Below, in pieces: positions 1 through 64,000 of a stretch of DNA of 64,000 nucleotides. A model generated the notes under the pieces. It made no database searches. It was not told where the DNA came from and worked only from the letters and a program-made list of their open reading frames with translations. Both the position numbers and the translations under genes were made by a program. Every line of letters begins with the position of its first letter. The stretch's first letter is position 1. Source of the stretch: Candidatus Roseilinea sp. (lineage in GTDB: Bacteria > Chloroflexota > Anaerolineae > J036 > Brachytrichaceae); contig BPHV01000001.1 of NCBI GenBank assembly GCA_026003755.1, positions 1,214,393 through 1,278,392 of the forward strand. The letters are read 5' to 3'.

Positions 1-80
1 ACCGGCTTGTCCTGCGCCTTCGCCTCGGCAAAGGCTTCGTCGCTCCACTCGCGCCATAGCACCCTGGATTCGCTCGCCAT
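1..80 (-). CDS. Thioredoxin-like/DUF255-type protein, N-terminal fragment
   Basis: Read on the minus strand, an ATG ending at position 80 opens a frame that runs off the window edge with 26 complete codons. It reads MASESRVLWREWSDEAF followed by AEAKAQDKP. The pattern W-x-x-W-S-x-E-A-F-A-x-A-K-x-x-D-K-P is typical of the entry to thioredoxin-fold domains of the DUF255/YyaL and thioredoxin_7 kind, where a Lys-Pro pair precedes the first core strand. The catalytic Cys region lies outside the window, so the activity is unknown. It is divergent from the gene at 266. Confidence 0.45.
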   Translation of the reverse strand, partial: MASESRVLWREWSDEAFAEAKAQDKP

Positions 81-214
81 AGGCGAATTATCCACGCCTT
101 GCACCAGGTGAACGACCGGATCCGGACGGTTCGCACGTTCGCGTCAGGCAACGCATGCGCGACGTCAATAAAAGCCGAGCTAATACACCCGTGGAGTTTG
201 CGGTTAAACTTCAG

Positions 215-238
215 GGGGTGACCTAAGCGCATCACCCC
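215..238. promoter_or_regulatory. Inverted repeat upstream of the binding-protein/VWA gene
   Basis: Arms GGGGTGA (215-221) and TCACCCC (232-238) are perfect reverse complements separated by 10 nt. They lie 27 bp before the start codon at 266 and between two divergent genes. This could be an operator or a short hairpin in the leader. There is no T-run, so it is not an intrinsic terminator. No clear -35/-10 pair was recognised here. Confidence 0.35.
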
Positions 239-265
239 GAGGCCGGGAAGCGCGCTCAACTCGAC

Positions 266-2047
266 ATGAAAAGCAATCGGATTTTATTCAGCCTGATCGT
301 CGGAACGGCGATCATCGTCGTCGTCGCTGTCCTGCTGGGCCGGGCTATCAGCAACTTCATCGCCGGCGCATCGCCGGCGGTGAGCAAGCCGGACAACGCG
401 ATCGAGGTGTCGTTCATCTACGCGCCGGAGTTCGATAAGAATCTGAACATCAGCGCGATCATCACCGACTTCAACCGCGCCTACGCACAGGGGCGCAACC
501 CACTCACCGGCCAATCGCTCCAGCCCGGCGAGCGGCCGATCTGGATCGAAGGCCGCAGCGGTTCATCCGGCACGGTGCACGAGGGCATCATCAATGCGTT
601 CATCGCGCCGAACAACGCCAACGTCGAGCGGCCGGTGCTGTGGTCGCCTTCGGTGCGGCACTGGCTGGCGCTGGTGAACTACCAGACCGGCCAGCGCGTG
701 TTCGACGTCGAGGGCGCGCCGGCTACGGCGATCGCGCCGGTGGTGATGGCGATCTGGGAATCGCGGCTGAAAGCACTGCAGGCCAAGCACGGCGCGGAGA
801 TCGGTTGGGAGGAGCTGCTCGCCGTGTTCGACAACCCACAGGGCTGGAACGCCTACGGCCTGGGCGGGCGGCCATCGGTGTATTATGGCCACACCGACCC
901 ACGCGTGTCGTCCACGGCGCTCTCCACGCTGATGGCCGAGTTCTACGCCAGCGCACGCTACAACGCCGGCAAGACCGATTCCTCCTCGCGGCTGACGCTG
1001 GAGCACGTCAACGATCCGCGCGTGCAGGAGGGCGTGCGCCGCATCGAGAACCTGATCAAACACTATTCGGCGCGCACCACCGAGTTCATCGAATACATCG
1101 CGCAGGGGCCGGACTACGTGGACTTCGTCGCGCTGGAAGAGAACGATTTAATCTTCATCAACCAGGGCAAGACGCAAATCAAGCCGCCGGAGAAGTTGGT
1201 GGCGCTTTATCCGAAGGAAGGCACCTTCGTGCATGACCACCCCTTTGCCATTCCCAACGCCCCCTGGGTCACGGATGAGCAGCGCCGCGCTGCCGAGGTC
1301 TTCACCCAGTACTTCCTGAGCCGAGAAGTGCAACAGAAGGTGCTGGAAGCCGGCTTCCGGCCGGCCAACGAGGCAGTGCCCCTAACCTACCCCATCAGCC
1401 CGGAGAACGGCGTGGATCCGAACCAGCCCAAGGCGCTGCTGCCGGTGCCCGATCCGGCAGTCATCGCGGCGGTGCAGCAGTCGTGGCAACTGGTGAAGAA
1501 GCAGGCCGACGTGATGCTGCTGATTGACACGTCCGGTTCGATGCGCGACGAGGACAAGATCGGCCAGGCGGTCGAAGCTGCGAAAGTATTCCTGGAAGAC
1601 CAAGCCGGCAAGAACAACGTCGGGTTGATGCGTTTCAGCAGCGACGTCGAGGTGCTGGTGCCGCTCGGCCCACTGGAGAGCAATCGCGATGCCATCCTGG
1701 CGGCGCTCGACCGGGTCGAGGCGCGCGGCAACACATCGCTCTACGACGCAGTGATCGCCGCCGTTCAAAAGCTTCAAGCCACATCCGACCCCGAGCGCAT
1801 TCGGGCGATTGTGCTGCTCTCCGACGGACAGGACACGTCTTCACAGGCCAGCTTGAACCAGGCCGTGCGCGTGATACAGGAAGCCCGCAACAGCCGCGCG
1901 CCGATCCTGGTGATTCCGGTGGCCTACGGGCGCGACGCCGACATCAACGCGCTGAACGCGATCGGCCGCGCCAGCGACACCAAAGTGCAAAGCGGCGATC
2001 CGGAGAACATCAAGAAACTGCTGGACGTGATCGGCAGTTACTTCTAA
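266..2047 (+). CDS. Membrane-anchored solute-binding-like protein fused to a von Willebrand factor A domain
   Basis: The 593-residue product begins with a signal anchor (about residues 5-28, Ile/Val-rich after MKSNR) and is probably exported and tethered. Residues of about 45-385 resemble a type 2 periplasmic solute-binding protein: they open with strand-like VSFIYAPEF, and late in the region comes a segment on bound-cargo helices with [20 protein letters not shown], as in ABC binding proteins. Residues of about 415-593 form a VWA domain with an intact MIDAS: D421-T-S423-G-S425, then the Thr of GNTSLYD and the Asp of LLSDGQD. VWA domains bind protein ligands through a metal, so the fusion suggests a surface protein that joins a small-ligand lobe to a protein-interaction lobe. 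The ligand is unknown. No transporter genes adjoin it, and the next gene starts 19 bp later. Confidence 0.75.
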
Positions 2048-2066
2048 CCGATACACTTCACGCGCC

Positions 2067-3746
2067 ATGACGGAGATCGCTTACGCCCAACGCACCCGTG
2101 CCGACTGGGAGCGCGAGACGCTCCATCCCGCGTTGAAACGCGCGCCGGAGCGCAAAGCGCGCTTCGAGACGCCTTCCGGCATCCCGCTCGATGTCGTTCA
2201 TGGCGACCCGCTGACCGGCGCCGGCCATCACGGCGAGTTCCCCGGCGAGTATCCGTTTACGCGGGGCATCCATCCAACCATGTATCGCTCGCGCCACTGG
2301 ACGATGCGGCAATATGCCGGCTTCTCCACGGCGAAGGAAAGCAACGCGCGCTATCGCTATTTGCTCGCGCAGGGACAGACCGGCCTTTCGGTGGCCTTCG
2401 ACCTGCCGACGCAACTGTGCATGGACGCCGACGATCCGTTGGCCGCCGGCGAAGTCGGCAAGGTCGGCGTGAGCATCAGCACGCTGGGCGATATGCGCGA
2501 GCTATTCGATGGCATCCCGCTCGACCAGGTGAGCACCAGCATGACCATCAACGCGCCGGCCGCCGTGTTGCTGGCGCTCTATATCGCGGTAGCGAAAGAG
2601 CAAACCGGCGGCTCGCCCGAGATCATGCGCAAGCTGCGCGGCACCACGCAAAATGACATCTTGAAAGAATATGCCGCGCGTGGCTTGTATGTCTTTCCCC
2701 CGCGACATTCCATGCGGCTGGTGACGGACATCTTCGCGTTTTGCAAAGATCACCTGCCCCACTGGAACACGATCAGCATCAGCGGCTACCACATCCGCGA
2801 AGCCGGGAGCACCGCCGTGCAAGAGGTGGCGTTCACGCTGGCCAACGCCATCGCCTATACCCAAGCGGCCATCGAAGCCGGCCTGGACGTGGACGAGTTC
2901 GCCGGCCAACTGGCCTTCTTCTTCAACGCGCACAGCGACTTCCTCGAAGAGATTGCCAAGTTCCGCGCTGCGCGACGGCTGTGGGCCAAAATCATGCGCG
3001 AGCGATTCGGCGCCAAAGACCCGCGCAGTTGCATGTTGCGCTTCCACACCCAAACCGCCGGCAGCACGCTCACGGCGCAGCAACCTCTCAACAACATCGT
3101 TCGCGTCACCATTCAGGCGCTGGCGGCGGTGCTCGGCGGCACGCAGAGCTTGCACACCAACGGCTGGGACGAGGCGTTGCAGCTTCCCACGGCCGAGGCA
3201 GCGCGCACGGCGCTGCGCACGCAGCAGATCATCGCCCATGAGAGCGGCGTGACCGACACCGTGGACCCGCTCGGCGGCTCATACGTCATCGAATACCTGA
3301 CCGACGAGATCGAGCGACGCGCCGCCGACCTCATCGCGAAGATTGACGCCATGGGCGGCGCGGTCAAAGCGATCGAGAGCGGCTGGATGCAGGCGCAGAT
3401 CGCCGAGTCGGCCTATCGCTACCAGCGCGACGTGGAGCGCAAAGAGCGCCTCATCGTCGGCGTCAACGCATTCGAGGCTGAGGCTCAGGAGTCGGCCGCC
3501 GGAGAGCGGTTCAAAGTGGACCCAGCCATCGAGGCCGAGCAACGCCGGCGGCTGGCCGAGTGGCGCCGCCACCGCGACAACGAACGCGTCAGTGCGCTGA
3601 TCACCCAACTGGAACAGACGGCGCGCAGCAGCGAGAACATCCTCCCATGCCTGATCGCGTGCGTTGAAAGCGGCGTCACCGTCGGCGAGATCGGCAAAGC
3701 GCTGCGCCGCGTCTTTGGGGAGTATCACCCGCCGACGGTTATTTGA
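2067..3746 (+). CDS. mcmA: Methylmalonyl-CoA mutase, large (catalytic) subunit without B12 domain
   Basis: The 559-residue protein matches the substrate-binding TIM-barrel half of methylmalonyl-CoA mutase, which interconverts succinyl-CoA and (R)-methylmalonyl-CoA with adenosylcobalamin. Visible family signatures are [65 protein letters not shown] and PLGGSYVIE. The Tyr in YAGFS and the Arg in HSMRL correspond to the pair (Tyr89/Arg207 in the Propionibacterium enzyme) that favours methylmalonyl-CoA over isobutyryl-CoA, where Phe and Gln are expected. The frame ends before any cobalamin-binding DxHxxG domain, so this is the stand-alone large subunit and the small subunit must be encoded elsewhere. 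A role in propionate/odd-chain metabolism or a 3-hydroxypropionate-type route is inferred. It is convergent with pfp. Confidence 0.92.
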
Positions 3747-3812
3747 GAGAGAGATTAGGGATTGAGAATAGTCTACGGTGCAATCTCCAATCTCTAATCT
3801 CTAATCTCAATA
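3745..3812. repeat. Pyrimidine/purine short repeat forming a hairpin at a convergent gene junction
   Basis: Right after the mutase stop codon the strand reads GAGAGATTAGGGATTGAGA and about 25 nt later returns as repeated TCTAATC units (TCTCCAATCTCTAATCTC). The two blocks are partly reverse-complementary (GAGATTAG against CTAATCTC), so a transcript from either side could fold. The tail overlaps the 3' end of pfp. A related C/T-rich block lies before aroE at 44667-44708. It may serve as a bidirectional terminator, although it lacks a GC-rich stem. Confidence 0.45.
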
Positions 3813-4967
3813 CAAGAACATCGGCTTATTTTCGATATTGCACACGCGCGGCCGATAGTGTTCAGCGTCGTACAGTTCGGCGACATCGAGCGGGCGCGGC
3901 CCTCCCCCCACTTCGGTCAGCGGGACGCTGGTGTACTTGCCCCCCTGTAGCGCAACCATCCGGCCGTAGCGCCCTTGCAAGAGCAAATCGGCCGCCAACG
4001 CGCCGAAGTTGCTGGACACCATCACATCCAACGCGTCCGGCGCCCCGGAGCGCATCAGATACGCCACGTTCTGATACATCGTGTGCTCGCCGGTGAGGCG
4101 CTTGATCTGCTCGCTGATGTAATCGCCGATGCCGCCCAACTTGCGGTGCCCGTAGGCATCGGCCTCGCCGCGTTCGATCATCGCGCCATCCTTCGGCCGC
4201 GCGCCCTCCGAAACGACCAGCATCGCATAGTTGCTCGGATTGGCGCGCTTGTCGCACAAGAGATAGTCGCATAGCTTCTCGATGTCGAACGGCACCTCGG
4301 CGATCAAGCAGCGATCCACGTTGCCCAGATAGGAGGACACAAGCGCGGTCTCGCCGCTATAACGCCCGAACAGCTCGATCACCGCGATGCGCTCATGGCT
4401 GCCGGTGCAGGTGCGCATATTGTGGATGAAGTCGAGCGCGCGGGTGACCGCCGTGCTGAAACCGATGCAGTAATCGGTGCCGCGCACGTCGTTATCCATC
4501 GTCTTGGGGATGGCCACGATCGGGAAGCCTTCGTTGTGCAACCGCAGCGAATAGCTGAGCGTGTCGTCGCCGCCGATGGTGATGAGCGCCTCTATGCCCA
4601 AGAACCGCAGCACACTCAACACGTGCTGAGTGAAGTCGTAGCGGTCGGCCAGGCCGCTGGCAAACACCGTGGTGTGTTTGAGGAACTCCGGCACGTCTTT
4701 AGCTTTCACGTTGGCCGGGTTGGTGCGGCTGGTGTGCAGAAAGGTGCCGCCGGTGCGATCCACCGTGCGCACGGCGTTGCGGTCGAGCCGCATGGTGAAC
4801 TGCTGCGCGCTCGTCTCATCGTCCATGTTGAAGTGCAGCAGGCCATACCAGCCGCGCCGGATGCCAATCATCTCGTGGCCAGCATCGAGCAATCGGATCG
4901 TCGCCGCTTTGATAGCTGAGTTCAAACCCGGCACATCGCCGCCGCCCGTCAAAATTCCAATTCGCAT
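3807..4967 (-). CDS. pfp: 6-phosphofructokinase, predicted PPi-dependent
   Basis: The 386-residue enzyme phosphorylates fructose 6-phosphate at the committed glycolytic step. Family features are the N-terminal nucleotide-loop [22 protein letters not shown] at 131-135 and IPKTMDND at 153-160. In ATP-dependent enzymes the two diagnostic positions are Gly (GGDGS and PGTIDND in E. coli); Asp135 and Lys155 here are the hallmarks of pyrophosphate-dependent enzymes, which can also run in the gluconeogenic direction. [12 protein letters not shown]-like and FGRYSGETA segments supply the sugar-phosphate site. The start is firm: GGAGG lies 6-7 nt before the ATG. The gene stands alone on the minus strand, convergent with the mutase gene. 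A CBS-domain pyrophosphatase sits elsewhere in the window (51811). Confidence 0.9.
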
Positions 4968-5094
4968 AATATCCCTCCTGATGTTTTGAGAATGCGTTTC
5001 TCGTGGGTTTCGACTATCTCCATTTCTCTAAAACGGTTTAGTGGCTAAGCAAGTCTTACGACACAGAACGTGAAGACGGCAGATCAACGCAGAC

Positions 5095-5688
5095 TCAGGC
5101 GCTCAGCATTTGTTCGAGGCGCGCTTTGACGAGCGGCCAATCGTCATCAATCACGCTATAAATCACCGACGAACGCGGGTAGCCATCCGGCATGATCATG
5201 TGCTTGCGCAACACGCCTTCGCGCACAGCGCCCAAGCGTTCAATCGCGCGCTGGCTGCGTTCGTTGCGCAGATCAGTCTTGAGTTGCACGCGAATGCACC
5301 CCAGCACCTCGAAAGCATGCTTCAGCAGCAGGTATTTACACTCTGTGTTCATCGCAGTGCGGCGGTACGCCTTGCCATACCAGGTGCCGCCGATCTCCAG
5401 GCTGCGGTTAGGCCGGTCAATCGTCATGTAGCGCGTCATGCCGGCTGCCGCGTCCGTCGCACGATCAAACACCGCAAAGCACAAATCGGTTCCGCGCGCC
5501 TGGCGCTCGAGCAAAGCCTCGATCAGCGCGCGCAGCTTAGCCGGCGAGTTCACCTCACCGTAGGGCATATAGCGCCAGATCTCAGGCTCGGCAGCCTGCG
5601 GCCATAGTGCCTCAGCGTGTTCTACGCGCAGCGGCTCCAGCCGCACCCATCGTCCGGACAGGGTGACAGGCTGGACCTCCATCGCCAT
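5095..5688 (-). CDS. GNAT-family N-acetyltransferase, RimJ/RimL-like
   Basis: The 197-residue protein has the arrangement of RimJ/RimL-type GNAT enzymes, which transfer acetyl from acetyl-CoA to an amine. It begins with the substrate strand LSGRWVRLEPLRVEHAEALW and continues with GMTRYMTIDRPNRSLEIG. The acetyl-CoA-binding helix entry is TWYGKAYRRTAMNTECKYL, and the characteristic ERLGAVREGVLRKHM follows. Related proteins act on ribosomal protein N termini or on small molecules. The acceptor cannot be deduced. The gene is divergent from the nuo array, with a 257-bp spacer that carries the nuo promoter. Confidence 0.85.
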   Translation of the reverse strand: MAMEVQPVTLSGRWVRLEPLRVEHAEALWPQAAEPEIWRYMPYGEVNSPAKLRALIEALLERQARGTDLCFAVFDRATDAAAGMTRYMTIDRPNRSLEIGGTWYGKAYRRTAMNTECKYLLLKHAFEVLGCIRVQLKTDLRNERSQRAIERLGAVREGVLRKHMIMPDGYPRSSVIYSVIDDDWPLVKARLEQMLSA

Positions 5689-5810
5689 GCCGCAGAATTA
5701 TAGTCAATTTGACACCAAGCGGCGAGGTCCGATGGAGCAGCCGGCGTATACTTCATGCCTGACCCAGGCAAGTGGTGACCATGAGAAGCCCGAAAAGGCC
5801 GAACCCGTCC

Positions 5811-5840
5811 TTGACGCTATAAAGCGCTTGCGGCTATAAT
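5811..5840 (+). promoter_or_regulatory. Sigma-70 promoter of the nuo/atp array
   Basis: TTGACG (5811-5816) and a perfect TATAAT (5835-5840) are separated by 18 bp, close to the ideal spacing. The start of transcription would fall near 5847, leaving about a 100-nt leader before nuoA. This is the best promoter between the divergent GNAT gene and nuoA. Confidence 0.8.
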
Positions 5841-5880
5841 GCTCACGCTTTGTGAAGTTTGGCACTTGTCCGGATCTCAG

Positions 5881-5930
5881 TTAGCCACAGTGCCGCGAAA
5901 GACGATCGTTCGTAGCGGCGCTGTGGCTAA
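5881..5930 (+). promoter_or_regulatory. Long stem-loop in the nuoA leader
   Basis: TTAGCCACAGTGCCGC (5881-5896) pairs with GCGGCGCTGTGGCTAA (5915-5930) over 16 positions with one G-U wobble. The 18-nt loop can pair further (GAA with TTC). It lies downstream of the promoter and ends 15 nt before the nuoA ATG. No T-run follows, so a terminator is unlikely. It may stabilise the mRNA end, gate translation or act as a regulator target. Confidence 0.65.
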
Positions 5931-5945
5931 ATCGTGCATAGGCCT

Positions 5946-6302
5946 ATGAGAACAGACTTTGCGTTCGTCGGTGTGATGTTGGTCACGGCTGCGTTGCTCA
6001 TGGGAGTGACGCTCATCGCCGCTTCACTATTACGCCCCAAGAAGCCCAGCAAAGCGAAGCTCGAGACGTATGAGTGCGGCATGCAGACGGTCGGCGATAC
6101 CTGGGTGCAGTTCCGCGTGCAGTACTACGTGATCGCTTTGGTGTTTGTGCTGTTCGACATCGAGGCGATCCTGCTCTTCCCGATCGCTGTGGCGTTTAAC
6201 TCGCTGACGTTCTTCGCCGTCGCCAACGTCATCCTTTTCATCGTCGTGCTGCTGATCGCGCTGCTATATGCCTGGCGCAAAGGCGCGCTGGATTGGGAAT
6301 AG
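5946..6302 (+). CDS. nuoA: NADH-quinone oxidoreductase subunit A
   Basis: The 118-residue membrane subunit of complex I helps form the quinone-entry region with NuoH and NuoJ. Three transmembrane segments are visible (about 8-28, 60-82 and 87-107). The conserved cytoplasmic loop KLETYECGMQTVGDTWVQFR and the motif YVIALVFVLFDIEAILLFP, with its acidic residues, are diagnostic. A GTG four codons upstream (5934) could also start the frame, but MRTDF fits family length better. There is no clear Shine-Dalgarno sequence, and a strong hairpin ends 15 nt upstream. It heads an operon that lacks nuoB, C and D, which usually follow nuoA. Confidence 0.95.
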   Translation: MRTDFAFVGVMLVTAALLMGVTLIAASLLRPKKPSKAKLETYECGMQTVGDTWVQFRVQYYVIALVFVLFDIEAILLFPIAVAFNSLTFFAVANVILFIVVLLIALLYAWRKGALDWE

Positions 6303-6362
6303 GAAGAGGAGCACATATCGTGGGGCAGCCCAACCGGCTGCCGGCTGCTGAGACCTGGTTCT

Positions 6363-7616
6363 ATGGACTTGATCAACGATCTGCTCAAGATTATTGGCGA
6401 CTTCATCGCAGGAGTCATCAACAGCATCTTCGGATTTAGCCCCTTCCTCGCCGACCTCGTCACCATGGGGCTGGCGGCGGTCATTTTGTGCACCTTCGCC
6501 GCATTGTCGTTCATGGGGCTGACGTACGTCGAGCGCAAGGTTGTCGCGCGCATCCAAGACCGAGTCGGCCCCAATCAGGCCGGGCCGTTTGGGCTGCTCC
6601 AGCCCATCGCCGACGGCATCAAGATGTTCACCAAGGAAGACACCACGCCGGCGAACGCTGATCGCTGGGTGTACAACCTCGCGCCGCTGGTCATCGCGGT
6701 GTTCGCCTTGACGACCTACGCGGTGCTGCCGTTCGCGCCGAGCGTGGTGGGCACCAATCTGAACGTTGGCGTGTTCTACATCATCGCCATCGGCTCGGGC
6801 AGCATTGTGGCCATCATCATGGCGGGCTGGGGCAGCAACAACAAGTATGCCCTGCTGGCCGCTTTCCGCGCCGTGGCGCAACTGGTCAGCTATGAAGTGC
6901 CGATGGTGCTGGCGCTGCTGGTGCCGGTGCTGCTCTCCGGCTCGATGAGCCTCGTAGACATCATCAACCAACAAACGACGCTGAACGGCAACCCCGGCAT
7001 CCCGTTCATCGTGTTCTTCCCGTTCAGTGCGCTGGTCTTCCTGATTAGCGGCATCGCCGAGACCGGGCGCTCGCCGTTCGACCTACTGGAGGCGGAGTCG
7101 GAGATCGTAGCCGGCTTCCACGTCGAATATAGCGGCATGAAATTTGCGCTGTTCTTCCTCGGCGAATACGTCAACGCGCTGGCTGTGGCGTTTGTGTTCT
7201 CGACGCTGTTCCTGGGCGGTTACGCCGGCCCGGTGCTGCCGCCCTACATCTGGTTGATGCTCAAAGCAGCCGTCGTGTTCTTTATCTTCATGTGGCTGCG
7301 CGGCACGCTGCCGCGCGTCCGCGTGGACCAGATGCACAACTTGAACTGGAAGTTCTTCGTGCCGGTTTCGATCGTGCATCTGGTCGTGGTCATGGCGTTG
7401 ATGAAACTCTTCGTGACCCGCCCGGCGCTCGCCCAGGCCAACGGCGGCATCCTGGTCACGCCGGGCGCGCAAGCGGCGATTCTGTGCGTGGCAAGCCTGC
7501 TCATCCTCGTTGGCTCGCTGGCGGTTGCGGCGCGGCGCGCGCGCATCATGCGCCTGCAGGAGGAAGCCGCGCTCGAGCAACGCCGAGCGGAGAACATCGC
7601 CGCGGTGAGCGCATAG
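6363..7616 (+). CDS. nuoH: NADH-quinone oxidoreductase subunit H
   Basis: The 417-residue NuoH/ND1 subunit carries the quinone channel and links the peripheral and membrane arms. Diagnostic stretches are YVERKVVARIQDRVGPNQAG, LLQPIADGIKMFTKED, SYEVPMVLALL, AETGRSPFDLLEAESEIVAG and FHVEYSGMKFALFFLGEY. The usual AETNRAPFDLPEAEAE is slightly altered but keeps its acidic residues. It is roughly 90 residues longer than the E. coli protein: a C-terminal extension of about 50 residues adds a likely extra transmembrane helix (GAQAAILCVASLLILVGSLA) and a charged tail. It lies 60 bp after nuoA and 13 bp before nuoJ. Confidence 0.95.
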   Translation: MDLINDLLKIIGDFIAGVINSIFGFSPFLADLVTMGLAAVILCTFAALSFMGLTYVERKVVARIQDRVGPNQAGPFGLLQPIADGIKMFTKEDTTPANADRWVYNLAPLVIAVFALTTYAVLPFAPSVVGTNLNVGVFYIIAIGSGSIVAIIMAGWGSNNKYALLAAFRAVAQLVSYEVPMVLALLVPVLLSGSMSLVDIINQQTTLNGNPGIPFIVFFPFSALVFLISGIAETGRSPFDLLEAESEIVAGFHVEYSGMKFALFFLGEYVNALAVAFVFSTLFLGGYAGPVLPPYIWLMLKAAVVFFIFMWLRGTLPRVRVDQMHNLNWKFFVPVSIVHLVVVMALMKLFVTRPALAQANGGILVTPGAQAAILCVASLLILVGSLAVAARRARIMRLQEEAALEQRRAENIAAVSA

Positions 7617-7629
7617 ACCCGGTTAACCC

Positions 7630-8367
7630 ATGACGCATTCGGAAACCATGACGATCCATCAAGTGCTCTTCATCGTGATGGCCCTGGCCATCCTCGGATC
7701 GGCGATCTTCGTCGTCACCACCAGCAACCTCTTTCGTGCGGCGCTGATGCTGATCCTCACATTTTTCGGCATCGCGGGGTTGTTCGTGCTGCTGGACATC
7801 GGCCTGTTCGCCGTGGCACAGGTGCTGATCTACATCGGCGCCATCGCCATTTTGATCATCTTCGCCGTGATGCTCACGCGCGGCATGCAGGGCATGGTGC
7901 CGCGCAATTCACAGGCGGTCGCCGCGGCGGTGACTGTGGGGATCATCTTCGCAGTGCTCCTGCTTCTGTTCGGCCCACTCCGTGTGACGGTGGATGTTGC
8001 GCGCTGGCCGGTCTTCTCGCTGTTCGCCGGCAACGCTTCTCCCCGCGACGTTGGCGGCATCGAGTGGACGCCCCCCAATCAGCCAATCCCGGCCATGCCG
8101 GAGACTTACATCGCCGATTTTGGCCGCTCACTGGTGGACGGGAACCAGTATCTACTGCCTTTCCTGCTGATCGCCTTCTTGGTAGATGTGGTGCTGGCCG
8201 GCGCGATCTTCATTGCGCGCCAACGCCGGCCGGCCGAGGTCATTGAGGATCGCCGTCGCCAGGCCGAAGAAGCTGCCGAGGAAGCCGAGGCGATGCGGCA
8301 GGCCGGCATGACGCCAGATGTTGCGCCGCTGCCGGAAGGCGCAGTGGCTTCAACCGCCGAACACTGA
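7630..8367 (+). CDS. nuoJ: NADH-quinone oxidoreductase subunit J
   Basis: The 245-residue NuoJ/ND6 subunit has five predicted transmembrane segments. The conserved helix 3 region LFAVAQVLIYIGAIAILIIF contains the tyrosine/glycine pattern associated with the pi-bulge involved in coupling. A long charged C-terminal tail (RRPAEVIEDRRRQAEEAAEEAEAM and on) probably forms a cytoplasmic helix. An in-frame ATG at 7648 could also be the start. It follows nuoH by 13 bp. Confidence 0.94.
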   Translation: MTHSETMTIHQVLFIVMALAILGSAIFVVTTSNLFRAALMLILTFFGIAGLFVLLDIGLFAVAQVLIYIGAIAILIIFAVMLTRGMQGMVPRNSQAVAAAVTVGIIFAVLLLLFGPLRVTVDVARWPVFSLFAGNASPRDVGGIEWTPPNQPIPAMPETYIADFGRSLVDGNQYLLPFLLIAFLVDVVLAGAIFIARQRRPAEVIEDRRRQAEEAAEEAEAMRQAGMTPDVAPLPEGAVASTAEH

Positions 8368-8396
8368 AAATCAAGCGCACTCTTGACCGAGGAATC

Positions 8397-8723
8397 ATGC
8401 AAAACCTGCTCAACGGAATCCCGCTGTGGTGGTATCTCGTCGTATCGGCGGCGCTGTTCTGCATCGGCCTATATGGCGTGCTGGCGCGCAAGAATGCCAT
8501 CGCTTTGTTGATGGGCGTCGAGCTGATGCTGAACGCTGCCAACATCAATCTGCTGGCCTTCTGGCGCTATCTGACGCCGGCATCGTCTGGCGGGCTGGCT
8601 TTCGCAGCCTTCGTGCTCGTGATCGCTGCTGCCGAAGCTGCGGTCGGCCTCGCGCTGATTATTTCGGTCTATCGCATCACTCGCAGCATTGATCCGGAGA
8701 AGCTAGACCAGATGAAGCTGTGA
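8397..8723 (+). CDS. nuoK: NADH-quinone oxidoreductase subunit K
   Basis: The 108-residue NuoK/ND4L subunit has three transmembrane helices. The two buried glutamates of the proton path are present, in LLMGVELMLNAANINLLAF and in FAAFVLVIAAAEAAVGLALI. AGGA sits just before the ATG, supporting this start. Only one nuoK copy is present, although two nuoM genes follow. Confidence 0.95.
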   Translation: MQNLLNGIPLWWYLVVSAALFCIGLYGVLARKNAIALLMGVELMLNAANINLLAFWRYLTPASSGGLAFAAFVLVIAAAEAAVGLALIISVYRITRSIDPEKLDQMKL

Positions 8724-8773
8724 TGGCATAAGACACCACGGACGCCACCGACACAAACGACACCGATCAAAGC

Positions 8774-10963
8774 ATGTCGCACGAAACCCTGACTACACTG
8801 CTCTGGCTTGCGCCGCTGCCGCCGATCTTGGCGTTTGCGGTCATCGCGCTGTTCACCAACCGCTACCGGCAGACCAGCTCGACGATCGCCGTGCTCGCGA
8901 TGATTGCATCTTTGGTGATGTCATTCATCGTGTTCTTCAGCGTCTGGCAGATGAAAGACCTGGGCAAGAAGCCCATCGGCGGGCAGATCGGCTGGTTGCC
9001 CACCGGCGAGACCGTCTTAAACATCGGCGTCGTCGTGGACCCGCTCGGCGCGACCTTCCTGTTCATGGTGCCGCTGGCGTGCACGCTGATCTTCATTTAC
9101 AGCATCGGCTACATGTCGGCGGATCCACGCTACACGCGCTTCTTCGCCTACCTCAGCCTGTTCGCCGGCTCGATGATGGGCCTGGTGGTCAGCGATAACT
9201 TGCTCACCCTGTTCATCTTCTGGGAGCTGATGGGCTTTTGCTCCTACTCGCTGATCGGCTTCTTCTACCAGAAGCCCTCGGCCTACAAAGCGGCGGTCAA
9301 GGCTTTCATGACGACGCGCGTGGGCGACATGTTGCTGTTGCTGGGCATGGTGTATCTCTACGCCCAGACCGGCACGCTGAACTTCCACGCCATCCTGCAC
9401 AACGAAGAGGTGCTGAAAGAGCTGGCCGCGACGCCGGCCGTGCTCGGGCTGGGCATTTCGGCTGCCGGGCTGATCGCCATCTTGATCTTCGGCGGCACGG
9501 TGGGCAAGAGCGCGCAGTGGCCGCTGCATGTGTGGTTGCCCGACGCCATGGAAGGCCCGACGCCGGTCTCGGCCATGATCCACGCTGCCACGATGGTGAG
9601 CGCCGGCATCTTCATGCTGCTGCGCTTCTTCCCGCTGCTGTTAGCCGCCGGCGAACACAGCGCAGCCTTTACCATCGTCGGCCTCATCGGGGCGTTCACC
9701 GCCTTCCTAGGCGCGACGATTGCCGTAGCACAATACGACATCAAGCGCGTGCTGGCCTTCTCCACCATCTCGCAGCTCGGGTTCATGGTCGCGGCGGTCG
9801 GCATCGGCGCGTATGTGGCGGCGGCCTTCCATCTGCTCACGCATGCCTTCTTCAAGGCGCTGCTGTTCCTGGCTTCCGGCTCGGTCATCCACGGCATGGA
9901 GCATGGGCACCATCACGTGAGCCATGCCCATCACTCAGGCCATGAGGGCCATTCGGCGCACGGGCACGCCCCACACGGCGAACACGCCGATCCCACCGGC
10001 GATGACGCGCACGCTTTCGACCCGCAGGACATGCGCAACATGGGCGGTTTGCGCGCGCGCATGCCGATCACATTCGTCACGTTCCTGATCGGCGGCCTGG
10101 CGCTGGCCGGCTTCCCGTTCATCACCGCCGGATTCTGGAGCAAAGATGAGATCTTTGCCGATGCGTACTACCATGGTCTGGTGAAGGGCGATGGCTTGGC
10201 GACGCTCGTCTTTCTGGTGTTGGTGGCCAGCGCGCTTCTGACGGCGTTCTACACCATGCGCCAGATCGCCATGACCTTCCTCGGCCAGCCGCGCACCGAA
10301 GCGGCCGCGCACGCGACCGAAAGCGTCCCCTCGATGACCTTCCCGCTGATCGTCCTGGCCGTCTTCGCGCTGTTCATCGGTTTCATCAACATCCCGAAGG
10401 ACTTCCCGATCTTCGGCGCCCTGATGGGCGATGGCGCCTTTTGGTTGAAGAACTTCATCGCCAGCATGCTGCTGGAGAAGCCGGAGCCGCTGGCGTTCAA
10501 CATCGTGCCGGTGTTGTTCTCGATCGGCGTGGCGCTGGGCGGCCTGGCGCTCGGGTGGTTGGTCTATGCGCGCCACCCGCTGCAGGCCGGCCAGACCGAC
10601 CCGGTGGAGAAGCTGCCGGTGTTCGACTTCCTCCATCACCGCTGGTACTGGGACGAGTTGTATCGCAAGATCTTCATCAATCCGCTGCAAGCCATCGCCG
10701 ATAACTACTCGCGCGTGGTGGACAAGGGGGTGATCGACCGCATCCTGGAAGGGGGTTATGCCCTCGGCGCGCGCGTGACGCAGGGCTTTGCCGAGTTCGA
10801 CCGCGTCGTGATCACCGGCTTCTCCGATGCGGTGGGCCGCTTCTTCCGCAGCCTGGGTGATTGGGGACGCGAACTACAGACCGGACAAGTGCAGAACTAC
10901 CTGCTGTCCGGCCTGATCATGGTCATCGCGATTCTGGCGTTCTTCTTGTTCCTGTTTCAGTGA
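8774..10963 (+). CDS. nuoL: NADH-quinone oxidoreductase subunit L with a His-rich insertion
   Basis: The 729-residue NuoL/ND5 is the distal antiporter-like subunit and carries the lateral helix. Hallmarks are FWELMGFCSYSLIGF (TM5 Glu), GGTVGKSAQWPLHVWLPDAM (TM7 Lys), GPTPVSAMIHAATMVSAGIF and FPFITAGFWSKDEI. Residues of about 374-415 hold an unusual loop between SGSVIHGMEH and DMRNMGG with about 15 histidines, mixed with Gly, Ser and Asp. Most NuoL proteins have only a few residues there. The protein is also longer than the 613-residue E. coli version in its C-terminal third, where the lateral helix lies, which would suit a longer membrane arm with two NuoM subunits. Confidence 0.95.
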   Translation: MSHETLTTLLWLAPLPPILAFAVIALFTNRYRQTSSTIAVLAMIASLVMSFIVFFSVWQMKDLGKKPIGGQIGWLPTGETVLNIGVVVDPLGATFLFMVPLACTLIFIYSIGYMSADPRYTRFFAYLSLFAGSMMGLVVSDNLLTLFIFWELMGFCSYSLIGFFYQKPSAYKAAVKAFMTTRVGDMLLLLGMVYLYAQTGTLNFHAILHNEEVLKELAATPAVLGLGISAAGLIAILIFGGTVGKSAQWPLHVWLPDAMEGPTPVSAMIHAATMVSAGIFMLLRFFPLLLAAGEHSAAFTIVGLIGAFTAFLGATIAVAQYDIKRVLAFSTISQLGFMVAAVGIGAYVAAAFHLLTHAFFKALLFLASGSVIHGMEHGHHHVSHAHHSGHEGHSAHGHAPHGEHADPTGDDAHAFDPQDMRNMGGLRARMPITFVTFLIGGLALAGFPFITAGFWSKDEIFADAYYHGLVKGDGLATLVFLVLVASALLTAFYTMRQIAMTFLGQPRTEAAAHATESVPSMTFPLIVLAVFALFIGFINIPKDFPIFGALMGDGAFWLKNFIASMLLEKPEPLAFNIVPVLFSIGVALGGLALGWLVYARHPLQAGQTDPVEKLPVFDFLHHRWYWDELYRKIFINPLQAIADNYSRVVDKGVIDRILEGGYALGARVTQGFAEFDRVVITGFSDAVGRFFRSLGDWGRELQTGQVQNYLLSGLIMVIAILAFFLFLFQ

Positions 10964-11018
10964 AGGCATGAATTTTGGGACGGGGGATTGAAAGGTCTCC
11001 GGTCTCACGGCGACAACG

Positions 11019-12608
11019 ATGAATCTACTGAGCACAAACCTGCTGTCGGTAATGACCTACCTGCCGCTGGTGGGCATGTTGCTGGTGCTGGTCACGCCAT
11101 CCAGCCAGACCCGGCTGATCAAATGGGGGTCCATCGCCTTCAGCCTGATTCCGCTGGGGCTTTCGATTGCGGCGTGGGCCGGCTACGACCGCGCCCAGGG
11201 CGGCTACCAGTATCTGGAGAGCATGGTCTGGTTCCCCCAGATCAACTCGGTCTACAAAGTGGGCGTGGACGGCATCAGCCTGCCGCTGGTGGTGCTCACC
11301 TGCTTCCTCACACCGCTGGCGATGATCTTCTCGCTCAACATCGAGCGCAGCCCCAAGGCGTACTTCGCGCTCTTCTTCCTATTGCAGACGACGGTGCTGG
11401 GCGTGTTCATCGCGCTCGACCTCATCCTGTTCTTCCTGTTCTATGAGGTCAGCCTGGTGCCGATGTACTTCCTCATCAGCCAGTGGGGCGGGGCGAACCG
11501 GCGCTATGCCTCCTTCAAGTTCATCCTCTACACGATGTTCGCCAGCCTGGGCATGTTGCTGGCGATCCAGGTGATCGGCCTGGCCTCCAAGAGCTTCGAC
11601 CTCACGTATCTCGAATCGTCGCTTGGCCGTCCGTTCACCGGCAACAACCAGGTCGAGTTCTTCGGCTGGGAGCCGACCGTCTGGAAGGCCATCGCGTTCA
11701 TCGCCTTCAGCATCGCCTTCGCGCTGAAAATCCCGATCTGGCCGCTGCACACCTGGCTGCCCGACGCGCACACCGAGGCGCCGACCGGCGGCTCGATGAT
11801 GCTGGCCGGCATCCTGCTCAAGCTCGGCGGCTACGGCTTCTTCCGGCTGGTCATGCCACTCTTCCCCGATGTATTCGCGCAGCCGGTGTTGCCCGGGCTG
11901 AGCGTGTTCGGCGCGCCGCTCAACTACAGCGTGCTGCTGGCCCTGCTGGCCTTCCTGAGCATCCTGCTGGGGGCCTTCGCCGCCTGGGGACAGACCGACT
12001 TCAAGCGGCTGGTCGCCTATTCCTCCATCAACCACATGGGCTTTGTGGCCCTGGGCATCGCCTCGGCGGGATTGGCGCTGGCGCCCAACTCCACCGTGCG
12101 CGAAATTGACGCCACCATCGCCGGCAGCGGCGCCGTGCTACAAATGGTGACGCACGGCCTCTCCTCGGCGGCCATGTTCGCCCTGGTCGGCGTGGTGTAC
12201 GAACGCGCCCACACGCGCGACCTGAACCAGTATGGCGGCCTGTGGACGATCATGCCGATCTACGGCGCCGTGCTCATCTTCTGCTCGATGGGTTCGCTGG
12301 GGTTGCCCGGCCTGTCCGGGTTTGTGAGCGAGTTCATGGTCACGCGCGGCGCGTGGTCGGTGCACACCCTGCTCACCATCCTCTCGATGGCCGGCTTGCT
12401 CATCACCGGCATCTACATCCTCAAGGCGATCCAGAAAGTGCTGCATGGGCCGCTGGGTGAAGCGTGGCGGCATCACCCGCTGCCGGATATGAACTTCGCC
12501 GAGATCCTCGGCATCGCCCCGTTGATGGGCGCGATGTTGATGCTGGGCGTGTGGCCGGCGCTGGCGCTCAATGTGATTAACGTAGGCGTGCAAGGGTTGT
12601 TAAGGTAG
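11019..12608 (+). CDS. nuoM: NADH-quinone oxidoreductase subunit M, first copy
   Basis: The 529-residue NuoM/ND4 is a canonical antiporter-like subunit with about 14 transmembrane helices. It retains the TM5 Glu in LFYEVSLVPMYFLI, the TM7 Lys (K237) in ALKIPIWPLHTWLPDAHTEA, the TM8 Lys in GSMMLAGILLKLGGYGFFRL and the Glu of TM12 in GFVSEFMVTRGAW. These residues form the charged central axis used for proton transfer. It follows nuoL by 55 bp and is only 4 bp from the second nuoM, so the two are translationally coupled. Confidence 0.94.
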   Translation: MNLLSTNLLSVMTYLPLVGMLLVLVTPSSQTRLIKWGSIAFSLIPLGLSIAAWAGYDRAQGGYQYLESMVWFPQINSVYKVGVDGISLPLVVLTCFLTPLAMIFSLNIERSPKAYFALFFLLQTTVLGVFIALDLILFFLFYEVSLVPMYFLISQWGGANRRYASFKFILYTMFASLGMLLAIQVIGLASKSFDLTYLESSLGRPFTGNNQVEFFGWEPTVWKAIAFIAFSIAFALKIPIWPLHTWLPDAHTEAPTGGSMMLAGILLKLGGYGFFRLVMPLFPDVFAQPVLPGLSVFGAPLNYSVLLALLAFLSILLGAFAAWGQTDFKRLVAYSSINHMGFVALGIASAGLALAPNSTVREIDATIAGSGAVLQMVTHGLSSAAMFALVGVVYERAHTRDLNQYGGLWTIMPIYGAVLIFCSMGSLGLPGLSGFVSEFMVTRGAWSVHTLLTILSMAGLLITGIYILKAIQKVLHGPLGEAWRHHPLPDMNFAEILGIAPLMGAMLMLGVWPALALNVINVGVQGLLR

Positions 12609-12612
12609 CTCA

Positions 12613-14148
12613 ATGACGAACGTCCCGTTCCTCACCCTCATCATGCTCGTGCCGCTCATCGGCGCGATCATCATCCTGCTCGTGCCGCGCGATCGGGAGG
12701 ATGTGATCAAGACCATCGCGGCCATGGCGTCATTCGTCTCGCTGCTGCTCTCGCTGGCCGTATTCTTCGGCTACGATCGCACGCTCGGCGGCTTCCAGTT
12801 CCAGGAGAAAGCGACCTGGATACCGGAATTCGGCATCGGCTACCACGTCGGCGTGGATGGCTTCTCCGCGCCGCAGCTCGTGCTGACCGGCATCGTCATG
12901 TTCTGCGCAGTGCTGGTCTCATGGCGCTCCGCCGATCGCCCGCGCGAGTATTTCGCCTTCCTGCTGTTGCTCGTGGCCGGCGTGTTCGGCAGCTTCATCG
13001 CGCTCGACATCTTCTTGCTGCTCATCTTCTACGAGCTGGTGCTGTTCCCGGTCTACGTGCTCATCGCCGGCTGGGGCAGCAAGCGCCGTGAATACGCGGC
13101 GATGAAGCTGACGATCTACCTGTTCGTCGGTTCACTCGTGGCGATCATCGGCCTGCTGGCCGTTTACTTCCAGACCGGCAATTCGTTCGACTGGTTCGAC
13201 ATTCAGGCCGGCGTGCGCAACCTGCCGCCTGAGCAATCCGTTCAGTTGCAGCGCACCTGGTTCTTGCCGATCTTCGTCGGCTTCGGCGTGCTGGCCAGCC
13301 TGTGGCCGTTGCACAACTGGTCGCCCGATGGCTACGCCGCAGCGCCCACCGCCGTCTCGATGTTGCACGGCGGCGTGTTGAAGGCCACCGGCGCCTACTG
13401 CGGCCTGCGCATCGGCATCCAACTGCTGCCGGAAGGCGCCAAATACTGGATGCCGGTGATCGTCTTCCTGTGCATGGCCGGCCTGATCTACGCGGCGCTG
13501 ATCGCCTTCCGACAAACCGACCTCAAGTACATCATCGGCTTCTCGTCGGTCAGCCATCTCGGCCTGGTGCTGCTGGGCCTAGCCGCGTTGAACGAACTCG
13601 GCTTGAACGGCGCCGGGCTGGAGCTGTTTGCCGGCGGCGTGATGACCGGCTTGATGTTCGCCCTGGTGGGCATGATCTACGAGCGCGCGCATCTGCGCGA
13701 CGTGCGCGAGCTGAACGGGCTGGCGCGAGTGATGCCCCTGGCAGCCGTCGGCTTCGTCATCGGCGCGCTCACGCTGATGGGCATGCCCGGCCTGCCGGGC
13801 TTCCCGGCCGAATTGCAAATCTTCATGGGCCTGTGGAACGCCTCGGCCACGCCGAGCGCGATGTTCGCAGGCGCGACGAACGGTTGGTACGCTGTTGTGG
13901 CTGTGGCCAGCATCGTCGTCATCGTCATCAACGCCGCTTGGACGTTGCGCGTGGCCGGCCGGGTGTACTTCAGCGAGCCACAGGACATGGAGCTGCAAAA
14001 GCTGCCTCGCCTCGACGCACTGGAGAAGACCGCCATTGTGTTGATGTGCGCGGTGCTCATCGTCGTCGGCGTGCTGCCGAACACGGTCATGTCGGTGATC
14101 AACGCCGGCGTGCAAGCGATCATTCGCGGCTTGACTGCAACGGGATAG
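12613..14148 (+). CDS. nuoM: NADH-quinone oxidoreductase subunit M, second divergent copy
   Basis: The 511-residue protein is also a NuoM/ND4-type antiporter-like subunit. The TM5 Glu is kept (LIFYELVLFPVYVLIAGWGS), as are the TM8 Lys (HGGVLKATGAYCGLRI) and a TM12 Glu (GFPAELQIFMGLW). The TM7 segment reads GVLASLWPLHNWSPDGYAAA, where the usual Lys is replaced by Leu227 and HTWLPDAH by HNWSPDGY. It is therefore not a recent duplicate of the first copy. Complex I with two NuoM subunits (2M type) is known from several phyla and has been proposed to pump extra protons; whether this copy pumps by the same path is open. Confidence 0.9.
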   Translation: MTNVPFLTLIMLVPLIGAIIILLVPRDREDVIKTIAAMASFVSLLLSLAVFFGYDRTLGGFQFQEKATWIPEFGIGYHVGVDGFSAPQLVLTGIVMFCAVLVSWRSADRPREYFAFLLLLVAGVFGSFIALDIFLLLIFYELVLFPVYVLIAGWGSKRREYAAMKLTIYLFVGSLVAIIGLLAVYFQTGNSFDWFDIQAGVRNLPPEQSVQLQRTWFLPIFVGFGVLASLWPLHNWSPDGYAAAPTAVSMLHGGVLKATGAYCGLRIGIQLLPEGAKYWMPVIVFLCMAGLIYAALIAFRQTDLKYIIGFSSVSHLGLVLLGLAALNELGLNGAGLELFAGGVMTGLMFALVGMIYERAHLRDVRELNGLARVMPLAAVGFVIGALTLMGMPGLPGFPAELQIFMGLWNASATPSAMFAGATNGWYAVVAVASIVVIVINAAWTLRVAGRVYFSEPQDMELQKLPRLDALEKTAIVLMCAVLIVVGVLPNTVMSVINAGVQAIIRGLTATG

Positions 14149-14202
14149 TTCTTAGTGTTGAGCTGTGAAGACAGCTCCAAGCTCATCGCTCATCGCTTAA
14201 AC

Positions 14203-15696
14203 ATGGCTGGTTCTTTCGTAGAGTTCAACCCTGCCGAGTTTCTCGGCATCCTGCCGGAGATTTTGCTGCTGCTGTGGTCCATGGTCGTGCTGGCGCTCGA
14301 CCTGGTCTCTGGGCGGTCGCTCCGGCGGCGCACCCTGGGCGTGACGGCGGCCATCGGCATGATCGTCATCCTGGTTGTTGCTATCGCCGGCCGGCCGGCC
14401 GAATCGCAGACCATCCTCGGCGGCATGATCCGCAACGACCTGTATACGTTCGTCTTCCGCATCATCTTCATCACCGCCGGCGCGCTCACCTGCCTGGTCT
14501 CGATTGACTTCCGCTCGATGCGGATCGGCAGCGAGTACTACGCCATCGTCATCTTCACGACGATCGCCATGTCGCTCATGGCCGGCGCGAACGACCTGAT
14601 CATGCTGTTTCTGGCCACCGAGTCGTCGAGCCTGTCGTTGTACCTGCTGGCCGGCTTCTACCGCGGCAACAAACTGAGCGCCGAAGCCGGCATGAAGTAT
14701 TTCATCTTTGGCGCGGTCACCTCGGCAGTGATGTTGTTCGGCCTCAGCCTGTTCTACGGCTTGAGCGGCGGCGCCACCAGTTATCAAGCGATTGCCCGCG
14801 CGCTGCTCAACCCCGATCTGCGCGTGCCGGTGTCCTTTGCGGCTTTGCTTGTGCTGGTCGGGTTCGCCTTCAAGACATCGGCTTTCCCGTTCCACTTCTG
14901 GGCGCCGGACGTATATCAGGGCGCGCCGACGCCGATCTCCGGTTACATCAGCACCGCGTCGAAGGCAGCCGGCTTCGCCATCCTGATGCGCTTCTTGTTC
15001 TACACGCTGCCGCCCGGCACCTCGGAAGCATCGTTGACCTGGGCAGCGCTCATGCAGCCGCTCGCCATCCTGACCATGGTCATCGGCGGCCTGCTGGCGC
15101 TGGTGCAGAGCAACGTCAAACGCATGCTGGCCTACTCCAGCGTTGCGCAGGCCGGCTACATCCTCGTCGGCGTGACGGCGCTGGCCGCCAACCAGTTCAA
15201 CCGCGCCGAGGCGCTGGCGGCGGTGATCTTCTACATCGCCACCTATATGCTCACCAACATCTGCGCCTTCGCCGTCGTCGGCCTCGTCTCCGAGCGCGTG
15301 GGTGGGGACGACCTCCAGCACTTCAACGGGCTGGGCCGGCGCGCGCCCTATCTCGCGTTGGGCATGGCCGCGGCCCTGGTCAGCCTGTTGGGCGCGCCCC
15401 CGCTGGTCGGCTTTGTCGCCAAATTGCTGATCTTCGCGCCGGCCATCGGCGTCAACCTGGTCGCCCTCGTCGTCATCGCCATCATCATGGTGCTGGTGTC
15501 GGTCGTGTATTACTTGAACGTGGTGCGCGCGATGTACGTGGAGCGCACCGAACACGACGCCCAACCGTTCTATGTGCCTGCGCCGACCGGCGTCGTGGTG
15601 TTGCTCACCGCCGTCGCCATCGCGCTGTTGACCATCGTATCGCCACCGTTCTGGAACCTGGCCGTCGAGGCGGCGCAGGCGTTCTTCCCGGGATGA
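14203..15696 (+). CDS. nuoN: NADH-quinone oxidoreductase subunit N
   Basis: The 497-residue NuoN/ND2 antiporter-like subunit begins at MAGSFVEFNPAEFLGILPE. An upstream in-frame GTG at 14155 would add 16 residues unlike the family. Key residues are the TM5 Glu in FLATESSSLSLYLLAGFYRG, the TM7 Lys in AFKTSAFPFHFWAPDVYQGA, and the Lys in TASKAAGFAILMRF. It is the last complex I gene, and atpI follows after 101 bp. Confidence 0.94.
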   Translation: MAGSFVEFNPAEFLGILPEILLLLWSMVVLALDLVSGRSLRRRTLGVTAAIGMIVILVVAIAGRPAESQTILGGMIRNDLYTFVFRIIFITAGALTCLVSIDFRSMRIGSEYYAIVIFTTIAMSLMAGANDLIMLFLATESSSLSLYLLAGFYRGNKLSAEAGMKYFIFGAVTSAVMLFGLSLFYGLSGGATSYQAIARALLNPDLRVPVSFAALLVLVGFAFKTSAFPFHFWAPDVYQGAPTPISGYISTASKAAGFAILMRFLFYTLPPGTSEASLTWAALMQPLAILTMVIGGLLALVQSNVKRMLAYSSVAQAGYILVGVTALAANQFNRAEALAAVIFYIATYMLTNICAFAVVGLVSERVGGDDLQHFNGLGRRAPYLALGMAAALVSLLGAPPLVGFVAKLLIFAPAIGVNLVALVVIAIIMVLVSVVYYLNVVRAMYVERTEHDAQPFYVPAPTGVVVLLTAVAIALLTIVSPPFWNLAVEAAQAFFPG

Positions 15697-15763
15697 GTCA
15701 ATCTTCCGCTCTTCCACTCCCGACTGCCCATACCCCAACTTCAAGGGAGCGGGGAGTCAAGTC

Positions 15764-15782
15764 TTAGCATCACGCATGCTAA
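15764..15782. promoter_or_regulatory. Short palindrome before atpI
   Basis: TTAGCAT (15764-15770) and ATGCTAA (15776-15782) are perfect inverted arms around 5 nt. The right arm runs into AAATC, giving a TAAAAT-like -10 at the atpI leader. No convincing -35 is visible, so this may be an operator, a weak internal promoter or a small hairpin. Confidence 0.3.
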
Positions 15783-15797
15783 AATCGGGGCCGCAAG

Positions 15798-16151
15798 ATG
15801 CATAGCGCCAAACGCGAGTCGCCGCTCGTCATCTTCCTCAAGGCGTTTCCACCCCAAATCATCGCTGCGATGGCCGCCCAAATTGCATTGCTCAACGGCG
15901 CGCTCATGATCGGGGGCGTGTTCCTCGGCGTCATGCTCGACCGCCAGCTCAACACGCGCCCACTGTTGACCCTCAGCCTGCCCATCCTCGGCGCGATCCT
16001 CTCGGTGTTCGTGACTTACCGAATGGCCATGCGGGCGGTCAAACGCTCCCGACAGGCTTACCTGGACTGGGTGGAATCGCAGCGCGCCAACGCCAATAGC
16101 GCAGCGGATGCGCAAGGCGCGCCGGCCGTCACATTCAACGACGCACACTAG
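15798..16151 (+). CDS. atpI: AtpI/AtpZ-like ATP synthase accessory protein
   Basis: The 117-residue protein has two transmembrane helices (about 21-46 and 55-77) with a short turn containing LDRQLNTRPLLTL, and a polar C-terminal tail. This is the pattern of AtpI/AtpZ-family proteins at the head of F-type ATP synthase operons, which assist c-ring assembly or Mg2+/Ca2+ handling. Position directly before atpB supports the call. Sequence identity in the family is low, so the exact subfamily is uncertain. Confidence 0.75.
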   Translation: MHSAKRESPLVIFLKAFPPQIIAAMAAQIALLNGALMIGGVFLGVMLDRQLNTRPLLTLSLPILGAILSVFVTYRMAMRAVKRSRQAYLDWVESQRANANSAADAQGAPAVTFNDAH

Positions 16152-16191
16152 CCACGACGCGAGGTTCAATGAGTTTTGAAACAGTAATGAT

Positions 16192-17295
16192 ATGAAAGGG
16201 TTGAAGTTTCTCGTCATCCTGGTCCTGGCCATCGTGGCCGGCCTCCTGCTCAGCAGCTTCACGTTGAACATCAACGGTGTGGCTGTACCGTTCAAGACGT
16301 TCATCCCCAACATCGTCGTGCCTTCGGAGCCGCTCGGCCCGGATTGGCTGCACAACACGTTGTTCACGACGCTGATCGTGGACGCGGTGATCATTGTGCT
16401 GGCCTTGCTGGGCGCGCGCGGCTTGCGCAACACGCTCACCGGAACCAACTGGTTCGCGCGCGCATGGGAGACGTTCATCGAGTTCCTTTACAACAACTAC
16501 CTCGTGCCTACGCTCGGCTCGCGCGCGAAGGTGGTGGCGCCGATTGCAATCTCGATCTTCACCTTCATCATGATCGCCGGCTTCTTCGAGTTATTGCCCG
16601 GCCACGAGTCCGTCGGCAAGATGGAAGCCGCGCCGGCCAACCTGCGCGGTTTTTGCGCCGTCAAAACCGGGGGCCTGTGGTTGATCACCGGCTACGAAGT
16701 GGATAAGGCGAAGGGCTTTGCCGAGTCGTGCGGCTACACGCTCGAGCAGGCCGAGGGCGTGGCAGTCGCCGACGGCGCCAAAATGGCTGCGCTGACCAGC
16801 GACGTGCGGGCCGCTCCGACGATGGCCGGCGGCACAGATCCGAACGCCGGAGCCGCGCTCATCCCCTTCCTACGCCGTCCGACCTCTTCGCTGAGCACGA
16901 CGCTGGCTTTGGCGGTGCTCGCCTTCTTATTCATCGAGTATCAGGGCATCCGCGCCAATGGCATCCATTACTTCAGCCGTTTCATCCAGGTGGATGCCTG
17001 GCGGCGCGCGCATCAGGGCATGATGCAGGGCTTGGTGGGCAACATCCAGGCCGGCCTGGTCGGCCCGCTCGAGTTGATCTCCGAGTTCATCCGCATCGTG
17101 TCGTTCTCGTTCCGACTTTTCGGCAACATGTTCGCCGGGACGGTGCTCGTCTTTGTGATGACGTCTATCCTCCCGACCTTGTTGCCCACCGTCTTCTACG
17201 GCTTGGAGTTTGCGATCGCCGTGATCCAAGCCTTCGTGTTCATGATGTTGATCACCGTGTTCACTTCGCTGGCCGTGGCGCACGGCGAGCACTGA
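16192..17295 (+). CDS. atpB: F-type ATP synthase subunit a with an extended loop
   Basis: The 367-residue subunit a provides the two proton half-channels next to the c-ring. The essential arginine is R308 in FSFRLFGNMFAGTVLVFVM, and the C-terminal helix IQAFVFMMLITVFTSLAV is typical. Between residues of about 137 and 224 the protein holds an insertion in place of the usual short loop before the PTSSLSTTLALAVL helix. It is polar and includes two cysteines, C155 and C180, that could form a disulfide if the loop is extracytoplasmic. This explains a length about 100 residues above E. coli AtpB. Confidence 0.93.
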   Translation: MKGLKFLVILVLAIVAGLLLSSFTLNINGVAVPFKTFIPNIVVPSEPLGPDWLHNTLFTTLIVDAVIIVLALLGARGLRNTLTGTNWFARAWETFIEFLYNNYLVPTLGSRAKVVAPIAISIFTFIMIAGFFELLPGHESVGKMEAAPANLRGFCAVKTGGLWLITGYEVDKAKGFAESCGYTLEQAEGVAVADGAKMAALTSDVRAAPTMAGGTDPNAGAALIPFLRRPTSSLSTTLALAVLAFLFIEYQGIRANGIHYFSRFIQVDAWRRAHQGMMQGLVGNIQAGLVGPLELISEFIRIVSFSFRLFGNMFAGTVLVFVMTSILPTLLPTVFYGLEFAIAVIQAFVFMMLITVFTSLAVAHGEH

Positions 17296-17375
17296 TGCAG
17301 GTGACAACGCATCACCAAACTGCCAAGTTCACCACACAGATTTACAAACTACAGACACACTGAGGAGTAAGCACT
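17296..17375 (+). promoter_or_regulatory. A/C-rich unstructured leader and strong ribosome binding site of atpE
   Basis: The 80 nt between atpB and atpE are much richer in A and C than their surroundings (CAGATTTACAAACTACAGA) with no obvious pairing, and end in GAGGAG 8 nt before the ATG. Such open stretches enhance atpE translation in E. coli, where c must exceed the other subunits. The same purpose is inferred here. Confidence 0.45.
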
Positions 17376-17624
17376 ATGGAACCAGAAGCAGCACTCGTTT
17401 TGGGCAAAGCGATCGGCGCGGGCATTGCCGGCGGCGCCGGCATGATCGGCCCCGGCATCGGCATCGGACTAGCCGGCCTCGGCGCGCTGATCTCGATCGG
17501 CCGCAATCCCGAGGTGACCTCGACGCTCCAGACCTACATGATCCTCGTGATCGCGTTCGCAGAGTCGCTGGCCATCTTCGCGCTCGTGATTTCGTTCCTG
17601 CTGTTGTTCGCCTTCACCGGTTAG
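17376..17624 (+). CDS. atpE: F-type ATP synthase subunit c
   Basis: The 82-residue hairpin forms the rotor ring. Helix 1 carries the glycine repeat AGAGIAGGAGMIGPGIGIG; the polar loop is GRNPE; helix 2 carries the ion-binding carboxylate E63 in VIAFAESLAIFALV. The Gln found in helix 1 of Na+-binding rings is absent (GPGIGIG instead), and the Ser/Thr-Tyr ligands after the Glu are Leu and Phe. That suggests proton coupling. Confidence 0.95.
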   Translation: MEPEAALVLGKAIGAGIAGGAGMIGPGIGIGLAGLGALISIGRNPEVTSTLQTYMILVIAFAESLAIFALVISFLLLFAFTG

Positions 17625-17646
17625 GCGCAGCGAAGCGGAGGTAACC

Positions 17647-18438
17647 GTGTTGTCGTTTCTTGCAATCGCACGGGTGGCGGCGGAAGGCGGCGGCGCCCCC
17701 AATCCGTTTGAAGGACTGGGCATCAACCTGGTGCAGTTCCTGGCGCAGCTCATCAACTTCCTCCTGATCATGTACTTCCTGAACGGCATGGTGATCCGGC
17801 CGGTGCTGCGCAACCTGGAGGCGCGACGCAAGCGCATTGAGGAGAGCCTGGAGAACGCGCGCCTGGCCGATGAGCGCCTGGCCAACGTCGAAAAGGATTA
17901 TCAGGCCAAGTTGAACGAGGCCGCAGCCGAAGCGCAGAAGATACGCGCCGAAGCGCTGAATGCCGCCCAGCAAGAGGCGCAGCGCATCCGGCAGGAGGCC
18001 CAAGCCGAAATTGAGCGCATGCGCCAGCAAGCCCGCATTGACGCGCAGGCCGAGCGCAACCAGCTCCTCGCCGACGCGCGCAACCAGATCGTCGCCCTCG
18101 TCATCGCGGCGACGAACAAGCTCGTCGGCGAATCGCTCGATGCGAATCGTCAGAAAGCCTTGATCAACGACTTCTTCAGCAAAGTGCCGGCGGCCAAGAT
18201 TGCCGGCGTGTCGGTGGATGGTGCGCCCGTCGTCGTCACCAGCGCGCTGCCGCTCACGGCCGAAGAACAATCGCGCGTGAAGGCTGACCTGTCGAAGCAA
18301 ATCGGCGCCATCGAAAACATCACGTTCCATGTTGACCCGTCCATCCTGGGCGGCTTGGTGGTCCGCGTGGGCGACAAGGTGATTGACGACAGCGTGTTGA
18401 GCAAAGTCAACGCCTTGCGTCAGCAGTTGAGCGCCTAG
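17647..18438 (+). CDS. atpFH: F-type ATP synthase b subunit fused to the C-terminal domain of delta
   Basis: The 263-residue protein starts at GTG with GGAGG 5 nt upstream. Residues of about 22-48 form the membrane helix (INLVQFLAQLINFLLIMYFL), followed by the usual RPVLRNLEARRKRI and a long charged, alanine-rich coiled coil to about residue 160, as in b. From about residue 190 it reads SALPLTAEEQSRVKADL and then GGLVVRVGDKVIDDSV, the signature of the delta (AtpH) C-terminal domain. The six-helix N-terminal domain of delta that caps F1 alpha is not recognisable. b-delta fusions are known in mycobacteria, but there the whole delta is retained. A terminator follows and no F1 genes come after. 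Confidence 0.88.
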   Translation: MLSFLAIARVAAEGGGAPNPFEGLGINLVQFLAQLINFLLIMYFLNGMVIRPVLRNLEARRKRIEESLENARLADERLANVEKDYQAKLNEAAAEAQKIRAEALNAAQQEAQRIRQEAQAEIERMRQQARIDAQAERNQLLADARNQIVALVIAATNKLVGESLDANRQKALINDFFSKVPAAKIAGVSVDGAPVVVTSALPLTAEEQSRVKADLSKQIGAIENITFHVDPSILGGLVVRVGDKVIDDSVLSKVNALRQQLSA

Positions 18439-18460
18439 GCGCTTATCAACGCAAGCTACG

Positions 18461-18492
18461 ATCCCCCGGCCAGGATGCCGCCGGGGGATTTT
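18461..18492 (+). terminator. Intrinsic terminator of the nuo/atp array
   Basis: ATCCCCCGGC (18461-18470) and GCCGGGGGAT (18480-18489) form a perfect 10-bp stem with a 9-nt loop, followed by TTTTCGCTTCTT. It lies 22 bp after atpFH and ends the operon. Confidence 0.88.
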
Positions 18493-18541
18493 CGCTTCTT
18501 GCAGCACTCATTCCCGCCCGGTGCAGGCCCATGATGACGAG

Positions 18542-19564
18542 TCAGCCGCAGTCATCCAGATGCGCATCGGCGATCGCATTGACCGCCTGTAACAGGCCGA
18601 GCATGTAGCCGGTAGCGAAGGCGTGCCCCCGGTGACGCCACGGCGAGTCGTTCACCAGCGCCGGCACGTGGTCGTCAATCATGAAGCCGTTGAAGCCGAC
18701 CCGCTTAAGCGTCAGCATCACCCGGAACATGTCGCTGTTGCCCTCGCCGAGGAAGCACTCGGTGAAATCGTCGCACCCGCCTTTCACGTCGCGGAAGTGC
18801 ACGTAGAAGATGCGCCCCTGCCGGCCAAAGTACTCGATGCTCTCCAACACGCCGGCGCCGCCGCGCATCTCGCTCCAGCAGCCATGGCAGTAGTCCAGGC
18901 CGTGCATTGGGCTGGGGTGCGCCTCCATCGCGCGCTTGAAATTCTCAAAATTGCGGAACAGGCGTGGCACGCCGCCCAGCTTGGGCACGGGCGGATCGTC
19001 GGGGTGCAGTGCCATGCGCACGTTGTACTCCTCGGCCACCGGCAGGATGCGCTCCATGTACCAGTGGTAATTCGCCCACATCTCTTCCTCGTCGTACTCG
19101 CGGTCGAAGGACAGCGGCGCGCGCTCCGCCAGCGCCAGTTTGAAGCTGTTACTGATGGCACCGCCGCGGATGGGCGTATCCCAGCCGGTGCGCCACACGC
19201 CGGTGGCGATGAAGTGATAGCCGAAGATGGGGATGCCAGCCCGGCCCAAGTTGCGAATCGTCTCCTGCATGTTCTCGAGCTGGCGCTCGCGGCCTGCTTT
19301 GCCCAGCATGATCTTGTCGTAGAAGTGAATCGGCACGTTCTCGATGGCGATCAGGCGCAGGCCGCGATCCTCGGCCCGGCTGCGCAGCCGCAGCAGATCC
19401 GAGAACTCCAGCCGGCCGGTGTCCTTCATATCCGGTGGCAAGCTGTAAAGGTTCATCTGCACGTCTTGCAGCCCCATCTGCCGGGCGAAGTCGAGGAACT
19501 CGTCGCTCAGCTCGTTCACCTGGCCAATGGCGACGCGCATAGGGAGTTGGGCAATGTCAATCAT
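18542..19564 (-). CDS. uxuA: Mannonate dehydratase
   Basis: The 340-residue protein matches UxuA, which dehydrates D-mannonate to 2-keto-3-deoxygluconate in glucuronate breakdown. Signatures are MALHPDDPPVPKLGGVPRLF, GLDYCHGCWSEM and IFYVHFRDVKGG, containing the metal-binding Cys/His/Asp residues of this TIM-barrel family. It is shorter than E. coli UxuA (394) but close to Gram-positive forms. No other hexuronate genes adjoin it, and its 3' end faces the atp terminator. An internal ATG at codon 9 (19540) is a possible alternative start because no Shine-Dalgarno sequence precedes either. Confidence 0.85.
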   Translation of the reverse strand: MIDIAQLPMRVAIGQVNELSDEFLDFARQMGLQDVQMNLYSLPPDMKDTGRLEFSDLLRLRSRAEDRGLRLIAIENVPIHFYDKIMLGKAGRERQLENMQETIRNLGRAGIPIFGYHFIATGVWRTGWDTPIRGGAISNSFKLALAERAPLSFDREYDEEEMWANYHWYMERILPVAEEYNVRMALHPDDPPVPKLGGVPRLFRNFENFKRAMEAHPSPMHGLDYCHGCWSEMRGGAGVLESIEYFGRQGRIFYVHFRDVKGGCDDFTECFLGEGNSDMFRVMLTLKRVGFNGFMIDDHVPALVNDSPWRHRGHAFATGYMLGLLQAVNAIADAHLDDCG

Positions 19565-19934
19565 GCGTGGCTCATTCGACGATCAATATCGCGATCGCGC
19601 ACCCGCGCCGGGCGCTGGCGTTCCTTGACCGGCGGCGCGACATAGCGCGCCCCTTGTAGTCGTTCAGCGGCAGCATCCGGCGCCGGACCCTTGGCGAGTC
19701 ACCCGAGCACGCGCGTTGACGCCACCATGGCCGCGCGGCGCGCCGGTGAACGCTTCGCGCTTGCCCCTCGCAGGCGCCCAGGCGCAGCTCGCGCAGCTTC
19801 ACGCTTTTCACGCCGTCGCAAGTCCGCTGAAAGCAGCGTAAACCCGGCCTGGGCGACCGGGCGCAGGCGCGCCGCGGGTGTGAACCTCGGTCAGTCGTTG
19901 CTCGTGGAGCGCCCCTGCTGCTTTTTTTATAAAA
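19565..19934. other. 370-bp gap between uxuA and eno with no recognised gene
   Basis: Short frames exist on both strands, but their products are Arg/Ala-rich composition artefacts without family features. The end near eno is AT-rich (CTTTTTTTATAAAATCATGA, 19920-19939) with no upstream GC stem in either direction. The uxuA promoter presumably lies here, but I could not pick it out. No RNA gene was recognised. Confidence 0.5.
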
Positions 19935-21269
<1,335 letters not shown>

Positions 21270-21342
21270 TTACAACCCATTTTAGCGTCTCGTGAGGGGC
21301 AGCGCCCAGCGCGCTCGCGGCGCGCGACTACAATATCCGCGC

Positions 21343-22653
21343 ATGACGACGCTTGGCCCGGCGCGCGACCTGCGCGACGCCATCCGCATCTTCAACCCAC
21401 AGCGCCCGCTCGAAGGCGAGGCGCTGCACGCCTATTACGCCGACCGAGGCAGCGACGCCCGCCAGAGAATGCGCTTGTTCCTGGACGCGGCGGAAGGCGA
21501 GCCGGTCAGCATGCTGTTCACCGGCCACAGCGGCAGCGGCAAATCCACCGAGCTGAACAAGCTGATCGAAGAGCTGGGCGATCGCTATTTCGTCGTCAAG
21601 GTGCGCACCGGCGACATCGTCCCGCCGACCGACCTGACCTACGTGGATGTCATCCTGATCGCGGCCATGGCGCTCTTTCGCACGGCGTCGGACGAGAATT
21701 TGATCCGCCGCGCGCCGGCGGAGATCGTCGAGGGCGTCTGGGAACAAATCAAGCAAGTCATTGAAAGGGTCATCTTCGGCGAGCTGCCCTATCGCCGGCC
21801 GGCGCAACCGGCCGAGGTCGGCGTTAAGGTCGGCGTGCCGCCCATCGTGCAGGGGCTGGCGCTCGAATTCGAGGCGCGCTTCAAGAACGAGCCACACACC
21901 CGCCGGCAGATCCGCGAATCCATGCAGAACCGCCTGTCCGAGGTGATCGAGAAGGCCAACCTGCTCGGCGCCGAGATTCAGCACCGCTATCGCACGCCGG
22001 TGCTGATCGTGATCGAGGACACCGACAAGCCCGACCCCGGCCGCGCGGGCGAGCTGTTCTTCGACCACCCGCAATCGCTCACCGCCTTCAACGCTTCGGT
22101 CATTTACACCTTCCCGATCGCGCTGCCCTACAACGCCAAGTTCAACGAGGTGGATCGCTATTTCAAGTGCAGCCGCATGCCGAATCTGCCGCTGTTCCGG
22201 CGCGACAGCTTGCCGGACGAATCCGGCCGCCGCGTGCTCGACGAGGCCATCGCGCGCCGCCTGAACACGGCGCTGATCACGCCCTCCGCGCGCGAGAAGC
22301 TCATCCTTGCCAGCGGCGGCGTGATGCGCATGTTGATCAGCCTTGTCCAGAACGCCGCCGTGAACGCCTACGCGCGCGGCGCAAGCCAGATCGAGGACCG
22401 CGACGCCGACCGCGCCATCTCCGATCTGCGCAAGGACTTCGTGGCCGCCTTGACGACGGAGGACTATCCGATCCTGGCCGCGCGCCACAGCGACAAGCGC
22501 CTGAGCAGCGATGAATCGCTGCAGAAGTTGCTGCAGATGCGCGCGCTGCTGGAATATGAAAACGGCGAAATCTGGTGTGACGTGCACCCGGTCGTGTTGC
22601 CGCTGGTGCAAGAGCGCGTGCCAGGGTTCGTCCCGCAAGCCAACGCGAAATGA
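21343..22653 (+). CDS. STAND/AAA-like P-loop ATPase
   Basis: The 436-residue protein has a Walker A, TGHSGSGKSTELNKL (about residues 63-77), and a Walker B-like strand, PVLIVIEDTDKPD (about 220-232). The pattern G-x-x-G-S-G-K-S-T-E-L-N with VKVRTGDIVPPTDLTYVDV after it resembles STAND-type regulatory NTPases rather than transport or DNA-replication ATPases. A later motif, RMLISLVQNAA, could be a sensor helix. The frame could begin 17 codons earlier (21292), but ATG 21343 lies 8 nt after TACAAT and suits a leaderless start. It overlaps the next gene by 4 bp, so the two products are made together. No trans-membrane segment is seen. The function is not known; signalling or conflict roles are inferred only. 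Confidence 0.72.
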   Translation: MTTLGPARDLRDAIRIFNPQRPLEGEALHAYYADRGSDARQRMRLFLDAAEGEPVSMLFTGHSGSGKSTELNKLIEELGDRYFVVKVRTGDIVPPTDLTYVDVILIAAMALFRTASDENLIRRAPAEIVEGVWEQIKQVIERVIFGELPYRRPAQPAEVGVKVGVPPIVQGLALEFEARFKNEPHTRRQIRESMQNRLSEVIEKANLLGAEIQHRYRTPVLIVIEDTDKPDPGRAGELFFDHPQSLTAFNASVIYTFPIALPYNAKFNEVDRYFKCSRMPNLPLFRRDSLPDESGRRVLDEAIARRLNTALITPSAREKLILASGGVMRMLISLVQNAAVNAYARGASQIEDRDADRAISDLRKDFVAALTTEDYPILAARHSDKRLSSDESLQKLLQMRALLEYENGEIWCDVHPVVLPLVQERVPGFVPQANAK

Positions 22654-23528
22654 CGACCGAGGCAGGCACAACCTCTAGCGAACTCGATCTGTTGCACGGC
22701 GCACTGCCCGCGGCGCTGGCGCGTGACGACTTCGCCAACCTGGCCGTGCTGCTGCGCTACGCAGCGGACGGCTGCTTCGCCATCGCCGTTTACAACAGCG
22801 CCGCCCGCGAGCAGGTGGTCAGCACCCTGCGCCAACTAGTAGCCCCGCTGCCGGCCTTTGAGTGGACGTATTCACCGCACGACCCGTATCCGTTCAGCTA
22901 CCTCGACCGGCTCACCGACGCGCAGCGCCGCGAGCGCGCCGTCGTGTTCTTCTTCGGCCTCGACAAGGCCGATGCCGCCGTCTTGAAATCACTGGACTAC
23001 AACCGCGAACGGCTGGCCCGCCAGCCGCACGGCCTGGTGTTCTGGGTCACCCCGGCCTTCCTGGGCGAGATGGCGCGCGGCGCGCCGCACTTCTGGTCGC
23101 AGCGCAGCGGCGTGTTCGATTTCACCGTCGCCCATCCCGAGCTGCTGGCCAAGGTCTGCAAGGCGGCGAAGGATTGCGGCGCACCGGACGAGGCCGACGT
23201 GGCGCAAGCGGTCAGGCTCGCCCCTGAGCACCCGTATACGCGCGGGCGGCAGGGCTGGCTGGCGCTGGCGCGCGGCCGGTTTGCGGATGCAGCACAGCAT
23301 CTCAAGGCCGCCGCAAAAGCCAATGACGCGGCCGACTGGCAGTATGGCCTGGCGCTGGCTCAGTTGGCCGCCGGCGACGCCGATCAGGCTCGTTCGACTT
23401 TGTCCTCCGCCCTGCCCAACATGAGCGAGGACGACAAAGCGCATGCCCGGCTGTGGCTCGACCGCGTCGCGCGCCTGAAGCCCGATCTGGCCTCGGCAGC
23501 GGAAGCATTGCGGGCGATGCTGCGTTGA
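22650..23528 (+). CDS. Partner of the P-loop ATPase: STAND-associated domain plus helical repeats
   Basis: The 292-residue protein has no P-loop. Residues of about 38-165 end in the pattern N-x-x-R-E-R-L-A-R-x-P-x-x-L-V-F-W-V-T-P, then APHFWSQRSGVFDF, which I recall from STAND/NLR-like and TPR proteins that normally carry it beside their own ATPase domain. Residues of about 195-292 form TPR-like helical pairs (TRGRQGWLALARGRFADAAQ, and WQYGLALAQLAAGDADQARS). The gene overlaps the ATPase by ATGA. It looks like a split version of a single-chain sensor, with the ATPase in one gene and the interaction surface in the other. Confidence 0.6.
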   Translation: MTTEAGTTSSELDLLHGALPAALARDDFANLAVLLRYAADGCFAIAVYNSAAREQVVSTLRQLVAPLPAFEWTYSPHDPYPFSYLDRLTDAQRRERAVVFFFGLDKADAAVLKSLDYNRERLARQPHGLVFWVTPAFLGEMARGAPHFWSQRSGVFDFTVAHPELLAKVCKAAKDCGAPDEADVAQAVRLAPEHPYTRGRQGWLALARGRFADAAQHLKAAAKANDAADWQYGLALAQLAAGDADQARSTLSSALPNMSEDDKAHARLWLDRVARLKPDLASAAEALRAMLR

Positions 23529-23539
23529 CGCCTGCGCCC

Positions 23540-24670
23540 ATGCCCACCATCGTTGACCTGCCGGAGTTGATCGCCGCGCTGCCCGCCGAGCGCCGGGCGC
23601 GCTTCGAGCGCATCTTCCGCGTGGATCGCGTCGTCGGCGAGTGTCGCGTCCCCGAGGCGATGCGTGCATGGGTCGAGGCGCAGTTCGGCTCGGTGGCCGC
23701 TGTGGAGCGTCAGACCGTGGTGCGCGTCACCAACCGAGTCACCTTCGACGGCGCGCTGTTCAACCCCCTGCGCCGCTGGCGGCCGGTGACGCTCTACGAG
23801 GATGGACGCGAGACGCAAGACGCAATGCGTAAAACGCAAAACGCAAACCGTCAACCGCCCATCGAAACCCCCTTCGCCGATCCAGTGCATTTGACCACCG
23901 AAGATGTCTTCGGCCGGGTGCGCGGCGAGCACTGCATCACCGCCAGCAACGTGGCGCGCTGGGAGGGCCAGTGCGCCGTGCTGATCTTCGACGAGCCGGA
24001 TCCGCTGGCCTTTACCCGCGCGCACCTGCGCGATTACTTCCGCACGTCGCTGGCGTGGGCGCGGCGGGCGCACCAGCATGACCCACAAGCGCGCTATTTC
24101 GTGTGGATATGGAACGGCGGACTAAAAGGCGGCGCCTCGGTGCCGCACGCCCACGCGCAGATGGGGCTGGGCCGCGGCATGCACTATGCCAAGGTGGAAC
24201 TGCTGCGCCGCGCGGCGCTGGCCTACCGCGCGCAGTACGATGCAAACTACTTCGACGACTTGCTGGCGGCGCACGACGATGTGGGGCTGGGCTTGCGCGC
24301 CGGCCGGCTGCGCGGCTTCGTGTATCTGGCCGCCAACCGGCCAAAGGACACCTGGATCTACGGCCGCGCGCTCGACGACGATCTGGCCGACGCGCTGCAC
24401 GATGCGCTGCGCGCGCTGATCGAACGCGCGGACATGCGCGCCTTTGATGTGGCCGTGCTCATGCCGCCGTTGTTCCCCCTCACTGCGGCCCACGCCCTCC
24501 AGGGGGAGGGAGTGGAGGACTGGTCGGGCTTTCCGGTCATCATCCGCATCGGCGACCGCGGCGCGCCGGAGATGCGCTCGTCGGACATCGGCGCGATTGA
24601 CCTCTACGCCCACAACACCATTTCGATGGATCCATTTGAGGTGAAGCCGTTGCTGATGGATCGGGATTGA
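23540..24670 (+). CDS. HIT/GalT-superfamily nucleotidyltransferase-like protein
   Basis: The 376-residue protein contains GGASVPHAHAQMGLG, the H-x-H-x-Q active site of the GalT/ATP adenylyltransferase branch of the HIT superfamily. There the central His forms a nucleotidyl-enzyme intermediate. The N-terminal half has NRVTFDGALFNPLRRWRPVTLYE, and the C-terminal half repeats HIT-like elements (IRIGDRGAPEMRSSDIGAIDLY). The CxxC zinc pairs of classical GalT are not seen. The start is set by the ATG 12 bp after the preceding gene; a longer frame from 23453 would overlap that gene. Codons of about 91-105 consist of a tandem 7-nt repeat. The substrate is unknown. It may belong to the operon of the ATPase pair. 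Confidence 0.65.
   Translation: MPTIVDLPELIAALPAERRARFERIFRVDRVVGECRVPEAMRAWVEAQFGSVAAVERQTVVRVTNRVTFDGALFNPLRRWRPVTLYEDGRETQDAMRKTQNANRQPPIETPFADPVHLTTEDVFGRVRGEHCITASNVARWEGQCAVLIFDEPDPLAFTRAHLRDYFRTSLAWARRAHQHDPQARYFVWIWNGGLKGGASVPHAHAQMGLGRGMHYAKVELLRRAALAYRAQYDANYFDDLLAAHDDVGLGLRAGRLRGFVYLAANRPKDTWIYGRALDDDLADALHDALRALIERADMRAFDVAVLMPPLFPLTAAHALQGEGVEDWSGFPVIIRIGDRGAPEMRSSDIGAIDLYAHNTISMDPFEVKPLLMDRD
23812..23853. repeat. Tandem 7-nt repeat inside the HIT/GalT-like gene
   Basis: Six 7-nt units of the form RACGCAA/AACGCAA (GACGCAAGACGCAA, then TGCGTAAAACGCAAAACGC) fill 42 bp. Because 42 is a multiple of three, the reading frame survives. The encoded residues (TQDAMRKTQNANRQ) differ in composition from their surroundings and look like a surface-loop insertion. 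Confidence 0.65.
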
Positions 24671-24751
24671 GCGAGTTACCGAATCGCACGTGAGGCCGTT
24701 TGGCTCAGCGCCTGTCGGCCCAGAGGATTTGAACATGGTACGATAAGCCAC

Positions 24752-25957
24752 ATGACGACAGGACACGGGGCAGTGCGGCCAACGCCGCTGCCCTATGCTG
24801 TGTGGGGCGAGGAGCACATTGACGCCGCATCGCGGGCGCAGATGGACAACGCCATGCGCCTGCCGGTGAGCGTGGCCGGCGCGCTGATGCCCGATGCGCA
24901 CGTCGGCTACGGCTTGCCCATCGGCGGCGTGCTGGCGACGGTGGGCGCCGTGATCCCCTACGCCGTGGGCGTGGACATCGCCTGCCGCATGCGCCTGAGC
25001 GTCTTCGACGCGCCGCCGAATCTGCTCGACCAGCAAGAGGGGCGCTTCGAGAAAGTGCTGCGCGAGAACACGCGCTTCGGCGCCGGCGCGGAGTGGAAGC
25101 CGCCGCGCGAAGACCCTATCCTGGACGATCCAGACTGGCAGGCCACGCCGCTGCTGCGACGTCTGAAGGAAACCAAGGGCATCCCGCAACTCGGCACGTC
25201 CGGCAGCGGCAACCACTTTGTCGAATTCGGCCGGCTCGAAGTCTTGGAGTTCGACCCTCAACTGGGCCTGCCGCCCGGCACATACTTGGCCCTGCTCTCG
25301 CACAGCGGCAGCCGCGGCGTCGGCTTTCAGATTGCCGATCACTACAGCAAGCTGGCGCGTCAGTTGCATCCAGAGCTGGGCAAGGACCTCGCCCACCTTG
25401 CCTGGCTGGATATGGACAGCGAAGCCGGCCAGGAATACTGGGTGGCGATGAACCTGGCGGGGCGCTTCGCCTCGGCCAACCACCGCATCATCCACAAGCA
25501 GATCGCCAGAGCTGCCGGCATGGAAGTGCTGGCCACGGTGGAGAACCATCACAACTTCGCTTGGGAGGAGACATTGCCCGATGGCCGGCGCGTCTATGTG
25601 CATCGCAAGGGCGCAACGCCGGCCGGCAAAGGTGTATTGGGCGTGATCCCAGGCACGATGGGCGACGTGGGCTACGTGGTGCGCGGCAAGGGCAACCCGG
25701 CCTCGCTGAACAGCGCCTCGCACGGCGCCGGTCGGCAGATGAGCCGCAACGAGGCGTTCAAGAACATCACCAAGAAGATGCGCGACGCCTATCTGCGCGA
25801 GCGCGGCGTCAAGCTGCTGGGGGGCGGTCTGGACGAAGCGCCACAAGCCTACAAGAACATCAACGAGGTGATGGCCGCCCAGAGCGACCTGGTGGACATC
25901 ATCGCGCGCTTCAAGCCGCGCCTAGTGATGATGACCGACGACCCGCGCGATATTTGA
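24752..25957 (+). CDS. rtcB: RNA-splicing ligase RtcB family protein
   Basis: The 401-residue protein has the RtcB signatures MPDAHVGYGLPIGGVLAT, YAVGVDIACRMRL, GTSGSGNHFVEFG, LLSHSGSRGVG, NHHNFAWEE, HRKGATPAGKG and NSASHGAGRQMSR. The last carries the His that is guanylylated in the Pyrococcus enzyme. RtcB joins 2',3'-cyclic phosphate or 3'-phosphate RNA ends to 5'-OH ends using GTP and Mn2+. The product is shorter than archaeal RtcB (about 480), like other bacterial forms. TACGAT lies 7 nt before the ATG, so leaderless transcription is possible. No archease gene adjoins it. Confidence 0.92.
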   Translation: MTTGHGAVRPTPLPYAVWGEEHIDAASRAQMDNAMRLPVSVAGALMPDAHVGYGLPIGGVLATVGAVIPYAVGVDIACRMRLSVFDAPPNLLDQQEGRFEKVLRENTRFGAGAEWKPPREDPILDDPDWQATPLLRRLKETKGIPQLGTSGSGNHFVEFGRLEVLEFDPQLGLPPGTYLALLSHSGSRGVGFQIADHYSKLARQLHPELGKDLAHLAWLDMDSEAGQEYWVAMNLAGRFASANHRIIHKQIARAAGMEVLATVENHHNFAWEETLPDGRRVYVHRKGATPAGKGVLGVIPGTMGDVGYVVRGKGNPASLNSASHGAGRQMSRNEAFKNITKKMRDAYLRERGVKLLGGGLDEAPQAYKNINEVMAAQSDLVDIIARFKPRLVMMTDDPRDI

Positions 25958-26067
25958 GATTGCGCTTTGCGCAGCCAAAAGGCCGGCCGAGCAACACGCC
26001 GCCATTGCCTGTGTGACTGCCCGTGGGGAAACGCGCCCCCGGCGAGACCCCGCGCCGTCACTGATGG

Positions 26068-26073
26068 TAAAAT
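26068..26073 (+). promoter_or_regulatory. Possible -10 element of the tRNA-Gln gene
   Basis: TAAAAT lies 25 bp before the tRNA 5' end, a plausible distance for a short precursor leader. No matching -35 was recognised. Confidence 0.35.
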
Positions 26074-26098
26074 AGACATGCGCAGAGTCGCATCATGA

Positions 26099-26170
26099 TG
26101 GGGCGTCGCCAAGTGGTAAGGCATCGGACTCTGGATCCGACATTCGTTGGTTCGAATCCAGCCGCCCCAG
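26099..26170 (+). tRNA. tRNA-Gln, anticodon CTG
   Basis: The 72-nt sequence folds as a cloverleaf. The acceptor TGGGGCG pairs with CGCCCCA. The D loop region is GCCAAGTGGTAAGGC. The anticodon stem TCGGA/TCCGA encloses the loop CTCTGGA, giving CTG, which reads CAG. The T arm is GTTGG-TTCGAAT-CCAGC with one G-U pair, and the discriminator is G170. The 3' CCA is not encoded. A hairpin terminator follows. Confidence 0.95.
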
Positions 26171-26181
26171 TAAGAGGGAGG

Positions 26182-26228
26182 ATCGAGGGCTGAGCGTCAC
26201 CCGGCGCTCAGTTCTCGATTCTTATTTT
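26182..26228 (+). terminator. Intrinsic terminator after tRNA-Gln
   Basis: ATCGAG and CTGAGCG (26182-26196) pair with CGCTCAG and CTCGAT (26205-26219) around a GG/TT internal loop, with an 8-nt apical loop. The T-rich TTCTTATTTT follows. It separates the tRNA from glmU, whose ATG is 18 bp from the stem. Confidence 0.8.
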
Positions 26229-26236
26229 CAATCCAG

Positions 26237-27625
26237 ATGATGCCTGACGAACCCGACCATCCGTGCGCGAATACCCGCGCGATTGTGCTCGCGGCCGGCA
26301 TGGGGAAGCGCATGAAATCGAAGCGCCCCAAAGTCCTGCACCACCTGGCCGGCCGCCCCCTGATAGATCACTGCATCACTGCCGCCGAGCGCGCTACAGG
26401 CCATGCGCCCATCGTCGTCATCGGGCACCAGGCCGCTGAGGTGCGCGCCGAGATCGGCGAGCGGGTTATCTTTGCGCACCAAGACCCACCACTGGGCACA
26501 GGCCACGCCCTGATGCAGGCCGAAGCCCACGCTGCCGGCGCTGCGCAGGTTCTTGTCACCCACGGCGACGTGCCGCTCCTGCGCCCCGAGACGCTGCGCC
26601 AACTCGTCGCGCTGCGCGAGCGCCACGGCGCGGCGATCACCATGCTGACGGTAATTGCGGACGATCCGCGTGGGTTTGGCCGCGTGATCCGCGACGCGCA
26701 AGGCGACCGGGTGCGGGCCATTGTCGAAGAGGTGGCCTGCGCGCCGGCGCAGCTTGCCATCCGCGAGCTGAACGTGGGCGCCTATTGCTTCGACGGCGCA
26801 TGGGTTTGGGATGCGCTGAGGCGCATTCGTCCCAACCCGCGCACGGGGGAGTACTTCCTCACCGACCTGATCGAGATCGCCGTTGCCGACGGCCGCGACG
26901 CGTGCGCGCTCACGGTGGAAGACCGCGACGAGTGCATCGGCATCAACACCCGCATAGACCTGGCCGACGCCGAGCGCGCGCTGCGTCGCCGCATCAATCG
27001 CCAACACATGCTCAACGGCGTGACGATCGTTGATCCCGAAACGACCTACGTCGAGGTCAGCGTAGAAATCGGCGCAGACACCGTCATCCTGCCCAACACC
27101 CACCTCATCGGCCACACGCGCATCGGCAGCGATTGCCAGATCGGCCCCAACGCCTACATCGTGGAGTCGGAGGTCGGCGACCGCGTACGAATTGTGCAAT
27201 CCACGCTCGAGCACGCTCGCGTGGAGGACGACGTACACGTTGGGCCGTTCGCACACCTGCGGCCCGGCGCACACATCGGCACCGGCGCGCACATCGGCAA
27301 CTTCGCGGAGATCAAGAACAGCTCGCTCGGCGCGGGCAGCCACATGGGCCACTTCAGCTACCTGGGCGACGCCAGTGTGGGAGAACACGTCAATATCGGC
27401 GCCGGCACGATCACTTGCAACTTCGACGGCGCGAAGAAGCACCGGACAGTCATCGGCGATCACGCCTTCATCGGCAGCGATACGCTGCTGGTCGCGCCGG
27501 TCACTGTGGGCGCGCGCGCGCGCACCGGCGCCGGTGCAGTCGTCACCAGGGACGTGCCCGACGCAACGCTGGCCGTCGGCATACCGGCGCGCGCGATCCG
27601 CAAGTTGGGGGATCCGCCGGCCTAG
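26237..27625 (+). CDS. glmU: Bifunctional GlmU: N-acetylglucosamine-1-phosphate uridyltransferase / glucosamine-1-phosphate acetyltransferase
   Basis: The 462-residue enzyme makes UDP-GlcNAc for the cell wall. The N-terminal half is a Rossmann-like pyrophosphorylase with LAAGMGKRMKSKRPKVLH, GTGHALMQAE, THGDVPLL, GFGRVIRDAQG, NVGAY and GEYFLTDLIEIA. From about residue 255 come left-handed beta-helix hexapeptides (VEIGADTVILPNTHL and so on). The acetyltransferase residues are kept: Arg in HLRPGAH, Lys in FAEIKNS, His372 and Tyr375 in GHFSYLGD, and Asn in TITCNFDG. It is preceded by the tRNA terminator and followed 52 bp later by the CNNM/CorC gene. Confidence 0.95.
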   Translation: MMPDEPDHPCANTRAIVLAAGMGKRMKSKRPKVLHHLAGRPLIDHCITAAERATGHAPIVVIGHQAAEVRAEIGERVIFAHQDPPLGTGHALMQAEAHAAGAAQVLVTHGDVPLLRPETLRQLVALRERHGAAITMLTVIADDPRGFGRVIRDAQGDRVRAIVEEVACAPAQLAIRELNVGAYCFDGAWVWDALRRIRPNPRTGEYFLTDLIEIAVADGRDACALTVEDRDECIGINTRIDLADAERALRRRINRQHMLNGVTIVDPETTYVEVSVEIGADTVILPNTHLIGHTRIGSDCQIGPNAYIVESEVGDRVRIVQSTLEHARVEDDVHVGPFAHLRPGAHIGTGAHIGNFAEIKNSSLGAGSHMGHFSYLGDASVGEHVNIGAGTITCNFDGAKKHRTVIGDHAFIGSDTLLVAPVTVGARARTGAGAVVTRDVPDATLAVGIPARAIRKLGDPPA

Positions 27626-27677
27626 CGTCCACGGCGCAGTTTGCGGCATTTGCGTTCGGAGGGTGGTGTAGAAAGTC

Positions 27678-29090
27678 GTGGCGATGGTCGTTTTGCTGTT
27701 CGTGTTGGCCGCTGCGATCCGCGCGTTCTTCGCCCTGGCCCGCAGCGCGCTGATCAACATGCGCCGCCCACGCCTGGTCGAGCTGGAGAAGAAGGGGGTA
27801 ACCTCTGCGCGGGCGATTCAGCAGCTCACTGAGAATTCCAGCCGACTGTTGGCGACGGCGGAAGTGGGGGCGCTGTTGGGGCTGGTGCTTGCGGCCGGCA
27901 TCGCTGCGTTGGGCTTCACGCCGCCGGTGCTAAACTGGCTGCGCGCGATGTTCGATGCGCTATCGCCGGAGATAGCCCAAGTCATCGCCTTCCTCATCGT
28001 CACTTTTGCGACGGCGCTCTTCTTGTTCATCTTCGGTCGGCTGGTGCCAGAGGCGCTGGCGTTGCGCTACACCGAGCCGCTCGCGCTGGTGTTGGTTCGC
28101 CCAGTACAAGTGATGAGCATCCTGCTGGCTCCGTTTGTGCGCTTCGCCGTGGCGCTGAGCAACCTGCTCTCGATCCCGATGGGCGGCCAGAAGCGCGAAG
28201 GCGCTACGCTCGTCACCGAGGAAGAGCTCAAGACGATGGTGGACGTCGGCGAAGAGGAGGGCTTGATCGAAGAAGGCGAGAAGGAGATGATCCTCTCGGT
28301 GCTCGATTTTGGCGATACCGTCGCGCGCGAGGTGATGGTGCCGCGCATTGCGATGGTGGCCCTGGACGTCAACACGCCGTTCGACGAGGTGTTGGACGTG
28401 GTCATCTCCGCCGGCCACTCGCGCATCCCCGTCTATCGCGGCACGATTGACGAGATCATCGGCATCCTCTACGCCAAAGACTTGCTGACCGCGCTACGCG
28501 ACGGCACAAAACCGCCGCTGGAACAGATGCTGCGCCCGGCCTATTTCACGCCCGAATCCAAGCGCGTCATTGAGTTGCTCCACGAAATGCAGAAGCGCCG
28601 GGTGCACGTCTCCATCGTCGTGGATGAATACGGCGGCACCGCCGGCCTCGTGACCATCGAGGATATCCTGGAGGAGATCGTCGGCGAGATTCAGGACGAA
28701 TACGACGCCGAGGAGCCGGACATCGTGCCGCTGCCGGAAGGCAACGGCTACATCCTCGACGCAGGGATGAACATCGAGGACGCCGGCGAACTGCTCCAAG
28801 TCGAGCTGCCCAAAGGCGAAAGCGACACGCTGGGCGGTTTCATCTACGACCAGTTGGGCAAGGTGCCGGTTGTCGGCGAACAGGTTGAGCACGATGGTTT
28901 TATCTTCGAGGTGCTCGCCGTCAACGACCGACGCATCCTGAAAGTGAAGGTGACGCATGCGCCACACCAACCCGACGCGCAGCAGCAAGCAGCGCAAGAA
29001 CGCCTCCGCGCGACAGGCGACGCCGCGCCGGAAGCGCGCGGCAAACGCCTCAACCCCATCAACAACGCCGCCCCCGATCGAGCTACCTGA
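27678..29090 (+). CDS. CNNM/CorC (HlyC) family membrane protein with CBS pair
   Basis: The 470-residue protein opens with a DUF21/CNNM membrane domain (transmembrane stretches near 3-20, 60-80, 98-120 and 130-155). It continues with two CBS modules: VMVPRIAMVALDVNTPFDEV and EMQKRRVHVSIVVDEYGGTA. The latter leads to GLVTIEDILEEIVGEIQDEYD, diagnostic of the family. The C-terminal CorC_HlyC domain is about residues 345-425, followed by a Gln/Ala/Arg-rich tail. Such proteins are implicated in Mg2+/Co2+ or Na+-coupled transport, not haemolysis. The start could be GTG 27678 or ATG 27684. Confidence 0.9.
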   Translation: MAMVVLLFVLAAAIRAFFALARSALINMRRPRLVELEKKGVTSARAIQQLTENSSRLLATAEVGALLGLVLAAGIAALGFTPPVLNWLRAMFDALSPEIAQVIAFLIVTFATALFLFIFGRLVPEALALRYTEPLALVLVRPVQVMSILLAPFVRFAVALSNLLSIPMGGQKREGATLVTEEELKTMVDVGEEEGLIEEGEKEMILSVLDFGDTVAREVMVPRIAMVALDVNTPFDEVLDVVISAGHSRIPVYRGTIDEIIGILYAKDLLTALRDGTKPPLEQMLRPAYFTPESKRVIELLHEMQKRRVHVSIVVDEYGGTAGLVTIEDILEEIVGEIQDEYDAEEPDIVPLPEGNGYILDAGMNIEDAGELLQVELPKGESDTLGGFIYDQLGKVPVVGEQVEHDGFIFEVLAVNDRRILKVKVTHAPHQPDAQQQAAQERLRATGDAAPEARGKRLNPINNAAPDRAT

Positions 29091-29103
29091 GGAAGTCATC
29101 CGT

Positions 29104-29487
29104 GTGCTGATCGAGGTGGCCAACCGCGCGCGGCAGTACGCCCACGCCCCCTATTCGCGCTACCGCGTCGGCTCGGCGCTGCTGGCCGAGTCCGGCAACG
29201 TCTACAGCGGCGTGAATGTGGAAAACGCCTCCTATGGGCTGGCGATCTGCAGCGAACGCACGGCCTATGTCAAGGCTATTAGCGAGGGGGAGCGCAACTT
29301 CATCGCCATCGCCGTCGTCACCGACAACGGCGGCTCGCCATGTGGGGCGTGTCGGCAGTTCATGAGCGAGTTCGGCCTGGACACCATCGTCATCCAGGCC
29401 GACGCCCGCGGCCACTATACGCTCACCACAGTCGGCGCGTTGCTGCCCAGTGCGTTCACGCCTGACAAGTTAGCCAAGCGGCGGTGA
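29104..29487 (+). CDS. cdd: Cytidine deaminase
   Basis: The 127-residue enzyme converts cytidine and deoxycytidine to uridine forms. Catalytic elements are complete: NVENASYGLAICSERTA, with the zinc Cys and the Glu of C-S-E, and GGSPCGACRQ with the two other zinc cysteines. This is the small tetrameric type. The frame extends upstream to ATG 28957, but that would overlap the preceding gene by 134 bp and add a Lys/Arg/Thr-rich tail. GTG 29104 is preceded by GAGGAAG at 8 nt and gives the usual length, so it is preferred. It follows the CNNM/CorC gene by 13 bp. Confidence 0.9.
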   Translation: MLIEVANRARQYAHAPYSRYRVGSALLAESGNVYSGVNVENASYGLAICSERTAYVKAISEGERNFIAIAVVTDNGGSPCGACRQFMSEFGLDTIVIQADARGHYTLTTVGALLPSAFTPDKLAKRR

Positions 29488-29569
29488 GCGGCAGGCGGCG
29501 GGTTGCGCACGAAGGGGCGTGAGCCGTGCGGGGAAGTGGGAGAGCGGGGAGTAAGGAGCTTGGCATACA

Positions 29570-30199
29570 ATGCGATCTGTGATCAAGCGCGTGATCTTGC
29601 TGACGGCGATTTTGGTCGTTGTCGCCCCGTTGCTGGCGCGCGGGTTTACGATGGCGTTTGCGCGAAGCCGCATCTACACCACGCCGGAGACAACGCCGCA
29701 CCACCGCGTGGCCATCGTGTTCGGCGCGGGCGTGCGCGGCAGCCAGCCCAGCGCCGTACTCTTTGACCGGGTCGTCTCGGCGGTGGCACTCTACCGGGCC
29801 GGCGTGGTGGATAAGCTGCTGATGAGCGGCGATAATCGCTTCGCGAACTACAACGAGCCGGCTGTGATGCGTCAGACGGCGCTTCGGCTTGGCGTCCCAG
29901 ACGATGACATCGCGCTCGATTACGCCGGCCACAGCACCTACGACACTTGCTTTCGCGCCCGCGCAATCTTCGGCCTGCGCGACGCCGTGTTGGTGACCCA
30001 GGCGTATCATCTCGACCGCGCCATATTCACATGCAGCGCGCTCGACGTGGCGGCGGTCGGCTACCCGGCCGATCGAAGGCCGTATGCTGCCATGCCCTGG
30101 TTTCAGCTCAGGGAATTCGGCGCGACGTTGAAAGCGTTCTGGGATCTGTTCATCAGCCGTCCGCTGCCGGTGCTGGGCGAGCCGCTCCCAATCGCCTAA
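29570..30199 (+). CDS. sanA: SanA/YdcF-like DUF218 membrane protein
   Basis: The 209-residue protein has one N-terminal transmembrane helix (about 6-28) and a DUF218 domain: VAIVFGAGVRGSQPSAVLFDR, KLLMSGDNRFANYNEPAVM, TYDTCFRARAIFG and VLVTQAYHLDRAIFTC. These match SanA of E. coli, which affects envelope permeability to vancomycin by an unknown mechanism. The ATG overlaps TACAAT (29566-29571). If that is the -10, translation may instead begin leaderless at GTG 29579. GGAG at 29555 supports the ATG. Confidence 0.82.
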   Translation: MRSVIKRVILLTAILVVVAPLLARGFTMAFARSRIYTTPETTPHHRVAIVFGAGVRGSQPSAVLFDRVVSAVALYRAGVVDKLLMSGDNRFANYNEPAVMRQTALRLGVPDDDIALDYAGHSTYDTCFRARAIFGLRDAVLVTQAYHLDRAIFTCSALDVAAVGYPADRRPYAAMPWFQLREFGATLKAFWDLFISRPLPVLGEPLPIA

Positions 30200-30233
30200 G
30201 CCGGGGCGGCCTGCTACACTTTTGACTCTCACG

Positions 30234-30821
30234 ATGAGCGACTCCCGATACAACCGCGATGCCGCTTGGGCTATCGTCACAGCGTGGACGACCGACCCTG
30301 CCTTAATTCGACACATGTTGTCCGTCGAGACCGCCATGCGCGCCTATGCGCCGCGTTTCGGCGGCGATCCGGAGCAGTGGGGATTGCTCGGTTTGATTCA
30401 CGACTTCGACTACCAGCGGCATCCTCACCTGGACGGCCAGGGTCATCCGAATGTCGGCATTGCCTACCTGCGCGCGCAAGGGTGGCCGGAGGAGATCTTG
30501 CACGGCATCGCTGCTCATGCGCCCGAACTGACCGGCGTGCAGCCCGAGAACGACATGGAGCGCGCCCTGGTTGCAGTGGACGAGCTGACCGGCTTCATCG
30601 CTGCTGTAACGCTGGTTCGTCCGACCAAGAACATCGCCGATGTGCAGGTGTCATCAGTGAAGAAGAAGTGGAAGGAAAAGGCCTTTGCCGCCGGTGTGCA
30701 CCGCGACGCGATCGAGCGCGCGGCAGCGGCGCTCGGCGTCCCGCTCGATGAGCACATTGGCATCGTCCTGGCAGCCATGCAAGGCAACGCGGCGGCCCTG
30801 GGGTTGGATGGGGTGAAGTGA
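30234..30821 (+). CDS. HD-domain phosphohydrolase-like protein
   Basis: The 195-residue protein has the HD pattern: SVETAMRAYAPRFGG supplies the first His-like helix region, LGLIHDFDYQRHPH the HD pair, HGIAAHAP a second His, and VAVDELTGFIAAVTLVRP the final Asp. HDIG-type proteins of this length often hydrolyse nucleotides or phosphate esters; the substrate is unknown. TACACT ends 13 nt before the ATG. Confidence 0.8.
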   Translation: MSDSRYNRDAAWAIVTAWTTDPALIRHMLSVETAMRAYAPRFGGDPEQWGLLGLIHDFDYQRHPHLDGQGHPNVGIAYLRAQGWPEEILHGIAAHAPELTGVQPENDMERALVAVDELTGFIAAVTLVRPTKNIADVQVSSVKKKWKEKAFAAGVHRDAIERAAAALGVPLDEHIGIVLAAMQGNAAALGLDGVK

Positions 30822-30858
30822 CCGACTGCCGGCCGCAGCCGATCGCCGAGCACTCTGT

Positions 30859-32163
30859 ATGAGCAGCCCGCCAAAATCACGTTACAAGCGCTGCCCCTCC
30901 TGCGGCTCACGCGCCGCCGAAGATGCGCAGGTGTGCGAAGTCTGCGGACACGAATTCGGCACCACGCAAGCCATCCCGCGCGCGCGACCCGCAGCGCAAA
31001 TAATCGCCGAGCGTCGCCCTCCCCTACCTCACTCAAGCCCGGTCAAAACGTCCCCGTCGGCTGACACCCGCCGGCGATCGTCCTTGGCGCAGATCCCCTG
31101 GGGGGTCTTCGGCGTGCTGGCCGTGATCGCCGCCATCATCCTCAGCGCGATGTGGTTTGCGCAAACCATCGGCCTGTCCCTACCTGCTGCCGAACCGACC
31201 GTAGAGCTCATCATTCACGGCTCGCCAACCGTAGAGGACGGGCTGATCGCCGGCAACTTGCCGTTTGCCGAGACGCTCACATCCACCGCAAGGCCGCCGA
31301 CCGCTGCACCGGCGCCGACGCCCACGCCTCTCCCGCCGCTCGAATACACCGTGCAGTCCGGCGACACGTGCAGCGTCATCGCGCAGCGCTTCGCTGTGCG
31401 GCTGGATGAACTCATCGCCTTAAACAACCTCGACGCCGCCCAGTGCTTGATTCGGGTCGGCGACAAACTGCTGATCCCTGTGCCCTCGCCCACACCGCTC
31501 CCGACGGCGACTTTGCCGCCGAACGTCACGCCCTCCCCTAACACTGCGCCTGTTCCGGCGGAGCCTACGGCGACGTTGCCGGCGCAAATCGTGTATGTGG
31601 TGAAAGGCGGCGATACCTGTAGCGAAATCGCCCAAAAGTTCAAAGTGACGGTCGAGCTGCTGATCCAGCAAAATAACCTGGACGCAAACTGTCTGATTCG
31701 CATGAACCAGGTACTGACGATCACGTTTGCCACACCGACGCCGCTCGTCACCTCAACGCCGATTGTGCTACAGACGCCGACCCCGCGCGCCGGTTACAGC
31801 GCCCCCATCGTCATGCTGCCGCCCCACGGCGCGCAGATCAGCAGCACACAGGACATTGTGACGTTACAATGGCTGACGGTCGGCCTATTGCGGGAGGACG
31901 AATGGTACGTCGTGCAAGTGCAGCCGTCGGGCGCGCTCACCGTGCCCATTTTCGAGACTAAAGCGACTTCGCTCAAGCTGACGCAAGACATCCTCGGCGA
32001 TCAAGAGGAGCGCGAGATCGCCTGGTGGGTGCAGGTCAAGCGCCTCCTAAGCGTCGAACCGACCACCGGTCAGCGCATATATGCGGAGATCAGCCCGCCC
32101 AGCGCGGCGCGCACTTTTGTCTGGCGCAAACGGCCGGTGGGCACACCGACGCCCGGCCCGTAA
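30859..32163 (+). CDS. Zinc-ribbon, single-span membrane protein with two LysM domains
   Basis: The 434-residue protein starts with a zinc ribbon (CPSCGSRAAEDAQVCEVCG, about residues 12-30), then a basic linker and one transmembrane helix (about 79-101). Two LysM modules follow: YTVQSGDTCSVIAQRFAVRL (about 163) and YVVKGGDTCSEIAQKFKVTV (about 245), joined by Pro/Thr linkers. The C-terminal part (about 310-420) is an unassigned beta-rich region with WYVVQVQPSG. LysM binds N-acetylglucosamine polymers such as peptidoglycan, so the ribbon is cytoplasmic and the LysM parts are outside. Both LysM repeats contain the unusual Cys of GDTC. It has a paralogue 52 bp downstream. Confidence 0.8.
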   Translation: MSSPPKSRYKRCPSCGSRAAEDAQVCEVCGHEFGTTQAIPRARPAAQIIAERRPPLPHSSPVKTSPSADTRRRSSLAQIPWGVFGVLAVIAAIILSAMWFAQTIGLSLPAAEPTVELIIHGSPTVEDGLIAGNLPFAETLTSTARPPTAAPAPTPTPLPPLEYTVQSGDTCSVIAQRFAVRLDELIALNNLDAAQCLIRVGDKLLIPVPSPTPLPTATLPPNVTPSPNTAPVPAEPTATLPAQIVYVVKGGDTCSEIAQKFKVTVELLIQQNNLDANCLIRMNQVLTITFATPTPLVTSTPIVLQTPTPRAGYSAPIVMLPPHGAQISSTQDIVTLQWLTVGLLREDEWYVVQVQPSGALTVPIFETKATSLKLTQDILGDQEEREIAWWVQVKRLLSVEPTTGQRIYAEISPPSAARTFVWRKRPVGTPTPGP

Positions 32164-32214
32164 GCGATATGCGACATCCTCACTCAAACCGATCACGCTA
32201 AGGAGAAGAGCGAC

Positions 32215-33252
32215 GTGAGTCCACCATCCAGACAAAAACGGCGCTGTCCGTCCTGCGGTTCGAGCAATCCGGCCAACGCGAAGAGCTGCGACATGTGCGG
32301 CTATGTGTTTGGCCCATCCGATGCGGGATCATCCAAGCCGGCGATTGCCTTCCGGCCTGCATCGCCTGCGCAGCCGGCGCAACCACCAACGCCTCCCGCG
32401 CCGTTGTCAGCAGACGCATCCGCCGAGACGCGCTCACAGCCCCCCGCCCCGCCTATCGCACCCGGCAAGGCGACGGACATGGCGCACGTCCCCCAGGTCG
32501 AGCCTGCCTCTCCGCTGCCGGTTGCGAATGAGACGTCCGACGAGCCGCTCGCACGCGCGCCGGAAGCCGAGCCTGCGCCGCGAAGGGACGCAGCACAGGC
32601 CTTCGCCTCAGCCCATCTTTCCGATGCGCCGGACGCTGTTGACGCAGACACGGCCAGCCGCGTTGAGTTCAAGACCAAACCACGCGCTGCAGCCTACCGG
32701 GCGCGGCCACAGCCGGCCCCTGCGCTCAAACCTGCCGCGCCATACAGGCCGAAGGTGACGGCGCTGGGTCGCCCGACTCCCATCTCCGGGCAGCGATCTC
32801 GAAGCCCGCTGGGCCTAGTCATCATTCTGGGGACGGTGCTCGGCGTGGCCGCTCTGCTGGCCGTGGCCATTGCCGGCTCTGGCGCGAGGCGCGAATCGTC
32901 GGCACGGCAGATTGCGCCGCCAATCATCGCCACCCAGCCGACGACCGACGCGTCGCCTGCGGCTGCGGCGACCGAAGCGGCACCGACGCCCACGCTGCTG
33001 CCCTCTCCCACCGAGATGCCCGCGCTGCCAACCGATACGCCCTTGCCACTCCCGACGGAAACGCCCACGCCGCAACCCACCGACACGCCGGCGGCTCAAA
33101 ACAGCGCTGTGACCTATACCGTGAAGCAGGGCGACTCATGCTGGGGCATCGCCACGCGGTTCAACGTCTCGGTGGACGACCTGATCCGCCGGAACAACCT
33201 CACCGCCGACTGCCTGATCCGGCCGGGCCAGGAACTCGTCATCACCCCCTGA
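32215..33252 (+). CDS. Zinc-ribbon, single-span membrane protein with one LysM domain
   Basis: The 345-residue protein is a paralogue of its neighbour: zinc ribbon CPSCGSSNPANAKSCDMCG (about 8-26), a long Pro/Ala-rich region, a transmembrane helix (about 200-220) and a Pro/Thr-rich linker (about 240-295). A single C-terminal LysM is YTVKQGDSCWGIATRFNVSV. The start is GTG with GGAG 9 nt upstream. It probably serves the same envelope function as its neighbour. The two could sense or tether to the cell wall while the ribbon contacts a cytoplasmic partner; that is inference. Confidence 0.8.
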   Translation: MSPPSRQKRRCPSCGSSNPANAKSCDMCGYVFGPSDAGSSKPAIAFRPASPAQPAQPPTPPAPLSADASAETRSQPPAPPIAPGKATDMAHVPQVEPASPLPVANETSDEPLARAPEAEPAPRRDAAQAFASAHLSDAPDAVDADTASRVEFKTKPRAAAYRARPQPAPALKPAAPYRPKVTALGRPTPISGQRSRSPLGLVIILGTVLGVAALLAVAIAGSGARRESSARQIAPPIIATQPTTDASPAAAATEAAPTPTLLPSPTEMPALPTDTPLPLPTETPTPQPTDTPAAQNSAVTYTVKQGDSCWGIATRFNVSVDDLIRRNNLTADCLIRPGQELVITP

Positions 33253-33263
33253 GACGGCCCGAA

Positions 33264-33294
33264 GGGTGGGCGAAGACAATGCCTTTGCCCACCC
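33264..33294. terminator. Hairpin repeat at the convergent junction of the LysM gene and the Mo-hydroxylase gene
   Basis: GGGTGGGCGAAG (33264-33275) pairs with CTTTGCCCACCC (33283-33294) over 12 positions with one G-T. It closely resembles the element at 59058-59086, differing at 6 of 31 positions, including a compensating G-C to A-T pair. It likely terminates transcription from both sides. Confidence 0.6.
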
Positions 33295-33296
33295 CT

Positions 33297-36104
<2,808 letters not shown>

Positions 36105-36201
36105 AAGCGTGATCCTCCCTAGAGTGCGCTGAGTTAGGCGCAGGCGGCCGCCCTTGCCTATCCCGCGAGTTTAAGATGCGCGCCGAAATTATCGGCGCAA
36201 A

Positions 36202-37098
36202 CTACGCGCCGACCTCAAGCGCCGCCGCGCGTTGCAGCGCGCGGCCCATCGCCTCCTGGAACAACACCGGAATTATCTCGCGCCGATATTCCGCCGTGGC
36301 GCGGTGCGGGCTGGTGCGCGGATGCGCTTCGCCGAGGAGCATTTCACCGGCCTCGCGCAAGGTCAGCGCGTCCGGCGTCCGGCCGCGCAGATAGGCTTCG
36401 GTCGCCTGCGCGCGAAACGGCGTCGGCGCGGCCGGCCCAAGCGTCACGCGGATGTCGGCGATGGCGCCGTCGGCGCGCAAGCGCACGCGCGCAGCCAACC
36501 CCATGATTGGCAGCGCCACGCCTTGCGGGCGCATCACGCGGGCGAAGGCCGAGCCTTCCGACGGCGCGCGCACCGGAAAGCGCAGCGCTGCCAAGACTTG
36601 CCGCGTGCTATCTATGGCCGATTGCCCTGGCCCGCGAAAGAGCTGGGGCAGCGGCCGCCATTCCCGAATTACGGCATCCCCCTCGGCCCAGGCGATCAGC
36701 GCCTCGCCGTCCAACGCCAGCAACGCGATGGCGCCGTCGGCGGCCGGCAGCGCGTGGGCGATGTTGCCGGCCAGCGTCGCGACGTTGCGCACCTGCGGCC
36801 CACCGATCTGCCCGCAGGCCTCAACCAAGGCCGCGCCGTGCGCCTGCACAAGCGGCGAGGCGACGATCTGCGCGTGCGATGCGCCACAACCGATGACGAC
36901 GTAGCCTCCCTCCTCCCAGACGCCGCGCAGGTCGGCAATGCGCGTCACGTCCACCAGCGCCTCCGGCGCCGGCTGATGCGTTTCATCCACAAAGTAGTCC
37001 GTGCCGCCGCCGATCACGCGGGCGCGCCCGCCGTGCGCGGCCAGGAGGCGCGCGGCCTCCTCTAACGTCTTGGGCATGAAGTAATCATTCCAACTCAT
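36202..37098 (-). CDS. FAD-binding subunit of the molybdenum hydroxylase (CoxM/XdhB-like)
   Basis: The 298-residue protein carries RVIGGGTDYFVD and QIGGPQVRNVATLAGNIAHA, the two FAD-binding loops of the CO dehydrogenase/xanthine dehydrogenase flavoprotein family, followed by a C-terminal CO_deh_flav_C domain from about residue 180. It passes electrons from the iron-sulfur centres to the final acceptor. It begins 3 bp after the permease stop, and the catalytic subunit starts 97 bp later. Confidence 0.9.
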   Translation of the reverse strand: MSWNDYFMPKTLEEAARLLAAHGGRARVIGGGTDYFVDETHQPAPEALVDVTRIADLRGVWEEGGYVVIGCGASHAQIVASPLVQAHGAALVEACGQIGGPQVRNVATLAGNIAHALPAADGAIALLALDGEALIAWAEGDAVIREWRPLPQLFRGPGQSAIDSTRQVLAALRFPVRAPSEGSAFARVMRPQGVALPIMGLAARVRLRADGAIADIRVTLGPAAPTPFRAQATEAYLRGRTPDALTLREAGEMLLGEAHPRTSPHRATAEYRREIIPVLFQEAMGRALQRAAALEVGA

Positions 37099-37101
37099 GG
37101 C

Positions 37102-37860
37102 TTAGCGATAGGCCCAATTCACGATGCGCCGCTCAAGCAGGGCAAAGGCGGCATACAGGGCGATGCCCATCAGCGCGACGACGATCAAACCGGCGAATAC
37201 CAGCGGCACATCGAAGCGCGAGCTGGCGATCACCATCATGTTGCCGATGCCGCGATTCGACGCGCCCAACTCGGCCACTACCGAACCGACGAAGGCCAGC
37301 GTCACCGCGACCTTGAGCGAGGCGAAGAAGTAGGGCATCGCGCGCGGGAAGCCCACCTTGACGAACAGGTCGAACTTGCTGGCGCCCAACGAGCGCAACA
37401 CGTCGCGCAGCTCGGGCTCCACGGTGGCGATGCCGGTAGCCACATTGACGGCGATGGGAAAGAACGAGATGAGGAAGGCGATGAGGATCGCCGGCAGCGT
37501 GCCGACGCCGAACCAGATCACGAACACCGGCACCAGCGCCGCTTTGGGGATTGAGTTGAACGCGATCAGCAGCGGGTACAACGCATCGTAGAGCAACGCC
37601 GAGTAGCCGATCAGCGCGCCGATCAACGTGCCGGTCACAACGGCCAGCGCCAGGCCGACCAGCGTCGTGAACAGCGTCTGCAGCGCATTGGGCCAAATGG
37701 CCGCTTGCCACTGGAAATAGGCGGCCACGGCGACGCTGGGGCGCGGCAGGATGAACTCGTCCACGCCCAACACCAGGCAGCCCACCTCCCATGCGAGGAA
37801 GAAGAGCGCTACGGCGATGATCGGCGGCAGGATGCGCCGCAGTGGGGAAGCCGGCCTCAT
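37102..37860 (-). CDS. ABC transporter permease, SsuC/TauC-like
   Basis: The 252-residue protein has six predicted transmembrane helices and the coupling-helix motif of the BPD_transp_1 family: ELRDVLRSLGASKFDLFVKVGFPRAMP, seen as SLGASKFD-x-F-x-K-V-x-F-P-R. The type matches nitrate/sulfonate/taurine and NMT1-class importers. It overlaps the ATPase gene by 4 bp. Confidence 0.9.
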   Translation of the reverse strand: MRPASPLRRILPPIIAVALFFLAWEVGCLVLGVDEFILPRPSVAVAAYFQWQAAIWPNALQTLFTTLVGLALAVVTGTLIGALIGYSALLYDALYPLLIAFNSIPKAALVPVFVIWFGVGTLPAILIAFLISFFPIAVNVATGIATVEPELRDVLRSLGASKFDLFVKVGFPRAMPYFFASLKVAVTLAFVGSVVAELGASNRGIGNMMVIASSRFDVPLVFAGLIVVALMGIALYAAFALLERRIVNWAYR

Positions 37861-38654
37861 GCGCGCACCTCCCCGATTCGGGTGTAGATGTCATGCACGT
37901 AGTCGTTGAAACGCGGCTCGAACATGTGCTCCGCCGCGCGCGGACGCGGCAGATCAATGTGTGTGGCGTGCACCAGTCGTCCCGGTCGCTTGCTCATCAC
38001 ATACACCGTGGTGGCCAAGAAGACGGCCTCGCGCAAATCATGCGTCACCAAGATCACCGTGCAGCGCCGCGCTTGCCACAGCGACTGTAACACGCCCCAA
38101 AGCTCCTCGCGGGTGAAGGCGTCCAGCGCGGCGAACGGCTCGTCGAGCAGTAGGATCTCCGGCTCGTGAATGAGTGCGCGGCAGAGCGAGACGCGCTGTT
38201 GCATCCCGCCGGAGAGCTGATAGGGCGGTTTGTGGGCGAAGCCGTCCAACCCGACCAGCTTGAGCAGCTCCAAGGCGCGCGCTTCGTACTCGCGCTTCCT
38301 CTGGCGAAAGGCGCGCCGATGTGGCTCCACCACCTCAAGCGGCAACAACACGTTCTCCAGCGCGCTGCGCCACGGCAGCAGCGTGGGGTTCTGGAAGGCC
38401 ATGCCGACGTTCTTCTGCGGCCCGCACACCGGCGCGCCGTCAATCAACACCTGGCCGCGCGTGGCCGGCATCAGGCCAGAAACCAGCTTGAGGATGGTGG
38501 TTTTGCCACAGCCGCTGGGGCCGGCGATGGCCACGAATTCACCTTGCGCGATGGACAGCGACACGCCTTCGAGGGCATGCACCTCACGCCCATCGTCGCC
38601 GTAGTAGATCAGCGACACATCGCGCAGGGCGACGCAGGGGACCGATGTTGCCAT
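37857..38654 (-). CDS. ABC transporter ATP-binding protein, SsuB/TauB-like
   Basis: The 265-residue ATPase has Walker A AGPSGCGKTTILKL, the Q-loop MAFQNPTLLPWR, signature LSGGMQQRVSLCRAL, Walker B ILLLDEPFAALDA and the H-loop THDL. The start MATSVPCVALRDVSL (38654) is preferred to a GTG 13 codons upstream, which falls in the intercistronic hairpin. It works with the adjoining permease and lipoprotein. Confidence 0.92.
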   Translation of the reverse strand: MATSVPCVALRDVSLIYYGDDGREVHALEGVSLSIAQGEFVAIAGPSGCGKTTILKLVSGLMPATRGQVLIDGAPVCGPQKNVGMAFQNPTLLPWRSALENVLLPLEVVEPHRRAFRQRKREYEARALELLKLVGLDGFAHKPPYQLSGGMQQRVSLCRALIHEPEILLLDEPFAALDAFTREELWGVLQSLWQARRCTVILVTHDLREAVFLATTVYVMSKRPGRLVHATHIDLPRPRAAEHMFEPRFNDYVHDIYTRIGEVRA

Positions 38655-38663
38655 GTGAATGAC

Positions 38664-38708
38664 GGGCAAAAGGCGGCCCGCGCAGGCGGTCACAACCCTG
38701 CGCGGGCC
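38664..38708 (-). terminator. Intercistronic hairpin between binding-protein and ATPase genes
   Basis: GGCCCGCGCAGG and CCTGCGCGGGCC form a perfect 12-bp stem (38675-38686 with 38697-38708) and a 10-nt loop. On the minus strand the stem is followed by GCCTTTTG. It sits between the lipoprotein gene and the ATPase gene, where partial termination or 3'-end protection would give more binding protein than transporter. Confidence 0.65.
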
Positions 38709-38720
38709 GATGCAAGGCGA

Positions 38721-39791
<1,071 letters not shown>

Positions 39792-39933
39792 GTCAAAACC
39801 TCCTGGGAAATCGGTATTACGGGTGATTTGTCCTCGTCGCGGAGCGTACGTGATGCGTGGCGCGCGGAGAGCAGAGCAGCGCCCTCATTCGCCTTGCCCT
39901 GAATTCTATCGAAAATCGCCGCAGGCGCACCTG

Positions 39934-39968
39934 GGCGGGGCGGGCGAAGGCGATCCCCTCGCCCCGCC
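39934..39968. promoter_or_regulatory. GC-rich palindrome in the divergent promoter region
   Basis: GGCGGGGCG (39934-39942) and CGCCCCGCC (39960-39968) are perfect 9-bp inverted arms. They end 10 bp before the aro -35 box and lie between the divergent importer and aro operons, a natural operator position. No binding protein can be assigned. Confidence 0.4.
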
Positions 39969-39978
39969 GTTGACGCAT

Positions 39979-40007
39979 TTGACAGATTGCGCCTCATGGC
40001 TTACTAT
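39979..40007 (+). promoter_or_regulatory. Sigma-70 promoter of the shikimate operon
   Basis: A perfect TTGACA (39979-39984) and TACTAT (40002-40007) are separated by 17 bp. Transcription should begin about 40014, a few nucleotides before the leader ORF. Confidence 0.85.
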
Positions 40008-40023
40008 CTTGAGCATCTTGAAC

Positions 40024-40122
40024 ATGGTATTCGCGCGCTTTTGGGGCTACTTTTGGTTTAGCTACTTTGCCGTGGGCAAAGGCAGCTTACTGGCGCGCGA
40101 TTTCGAGACGACCGGCAGGTAA
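40024..40122 (+). CDS. Aromatic-amino-acid-rich leader peptide of the shikimate operon
   Basis: This 32-codon frame runs ATG to TAA. Codons 3-15 read FARFWGYFWFSYF: 5 Phe, 2 Trp and 2 Tyr out of 13. The rest is unremarkable (AVGKGSLLARDFETTGR). The run lies about 25 nt from the transcription start. A terminator hairpin begins 32 nt after the stop, just before a DAHP synthase gene. This is the architecture of ribosome-mediated attenuation: stalling at scarce Phe, Trp or Tyr tRNAs would keep RNA polymerase going. It is too short for most gene finders. There is no strong Shine-Dalgarno sequence. Confidence 0.8.
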   Translation: MVFARFWGYFWFSYFAVGKGSLLARDFETTGR

Positions 40123-40153
40123 CCCAACGCAGTAGCAAGTGCAGGTCAGGTAG

Positions 40154-40190
40154 AAGCGCGGAGCTGGTAAGCTCCGCGCTTTTGATTTCT
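40154..40190 (+). terminator. Attenuator terminator before aroG
   Basis: AAGCGCGGAGCT (40154-40165) and AGCTCCGCGCTT (40170-40181) form a perfect 12-bp stem with loop GGTA, and TTGATTTCT follows. It stands 27 bp before the DAHP synthase ATG and after the leader ORF, so it must be bypassed for operon expression. CGCGC (40094-40098) with TTC (40102-40104) could pair with GAAGCGCG (40153-40160) as an antiterminator. Confidence 0.82.
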
Positions 40191-40207
40191 ATACTGGGGA
40201 TGACACG

Positions 40208-41329
40208 ATGAACTACCAAACCGATGATGTCCGTATCCGCGAGATCAAAGAGCTGGCGCCGCCGGCGCATCTGATGCGGGAGTTCCCGATCACGCCGGAG
40301 GTGGCGAAGCTGGTCTACGAGACGCGCCACGCCGTGCATCGCATCCTGCACGGCGACGATGATCGCCTCTTCGTCGTCGTTGGGCCGTGCAGCGTGCACG
40401 ATGTGCAGGCGGCGTTTGAGTATGCGACGCGGTTGAAGCCCGTCCGGGATCGCTGCCGAGACGCGCTGGAGATCATCATGCGCGTGTATTTTGAAAAGCC
40501 GCGCACGACGATAGGCTGGAAGGGCCTCATCAACGATCCCGACCTCGACGGCTCATTCCGCATCAACAAGGGGCTGCGGATGGCGCGCAAGCTGTTGTTG
40601 GACATTAGCGAGTTGGGAGTACCGGCGGCCACCGAGTACCTCGATACCATCTCGCCCCAGTATGTCGCCGACCTGATCGCCTGGGGCGCCATCGGCGCGC
40701 GCACGACCGAGTCGCAGGTGCATCGCGAGCTGGCCAGCGGCCTATCATGTCCGGTCGGCTTCAAGAACGGCACCGACGGCAACATCAAGATCGCCATTGA
40801 TGCGATCAAAGCCGCTCGTCAGCCGCACCATTTTCTCTCGGTTACCAAAGGCGGCATCAGCGCCATCGTGCACACCGACGGCAACGATGACTGTCACATC
40901 GTGCTGCGCGGCGGCAAGGCGCCTAATTACGATCATGCCAGCGTGCGCGCGACGGCGGAGGCGCTACTGCGCGACGGCCTGTCGCCGCGCCTCATGATTG
41001 ATTGCTCGCATGGCAACAGCAACAAGAAGCATGAGCAGCAGCTTGTGGTCGCCGAGGACGTGGCCCGACAAATCGAAGCGGGCGAGCATGCCATTGCCGG
41101 CGTGATGCTGGAGTCGAACCTGCGCGAAGGCCGCCAAGACCTGACGCCGGGCCGCCCGCTTGAATACGGCAAGAGCATCACCGATGCCTGCCTCGGCTGG
41201 GAGGACACCGAGCGCGTGCTCGACCGGCTGGCCGAAGCCGCACGCGTTCGACGTCGCAGTCGCGCGACACCCCTTCACCCCATCGAGCATATGAACGGCA
41301 AGGTGGCGACCCGATGGACTCGCCCGTAA
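40208..41329 (+). CDS. aroG: DAHP synthase, type I-alpha (E. coli AroG-like)
   Basis: The 373-residue enzyme condenses phosphoenolpyruvate and erythrose 4-phosphate, the first shikimate step. Signatures are VVVGPCSVHDVQAA, RVYFEKPRTTIGWKGLINDP, AIGARTTESQVHRELASG, VGFKNGTDGNIKIAID and LMIDCSHGNSNKKHEQQ. These supply the metal-binding Cys and His and the PEP-binding Arg and Lys. It has the I-alpha N-terminal extension (DDVRIREIKELAPPAHL) that makes up the feedback-inhibition site in AroG/F/H. It is the first structural gene after the attenuator. Confidence 0.95.
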   Translation: MNYQTDDVRIREIKELAPPAHLMREFPITPEVAKLVYETRHAVHRILHGDDDRLFVVVGPCSVHDVQAAFEYATRLKPVRDRCRDALEIIMRVYFEKPRTTIGWKGLINDPDLDGSFRINKGLRMARKLLLDISELGVPAATEYLDTISPQYVADLIAWGAIGARTTESQVHRELASGLSCPVGFKNGTDGNIKIAIDAIKAARQPHHFLSVTKGGISAIVHTDGNDDCHIVLRGGKAPNYDHASVRATAEALLRDGLSPRLMIDCSHGNSNKKHEQQLVVAEDVARQIEAGEHAIAGVMLESNLREGRQDLTPGRPLEYGKSITDACLGWEDTERVLDRLAEAARVRRRSRATPLHPIEHMNGKVATRWTRP

Positions 41330-41402
41330 CACGGGTTTCACACCGCGATACCCGCAATAAAGGCAGCATGAGCTTAACTGTCAAACGCGAATGGTAGGAA
41401 GC

Positions 41403-42428
<1,026 letters not shown>

Positions 42429-42449
42429 TCTGGTGCATCATCAACTGAC

Positions 42450-43301
42450 GTGACACTTACGATTTGCATCGTCGGCCTCGGGCTCATGGGCGCCTCGTTC
42501 GCCTTGGCGCTGCGCGCCAACGGCTACGCGGGCCGGCTGATCGGCATCTCGCGCAGCGCCGAGACGCTGCGCAAGGCGCAGGCGCGCAATCTCGTGGATA
42601 TCGTCTCGTCGGAGCTGAGCCACGCCGGCGAGGCCGATGTGGTGGTGCTGTGCACGCCGGTGCGCACGCTCATCGCCCAGATTGGACAACTGGCCGACCT
42701 CTGCCGGCCCGGCGCGATCATCACCGACATGGGCAGCACCAAAACCGAAGTCGTCCGCGCCATGGACGCGCTGCCGGCGCACCTGCGCGCCGTCGGTTCG
42801 CATCCGATGTGCGGCAAAGAGACCGCCGGCATAGATGCGGCCGACGCATCGCTGTATCGGGGCGCGCCTTGGTTGCTCACCCGCACCCGGCGCAGCGACG
42901 ACGAGGCGCTGAGCATCGTCTGCGCCCTGGCGGAGCGCGTCGGCGCCACGCCGCGCGAAATCGGCGTCGAACATCACGACGCGCTATTAGCCTTCGCCAG
43001 CCACTTGCCCTATGCGCTGGCCGTCGCCCTGGTGACGGCGACCGACCAATTTAGCTTGAACCAACCGGAGGTCTGGCAGGTGACGGCCGGCGGCTTTCGC
43101 GATACCTCGCGCGTGGCCGCCAGCGACGTCGCCATGTGGCTGGACATTTTGCTGACGAACGCCGATGCCGTGCTCGGCGCTGTGCGCGACTTCCAGTTCA
43201 CGCTGGATCAATTCACCGCGCTGCTGGAGCGTCGTGACGAGGAGGGCCTGCGCGCCTTCCTCGCGGCTGCAGCTCAAGCGCGCAAAACACACTTCCGATG
43301 A
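42450..43301 (+). CDS. tyrA: Prephenate dehydrogenase
   Basis: The 283-residue enzyme oxidatively decarboxylates prephenate to 4-hydroxyphenylpyruvate for tyrosine. The NAD site is CIVGLGLMGASFALAL, followed by TDMGSTKTEV, GSHPMCGKETAGIDAA with the catalytic His, and the dimer helices ending AGGFRDTSRVA. No ACT domain is present. It starts at GTG and overlaps aroA by ATGA. Chorismate mutase, which makes its substrate, is not in the window. Confidence 0.93.
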   Translation: MTLTICIVGLGLMGASFALALRANGYAGRLIGISRSAETLRKAQARNLVDIVSSELSHAGEADVVVLCTPVRTLIAQIGQLADLCRPGAIITDMGSTKTEVVRAMDALPAHLRAVGSHPMCGKETAGIDAADASLYRGAPWLLTRTRRSDDEALSIVCALAERVGATPREIGVEHHDALLAFASHLPYALAVALVTATDQFSLNQPEVWQVTAGGFRDTSRVAASDVAMWLDILLTNADAVLGAVRDFQFTLDQFTALLERRDEEGLRAFLAAAAQARKTHFR

Positions 43302-44620
43302 CCGTCGAGACCGTTCAACCAACGCGCGCGCTGCGCGGGGTGCTGCGCGCGCCGAGCGACCGCAGCATCACGGTGCGGGCCGCTATCCTGGCCAGCGTCA
43401 CCGAGGGCGTCAGCCGCATCCGCGAGCCGCTGGAGAGCGACGACACGGATGCCGCGCTGCGCTGCATCGCTGCGCTGGGCGCGTCAGCGGCTCCGCTCGG
43501 CAGCGGCTGCGACTCAGCCGGCCTGCGCATCGCCGGCCGAGGATTGCGCGGCCTGCGCGCGCCGTCCCAACCACTGTTCTGCAACTCATCCGGCACGACG
43601 ATGCGGCTGCTGGCCGGCTTCTTGGCCGGGCAGGCATTCGACACGATACTGGACGGCAGCGAACAACTGCGCCGCCGCCCAATGCGCCGCGTCACCGATC
43701 CGCTGCGCCGCATGGGCGCACAGATCGAAGACTCAGACGGCCACGCACCGCTCGTCATCCGCGCCGCGCGTCACCCATTGCATGGGCTGACCTACGACAT
43801 GCCCATCGCCAGCGCGCAAGTGAAGAGCGCACTGCTCCTGGCCGGCTTATACGCGGATGGGCCGGTGACCGTTCGCGAGCCGGCGCCCACGCGCGACCAC
43901 ACCGAGCGCATGTTGCGCGCCGCGGGCGTCGAAGTCACCGTGGAAGCCGAAGGGGACGCCGGCTGCATCACCTTGCATCCGCCGCAGAAGCCACTGCGCG
44001 CGCTGGATATGCTGGTGCCGGCGGACTTCTCCTCGGCGGCGTTCTTCATGGTTGCGGCGGCCATCACGCCCGGCGCGCGGCTTCGCCTGGTCGAAGTCGG
44101 CTTGAACCCGACGCGCACCGGCCTGCTCGACGCGCTGCGCGCAATGGGGGCAACGATCCATCTGTCCGGCTTGCGCGAAGAGGGCGGCGAGCCGGTGGGC
44201 GATGTAGAAATCGTCGGCGGCGAGCTGCGCGGCGTCGAAGTGGGCGGCGCACTGACGCCGCGCATGATTGACGAGTTCCCCATCTTCGCCGTGGCCGCGA
44301 CGCAAGCGCATGGCGTCACCATCGTCCGCGACGCCGAGGAACTGCGCGTGAAGGAAAGCAACCGGCTGGAGGGTTTCGTCGGCGAGCTGCGCAAATTGGG
44401 TGCGCCGATTGAGGCGACGGCGGATGGGTTCATCGTCGAAGGGCCGGCCCGCCTGCGCGGCGCGGTTGTGGATGGCTTGGGCGATCACCGCGTGGCGATG
44501 GCGCTGGCCGTCGCCGCGTTGCGCGCCGAAGGCGAGACGACAATCCTCGGCGCCGAGTGCGTGGCCAAGACCTACCCGGCGTTCTTTCGCGACCTGGCGT
44601 CGCTGATCGCCGATCGCTGA
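43298..44620 (+). CDS. aroA: 3-phosphoshikimate 1-carboxyvinyltransferase (EPSP synthase) with Arg22
   Basis: The 440-residue enzyme joins PEP to shikimate 3-phosphate. SGTTMRLLAG, RRPMRRVTDPL, IASAQVKSALLLAG, IDEFPIFAVAA, ELRVKESNRLEGF and GDHRVAMALAVAAL identify it. The N-terminal PEP/phosphate loop reads APSDRSITVRA; aligned with E. coli PGSKSVSNRA without gaps, this puts Arg at position 22, where Lys22 is nearly invariant, while Ser23 and Arg27 remain. The next loop is CNSSGTTMR instead of GNAGTAMR. These changes may be lineage-specific. Confidence 0.93.
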   Translation: MTVETVQPTRALRGVLRAPSDRSITVRAAILASVTEGVSRIREPLESDDTDAALRCIAALGASAAPLGSGCDSAGLRIAGRGLRGLRAPSQPLFCNSSGTTMRLLAGFLAGQAFDTILDGSEQLRRRPMRRVTDPLRRMGAQIEDSDGHAPLVIRAARHPLHGLTYDMPIASAQVKSALLLAGLYADGPVTVREPAPTRDHTERMLRAAGVEVTVEAEGDAGCITLHPPQKPLRALDMLVPADFSSAAFFMVAAAITPGARLRLVEVGLNPTRTGLLDALRAMGATIHLSGLREEGGEPVGDVEIVGGELRGVEVGGALTPRMIDEFPIFAVAATQAHGVTIVRDAEELRVKESNRLEGFVGELRKLGAPIEATADGFIVEGPARLRGAVVDGLGDHRVAMALAVAALRAEGETTILGAECVAKTYPAFFRDLASLIADR

Positions 44621-44666
44621 GATCTGGGTCATCGCGTCAATCGCCGGCGTGAGTTTAGGGCGAGCT

Positions 44667-44708
44667 ATTCTCTACTCTCTATTCTCTAATCTCTATTCTC
44701 TACTATCT
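44667..44708. repeat. CTATTCTCTAATCTC short repeat before aroE
   Basis: The stretch consists of near-repeats of CTCTATTCTCTAATCT. It shares CTAATCTC and CTATTCTC with the block at 3745-3812 (there CTATTCTC occurs as its complement GAGAATAG). It fills the 90-bp gap between aroA and aroE, leaving no Shine-Dalgarno sequence for aroE. Confidence 0.6.
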
Positions 44709-44710
44709 CG

Positions 44711-45559
44711 ATGGTTGTCGGTTTGATCGGTCATCCGGTGGCGCACAGCAAAAGCCCGCAAATGCAGCAGGCGGCGTTCGCCTACGTCGGGTTGAGCGAC
44801 TGGCGCTACGAATTGTGGGACACGCCGCCGGAAGCCCTGCCGGCGCGCATGCGCGAGTTGGGCGAGCGCGAGGACATCGCCGGCTGCAACGTGACCCTCC
44901 CGCACAAACAGGCGGTGATGCCCTACCTCGACGCGGTGAGCCCACACGCGCGCGCCATCGGCGCAGTGAACACCCTCTTCAAACGCGGGCGCGCCCTGCT
45001 GGGCGATAACACCGACTGGATCGGCTTCCTGGCCGACTTGGCCTTTCACGGCGTGGATGTTCATGCCGAGACGCGAGCGTTGGTGCTGGGCGCCGGCGGT
45101 TCGGCGCGGGCAATTGTCTACGCGCTGGTGTCGCGGGGCGCGCGCGTGTGGATGCACAACCGCACGCCGGCCCGCGCCCAGCATCTGCTGGACGACCTAG
45201 CCCGTTCGCCCTACGCGCGCGAGGCGCGCGAGCGCTGCGCTGTGGTGGCCTCGCCGGTGGATTCAGCCTGTCAGACGGCCAACTTGATCGTCAACTGCAC
45301 CGCCGTCGGCATGTGGCCGCACGAGGACGACTCGCCGTGGCCCGACCGCACGCCCTTCCCGGCCGGCGTCACACTCTACGACCTGGTGTACAAGCCGCGC
45401 CGGACGAAGCTGATGCGACAGGCCGAGGCTGCCGGCGCGCGCGCCATCGGCGGCATGGGCATGTTGGCCGAGCAAGGCGCGGCGGCGTTCGAGCGGTGGA
45501 CGGGCGTGCCGGCTGCGCGCGTTTCGGCTATCATGCGGGAGGCGCTCCAAGATGCTTAG
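44711..45559 (+). CDS. aroE: Shikimate dehydrogenase
   Basis: The 282-residue enzyme reduces 3-dehydroshikimate with NADPH. Features are IGHPVAHSKSPQMQQAAF (substrate serines), CNVTLPHKQAVMPYLD with the catalytic Lys, GAVNTLF, GDNTDWIGF with the catalytic Asp, LVLGAGGSARAIVYAL and NRT for NADP, and GGMGMLAEQGAAAFE at the C terminus. It overlaps aroC by 8 bp. Confidence 0.95.
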   Translation: MVVGLIGHPVAHSKSPQMQQAAFAYVGLSDWRYELWDTPPEALPARMRELGEREDIAGCNVTLPHKQAVMPYLDAVSPHARAIGAVNTLFKRGRALLGDNTDWIGFLADLAFHGVDVHAETRALVLGAGGSARAIVYALVSRGARVWMHNRTPARAQHLLDDLARSPYAREARERCAVVASPVDSACQTANLIVNCTAVGMWPHEDDSPWPDRTPFPAGVTLYDLVYKPRRTKLMRQAEAAGARAIGGMGMLAEQGAAAFERWTGVPAARVSAIMREALQDA

Positions 45560-46736
45560 GTTCCTCACCGCCGGCGAATCGCACGGCCCATCGCTGACCG
45601 CCATCCTCGAAGGCATGCCCGCCGGCGTGCCGTTGCGCGCCGATGACATTGACCGCGACCTCGCCCGCCGCCAACAGGGCTACGGCAGCGGCGGACGGAT
45701 GAAGATCGAGCGCGACCACGCGCGCATCACTGCCGGCGTGATGGCCGGCAAGACCACCGGCGGCCCCATCGCCTTCGTCGTCGAGAACCTCGACCACGCC
45801 AAATGGAAAGACCGCGACATCGAACCGATGACCATTCCGCGCCCCGGCCACGCCGACCTGACCGGCGCGGTGAAATACGGCTATCGCGAGCTACGCCTGG
45901 CGCTGGAGCGCGCCTCGGCGCGCGAGACGACCATGCGCGTCGCCGTCGGCGCGGCCTGTCGTGCGCTGCTGCGACAGTTCGGCGTCGTCGTCGGCGGCTA
46001 CGTGGTCAGCATCGGCGAAGTGGAGACGCCCGACCACGCCTCGGCCGTGGACGCCGAGACCTACCTGCAGCGCTTTGCACAGGCCGAGGCCAGCGACGTG
46101 CGCTGCTATCACCCCCCCACCGCCGAGCGCATGCGCGCTCGCATCGCCGAGATCATCGCCGCGAAGGACACGCTGGGCGGCGTCGTCGAGGTGGTCGCGC
46201 TGCACGTGCCGCCCGGCCTCGGCAGCCATGTGCACTGGGATCGCCGCTTGAGCGCACGGTTGGCGCAGGTGGTGATGAGCGTGCACGCCGTCAAGGGCGT
46301 CGAGATCGGCGATGGCTTTGCCGAGGCGCGCCGGCCCGGCACCCAAGCGCAAGACCAGCTCTACACCGCCGATGGCATGATCCGCCAGCGCACCAATCAC
46401 GCCGGCGGCCTGGAGGGCGGCATCACCAACGGCGCGCCGATCGTCGTGCGCGCTGCGCTCAAGCCCATCGCCACCACGCTCAACCCGCTTGACTCGGTGG
46501 ACTTGGCCACCGGCCAGATGGTCAAGACGAAATACGAGCGGAGCGACTTTTGCCAGGTGCCGCGCGCCGTCCCGATCATCGAGGCGATGGTGTGCTTCGC
46601 CCTGGCCGATGCGCTCATCGAGAAGCTGGGCGGCGACTCGCTGGACGAAATGCGCCCGCGCTTCGCGGCGCTGCGCCGGCTGCGGCTGGACGATTTGCCG
46701 ATGGACGCCCTACCCTGGCGCTTCGGCTATGAGTGA
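45552..46736 (+). CDS. aroC: Chorismate synthase
   Basis: The 394-residue FMN-dependent enzyme makes chorismate from EPSP. It shows LTAGESHGPSLTAILEGMPAG, RRQQGYGSGGRMKIE, PRPGHADLTGAVKYGY, LERASARETTMRVAVGA and TNHAGGLEGGITNG. The conserved histidines and arginines are in these loops. It starts inside the end of aroE, and 9 bp separate it from the aroK-aroB fusion. Confidence 0.96.
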   Translation: MLRFLTAGESHGPSLTAILEGMPAGVPLRADDIDRDLARRQQGYGSGGRMKIERDHARITAGVMAGKTTGGPIAFVVENLDHAKWKDRDIEPMTIPRPGHADLTGAVKYGYRELRLALERASARETTMRVAVGAACRALLRQFGVVVGGYVVSIGEVETPDHASAVDAETYLQRFAQAEASDVRCYHPPTAERMRARIAEIIAAKDTLGGVVEVVALHVPPGLGSHVHWDRRLSARLAQVVMSVHAVKGVEIGDGFAEARRPGTQAQDQLYTADGMIRQRTNHAGGLEGGITNGAPIVVRAALKPIATTLNPLDSVDLATGQMVKTKYERSDFCQVPRAVPIIEAMVCFALADALIEKLGGDSLDEMRPRFAALRRLRLDDLPMDALPWRFGYE

Positions 46737-46745
46737 TCGCCAAAG

Positions 46746-48398
46746 ATGTGTGAGGACATCGCCGACCCTCCTCGCAACCTCATCCTCGCCGGCTTCATGG
46801 GCACGGGAAAGAGCACCGTCGGCCGGCTCTGCGCACAGCAGCTCGGGCTGCCCTTCGTGGACACCGACGAGGAGATCAGCCAACGCGAAGGGATGCCGAT
46901 TCCGGCGATCTTCGCCTCGCGCGGCGAGGGCTATTTTCGCGCCCGCGAGCGCGCACTCGTCGCCGAGCTGAGCGCGCGCCGGAACTGCGTCATCGCCACC
47001 GGCGGCGGCATGATCGTGGACGACGACAACCGCGCAGCGCTGCTCCGCAGCGGCGTTGGCGTGTGTCTCACGGCGACGCCGGAGGTCATTGCGCAGCGCG
47101 TGGGCAGTGCGGCAGCCGCCGAGCGCCCGATGCTGCACAGCGACGACGTGATCGCACGCATTACGCAGCTCTTGCGCGAGCGCGCGCCCAAATACGCTCA
47201 GTTGCACTATTCGGTAGACACCGCTCAACGCGCCCCCGACGAGGTCGCCGCGTTGGTGTGCGAAGCCTACCGGCGCGAGCGCATCCGGATCGCGGTGGAC
47301 GCGCCCGCAGCCAGCGCGCGCTACGACATCGTCATCGGCGAGGGCGCGCTGGACACGCTGGGATTCATGCTGGCCGGGCGCGGCTGGGCGCCGCCGTTCG
47401 CCGTGGTGAGCGATGCACACGTCGCCGCACGCTATGGCGAGCGCGTGCTGTGTGCGCTGGCGCGCGCCGGCCTGGACGGCTTTCTGCACGTCATGCCTGC
47501 CGGCGAGGCGCACAAGACGCTGGCCAGCGTCGAGGCCATGTATCGCGCCTTCAGCGCGCACGGCATGGAGCGCACGAGCGCCGTCATCGCGCTAGGCGGC
47601 GGCGTGGTGGGCGACACGGCCGGCTTCGCCTCGGCCACCTTCCTGCGCGGCGTGCCGCTCGTCCAGGTGCCCACCTCGCTGCTGGCAATGGCCGATTCCA
47701 GCATCGGTGGCAAGGTCGGCGTGGATACCGACTTTGGCAAGAACTTGGTCGGCGCGTTCAAACAACCTGATTTAGTGGTGGCCGACTTGAGCGTGCTGGC
47801 TTCGCTGCCGCCGCGCGAGCTGCGCTGCGGGCTGGCCGAAATCGTCAAAGCGGCCCTGCTCAGCGGCGGCGCAGCCTATGTGCGGTTGCGCGAGGCGGCG
47901 ACGAGCGGCGCGTTGACCGATTGGCGCAGCCCGGCGCTGCTCAATGCGCTGGTGGACGCCATCCTGCTCAAGCGCGCGATGGTGCAAGCCGACCCATTCG
48001 AGCGCGGCCAGCGCGCCCTGCTGAATCTGGGCCACACCTTCGGCCACGGCCTGGAGGCGTGGAGCGGCTTTCGGCTGAAGCACGGCGAGGCGGTGGCGTT
48101 GGGCCTGGTCTGCGCCGCGCGGCTTTCGCATGCGATGGGCGTTTGCGAGGATGCGCTGGTGGCCGAAGTGATCGGCCTGCTGCGCAGCGTCGGCCTGCCG
48201 GCGGCGCTCGACGACGCGCGCGATGCGCTCGGCGGCCTGGCGTTTGCGCCGGACGCAGTGTGGCGCTACATGCTGAGCGACAAGAAGAAGCGCGCCGGCA
48301 AGCTGCGCTTCGTTCTGCTGCGCGCGCCGGGCGATGCCTTTGTGTGCGACGCCGTGCCGGAAAAGATGGCGCAAGACGCGCTGGCGTCGCTGAGATAA
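46746..48398 (+). CDS. aroKB: Shikimate kinase / 3-dehydroquinate synthase fusion
   Basis: The 550-residue protein joins two enzymes. Residues of about 10-178 are shikimate kinase: [14 protein letters not shown] (Walker A), [22 protein letters not shown] and ATGGGMI. Residues of about 190-550 are 3-dehydroquinate synthase: [72 protein letters not shown] and [13 protein letters not shown]. The zinc ligands Glu and two His are present. The two steps it catalyses are non-consecutive (2 and 5). Similar AroK-AroB fusions exist in Thermotoga and other thermophiles. GTG/ATG alternatives are not needed; the ATG is 9 bp after aroC. Confidence 0.95.
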
Positions 48399-48414
48399 AA
48401 AACTCGAGGTCAAC

Positions 48415-48957
48415 ATGGAGAACACAGCGGACAGATCGCAGCGCCCAGCAGAGCCGCAACCAGCGAGCGACGCCGGTTCCGCAATGGCCGGCGCGCCGTA
48501 TGCCATTCTCGTGCTGCACGGCCCCAACCTGAATTTGCTCGGCTTGCGCGAGCCGGATGTGTATGGCCGCGTCACGCTGGAGGACATCAACCGGCGCTTG
48601 CGCGAGCTGGCCGCGCAGCGCGGCGCTGCGCTGCGCATTGCACAGTCGAACCACGAGGGCGCCTTGATTGATGCCATCCACCACGCGCGCGCATGGGCGC
48701 ACGGCATCCTGATCAACCCCGGCGGCCTGACGCACACCAGCGTCGCCCTGCGCGATGCAATTAGCGCGATCGCCTTGCCGTGCGTCGAAGTGCATCTCTC
48801 GAACGTGCACAAACGCGAGCCTTTCCGCCACCGCTCGTTCATCTCGCCGGTCGCCGTCGGCGTGATCGCCGGCTTTGGCTGGCGCAGCTACACATTGGGC
48901 TTGACGGCATTGCTGGACATCCTGGCTGAGCAGTCGCACAATCGGACCGATGGATGA
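48415..48957 (+). CDS. aroQ: 3-dehydroquinate dehydratase, type II
   Basis: The 180-residue protein has [20 protein letters not shown] with the catalytic Tyr, [32 protein letters not shown] and [14 protein letters not shown], all typical of dodecameric type II dehydroquinase. The first 23 residues are a polar extension not usually found. An internal start at 48484 would remove it, but GAGG 5 nt before ATG 48415 favours the longer form. It completes the seven-step set in this operon. Confidence 0.93.
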
Positions 48958-49540
48958 AGCGGGGTTGATCCGCGCGGCGCAGCGCGGCGATGTGGCCGCG
49001 TTCAACCAACTGGTGCTGGCCTACCAGTCTCAGGTTTACAACGTCGCCTATCGCATCCTGGGCGAGCCGGCCGCAGCAGCCGACGCAGCACAGGAGGCGT
49101 TCCTCTCGGCGTTCACGCACATTAACGACTATCGCGGCGGTTCGTTCAAGGCCTGGCTGCTGCGCATCGTGACCAACGCCTGCTACGATGCGCTGCGCTA
49201 TGCGCAACGCCGGCCGACTGCTTCGCTCGATGCCCGCGACGACGCCGACGAGGGGCGCAGCCTGGCCGAGGTGTTGCCCGCCGACGACGAGGACCCCCTG
49301 CACGCCGCCGAGCGCAGCGACCTGCGCCGCTTCATCGGGCGCGCCGCGTTGCAACTGCCGCCCGACCAGCGCATCACGTTTGTGCTGTCCGACGTGCAAG
49401 GCTTGAGCTATGAAGAAATTGCTGAGGTGATGCAGGTGTCGCTCGGCACGGTGAAGAGCCGGCTGAGCCGGGCGCGCGCCAAGCTGCGCGATGCCCTGCT
49501 GGCCCATGCGGAACTGCTGCCCGACGAGTTCCGTCAGTAA
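48950..49540 (+). CDS. ECF-type RNA polymerase sigma factor
   Basis: The 196-residue protein has region 2 ([20 protein letters not shown], then [20 protein letters not shown]) and region 4 ([21 protein letters not shown], as a helix-turn-helix) without region 3, the ECF/sigma-E layout. It overlaps the end of aroQ by 8 bp, so it is translated with the shikimate genes. The next gene overlaps its stop (TAATG). Its target promoters are unknown. Confidence 0.93.
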
Positions 49541-49551
49541 TGGGAAGGACG

Positions 49552-50208
49552 ATGACCGAAGACGAGCTGATCTCCGCTTACGTGGATGGCCGACTGAGCG
49601 AGGCCGAGCGCGCCGCGCTCGACGCGCGGATGGCGCAGGACGCAACGCTACGGCGCCGCGTCGCCGCGACGCATCTGCTCGTCCGCGAATCGCGCGCGCT
49701 GCCGGCGCTGCAACCACCGCGCAACTTCATCTTGCCGCTCGACGCCGGCCGAAAGACGGCTGTGCCCCAGCGGCGACGGTCCTCGTTCTCCCCGTGGCTC
49801 TTGCGGCTGGGTTCGCTGGCGGCGACGGCGCTGTTCGCCGCGCTGGTGGCGTCCGAGCTGGCGCGCCCTACCCCCTTCACCGCAACGCCTGCCGTCGCCC
49901 CGGCGGCTGCGCCCGCTCTGGAGATGCCAACGCAACGCGAGTTGACGACGCCCGCCGAACCGGCAGCCGAGATGGCGCCGGCGGCGCAGCCGATGCAGAG
50001 CGAAGCTGCGCCGGCTGCCCCGATTCAAGCCGCTGCTGCGCCCGAGGCTAAAGCTGAATCGGCAGACGCGGCGACAGCGGCCGTCGTTGCGCCCGAGCCT
50101 GCGCCTGCGCCGTCGGCCGCCGGGCCGATCACGCCAACGCGCCTGTTGGCTGCGATTGCGCTGCTTGCCGCTATCGCCCTGGGCCTGCTGGGCTGGGTGA
50201 GGCGGTGA
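49552..50208 (+). CDS. Probable membrane anti-sigma factor
   Basis: The 218-residue protein begins MTEDELISAYVDGRLSEAER, like the cytoplasmic helix of zf-HC2/RsgI-type anti-sigma factors: E-L-I-S-A-Y-V-D-G-R-L. The HxxxCxxC zinc motif is missing. Hydrophobic segments occur near residues 82-103 and 196-214, with an Ala/Pro/Glu-rich stretch between them that is probably outside the cell. A start 4 codons earlier (49540) overlaps the sigma stop codon. Position and shape point to control of the sigma factor, but sequence similarity is slight. Confidence 0.7.
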   Translation: MTEDELISAYVDGRLSEAERAALDARMAQDATLRRRVAATHLLVRESRALPALQPPRNFILPLDAGRKTAVPQRRRSSFSPWLLRLGSLAATALFAALVASELARPTPFTATPAVAPAAAPALEMPTQRELTTPAEPAAEMAPAAQPMQSEAAPAAPIQAAAAPEAKAESADAATAAVVAPEPAPAPSAAGPITPTRLLAAIALLAAIALGLLGWVRR

Positions 50209-50224
50209 GACCGCGTCCGGCCCC

Positions 50225-50251
50225 TTGTGCGCGTGCGAGCGCTTCTATAAT
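50225..50251 (+). promoter_or_regulatory. Promoter candidate of the aminotransferase gene
   Basis: A perfect TATAAT (50246-50251) lies in the gap after the anti-sigma gene, with TTGTGC (50225-50230) as a weak -35 at 15 bp. It suggests independent transcription. An ATG stands 10 nt after the -10 (50262), but the family start is at 50316. Confidence 0.55.
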
Positions 50252-50315
50252 CCGCTGGTCAATGACGGGTCGAGCCGCTTTGAGCGATTCGACCGGCAAG
50301 CATCCAGGTTTCATC

Positions 50316-51476
<1,161 letters not shown>

Positions 51477-51810
51477 CGCGACGCTCAACCGTCCCCGACG
51501 ATACGCTCAGCCGGCACGCACCCTCACACCGCCCACAGCGTGGCGATGCCCAGTCGCCGGATGAGCCGCGCGACTCCTCCTCCCTTAGCTCAAAGACTTC
51601 ACCGCGTTGCCGCGGATGAGCCCAGCGCTTTGCGATGTGCCGGCGCTGACGTGCGCCAGATGACCGCGCGCCGAACCGGATGTATCATCGCCTCTAAGCC
51701 GGTCACGTGGACAAGATGAACGCGAGGTTGTGGCATAGCCTGGGTGGTCGTCTGCAACGCGCATCGCTCGCTGAGCGTGCGCTGCGCAAGGTTTTCAACT
51801 GAGCAACTCT
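51477..51810. other. 334-bp spacer before the pyrophosphatase gene with a possible 28-codon ORF
   Basis: No family gene is seen. TATCAT (51683-51688) is a possible -10. After it, ATG 51716 opens a 28-codon frame ending TGA at 51802 (MNARLWHSLGGRLQRASLAE and on), 8 bp before the next start. Its basic composition is not distinctive. It may be chance or a short upstream ORF. Confidence 0.3.
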
Positions 51811-53181
51811 ATGACAAAAGCGCCGACGAACGGTCAAGGCGCAATGCTTGAGATGCGCCAAACGATCTACGTGGTGGGTCACAAAAACCCCGACACGGAC
51901 GCTGTCGCATCGGCCATTGGCTACGCCTGGCTGCTGCGCGAGCGCGACGGGATGGAGACAGTGGCCACGCGCGCCGGATCGGTAAACGCGCAGACTCGAT
52001 TCGCGCTGGATCACTTCGGCGCGCCGCCGCCGATGCTGCTGGAAGATGCGTCGCCGCGCTTCGAGGCGATCGTCAATCGAATTGACCCGCTCACGCCGGA
52101 TACGCCGCTCTCGGCAGCCTGGCAGCTCTCGGCCAAGACGCACCGCGCCGCGCCGATCGTCGAAGCGGACGGCACGCCGGTCGGCCTGGTCACCGGCCAG
52201 TCGGTGTTTGGCTACTTATCGCAGCGGCTGGATATGACCTACGCCGTATTCGGCAAGCTGATCGCCATCCCCTGCGGCGAGGCATGCGATACCGACGTGC
52301 CGAAGTTCGCACTGACCGATCGTATCAGCGACCACCGCGAGCGGGTGATGCGCACCCAGCGCGATGACTTCTGGGTGGTGGACAGCAACGGCAAATACGC
52401 CGGCATCTGTACGCGCGCCGACATGCTGCACCCGCCGCGCATCAAGCTGGTGCTGGTGGATCACAACGAGCCGGGGCAAGCGGTGAACGGCCTGGCCGAG
52501 GCCGAGCTGGTGGAGGTGCTCGACCATCATCGCCTGGGCACGATCAACACGAACACGCCGATCGCCTTTCACGTGGATGTCGTCGGCTCGTGCTCGACGT
52601 TGGTCGCCGAGCGCGCCCAGGCTGCGCGGCTGACGCCGCCGCAGGAAGTGGCCGGCATGCTGTTGTCGGGGCTGCTCAGCGATACGCTGGCCTTCAAGTC
52701 GCCCACCACCACCCCGCGCGACTGCAATGCAGCGATCTGGCTAGCCAAGCACGCCTTCGGCGCAGAGGACGCCGAAGGCAAGATGCGCAAGTTCGCCGAA
52801 GCCCTGTTGCAAGCCGGCGCGGATGTGAGCGGCCGCTCGGCGCAAGATATGGTGCAGGCCGACCTCAAGCTCTTCGAGTCCGGCTCGGTCAAGTTCGGCG
52901 TGGCTCAGGTCGAAGTGACGAGCTTCAACGCGATCCTGCCACGCATGGACGAGATTCGCGCCGCGCTGAAAGCGTTGCAAGAGCAGCGCGGCCTGAACTT
53001 CGTCGCGCTGATGATCACCGACATCGTCGAGAACAACAGCTTGCTGGCCGGCGTGGGCGAGGCGCGCTTCTTCGAGCGCCTGCCGTTCTCGCGCAAGGCA
53101 GACGGCGTGTGGGACATGCCCGGCGTGGTCTCGCGCAAGAAGCAGTTGCTGCCCACGTTGCTCGGCATGCTCCAGGGCTGA
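51811..53181 (+). CDS. ppaC: Manganese-dependent inorganic pyrophosphatase with CBS domains (family II)
   Basis: The 456-residue enzyme hydrolyses PPi to phosphate. The DHH part begins YVVGHKNPDTDAVASAIGYA and continues after an insertion with LVLVDHNEPGQ, VEVLDHHRLG and LLSDTLAFKSPTTTPRD; SRKKQLLPTL near the end is the substrate-binding DHHA2 loop. Residues of about 78-210 hold two CBS motifs (HRAAPIVEADGTPVGLVTGQ and DDFWVVDSNGKYAGICTRA). CBS-PPases are inhibited by AMP/ADP and activated by ATP. The DRTGG domain of some relatives is absent. ATG 51844 is an alternative start. Confidence 0.93.
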   Translation: MTKAPTNGQGAMLEMRQTIYVVGHKNPDTDAVASAIGYAWLLRERDGMETVATRAGSVNAQTRFALDHFGAPPPMLLEDASPRFEAIVNRIDPLTPDTPLSAAWQLSAKTHRAAPIVEADGTPVGLVTGQSVFGYLSQRLDMTYAVFGKLIAIPCGEACDTDVPKFALTDRISDHRERVMRTQRDDFWVVDSNGKYAGICTRADMLHPPRIKLVLVDHNEPGQAVNGLAEAELVEVLDHHRLGTINTNTPIAFHVDVVGSCSTLVAERAQAARLTPPQEVAGMLLSGLLSDTLAFKSPTTTPRDCNAAIWLAKHAFGAEDAEGKMRKFAEALLQAGADVSGRSAQDMVQADLKLFESGSVKFGVAQVEVTSFNAILPRMDEIRAALKALQEQRGLNFVALMITDIVENNSLLAGVGEARFFERLPFSRKADGVWDMPGVVSRKKQLLPTLLGMLQG

Positions 53182-53195
53182 TTCCGCCGCCCGCT

Positions 53196-55034
53196 TCACC
53201 CCAGCCGGCCAAACTCTTTCTCGATCTGCTTGAGGCCGACATAGATCATGGTCGGGCGACCGTGCGGGCAGGTACGCGGCGATTCGCACGCCTCCAGGTC
53301 GCGCACCAGCGCCTGCATTTCGGCGAACGAGAGCACGCGCCCAGCCTTGACCGCCATGCGCTTGCACACGCGGCGCAACACGCGCGCCTCCAGGTCTTTG
53401 CGCAGCGCGGCGTCCCCCATCTCCAGGTCGGCCACGATCTCGCGCAGCGCCGTAGCGATGTCGTCCTGAACCATCAACGCCGGCACGGCGCGCACCAGGA
53501 AGGTATTGCCGCCGAACGGCGCAATGTCGAAGCCGAGGTCGTGTAACATGTCGAGCTGCTCTTCCAGCAGATGGACGCTCTCAGCAGGGAGGGTCACCGG
53601 CACGGGGTCGAGCAGATGCTGCGACGGCAGCGCGCCGAGTTCGTGCTGCGCCAACAGTCGCTCCCACAGCACGCGCTCGTGGGCGGCGTGCTGGTCTATC
53701 AGATACAAGCCCTCCGGCCCCTCGGCCAGGATGTAGCTTTCGGCGAGCTGGCCGAGGATGCGGAGCGCCGGCAAGTTCTGCGTTCTAGGCGGCGAAGGTT
53801 GGGGCAAGGGCGCGCTCGAAGCGGCAGCGCCGGTGACAGGCACGTCGCCGCCAAGCGCGCCGGCTTGCCGAGCGATGCCGACACGCTCCCACGCCTCGCT
53901 GCCGGTCAGCGGTGGTTGGGCCGTGGGCTTGACGATGCTCGGCGTCGCGTCGGTGGCGACGAGAGCGGCAGCGCCTGACTCCTGACGGTCATTCGGCCAC
54001 TGGCTCAGCAGCGATGGCGGCGCCGGCGGCGTGATGTTGTCCAGCAAGGCGCGTCGCACGGCGCGCTGCACCGCGCTGAAAACGGCGTCGGCATCGCGGA
54101 AGCGCACTTCGGCTTTCGCCGGATGCACGTTCACGTCCACCTCCGCAGGCGGCACGCGCACCATGATGACGGCTACCGGGTAGCGTCCCGTCATCAGCAG
54201 CGTGTGATAGGCTTGGACAACAGCGTAGCTCAGCTTGGCGTCTTGAACTGGCCGGCCGTTCACGAACAGCGTGATCTTGCTCCGGTTGGCATGATCGAGC
54301 GTGGGCAGCGACGCATAGCCGCACACCTGGATCAACGAGTCGGGCGACTCCGGCGTCGCCGCGCCGACCTCGACCATCTGCGCCGCCGCATCCGCCCCAT
54401 AAACGTCCACCAACACGTCGCGCAGGCGTCCGGTGCCGAGGGATTGAAAGCTCACCCGGCCGTCGTGCGCCAGCGTGAAGCGAATGTGCGGGTAAGCCAA
54501 CGCATAGCGCGTGACTATGCCATCTATATGCCCCCGCTCGGTCTGCGTGGATTTGAGGAACTTCAAGCGCGCCGGAACGCGCACGAACAAGTGCTCCACC
54601 GTCATGGTAGTGCCGGGTGTGCGGCCGATGCGTTCCTGGGCGATCAGCCGCCCGCCATCGAAACGCAGCAGCGTCCCGCTGGCCTCATCGGCGTGGCGGG
54701 TGATACATGTCACCTGACTCACCGAGGCAATGCTGGCCAGCGCCTCGCCGCGGAAGCCCAGCGTGTGGATCGCGGCCAAGTCGTCGGCGCTGGCGAGCTT
54801 GCTGGTGGCGTGGTGCGCGAAGGCCAGAGCCGCTTCGGCGGCTGGGATGCCGCTGCCGTTGTCGGTGACGCGGATGAGCCGTTTGCCGCCCTCGGCGCAC
54901 TCGATGCGGATGTCGGTTGCGCCAGCGTCAATGGCGTTCTCGACCAGCTCTTTGACCACCGATGCGGGGCGTTCCACGACTTCGCCGGCAGCGATGCGGG
55001 CGACCAAATCATCGGGCAGGATGTGAATGGGCAT
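53196..55034 (-). CDS. mutL: DNA mismatch repair protein MutL with endonuclease motif
   Basis: The 612-residue protein has the GHKL ATPase core: IAAGEVVERPASVVKELVEN, RVTDNGSGIP and TLGFRGEALASIASVS. The C-terminal domain has DQHAAHERVLWE, matching DQHA(X)2E(X)4E of the MutL nicking endonuclease, and CPHGRPTMIYVGLKQIEKEF. It therefore probably nicks DNA itself, as in bacteria lacking MutH. It is convergent with the pyrophosphatase gene (14-bp gap) and lies 89 bp from recJ. Confidence 0.95.
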   Translation of the reverse strand: MPIHILPDDLVARIAAGEVVERPASVVKELVENAIDAGATDIRIECAEGGKRLIRVTDNGSGIPAAEAALAFAHHATSKLASADDLAAIHTLGFRGEALASIASVSQVTCITRHADEASGTLLRFDGGRLIAQERIGRTPGTTMTVEHLFVRVPARLKFLKSTQTERGHIDGIVTRYALAYPHIRFTLAHDGRVSFQSLGTGRLRDVLVDVYGADAAAQMVEVGAATPESPDSLIQVCGYASLPTLDHANRSKITLFVNGRPVQDAKLSYAVVQAYHTLLMTGRYPVAVIMVRVPPAEVDVNVHPAKAEVRFRDADAVFSAVQRAVRRALLDNITPPAPPSLLSQWPNDRQESGAAALVATDATPSIVKPTAQPPLTGSEAWERVGIARQAGALGGDVPVTGAAASSAPLPQPSPPRTQNLPALRILGQLAESYILAEGPEGLYLIDQHAAHERVLWERLLAQHELGALPSQHLLDPVPVTLPAESVHLLEEQLDMLHDLGFDIAPFGGNTFLVRAVPALMVQDDIATALREIVADLEMGDAALRKDLEARVLRRVCKRMAVKAGRVLSFAEMQALVRDLEACESPRTCPHGRPTMIYVGLKQIEKEFGRLG

Positions 55035-55123
55035 ACCAGCTCAACAGCGCGCATGCGCCCAGAGCGCACATTCTAATTCCGCGGCCTACTCGGTTGGGTC
55101 TCACCTGCACACGCACTGCCCGA

Positions 55124-56869
55124 TCAAGTCGTAGTCGCTGCGCGAAAGTCCAGCACCTCCAGTTGCAAGCGCGACTCGCCGTTCCATTCGTTCACGTCGA
55201 GCTGGCAGGCCAGGTCCACTTGCGCGCCGGCAGCCAGCTCGCGTATCCGGTCGCCCATGCGCCAGGCGATGGCGTCCCAGGTGACGCGCCGCGCGTCGGT
55301 TACGCGCAGTTGGAGGTGTGGCGGCGCATCATTCTCCGCCTTGCCGACGCGGCGCAGGTCGCTCACCACCACGCGGCGCACCACAAAGGTTGGCTTGGGG
55401 TTGCCCTGGCCGTGCGGCTCGAGCAACTGTAACTCGGCCAGCGCACGAGGGTTTACCTCGACCAAATTCAACTCGGCGTCGGCTGGGATGGTGCGCACCC
55501 ACCCGCCGGCCGGTTGATGTTGGCGCGCGATCGTGCTCAGCCGCTGCCGCAGCGGATCCAGGGCATCGGTGCGCGCAGTAAAGCCGGCGGCCGCTTCGTG
55601 GCCGCCATACTTGAGGAGCAGGTCGGCGCACCGGTCGAGCGCAGCGGTGATGTCGAACCCGTTGACGCTGCGGCATGAGCCGCGCGATTCGTCGCCGTTG
55701 ACGCTCACCACGATGGCCGGACGGTGATACTTCTCGAGCAGACGCGCGGCCGCCAGCCCAATGACGCCCGCGTGATACTCCGGCGAGGCGGCGAACAGCA
55801 GCGGCGGCGCAGGAGCGTCGTCGCCGCTGCGCGCGTGCGCCTCCATCACCTGGCGCTCCGCGCTTTCGGCCACGGCTGCCGTCACGCTCTGGCGCTCATT
55901 GTTCTGCCGGTTCAATGCTCCGGCCAGTTCGGCGGCTCGCGCGGGGTCATCGCACATGAGCAAGTCGTAGGCCGCCTGTGCGTGCTCCAAGCGACCGGCG
56001 GCGTTCAAGCGCGGCCCGAGGGCGAAGCCGATCCGGCCTGCGTTCACCGATCCTGGCTTGAGGCCGGCGGCCTGAATGAGCGCCTGCACACCGATGCGCG
56101 GCCATCGGTTTATGCGCTCCAGCCCAGCCCGGACGAGCGCGCGATTCTCCCCAACCAGCGGCACGACATCGGCGACGGTGCCGAGCGCTACTAGGTCAAG
56201 CAGAGACGCCTCGCTGATGTTGTCCCGAGACCGGCCGGCGTCGCGCGCCTGGCGCAGCAAACACTGCGCCAGGCGGAACGCCACGCCCACGCCGGCCAGC
56301 TGCTTAAAGCCGTAGGCGCAATCCTGGCGCTTGGGATCCACGACGGCGTAAGCGTCGGGGATGGCGCCGCCTTCCAGCTCGTGATGGTCGGTGATGATGA
56401 GGTCAAGGCCGATTGCGCGCGCGTGTTGCGCTTCGGCATGAGCGCGCGCGCCGCAGTCCACCGTCACCACCAGGCTCACGCCCTGCGCGCGCAGCCGATC
56501 CAGCGCTTGCGCGTTCAAACCATAGCCCTCCTCGAAGCGATCGGGGATGTACACGTGTGCCTGCGCACCGAGGGAGGTCAGCGTGCGGACCAGCAATGCG
56601 CCGGCCGTTACGCCGTCGCAGTCGTAATCGGCATAGACCGCGATGGACTCGCCGTTGGCAATCGCCGCCAGGATGCGCTCGACCGCGCGCGGCATGTCCT
56701 GTAACCCGAACGGATTGACCGGCGCATACTCGCCGAGCAGAAAGGCGCGCGCGACAGCCGGATCGGTCAGGCCGCGCGCGTAGAGCACTTGCGCCGTCAG
56801 CGGGTGTAAATCACTCAACGCAGCAAAATATGACTCGGGCGCGCGCGGGGCGATCTTCCATTCGGTCAT
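55124..56869 (-). CDS. recJ: Single-stranded-DNA-specific 5'-3' exonuclease RecJ
   Basis: The 581-residue protein has the DHH-family motifs YADYDCDGVTAGALL, VVTVDCGARAHAEA, LIITDHHELEGGAIPDAYAV and, in DHHA1, KYGGHEAAAGF. The C-terminal OB domain follows from about residue 460. Cys in DYDCDG replaces the usual Val. RecJ degrades the nicked strand in mismatch repair, which suits its position upstream of mutL. GTG 56875 would add two residues. It is divergent from the methyltransferase gene across 56 bp. Confidence 0.93.
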   Translation of the reverse strand: MTEWKIAPRAPESYFAALSDLHPLTAQVLYARGLTDPAVARAFLLGEYAPVNPFGLQDMPRAVERILAAIANGESIAVYADYDCDGVTAGALLVRTLTSLGAQAHVYIPDRFEEGYGLNAQALDRLRAQGVSLVVTVDCGARAHAEAQHARAIGLDLIITDHHELEGGAIPDAYAVVDPKRQDCAYGFKQLAGVGVAFRLAQCLLRQARDAGRSRDNISEASLLDLVALGTVADVVPLVGENRALVRAGLERINRWPRIGVQALIQAAGLKPGSVNAGRIGFALGPRLNAAGRLEHAQAAYDLLMCDDPARAAELAGALNRQNNERQSVTAAVAESAERQVMEAHARSGDDAPAPPLLFAASPEYHAGVIGLAAARLLEKYHRPAIVVSVNGDESRGSCRSVNGFDITAALDRCADLLLKYGGHEAAAGFTARTDALDPLRQRLSTIARQHQPAGGWVRTIPADAELNLVEVNPRALAELQLLEPHGQGNPKPTFVVRRVVVSDLRRVGKAENDAPPHLQLRVTDARRVTWDAIAWRMGDRIRELAAGAQVDLACQLDVNEWNGESRLQLEVLDFRAATTT

Positions 56870-56925
56870 AGCCACAGCGAAACCAGATATACGACGGGAT
56901 TTACAATGCGCAAGCTAAATGCGCT

Positions 56926-57621
56926 ATGCCAATCTGGGCTTATTTTCTCATCGGCGCGGCGCTGGCCGGCTTGATCGGCTTGGCGCTGTATTGGCAGCTC
57001 GTCGTCGCCGAGGGCGCATATCTGGGCCCGCGTGTCGTCGCGTTGCTCTACGACCGGTTCGCGCCCCACTACGACCGCGTCAAGCAGTTCGACAAGGCCG
57101 GCGACGCGCTGATGCTGGCGGCGCCGATCTTAAAACATTTGACGGCGTCGGCGGTGTCGCATGCGGTCGTGCTGGACGTGGCGACGGGCACCGGCCGGCT
57201 GCCCGATGCGCTGCTTGCGCAGCGCTGCTTTCGCGGGCGCATTGTCGCGCTGGATCTCTCCAAGCGCATGCTCGACCGGGCGCAGGCGAAGCTGGCCGCG
57301 TATGGCGATCGCGTGGCTTTCCTGCGGCGCGATGCGCAGCGCCTGCCGTTCGACGCCGACGCGTTCGACGTGGTGACTTGCCTGGAGGCGTTAGAGTTCA
57401 TGCGCGATCAGCGCGCTGCCATACGCGAGATGTGGCGCGTGCTCAAACCGGGTGGCCTGCTGCTGGTGAGCAATCGCATCGGCCCCGATGCGTGGAAGCT
57501 GCCCGGCCGCACCTTGCCGACGGCGGCATTCGTCGTCCGGCTGCGCGCGCTGGGCTTTCAAGATGTGCGGAGTCGCCCCTGGTTAGTGGATTACGATTTA
57601 GTGACCGGCATCAAACCGTGA
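56926..57621 (+). CDS. Membrane-anchored class I SAM methyltransferase
   Basis: The 231-residue protein has one N-terminal transmembrane helix (about 3-25). The UbiE/Methyltransf_11 domain reads VVLDVATGTGRLPDALL (SAM motif I), IVALDLSKRMLDRAQ, LPFDADAFDVVTCLEALEFM and LKPGGLLLVSNRIG. An adjacent YDRFAPHYDRVKQFD resembles UbiE/menG starts. A lipid or quinone acceptor is possible. TACAAT at 56902-56907 is a likely -10. The substrate is unknown. Confidence 0.82.
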   Translation: MPIWAYFLIGAALAGLIGLALYWQLVVAEGAYLGPRVVALLYDRFAPHYDRVKQFDKAGDALMLAAPILKHLTASAVSHAVVLDVATGTGRLPDALLAQRCFRGRIVALDLSKRMLDRAQAKLAAYGDRVAFLRRDAQRLPFDADAFDVVTCLEALEFMRDQRAAIREMWRVLKPGGLLLVSNRIGPDAWKLPGRTLPTAAFVVRLRALGFQDVRSRPWLVDYDLVTGIKP

Positions 57622-57658
57622 GAAAAGCTGCGGCGCAGATGACTGCGCCTTGGAGAAA

Positions 57659-59029
57659 ATGCATATCATGCTCAATCGAGTTTTGGATTACGCCCGCGCG
57701 CACCGCGATGAGTACCTCAAAGACCTGCTGGAGTACCTCGCCATTCCCAGCGTGAGCGCGCAACCCGACCGCGCCCGCGATGTGAAGATGGCCGCATTGT
57801 GGCTGTCGGGGCATCTGCACGAAGCCGGCCTGCGCGCCGAAGTGATGCCGACCGCCGGCCATCCTGTGGTGTATGCGGAGTGGTCTGGTCCCCACCATCA
57901 TCGCCCCACGGTGCTGATCTACGGCCACTACGACGTGCAACCCGCTGAACCGTTCGAGTTGTGGCACAGCGAGCCGTTCAGGCCAGCGGTTCGCGATGGC
58001 TACATCTATGCGCGCGGCGCGAGCGACAACAAGGGCCAGCACCTCGCACATGTGAAGGCCGTCGTCTCGTATCTGCGGGCCGAGGGCACGTTGCCGGTCA
58101 ACGTCAAGTTCCTGATCGAGGGCGAAGAAGAGATCGGCAGCCCGAACCTCAGCGCATTTATCGCAGCGCACCGCGATCTGCTGGCGTGCGATTGTGTGAT
58201 GATCAGCGACGGCGCGCTGTTCGACCTCACCCAACCCGTGCTGACCTACGGGCTGCGCGGTCTGGTGGGGTTCGAGGTTCACGTGCGCTGTCTGGAGCGC
58301 GACGTGCACTCTGGGCACTACGGCGGCAATGTGCAGAACCCCGCTTTTGCGCTGGCCCAAATCCTGGCCTCGCTCAAGGACGCGCAGGGGCGCGTGACCG
58401 TGCCCGGCTTCTACGACGACGTGCGCGTGTTGAGTGCTGAGGAACGCGCGGCGCTTGCGCGCATCCCCTACAGCGATGCCGACGTGATGCGCGAGACCGG
58501 CGCATCTACGGCCTTCGGCGAGCCGGAGTTCACGGTCAACGAGCGCAAGGGCGCGCGCCCCACGCTGGAGGTCAACGGCATGTGGAGCGGCTACACCGGC
58601 CCCGGCAGCAAGACCATCATCCCGGCGACGGCGCATGCCAAGATCACGTGCCGGTTGGTCCCGAACCAAGACCCAGAGAAGGTCATCCGGCGGGTGCAAG
58701 ACGCCATCCGCGCGGCGACGCCGGCCGGGGCCGAGGTCACGTTCAGCGACGCGCGGGGGACGCCGGCTTCGCTGGTGTCGCTCGATGCGCCGCAGATTCA
58801 AGCGGCCGCGCGCGCCGCAGCAGCCACCTACGGCAGCTCCCCTTTCTATGAGCTGGAGGGCGGCTCAATCCCCGTGGTGCACGACTTTCAGACGTTACTC
58901 GGCAAACCCATCGCGCTGCTGGGGTTTGGCCTGCCGGACGACAACATTCACGCGCCCGACGAGCGTTTCGCCGTCGCGTGTTACGAAAAGGGCATCGAAG
59001 CGAGCATTCGCTTCATCGCAGAACTGTAG
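57659..59029 (+). CDS. M20-family dipeptidase/carboxypeptidase
   Basis: The 456-residue metallopeptidase shows VLIYGHYDVQPAEPFELWHS, YARGASDNKGQ, FLIEGEEEIGSPNL, DGALFDLTQPVLTYGLRG and a final HAPDERFAV, which give the two-zinc site and the catalytic Asp and Glu. The lid domain is about residues 205-330. It resembles beta-Ala-His dipeptidase-like M20 proteins. The start ATG follows GGAG by 4-5 nt. It faces a peptide importer operon, so use of imported peptides is plausible. Confidence 0.9.
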   Translation: MHIMLNRVLDYARAHRDEYLKDLLEYLAIPSVSAQPDRARDVKMAALWLSGHLHEAGLRAEVMPTAGHPVVYAEWSGPHHHRPTVLIYGHYDVQPAEPFELWHSEPFRPAVRDGYIYARGASDNKGQHLAHVKAVVSYLRAEGTLPVNVKFLIEGEEEIGSPNLSAFIAAHRDLLACDCVMISDGALFDLTQPVLTYGLRGLVGFEVHVRCLERDVHSGHYGGNVQNPAFALAQILASLKDAQGRVTVPGFYDDVRVLSAEERAALARIPYSDADVMRETGASTAFGEPEFTVNERKGARPTLEVNGMWSGYTGPGSKTIIPATAHAKITCRLVPNQDPEKVIRRVQDAIRAATPAGAEVTFSDARGTPASLVSLDAPQIQAAARAAAATYGSSPFYELEGGSIPVVHDFQTLLGKPIALLGFGLPDDNIHAPDERFAVACYEKGIEASIRFIAEL

Positions 59030-59057
59030 CAGCGATCCCGTCTCTCGGCTCACTTGA

Positions 59058-59086
59058 GGTGGACGCAGGCAATGCCTTCGTCCACC
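59058..59086. terminator. Hairpin repeat at the convergent junction of the M20 gene and oppF
   Basis: GGTGGACG (59058-59065) pairs with CGTCCACC (59079-59086); inside, AGGC pairs with GCCT around AAT. It matches the element at 33264-33294 with compensating changes. It lies between the two convergent genes and can act in both directions. Confidence 0.6.
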
Positions 59087-59105
59087 CGGTGCGAGTGTTT
59101 GGGCG

Positions 59106-60162
59106 TCAGTGATTGGGCGCAGGCGCAGCGCCATACAGGCCAGAACCCATTGCGCGCTTTTGTTCCGCCACTTGTTCCTTCGCCACGTGGCACGCCACCA
59201 AGTGGCCGGGCCTCAGCTCCTCCAGAGGGGGTTCCACCGTCTTGCAGATGTCCACGGCGAACGGGCAGCGGGTGTGGAAACGGCAGCCGCGGGGGGGGGT
59301 TGACCGGCGAGGGCACATCCCCTTGCAAGATCATCCGCTCGCGCTTTACCGTGGGGTCGGGGATCGGGATCGCCGACAGCAGCGCCTTGGTGTAGGGGTG
59401 CAGCGGGTCGCGGAAGAGCGTATCGCGATCGGTCAGCTCCACCAACTTGCCGAGGTACATCACCCCCACGCGGTCGCTGATGTGCTCCACCACGCTCAGG
59501 TTGTGGGCGATGAACAAGTAGGTGAGGCCAAATTCCGCCTGCAGATCCTTCAGGATGTTCAAAACCTGCGATTGGATGGACACGTCGAGCGCCGACACCG
59601 GCTCGTCGCACACGATGAATTTGGGGCGCAGCGCCAGGGCGCGGGCGATGCCGATGCGCTGCCGTTGGCCGCCGGAGAATTCGTGCGGGTAGCGCCGCGC
59701 GTGATAATCCTCCAGGCCCACCTTGCGCAGCATCTCGATGACGATCTCGTTGCGTTTCTTGGCGTCGCGCATCCCATGCACCAACAACCCTTCGCCCACG
59801 CTCTCGCCGACCGGCATGCGCGGGTCGAGCGAGGAGTAGGGGTCTTGGAAGATGATTTGCATGTCGCGGCGCAGTGCCTTGAGCTGGCCGCTGTTCAACT
59901 TGAACACGTCCCGCCCTTCAAAGATGACCGAACCGCTGGTGGCCGGGATCAGGCGCAGGATGGTGCGGCCGACCGTGGTCTTGCCGCATCCTGACTCGCC
60001 GACCAGGCCCAAAGTCTCGCCCTTGCGCACCGTGAACGAGACACCGTCCACCGCTTTGACGTGGGCGACTGTGCGTTGCAACAATCCTCCCTTGATCGGG
60101 AAGTACTTGCGAAGATCCCTGACTTCCAGCAGAGGTTCTGATTGGCTCCCGTTCATGCCCAT
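59106..60162 (-). pseudogene. oppF: Peptide ABC transporter ATP-binding protein OppF/DppF, frameshifted near the C terminus
   Basis: The ATPase is intact for most of its length: [60 protein letters not shown] and IAHNLSV. The oligopeptide-family C terminus ([20 protein letters not shown] and on) is present, but in another frame, reached only if the run of nine G at 59291-59299 has eight. As read, the frame leaves the family sequence after SPVNPPP and continues to 59050 with unrelated residues. ATP hydrolysis may still be possible; the lost part contacts partner subunits. ATG 60162 has AGGTGA upstream and is preferred to 60198. A sequencing error is a simple alternative. Confidence 0.8.
59291..59299. 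repeat. Run of nine G at the oppF frameshift
   Basis: The nine consecutive G (C on the coding strand) are the longest homopolymer noticed in a coding sequence here. One base fewer restores the family reading frame, giving V-N-P-P-R-G-C-R-F. Confidence 0.85.
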
Positions 60163-60204
60163 CTCGCTTTCACCTGTTGCAGTCAACAACAAATACATCC
60201 TAGG

Positions 60205-61242
60205 TTAATCGTAGAGCCATGTGCGCACCCAATGGCCGGGCGTGATTTCACGCAAGGGGGGCAGCTCAGCCCGGCAACGCTCGCGCGCGGCTCCCTCGCA
60301 TTTCTGACAGCGGGGTTCAAACCGACATCCTGGCGGGGGGTTAATCAAGTTGGGCACGGTGCCGGGGATCACATCCAGGCGATCACGCACCTGGCCAAGG
60401 ATGGGGATCGAACCAATCAGCCCCTGGGTGTAGGGATGCAGGGGGTTGGCGAACAGTTCTTTCACCTCAGCCTGTTCGACGACCTGGCCGGCGTACATGA
60501 CGATGACGCGATCGCACATCTCGGCCACCACGCCCAGGTCGTGGGTGATCAGCATGATCGCGGTGCCGGTCTTCTCCTTCAGTGCGCGCATCAAGTCGAG
60601 GATTTGCGCCTGGATGGTCACATCGAGGGCGGTGGTCGGCTCGTCGGCGATCAACAGTTCGGGTTGGCACGCCAGCGCCATCGCGATCATCACGCGTTGG
60701 GCCTGACCGCCGGAGATTTCGTGCGGATAGGCGTGGGCGCGCTTGGCCGGTTCGGGAATGCCCACCATGCGCAACAGCTCGATGGCGCGCTGCCAACCAG
60801 CCTCGCGCCCCAGGGCCTGATGAATGTTGAGCACCTCGGCGACCTGGTCGCCGATCTTGAACACCGGGTTCAGGCACGAAGTGGGCTGTTGGAAGATCAT
60901 CGAGATGCGGTTGCCGCGAATCTTGGTCATTTCGCGCTCAGGCAGGTCGAGCAGGTTGACGCCGTCGAAAACAATCTTGCCCTCGACGATCTTGCCCGGC
61001 GGGCTGATCAGGCGCATGATCGAAAGCGACGTGACGCTCTTGCCACAGCCGGACTCTCCGACGATGCCCAGCGTTTCACCTCGCCGCACATAGAAATCCA
61101 CGCCGTCCACGGCTTTCACCACGCCGTCTTCGGTGTAGAAATAGGTCTTTAAGCCCTGGATATCGAGCATCAGGTCGTTCAACTGACCGTTGCGCGCGCC
61201 GGTCGAAGCCGTGGCGGCGCCAATTGCAGCGTTCGCACTCAT
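60205..61242 (-). CDS. oppD: Peptide ABC transporter ATP-binding protein OppD/DppD
   Basis: The 345-residue ATPase has [66 protein letters not shown] and LITHDLGVV. The C-terminal iron-sulfur-like Cys pattern of the OppD/DppD family is seen in [25 protein letters not shown] lies 11 nt before the ATG. It pairs with OppF to power peptide import. Confidence 0.93.
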
Positions 61243-61272
61243 GCCGATTTACTCTCTCCTGGTGTTACGGTT

Positions 61273-61914
61273 TCAAGGGTTCGATGGGCTCGACGCGCTA
61301 CTTGCAGCGCGCCAGATGTCCTCTACATCCACGCGAAACCCATCCAGCAGCGCCGACTCGGCAACGTCGCCGTGGCCATACGTGCCGTGGACGACATAGG
61401 TTTCGCCGGACAACTTAAGCACAGTGATGGTTTTTGATTGCGGATCTACGATCCAGTATTCCGGGATGCCGGCCTGCGCGTATTCGCGGCGTGTGTCGCG
61501 GAGGTCGGTTGCCCTGTTTTTGGGTGACACAACCTCGATGACCATATCCGGCTCCTCCCAATATTGCTCGTGAATGCGATGACGGTGTTCAGGCAGCATC
61601 AACATGATATCCGGCTCTCTCAGGGTGCTTGGCCCGAGTCGGATAGGCAGCGAAGCGAACAGCGCTTCTGCGCCGGGATAGTGCTGACCGATGAAGCTAA
61701 TCAGCAGCCTGTAGAGAAAGGCTACGATGCGTTGATGGCTGGTCGTCGGCATCGGTAATCTTTCCAGCCGCCCTGCCGCTAATTCAAGCCGGGTATTGTC
61801 GGGCAAGGCAAAGTAATCTTCCTCGGTCCATTCTCCCTGCGCGGGAAAGAGGTAAGCAACCTCCCAAGCCGGTTCTTTGACCGTGTCGATCTCGTCGTTG
61901 AATCCGAGCGTCAT
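61273..61914 (-). CDS. Uma2-family (DUF820) restriction-endonuclease-fold protein
   Basis: The 213-residue protein has the PD-(D/E)XK pattern of Uma2: EWTEEDYFALPDNTRLELAA, STLREPDIMLMLPEH, DMVIEVVSPKNRATDLRDTR and YAQAGIPEYWIVDPQ. The Asp/Glu pairs and the Lys-like position are in place. Such proteins are widespread in cyanobacteria and Chloroflexota, and no cellular role is established. It starts 3 nt after oppC ends, inside the opp operon and in its direction. A longer frame (62022) would overlap oppC. Confidence 0.85.
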   Translation of the reverse strand: MTLGFNDEIDTVKEPAWEVAYLFPAQGEWTEEDYFALPDNTRLELAAGRLERLPMPTTSHQRIVAFLYRLLISFIGQHYPGAEALFASLPIRLGPSTLREPDIMLMLPEHRHRIHEQYWEEPDMVIEVVSPKNRATDLRDTRREYAQAGIPEYWIVDPQSKTITVLKLSGETYVVHGTYGHGDVAESALLDGFRVDVEDIWRAASSASSPSNP

Positions 61915-61916
61915 CG

Positions 61917-62924
61917 TCACATCTTCAACCGCGGATCCAGCGCATCGCGCAGGCCGTCGCCGATGAAGTTGAACGCCAATGAGCACAGCACTACCGGGAT
62001 GCCCGGAATAAGCGGCGCCCACGGGTGGGTCAACATGAATTGTGTCGCAAAGTTGAGCATGTTGCCCCAGGTGGGCGTGGGGTCGGTGATGCCCAGGCCG
62101 AGGAAGCTCAATGCCACCTCAGCCGTGAGGCCGTCGGCCAAGGCGAGCGTGTAAGCCACGATCAGCGGCGGGAAAGCGTTTGGCACCACGTGCCGGGCGA
62201 TGATCCACAGGTTGCTTGCGCCCAACGAGCGGGCCGACTCGATGAAATCGCGCTCACGCACCGAGAGCACCATGCCACGCATCAAGCGCGCCGCGCCGGT
62301 CCAGCCAAACAGGGTGATGACGAAAATCACCACTAAGACGCTGCGCGATTCCTTCTGCGGGTCAATCAGCATGATCCCAGAGACGAGGTTCACCAGGAGG
62401 TCGGGAAACGGCAGCAATTTAGGATCCTGGTTCAGCACCGACGCCAAAATGAGCAAAATCGGGAAGGTGGGGATGGCCGACATGAACTCCAAGAGGCGCA
62501 TGAGCAGGCCATCAATCGCGCCGCGATAGTAACCGGCGAGCGCACCAACAGCCATGCCGATCAAGGTGCTTAACGTGGCCACGATGAAGGCCACGCTGAG
62601 GGTGATGCGCGCTGCGTAGAGCAGGCGGGTGAACGTGTCGCGCCCAATGTGATCGGTGCCCAACAGGTGCAGCTTGTTGTCTCGGGTGTCTGCGCTGAAC
62701 GGCGGCGAGAAACGCATGACCGGATTCACCGCGTCGCGCGGGAAGGGGGCAACCAGAGGGGTAAGCAACGAAGCAATGAACACGATGAAGACAAACGTCA
62801 GTGACACGATCGCCAGCCGATGACGGCGGAAACGCCGCAGCACGATCGTCCACTGACCTTCGGGCTTGGCCAGGGTGACCGGCGCTGCGGCTGCGGTTTC
62901 GACGCGGGCAGACGCTGTTGCCAT
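61917..62924 (-). CDS. oppC: Peptide ABC transporter permease OppC/DppC
   Basis: The 335-residue permease starts with a cytoplasmic tail and OppC_N segment (LRRFRRHRLAIVSLTFVFIV), then LLGTDHIGRDTFTRLLYAAR, six helices, and the coupling loop ERDFIESARSLGASNLWIIARHVVPN. The end LAFNFIGDGLRDALDPRLK is canonical. A loop of about 30 residues (DPKLLPFPDLLVNLV and so on) is inserted in the middle, where most homologues are shorter. GGAGGAG lies 7 nt before the ATG. Confidence 0.93.
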   Translation of the reverse strand: MATASARVETAAAAPVTLAKPEGQWTIVLRRFRRHRLAIVSLTFVFIVFIASLLTPLVAPFPRDAVNPVMRFSPPFSADTRDNKLHLLGTDHIGRDTFTRLLYAARITLSVAFIVATLSTLIGMAVGALAGYYRGAIDGLLMRLLEFMSAIPTFPILLILASVLNQDPKLLPFPDLLVNLVSGIMLIDPQKESRSVLVVIFVITLFGWTGAARLMRGMVLSVRERDFIESARSLGASNLWIIARHVVPNAFPPLIVAYTLALADGLTAEVALSFLGLGITDPTPTWGNMLNFATQFMLTHPWAPLIPGIPVVLCSLAFNFIGDGLRDALDPRLKM

Positions 62925-62951
62925 GCGCTCACTCCTCCAAGCTGCTTGCGT

Positions 62952-64000
62952 TCACGATAGGCGAATGCGCGGATCAACAATGGTATAGAGCACGTCTGAG
63001 ATTAAGTAGCCGATCAGCACCAAGAAGGTCGAGATCAAGATGAAGCCGATGGCCACGTTGTAATCGCCTGCCGTCAGCGCAGCAATGAACAGGCGCCCCA
63101 TGCCCGGATAGTTGAACACGCTCTCGGTGATGATCGCCCCGCCGAACAGCGCCGGCAACACCCCGGCCAACAGCGTCACGAACGGGATGAGCGCGTTGCG
63201 CATGGCGTGCTTCACGATCACCACGCGCTCGATCAACCCTTTGGCGCGCGCCGTGCGCACGTAGTCCTGCCGCAGCACCTCCAGCATCGAAGAGCGGATG
63301 AAGCGGCTCCACTGCGCCAGATTGAAGATGGTAAGAATCATGACCGGCAGCACCAGGTGCCACAGCCGGTCGAGGAACGACCCAGCTTTGATCGTGCCGA
63401 AGAGCGGGAGGACCGTGTCGCGCGGCGATTCAGCCGTGCCCGCCGGCAAATAGGGTAGCCCCGCCTCCTTGAACAACACGGCGAAGATCAAGATGCCCAA
63501 AATGCCCATGAACAGCGTGGGCATGCCAGAGCCGATAAAAGCCAGCGTGGTGACGGCGTAATCAAAGCGTGAGTATTGCTTGACCGCAGAGAGGATGCCG
63601 ATGGGAATCGCAATCATGATGGATAGAAAAGTCGAGAAGCCCATCAGCAAGAGCGTGTTCACAATGCGGCTCTCGAACAGGCGCATCACCGGCTGCTCGC
63701 GCAGAATTTGTGTGGACTTGCCAAAATCAAGCTGCAACACCCCGTTGCTGACCGGCCGGTCCGCCAGGTCGCGCAGAAAGACCGGCTTGGCGCAATTCAC
63801 CTCCACCACGCGCCCATCCGGATAAACCAGCCGCGCCCGACCCTCCTTGAGGCATCCCACCTGCAGATCGGCAAAGAATTGTTGTCCGCCGATCTCGATC
63901 GGCCCGCGCGGATGACCGGTGAGCCAACGCAAAAAGCGGGGGATCAGGAAGATGTCCAGGTCGTAGCGCTTCATCGTGCGCTCGATCAGGTCAAGATCAT
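62952..64000 (-). CDS. oppB: Peptide ABC transporter permease OppB/DppB, 5'-truncated by the window
   Basis: The frame enters from the window edge (DLDLIERTMKRYDL precedes the first in-frame ATG at 63974), so the N-terminal membrane helix lies outside. The visible part has LDFGKST, helices with TLLLMGFSTFLSIMIAIPIG, coupling loop RQDYVRTARAKGLIERVVI, and YLISDVLYTIVDPRIR at the end. Between RFLRWLTG and VLQLDFGKST is a polar insertion of about 65 residues (GPIEIGGQQFFADLQVG, RLVYPDGRVVEVNC), which should be extracytoplasmic. The operon order is oppB-oppC-uma2-oppD-oppF. No binding protein is in the window. Confidence 0.9.
   Translation of the reverse strand, partial: DLDLIERTMKRYDLDIFLIPRFLRWLTGHPRGPIEIGGQQFFADLQVGCLKEGRARLVYPDGRVVEVNCAKPVFLRDLADRPVSNGVLQLDFGKSTQILREQPVMRLFESRIVNTLLLMGFSTFLSIMIAIPIGILSAVKQYSRFDYAVTTLAFIGSGMPTLFMGILGILIFAVLFKEAGLPYLPAGTAESPRDTVLPLFGTIKAGSFLDRLWHLVLPVMILTIFNLAQWSRFIRSSMLEVLRQDYVRTARAKGLIERVVIVKHAMRNALIPFVTLLAGVLPALFGGAIITESVFNYPGMGRLFIAALTAGDYNVAIGFILISTFLVLIGYLISDVLYTIVDPRIRLS

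Follow-up and report, generated by a model that had tools for sequence, protein, structure and literature searches.

The locus described here lies in a 64,000-nucleotide stretch of the genome of Candidatus Roseilinea sp., and the term window refers to the whole of that stretch. A sigma-70-type promoter is followed by a short leader reading frame, by an intrinsic terminator hairpin and then by aroG, the first of eight pathway genes that run from aroG to aroQ with intergenic gaps of no more than 90 nt (Table 1). On the basis of their Pfam matches these genes represent the complete shikimate set, which leads from central metabolites to chorismate, together with tyrA, and the statement of an earlier note on this DNA that the aroG start codon heads a complete shikimate operon is therefore supported. 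An ECF sigma factor gene (window 48950–49540) has 8 bases in common with the end of aroQ, and the operon may close with it. The gene upstream of the leader (39791–38721) is encoded on the opposite strand and is divergent, and hence the terminator is not its 3' end.

Table 1. Features of the leader region and of the operon behind it, in window coordinates.
Feature	Position	Strand	Basis
Sigma-70-type promoter, TTGACA (39979–39984), 17 nt, TACTAT (40002–40007)	39979–40007	+	sequence and promoter scan
Leader ORF MVFARFWGYFWFSYFAVGKGSLLARDFETTGR (ATG 40024, TAA 40120–40122), predicted ribosome-stall sensor	40024–40122	+	homologue in 26 of the 28 genomes of the family
Hairpin P1 (AGCU.CUUUGCC : GGCAAAG..AGCU), predicted anti-antiterminator ('1:2')	40060–40087	+	covariation, 26 sequences
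Predicted antiterminator, 5' strand (AGCUUACUGGC.CGCG.UUUC)	40084–40104	+	masked folding and covariation
Predicted antiterminator, 3' strand, sharing bases with the 5' arm and loop of the terminator and with 4 nt at the start of its 3' arm	40153–40173	+	folding and covariation
Intrinsic terminator hairpin; T-rich tail 40185–40193	40151–40184	+	fold energy and covariation
aroG, DAHP synthase like that of E. coli (proteobacterial type), at the operon head in the window's genus	40208–41329	+	PF00793
aroF-type DAHP synthase with ferredoxin-like domain	41391–42428	+	PF00793, PF18152
tyrA, prephenate dehydrogenase	42450–43301	+	PF02153, PF20463
aroA, EPSP synthase	43298–44620	+	PF00275
aroE, shikimate dehydrogenase	44711–45559	+	PF08501, PF18317
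aroC, chorismate synthase	45552–46736	+	PF01264
aroK-aroB fusion, shikimate kinase and 3-dehydroquinate synthase	46746–48398	+	PF01202, PF01761, PF24621
aroQ, type II 3-dehydroquinase	48415–48957	+	PF01220

The leader ORF is 32 codons long and contains nine Phe, Trp or Tyr residues within codons 3–15. The promoter, the reading frame with its stop codon and the nine aromatic codons are all as the earlier note had given them, and the hairpin with a T-rich tail, which it had placed at 40154–40190, was essentially right. Phe, Trp and Tyr together account for 5.2% in the shikimate operon itself. No other start-to-stop ORF of the 64 kb window has more than six of these residues per 13 codons. First-order Markov copies of the window, of which 20 were made, yielded not a single ORF with seven or more. 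The aromatic enrichment of the leader ORF is thus beyond chance, as had been proposed. A Shine–Dalgarno site was not found for the leader ORF at the window locus, and the likely transcription start, as predicted from this promoter, is a mere 10 nt or so ahead of the ATG. Neither Pfam nor NCBIfam holds any model for the leader peptide.

The family to which the genome belongs, which in the collection used here is the whole order, is represented by 28 genomes from eight genera. The leader is present at the operon head in 26 of these genomes and in all eight genera, and a covariance model built from the 26 leaders recovers the same 26 family genomes and no more. The operon heads of the remaining two were not seen, with one (G009) giving no aroF match and the other (G014) having aroF only at a contig end. 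A TTGACA box, a spacer of 16–17 nt and either TANNAT or TAGAGT precede 24 of the 26 leaders, with 12–20 nt between the -10 box and the ATG in those 24, and a terminator follows all 26. The gene behind the leader is aroG in 12 cases, aroF in six and aroH in eight; since the same leader stands ahead of any of the three, it belongs to the operon and not to aroG. The leader-ORF pattern was present in 11 genomes, once per genome, and no second strong match to the covariance model was found in the genome of the window, so there is no evidence of its use by other operons.

The transcript of the region is predicted to form three structures. The terminator consists of 15 pairs (40151–40165 with 40170–40184) with a fold energy of -26.2 kcal/mol (z -6.3) and is followed by ATTTCTATAC; in the genus of the window the U-tract after it is interrupted (GATTTCTAT). 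The hairpin P1 (-12.6 kcal/mol) pairs 40060–40071 with 40075–40087 and spans the last Tyr-Phe codons of the aromatic run, Tyr14 and Phe15. Folding of the leader RNA, which the earlier note had suggested as a check, bears out the terminator hairpin that it described. The antiterminator is composed of a main helix of 11 bp (40084–40094 with 40163–40173) and two shorter ones (40096–40099 with 40157–40160, and 40101–40104 with 40153–40156). Of these, the earlier note had recognised the pairing of CGCGC/UUC with GAAGCGCG, which is conserved but is only a minor part of the antiterminator, the main 11-bp helix having been overlooked. It had also proposed that GCGCG in codons 4–5 pairs with CGCGC as the 1:2 helix. 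This pairing is present in the sequence but is not conserved, with 62% of cells paired against 60% when the register is slid by +2, and was rejected as a conserved element. Instead, the predicted competitor of the antiterminator is P1, over the Tyr14-Phe15 codons. P1, the antiterminator and the terminator share strands and would hence be mutually exclusive, and each is conserved in sequence with double changes.

Two further elements lie between the leader stop codon and the terminator. Directly after the stop codon, CCAAAAGTAGC (window 40123–40136) is in most members of the genus (for example L004, L006 and L008) the perfect complement of GCTACTTTTGG within the aromatic codons, which could possibly provide an extra alternative hairpin; the copy in the window is degenerate. 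The second, GCAGGTCAGG (window 40141–40150), is near-invariant across the genus.

The 26 leaders were aligned with MAFFT, with no fitting to the structures. In this alignment 93% of the cells of P1 are paired, 84% of those of the antiterminator and 93% of those of the terminator, with double changes at 4 of 11, 12 of 19 and 8 of 15 pairs, respectively. The covariation score of each structure was reached by none of 500 shuffles, a control that leaves shared ancestry in, such that related sequences can beat column shuffles even without structure. Slid registers of all three were far worse than the true ones. When the RNA was masked as far as 10 nt beyond the final aromatic codon and the transcript was ended just inside the 3' arm of the terminator, the antiterminator formed in all 26 leaders, with 14–21 pairs to the terminator. 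Among 18 representatives, strands paired better with their own partner than in all of 5000 permutations, for both P1 and the antiterminator, although this strand swap is partly confounded because unequal G+C may contribute. Scored as single sequences, P1 and the antiterminator each fold only modestly well on their own (z about -1.8). The comparison with relatives finds the aromatic run, the terminator and the covarying stems kept in the 26 leaders, in line with the earlier note.

To compare the codons, positions were counted back over 13 codons from the last aromatic one. Aromatic residues stand at positions -1, -2, -4, -5, -6 and -7 in 26, 25, 25, 25, 21 and 26 of the 26 leaders, respectively, and at position -10 in 23, and are much rarer at -8, -9, -11 and -12. 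In the window the conserved codons are 9–12, 14 and 15. These best-kept codons are where a stalled ribosome would be expected to overlap P1, assuming that it covers about 10–14 nt past the codon at which it stalls.

Conservation of this kind might also be expected if the ORF encoded a small functional peptide, for example a membrane peptide, with the hairpin as its own terminator and the operon expressed from a separate promoter or by read-through. The frame is indeed conserved and open in 26 genomes, and within its aromatic core some residues are invariant in the 12 closest leaders. Phe, Tyr and Trp nevertheless interchange freely, such that of 36 single-base codon differences at aromatic positions 21 leave the residue aromatic, where 8.5 would be expected, and the C-terminal part of the peptide drifts even as the overlapping RNA helices are retained. 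The element is moreover placed at the heads of aromatic operons, and a promoter scan from the hairpin to aroG gave no better site, the only one being ATGACA/GATGAT at 40200 (9/12), which overlaps aroG. A peptide with a function of its own is therefore very improbable. An aroG promoter beyond the hairpin and a lack of conservation of the leader codons were the two sequence-based outcomes that the earlier note had named as refuting its proposal; what is found is codons that are conserved and a scan that gives no better promoter.

Premature terminators with alternative pairings are equally the design of T-box elements and metabolite riboswitches, where direct sensing of uncharged tRNA or of an aromatic compound would make the ORF incidental. 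At curated score, however, no Rfam attenuator, T-box or riboswitch family was matched in the window, where the only match is a tRNA (26099–26170), or in any of 16 loci carrying this element or its proteobacterial counterpart described below. Furthermore, the aromatic frame is the best-conserved feature of the element, and at several positions it is codons and not bases that are kept. Of the explanations considered here this one is given the least credence.

The features by which an attenuator can be recognised from sequence are all present: an aromatic-rich ORF after a promoter, a terminator before the first gene, predicted mutually exclusive hairpins, and downstream genes that make the amino acids that would be sensed. 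The region 39979–40207 is therefore read, with a probability of about 90%, as a ribosome-mediated transcription attenuator of the classical 1:2, 2:3, 3:4 type, a reading that fits the conservation and covariation in the 26 relatives. Transcription would begin just before 40024, with a ribosome translating the leader behind the RNA polymerase. Given ample charged tRNA-Phe and tRNA-Tyr, and in the species of the window also tRNA-Trp, the ribosome would reach the stop codon, after its passage P1 would re-form and hide 40084–40087, and the terminator would form and switch the operon off. A shortage of any one of them would stall the ribosome at codons 9–15, where it would cover P1 and free the 5' strand of the antiterminator. 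This strand could then pair with 40153–40173, such that the terminator is lost and the polymerase proceeds into aroG and the rest of the operon. Leader translation, stalling, termination in vivo and the response to starvation are all steps that we infer from the sequence.

The earlier note had proposed that all three aromatic residues are sensed together; Phe and Tyr are present in 26 of 26 family leaders, while Trp is missing from five. A narrower form of the attenuator reading, in which Phe and Tyr are essentially the only signals and the Trp codons are bystanders, draws on these counts (Trp in 21 of 26) and on some leaders elsewhere in the phylum that have no Trp in their aromatic run. In the species of the window, however, W11 is among the codons at which stalling would be expected to disturb P1, and the narrower form is rated at slightly below even odds.

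Applied to the class, the covariance model of the family (R1) finds matches in 137 of 396 genomes at E 0.01, a number that includes the family itself and chance matches to the terminator only. Beyond the class, the matches are chiefly full-length ones in the phylum families f71 and f107. The 53 non-family matches that were examined individually, mostly full-length, have an aromatic gene as the nearest downstream gene of that kind in 49 cases (aroH in 45, pheA in three and aroKB in one), with Pfam supporting the identity of one AroH and one PheA example. Nearly all of these 49 loci have an aromatic-run ORF and a terminator, but as R1 favours aromatic codons by construction the downstream genes are the sole independent evidence outside the family. 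The antiterminator of non-family loci beats its shuffles on average (12.9 against 8.2 pairs), and does so at 32 of 39 loci. The other four matches (L235, L238, L250 and L251) have no aromatic gene or convincing leader and were rejected as false positives. At L210 (G308:C206), the aromatic leader is apparently separated from aroH by a transposase-like ORF resembling IS110, at about position 314 onwards on the strand of the leader. The earlier note had expected such an element to be unusual; it is no rarity of one genome, being found throughout the family and again across the phylum. The genome of the window also carries type II reaction-centre L and M genes (two PF00124 matches, G000:C1:335483–337315), and one reaction-centre protein has its best PDB matches in 8iug, 8ydm, 5yq7 and 8hju, chains that we take to be from Roseiflexus and Chloroflexus, which supports a place for this genome in Chloroflexota.

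The gene at the head of the operon probably has a history of its own. An AroG-type match is present in only 19 of 396 class genomes, the nearest relatives of AroG outside the family are from Betaproteobacteria, and in a quick tree, with the nearest matches as outgroups, the AroG of the family operon heads groups with that of G013 within the betaproteobacterial AroG. Several sister genera have a second aroF at the place of aroG. It is thus probable that an aroG of proteobacterial type was acquired by the family, and the simplest reading would be that in three genera it replaced the first aroF behind a pre-existing attenuator.

Proteobacterial aroG genes often have an aromatic leader themselves. 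In the 320 nt upstream of 80 proteobacterial aroG loci, 35 have at least six and 21 at least seven F/W/Y per 13 codons, against 1.4% and 0.24% of random windows, and a terminator stands before aroG in 34 of those 35 compared with 2 of 70 random stretches. These leaders are found in beta- and alphaproteobacteria (L018–L097, for example L039:4821–4967 and L046:4825–4967), and none of five tested loci matched Rfam. They share with the leader of the window an aromatic-run ORF and a strong terminator (L039, L046 and L061) but belong to another phylum and have another terminator sequence, with a GCCGCCAG stem, and homology between the two is unproven. They are apparently a second family of aromatic attenuators.

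The possibility therefore arises that the attenuator is real but that its leader came with aroG from a betaproteobacterium and is not native to the operon. The position of the family AroG within the betaproteobacterial group and the frequent leader and terminator of proteobacterial aroG would both fit, as would the scores of R1, which finds two proteobacterial leaders at E below 1e-6, with the others near chance. This import was initially favoured and was dropped because sister genera that lack aroG at the head have the same leader before aroF or aroH. Other families of the class and phylum carry such a leader too, and the terminator sequences differ between the two groups, such that import is improbable, if less so than a functional peptide. 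Somewhat favoured instead is a wider history for the native attenuator, in which one aromatic attenuator family has been in the phylum, probably Chloroflexota, since early on and stayed at the operon head while the first gene was swapped (aroH, aroF, pheA or a DAHP synthase derived from Proteobacteria). The RNA would then be older, and steadier in its place, than the gene that it controls, and a second, separate and apparently undescribed attenuator family would serve the proteobacterial aroG.

Leader-peptide attenuation is a textbook mechanism in Proteobacteria and is also known in Actinobacteria, and the trp and pheA attenuators of E. coli have mutually exclusive hairpins and an intrinsic terminator before the first gene. 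Control of these operons by the leader peptides trpL and pheL is described in a published account (PMC11802643). The element of the window shares with trpL and pheL a leader rich in the regulated amino acid, exclusive hairpins and a terminator before the first gene. Unlike them, it stands before the common shikimate pathway and not one terminal branch, mixes Phe, Tyr and Trp codons and belongs to another phylum; its predicted antiterminator extends into the terminator loop and the start of the 3' arm, its start is near-leaderless and it has no Rfam match. By analogy, the nearest functional precedent is aroR of C. glutamicum, where a Phe-Tyr-Phe leader before the aroF operon is reported to mediate ribosome-dependent attenuation that responds to Phe limitation (Neshat et al. 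2014, cited in PMC11802643; PMC4046766). With the leader of the window aroR shares a leader peptide and attenuation before a DAHP synthase operon, a likeness by layout only, as aroR is from Actinomycetota and has three consecutive aromatic codons against nine in 13 here. The uORFC-13-1 motif of Acholeplasma, a predicted element before aroF, has a uORF with Phe codon(s), a promoter and a terminator (PMC8632094); compared by description, it has the same layout before a DAHP synthase as the leader of the window, with at least one Phe codon only and in a different phylum.

In the openly accessible literature no description of leader-peptide attenuation was found for Chloroflexi, Chloroflexota, Anaerolineae or Roseiflexus, although an earlier prediction in comparative surveys (Vitreschak; Lopatovskaya) is possible, and one survey considered its own Chloroflexi sample too small for judgement (PMC4833913). 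The attenuation mechanism is hence a known one, and the phylum-wide family is, as far as found, undescribed. If the attenuator reading is right, a deep-branching and partly phototrophic phylum would control all of its aromatic pathway through the coupling of translation to transcription, and such coupling would then be implied in these cells. The family would also provide a case of a control element that was kept while the head gene was swapped, and its natural variants, in some of which Trp is lost while Phe and Tyr are kept, could be used to find which codons set the response.
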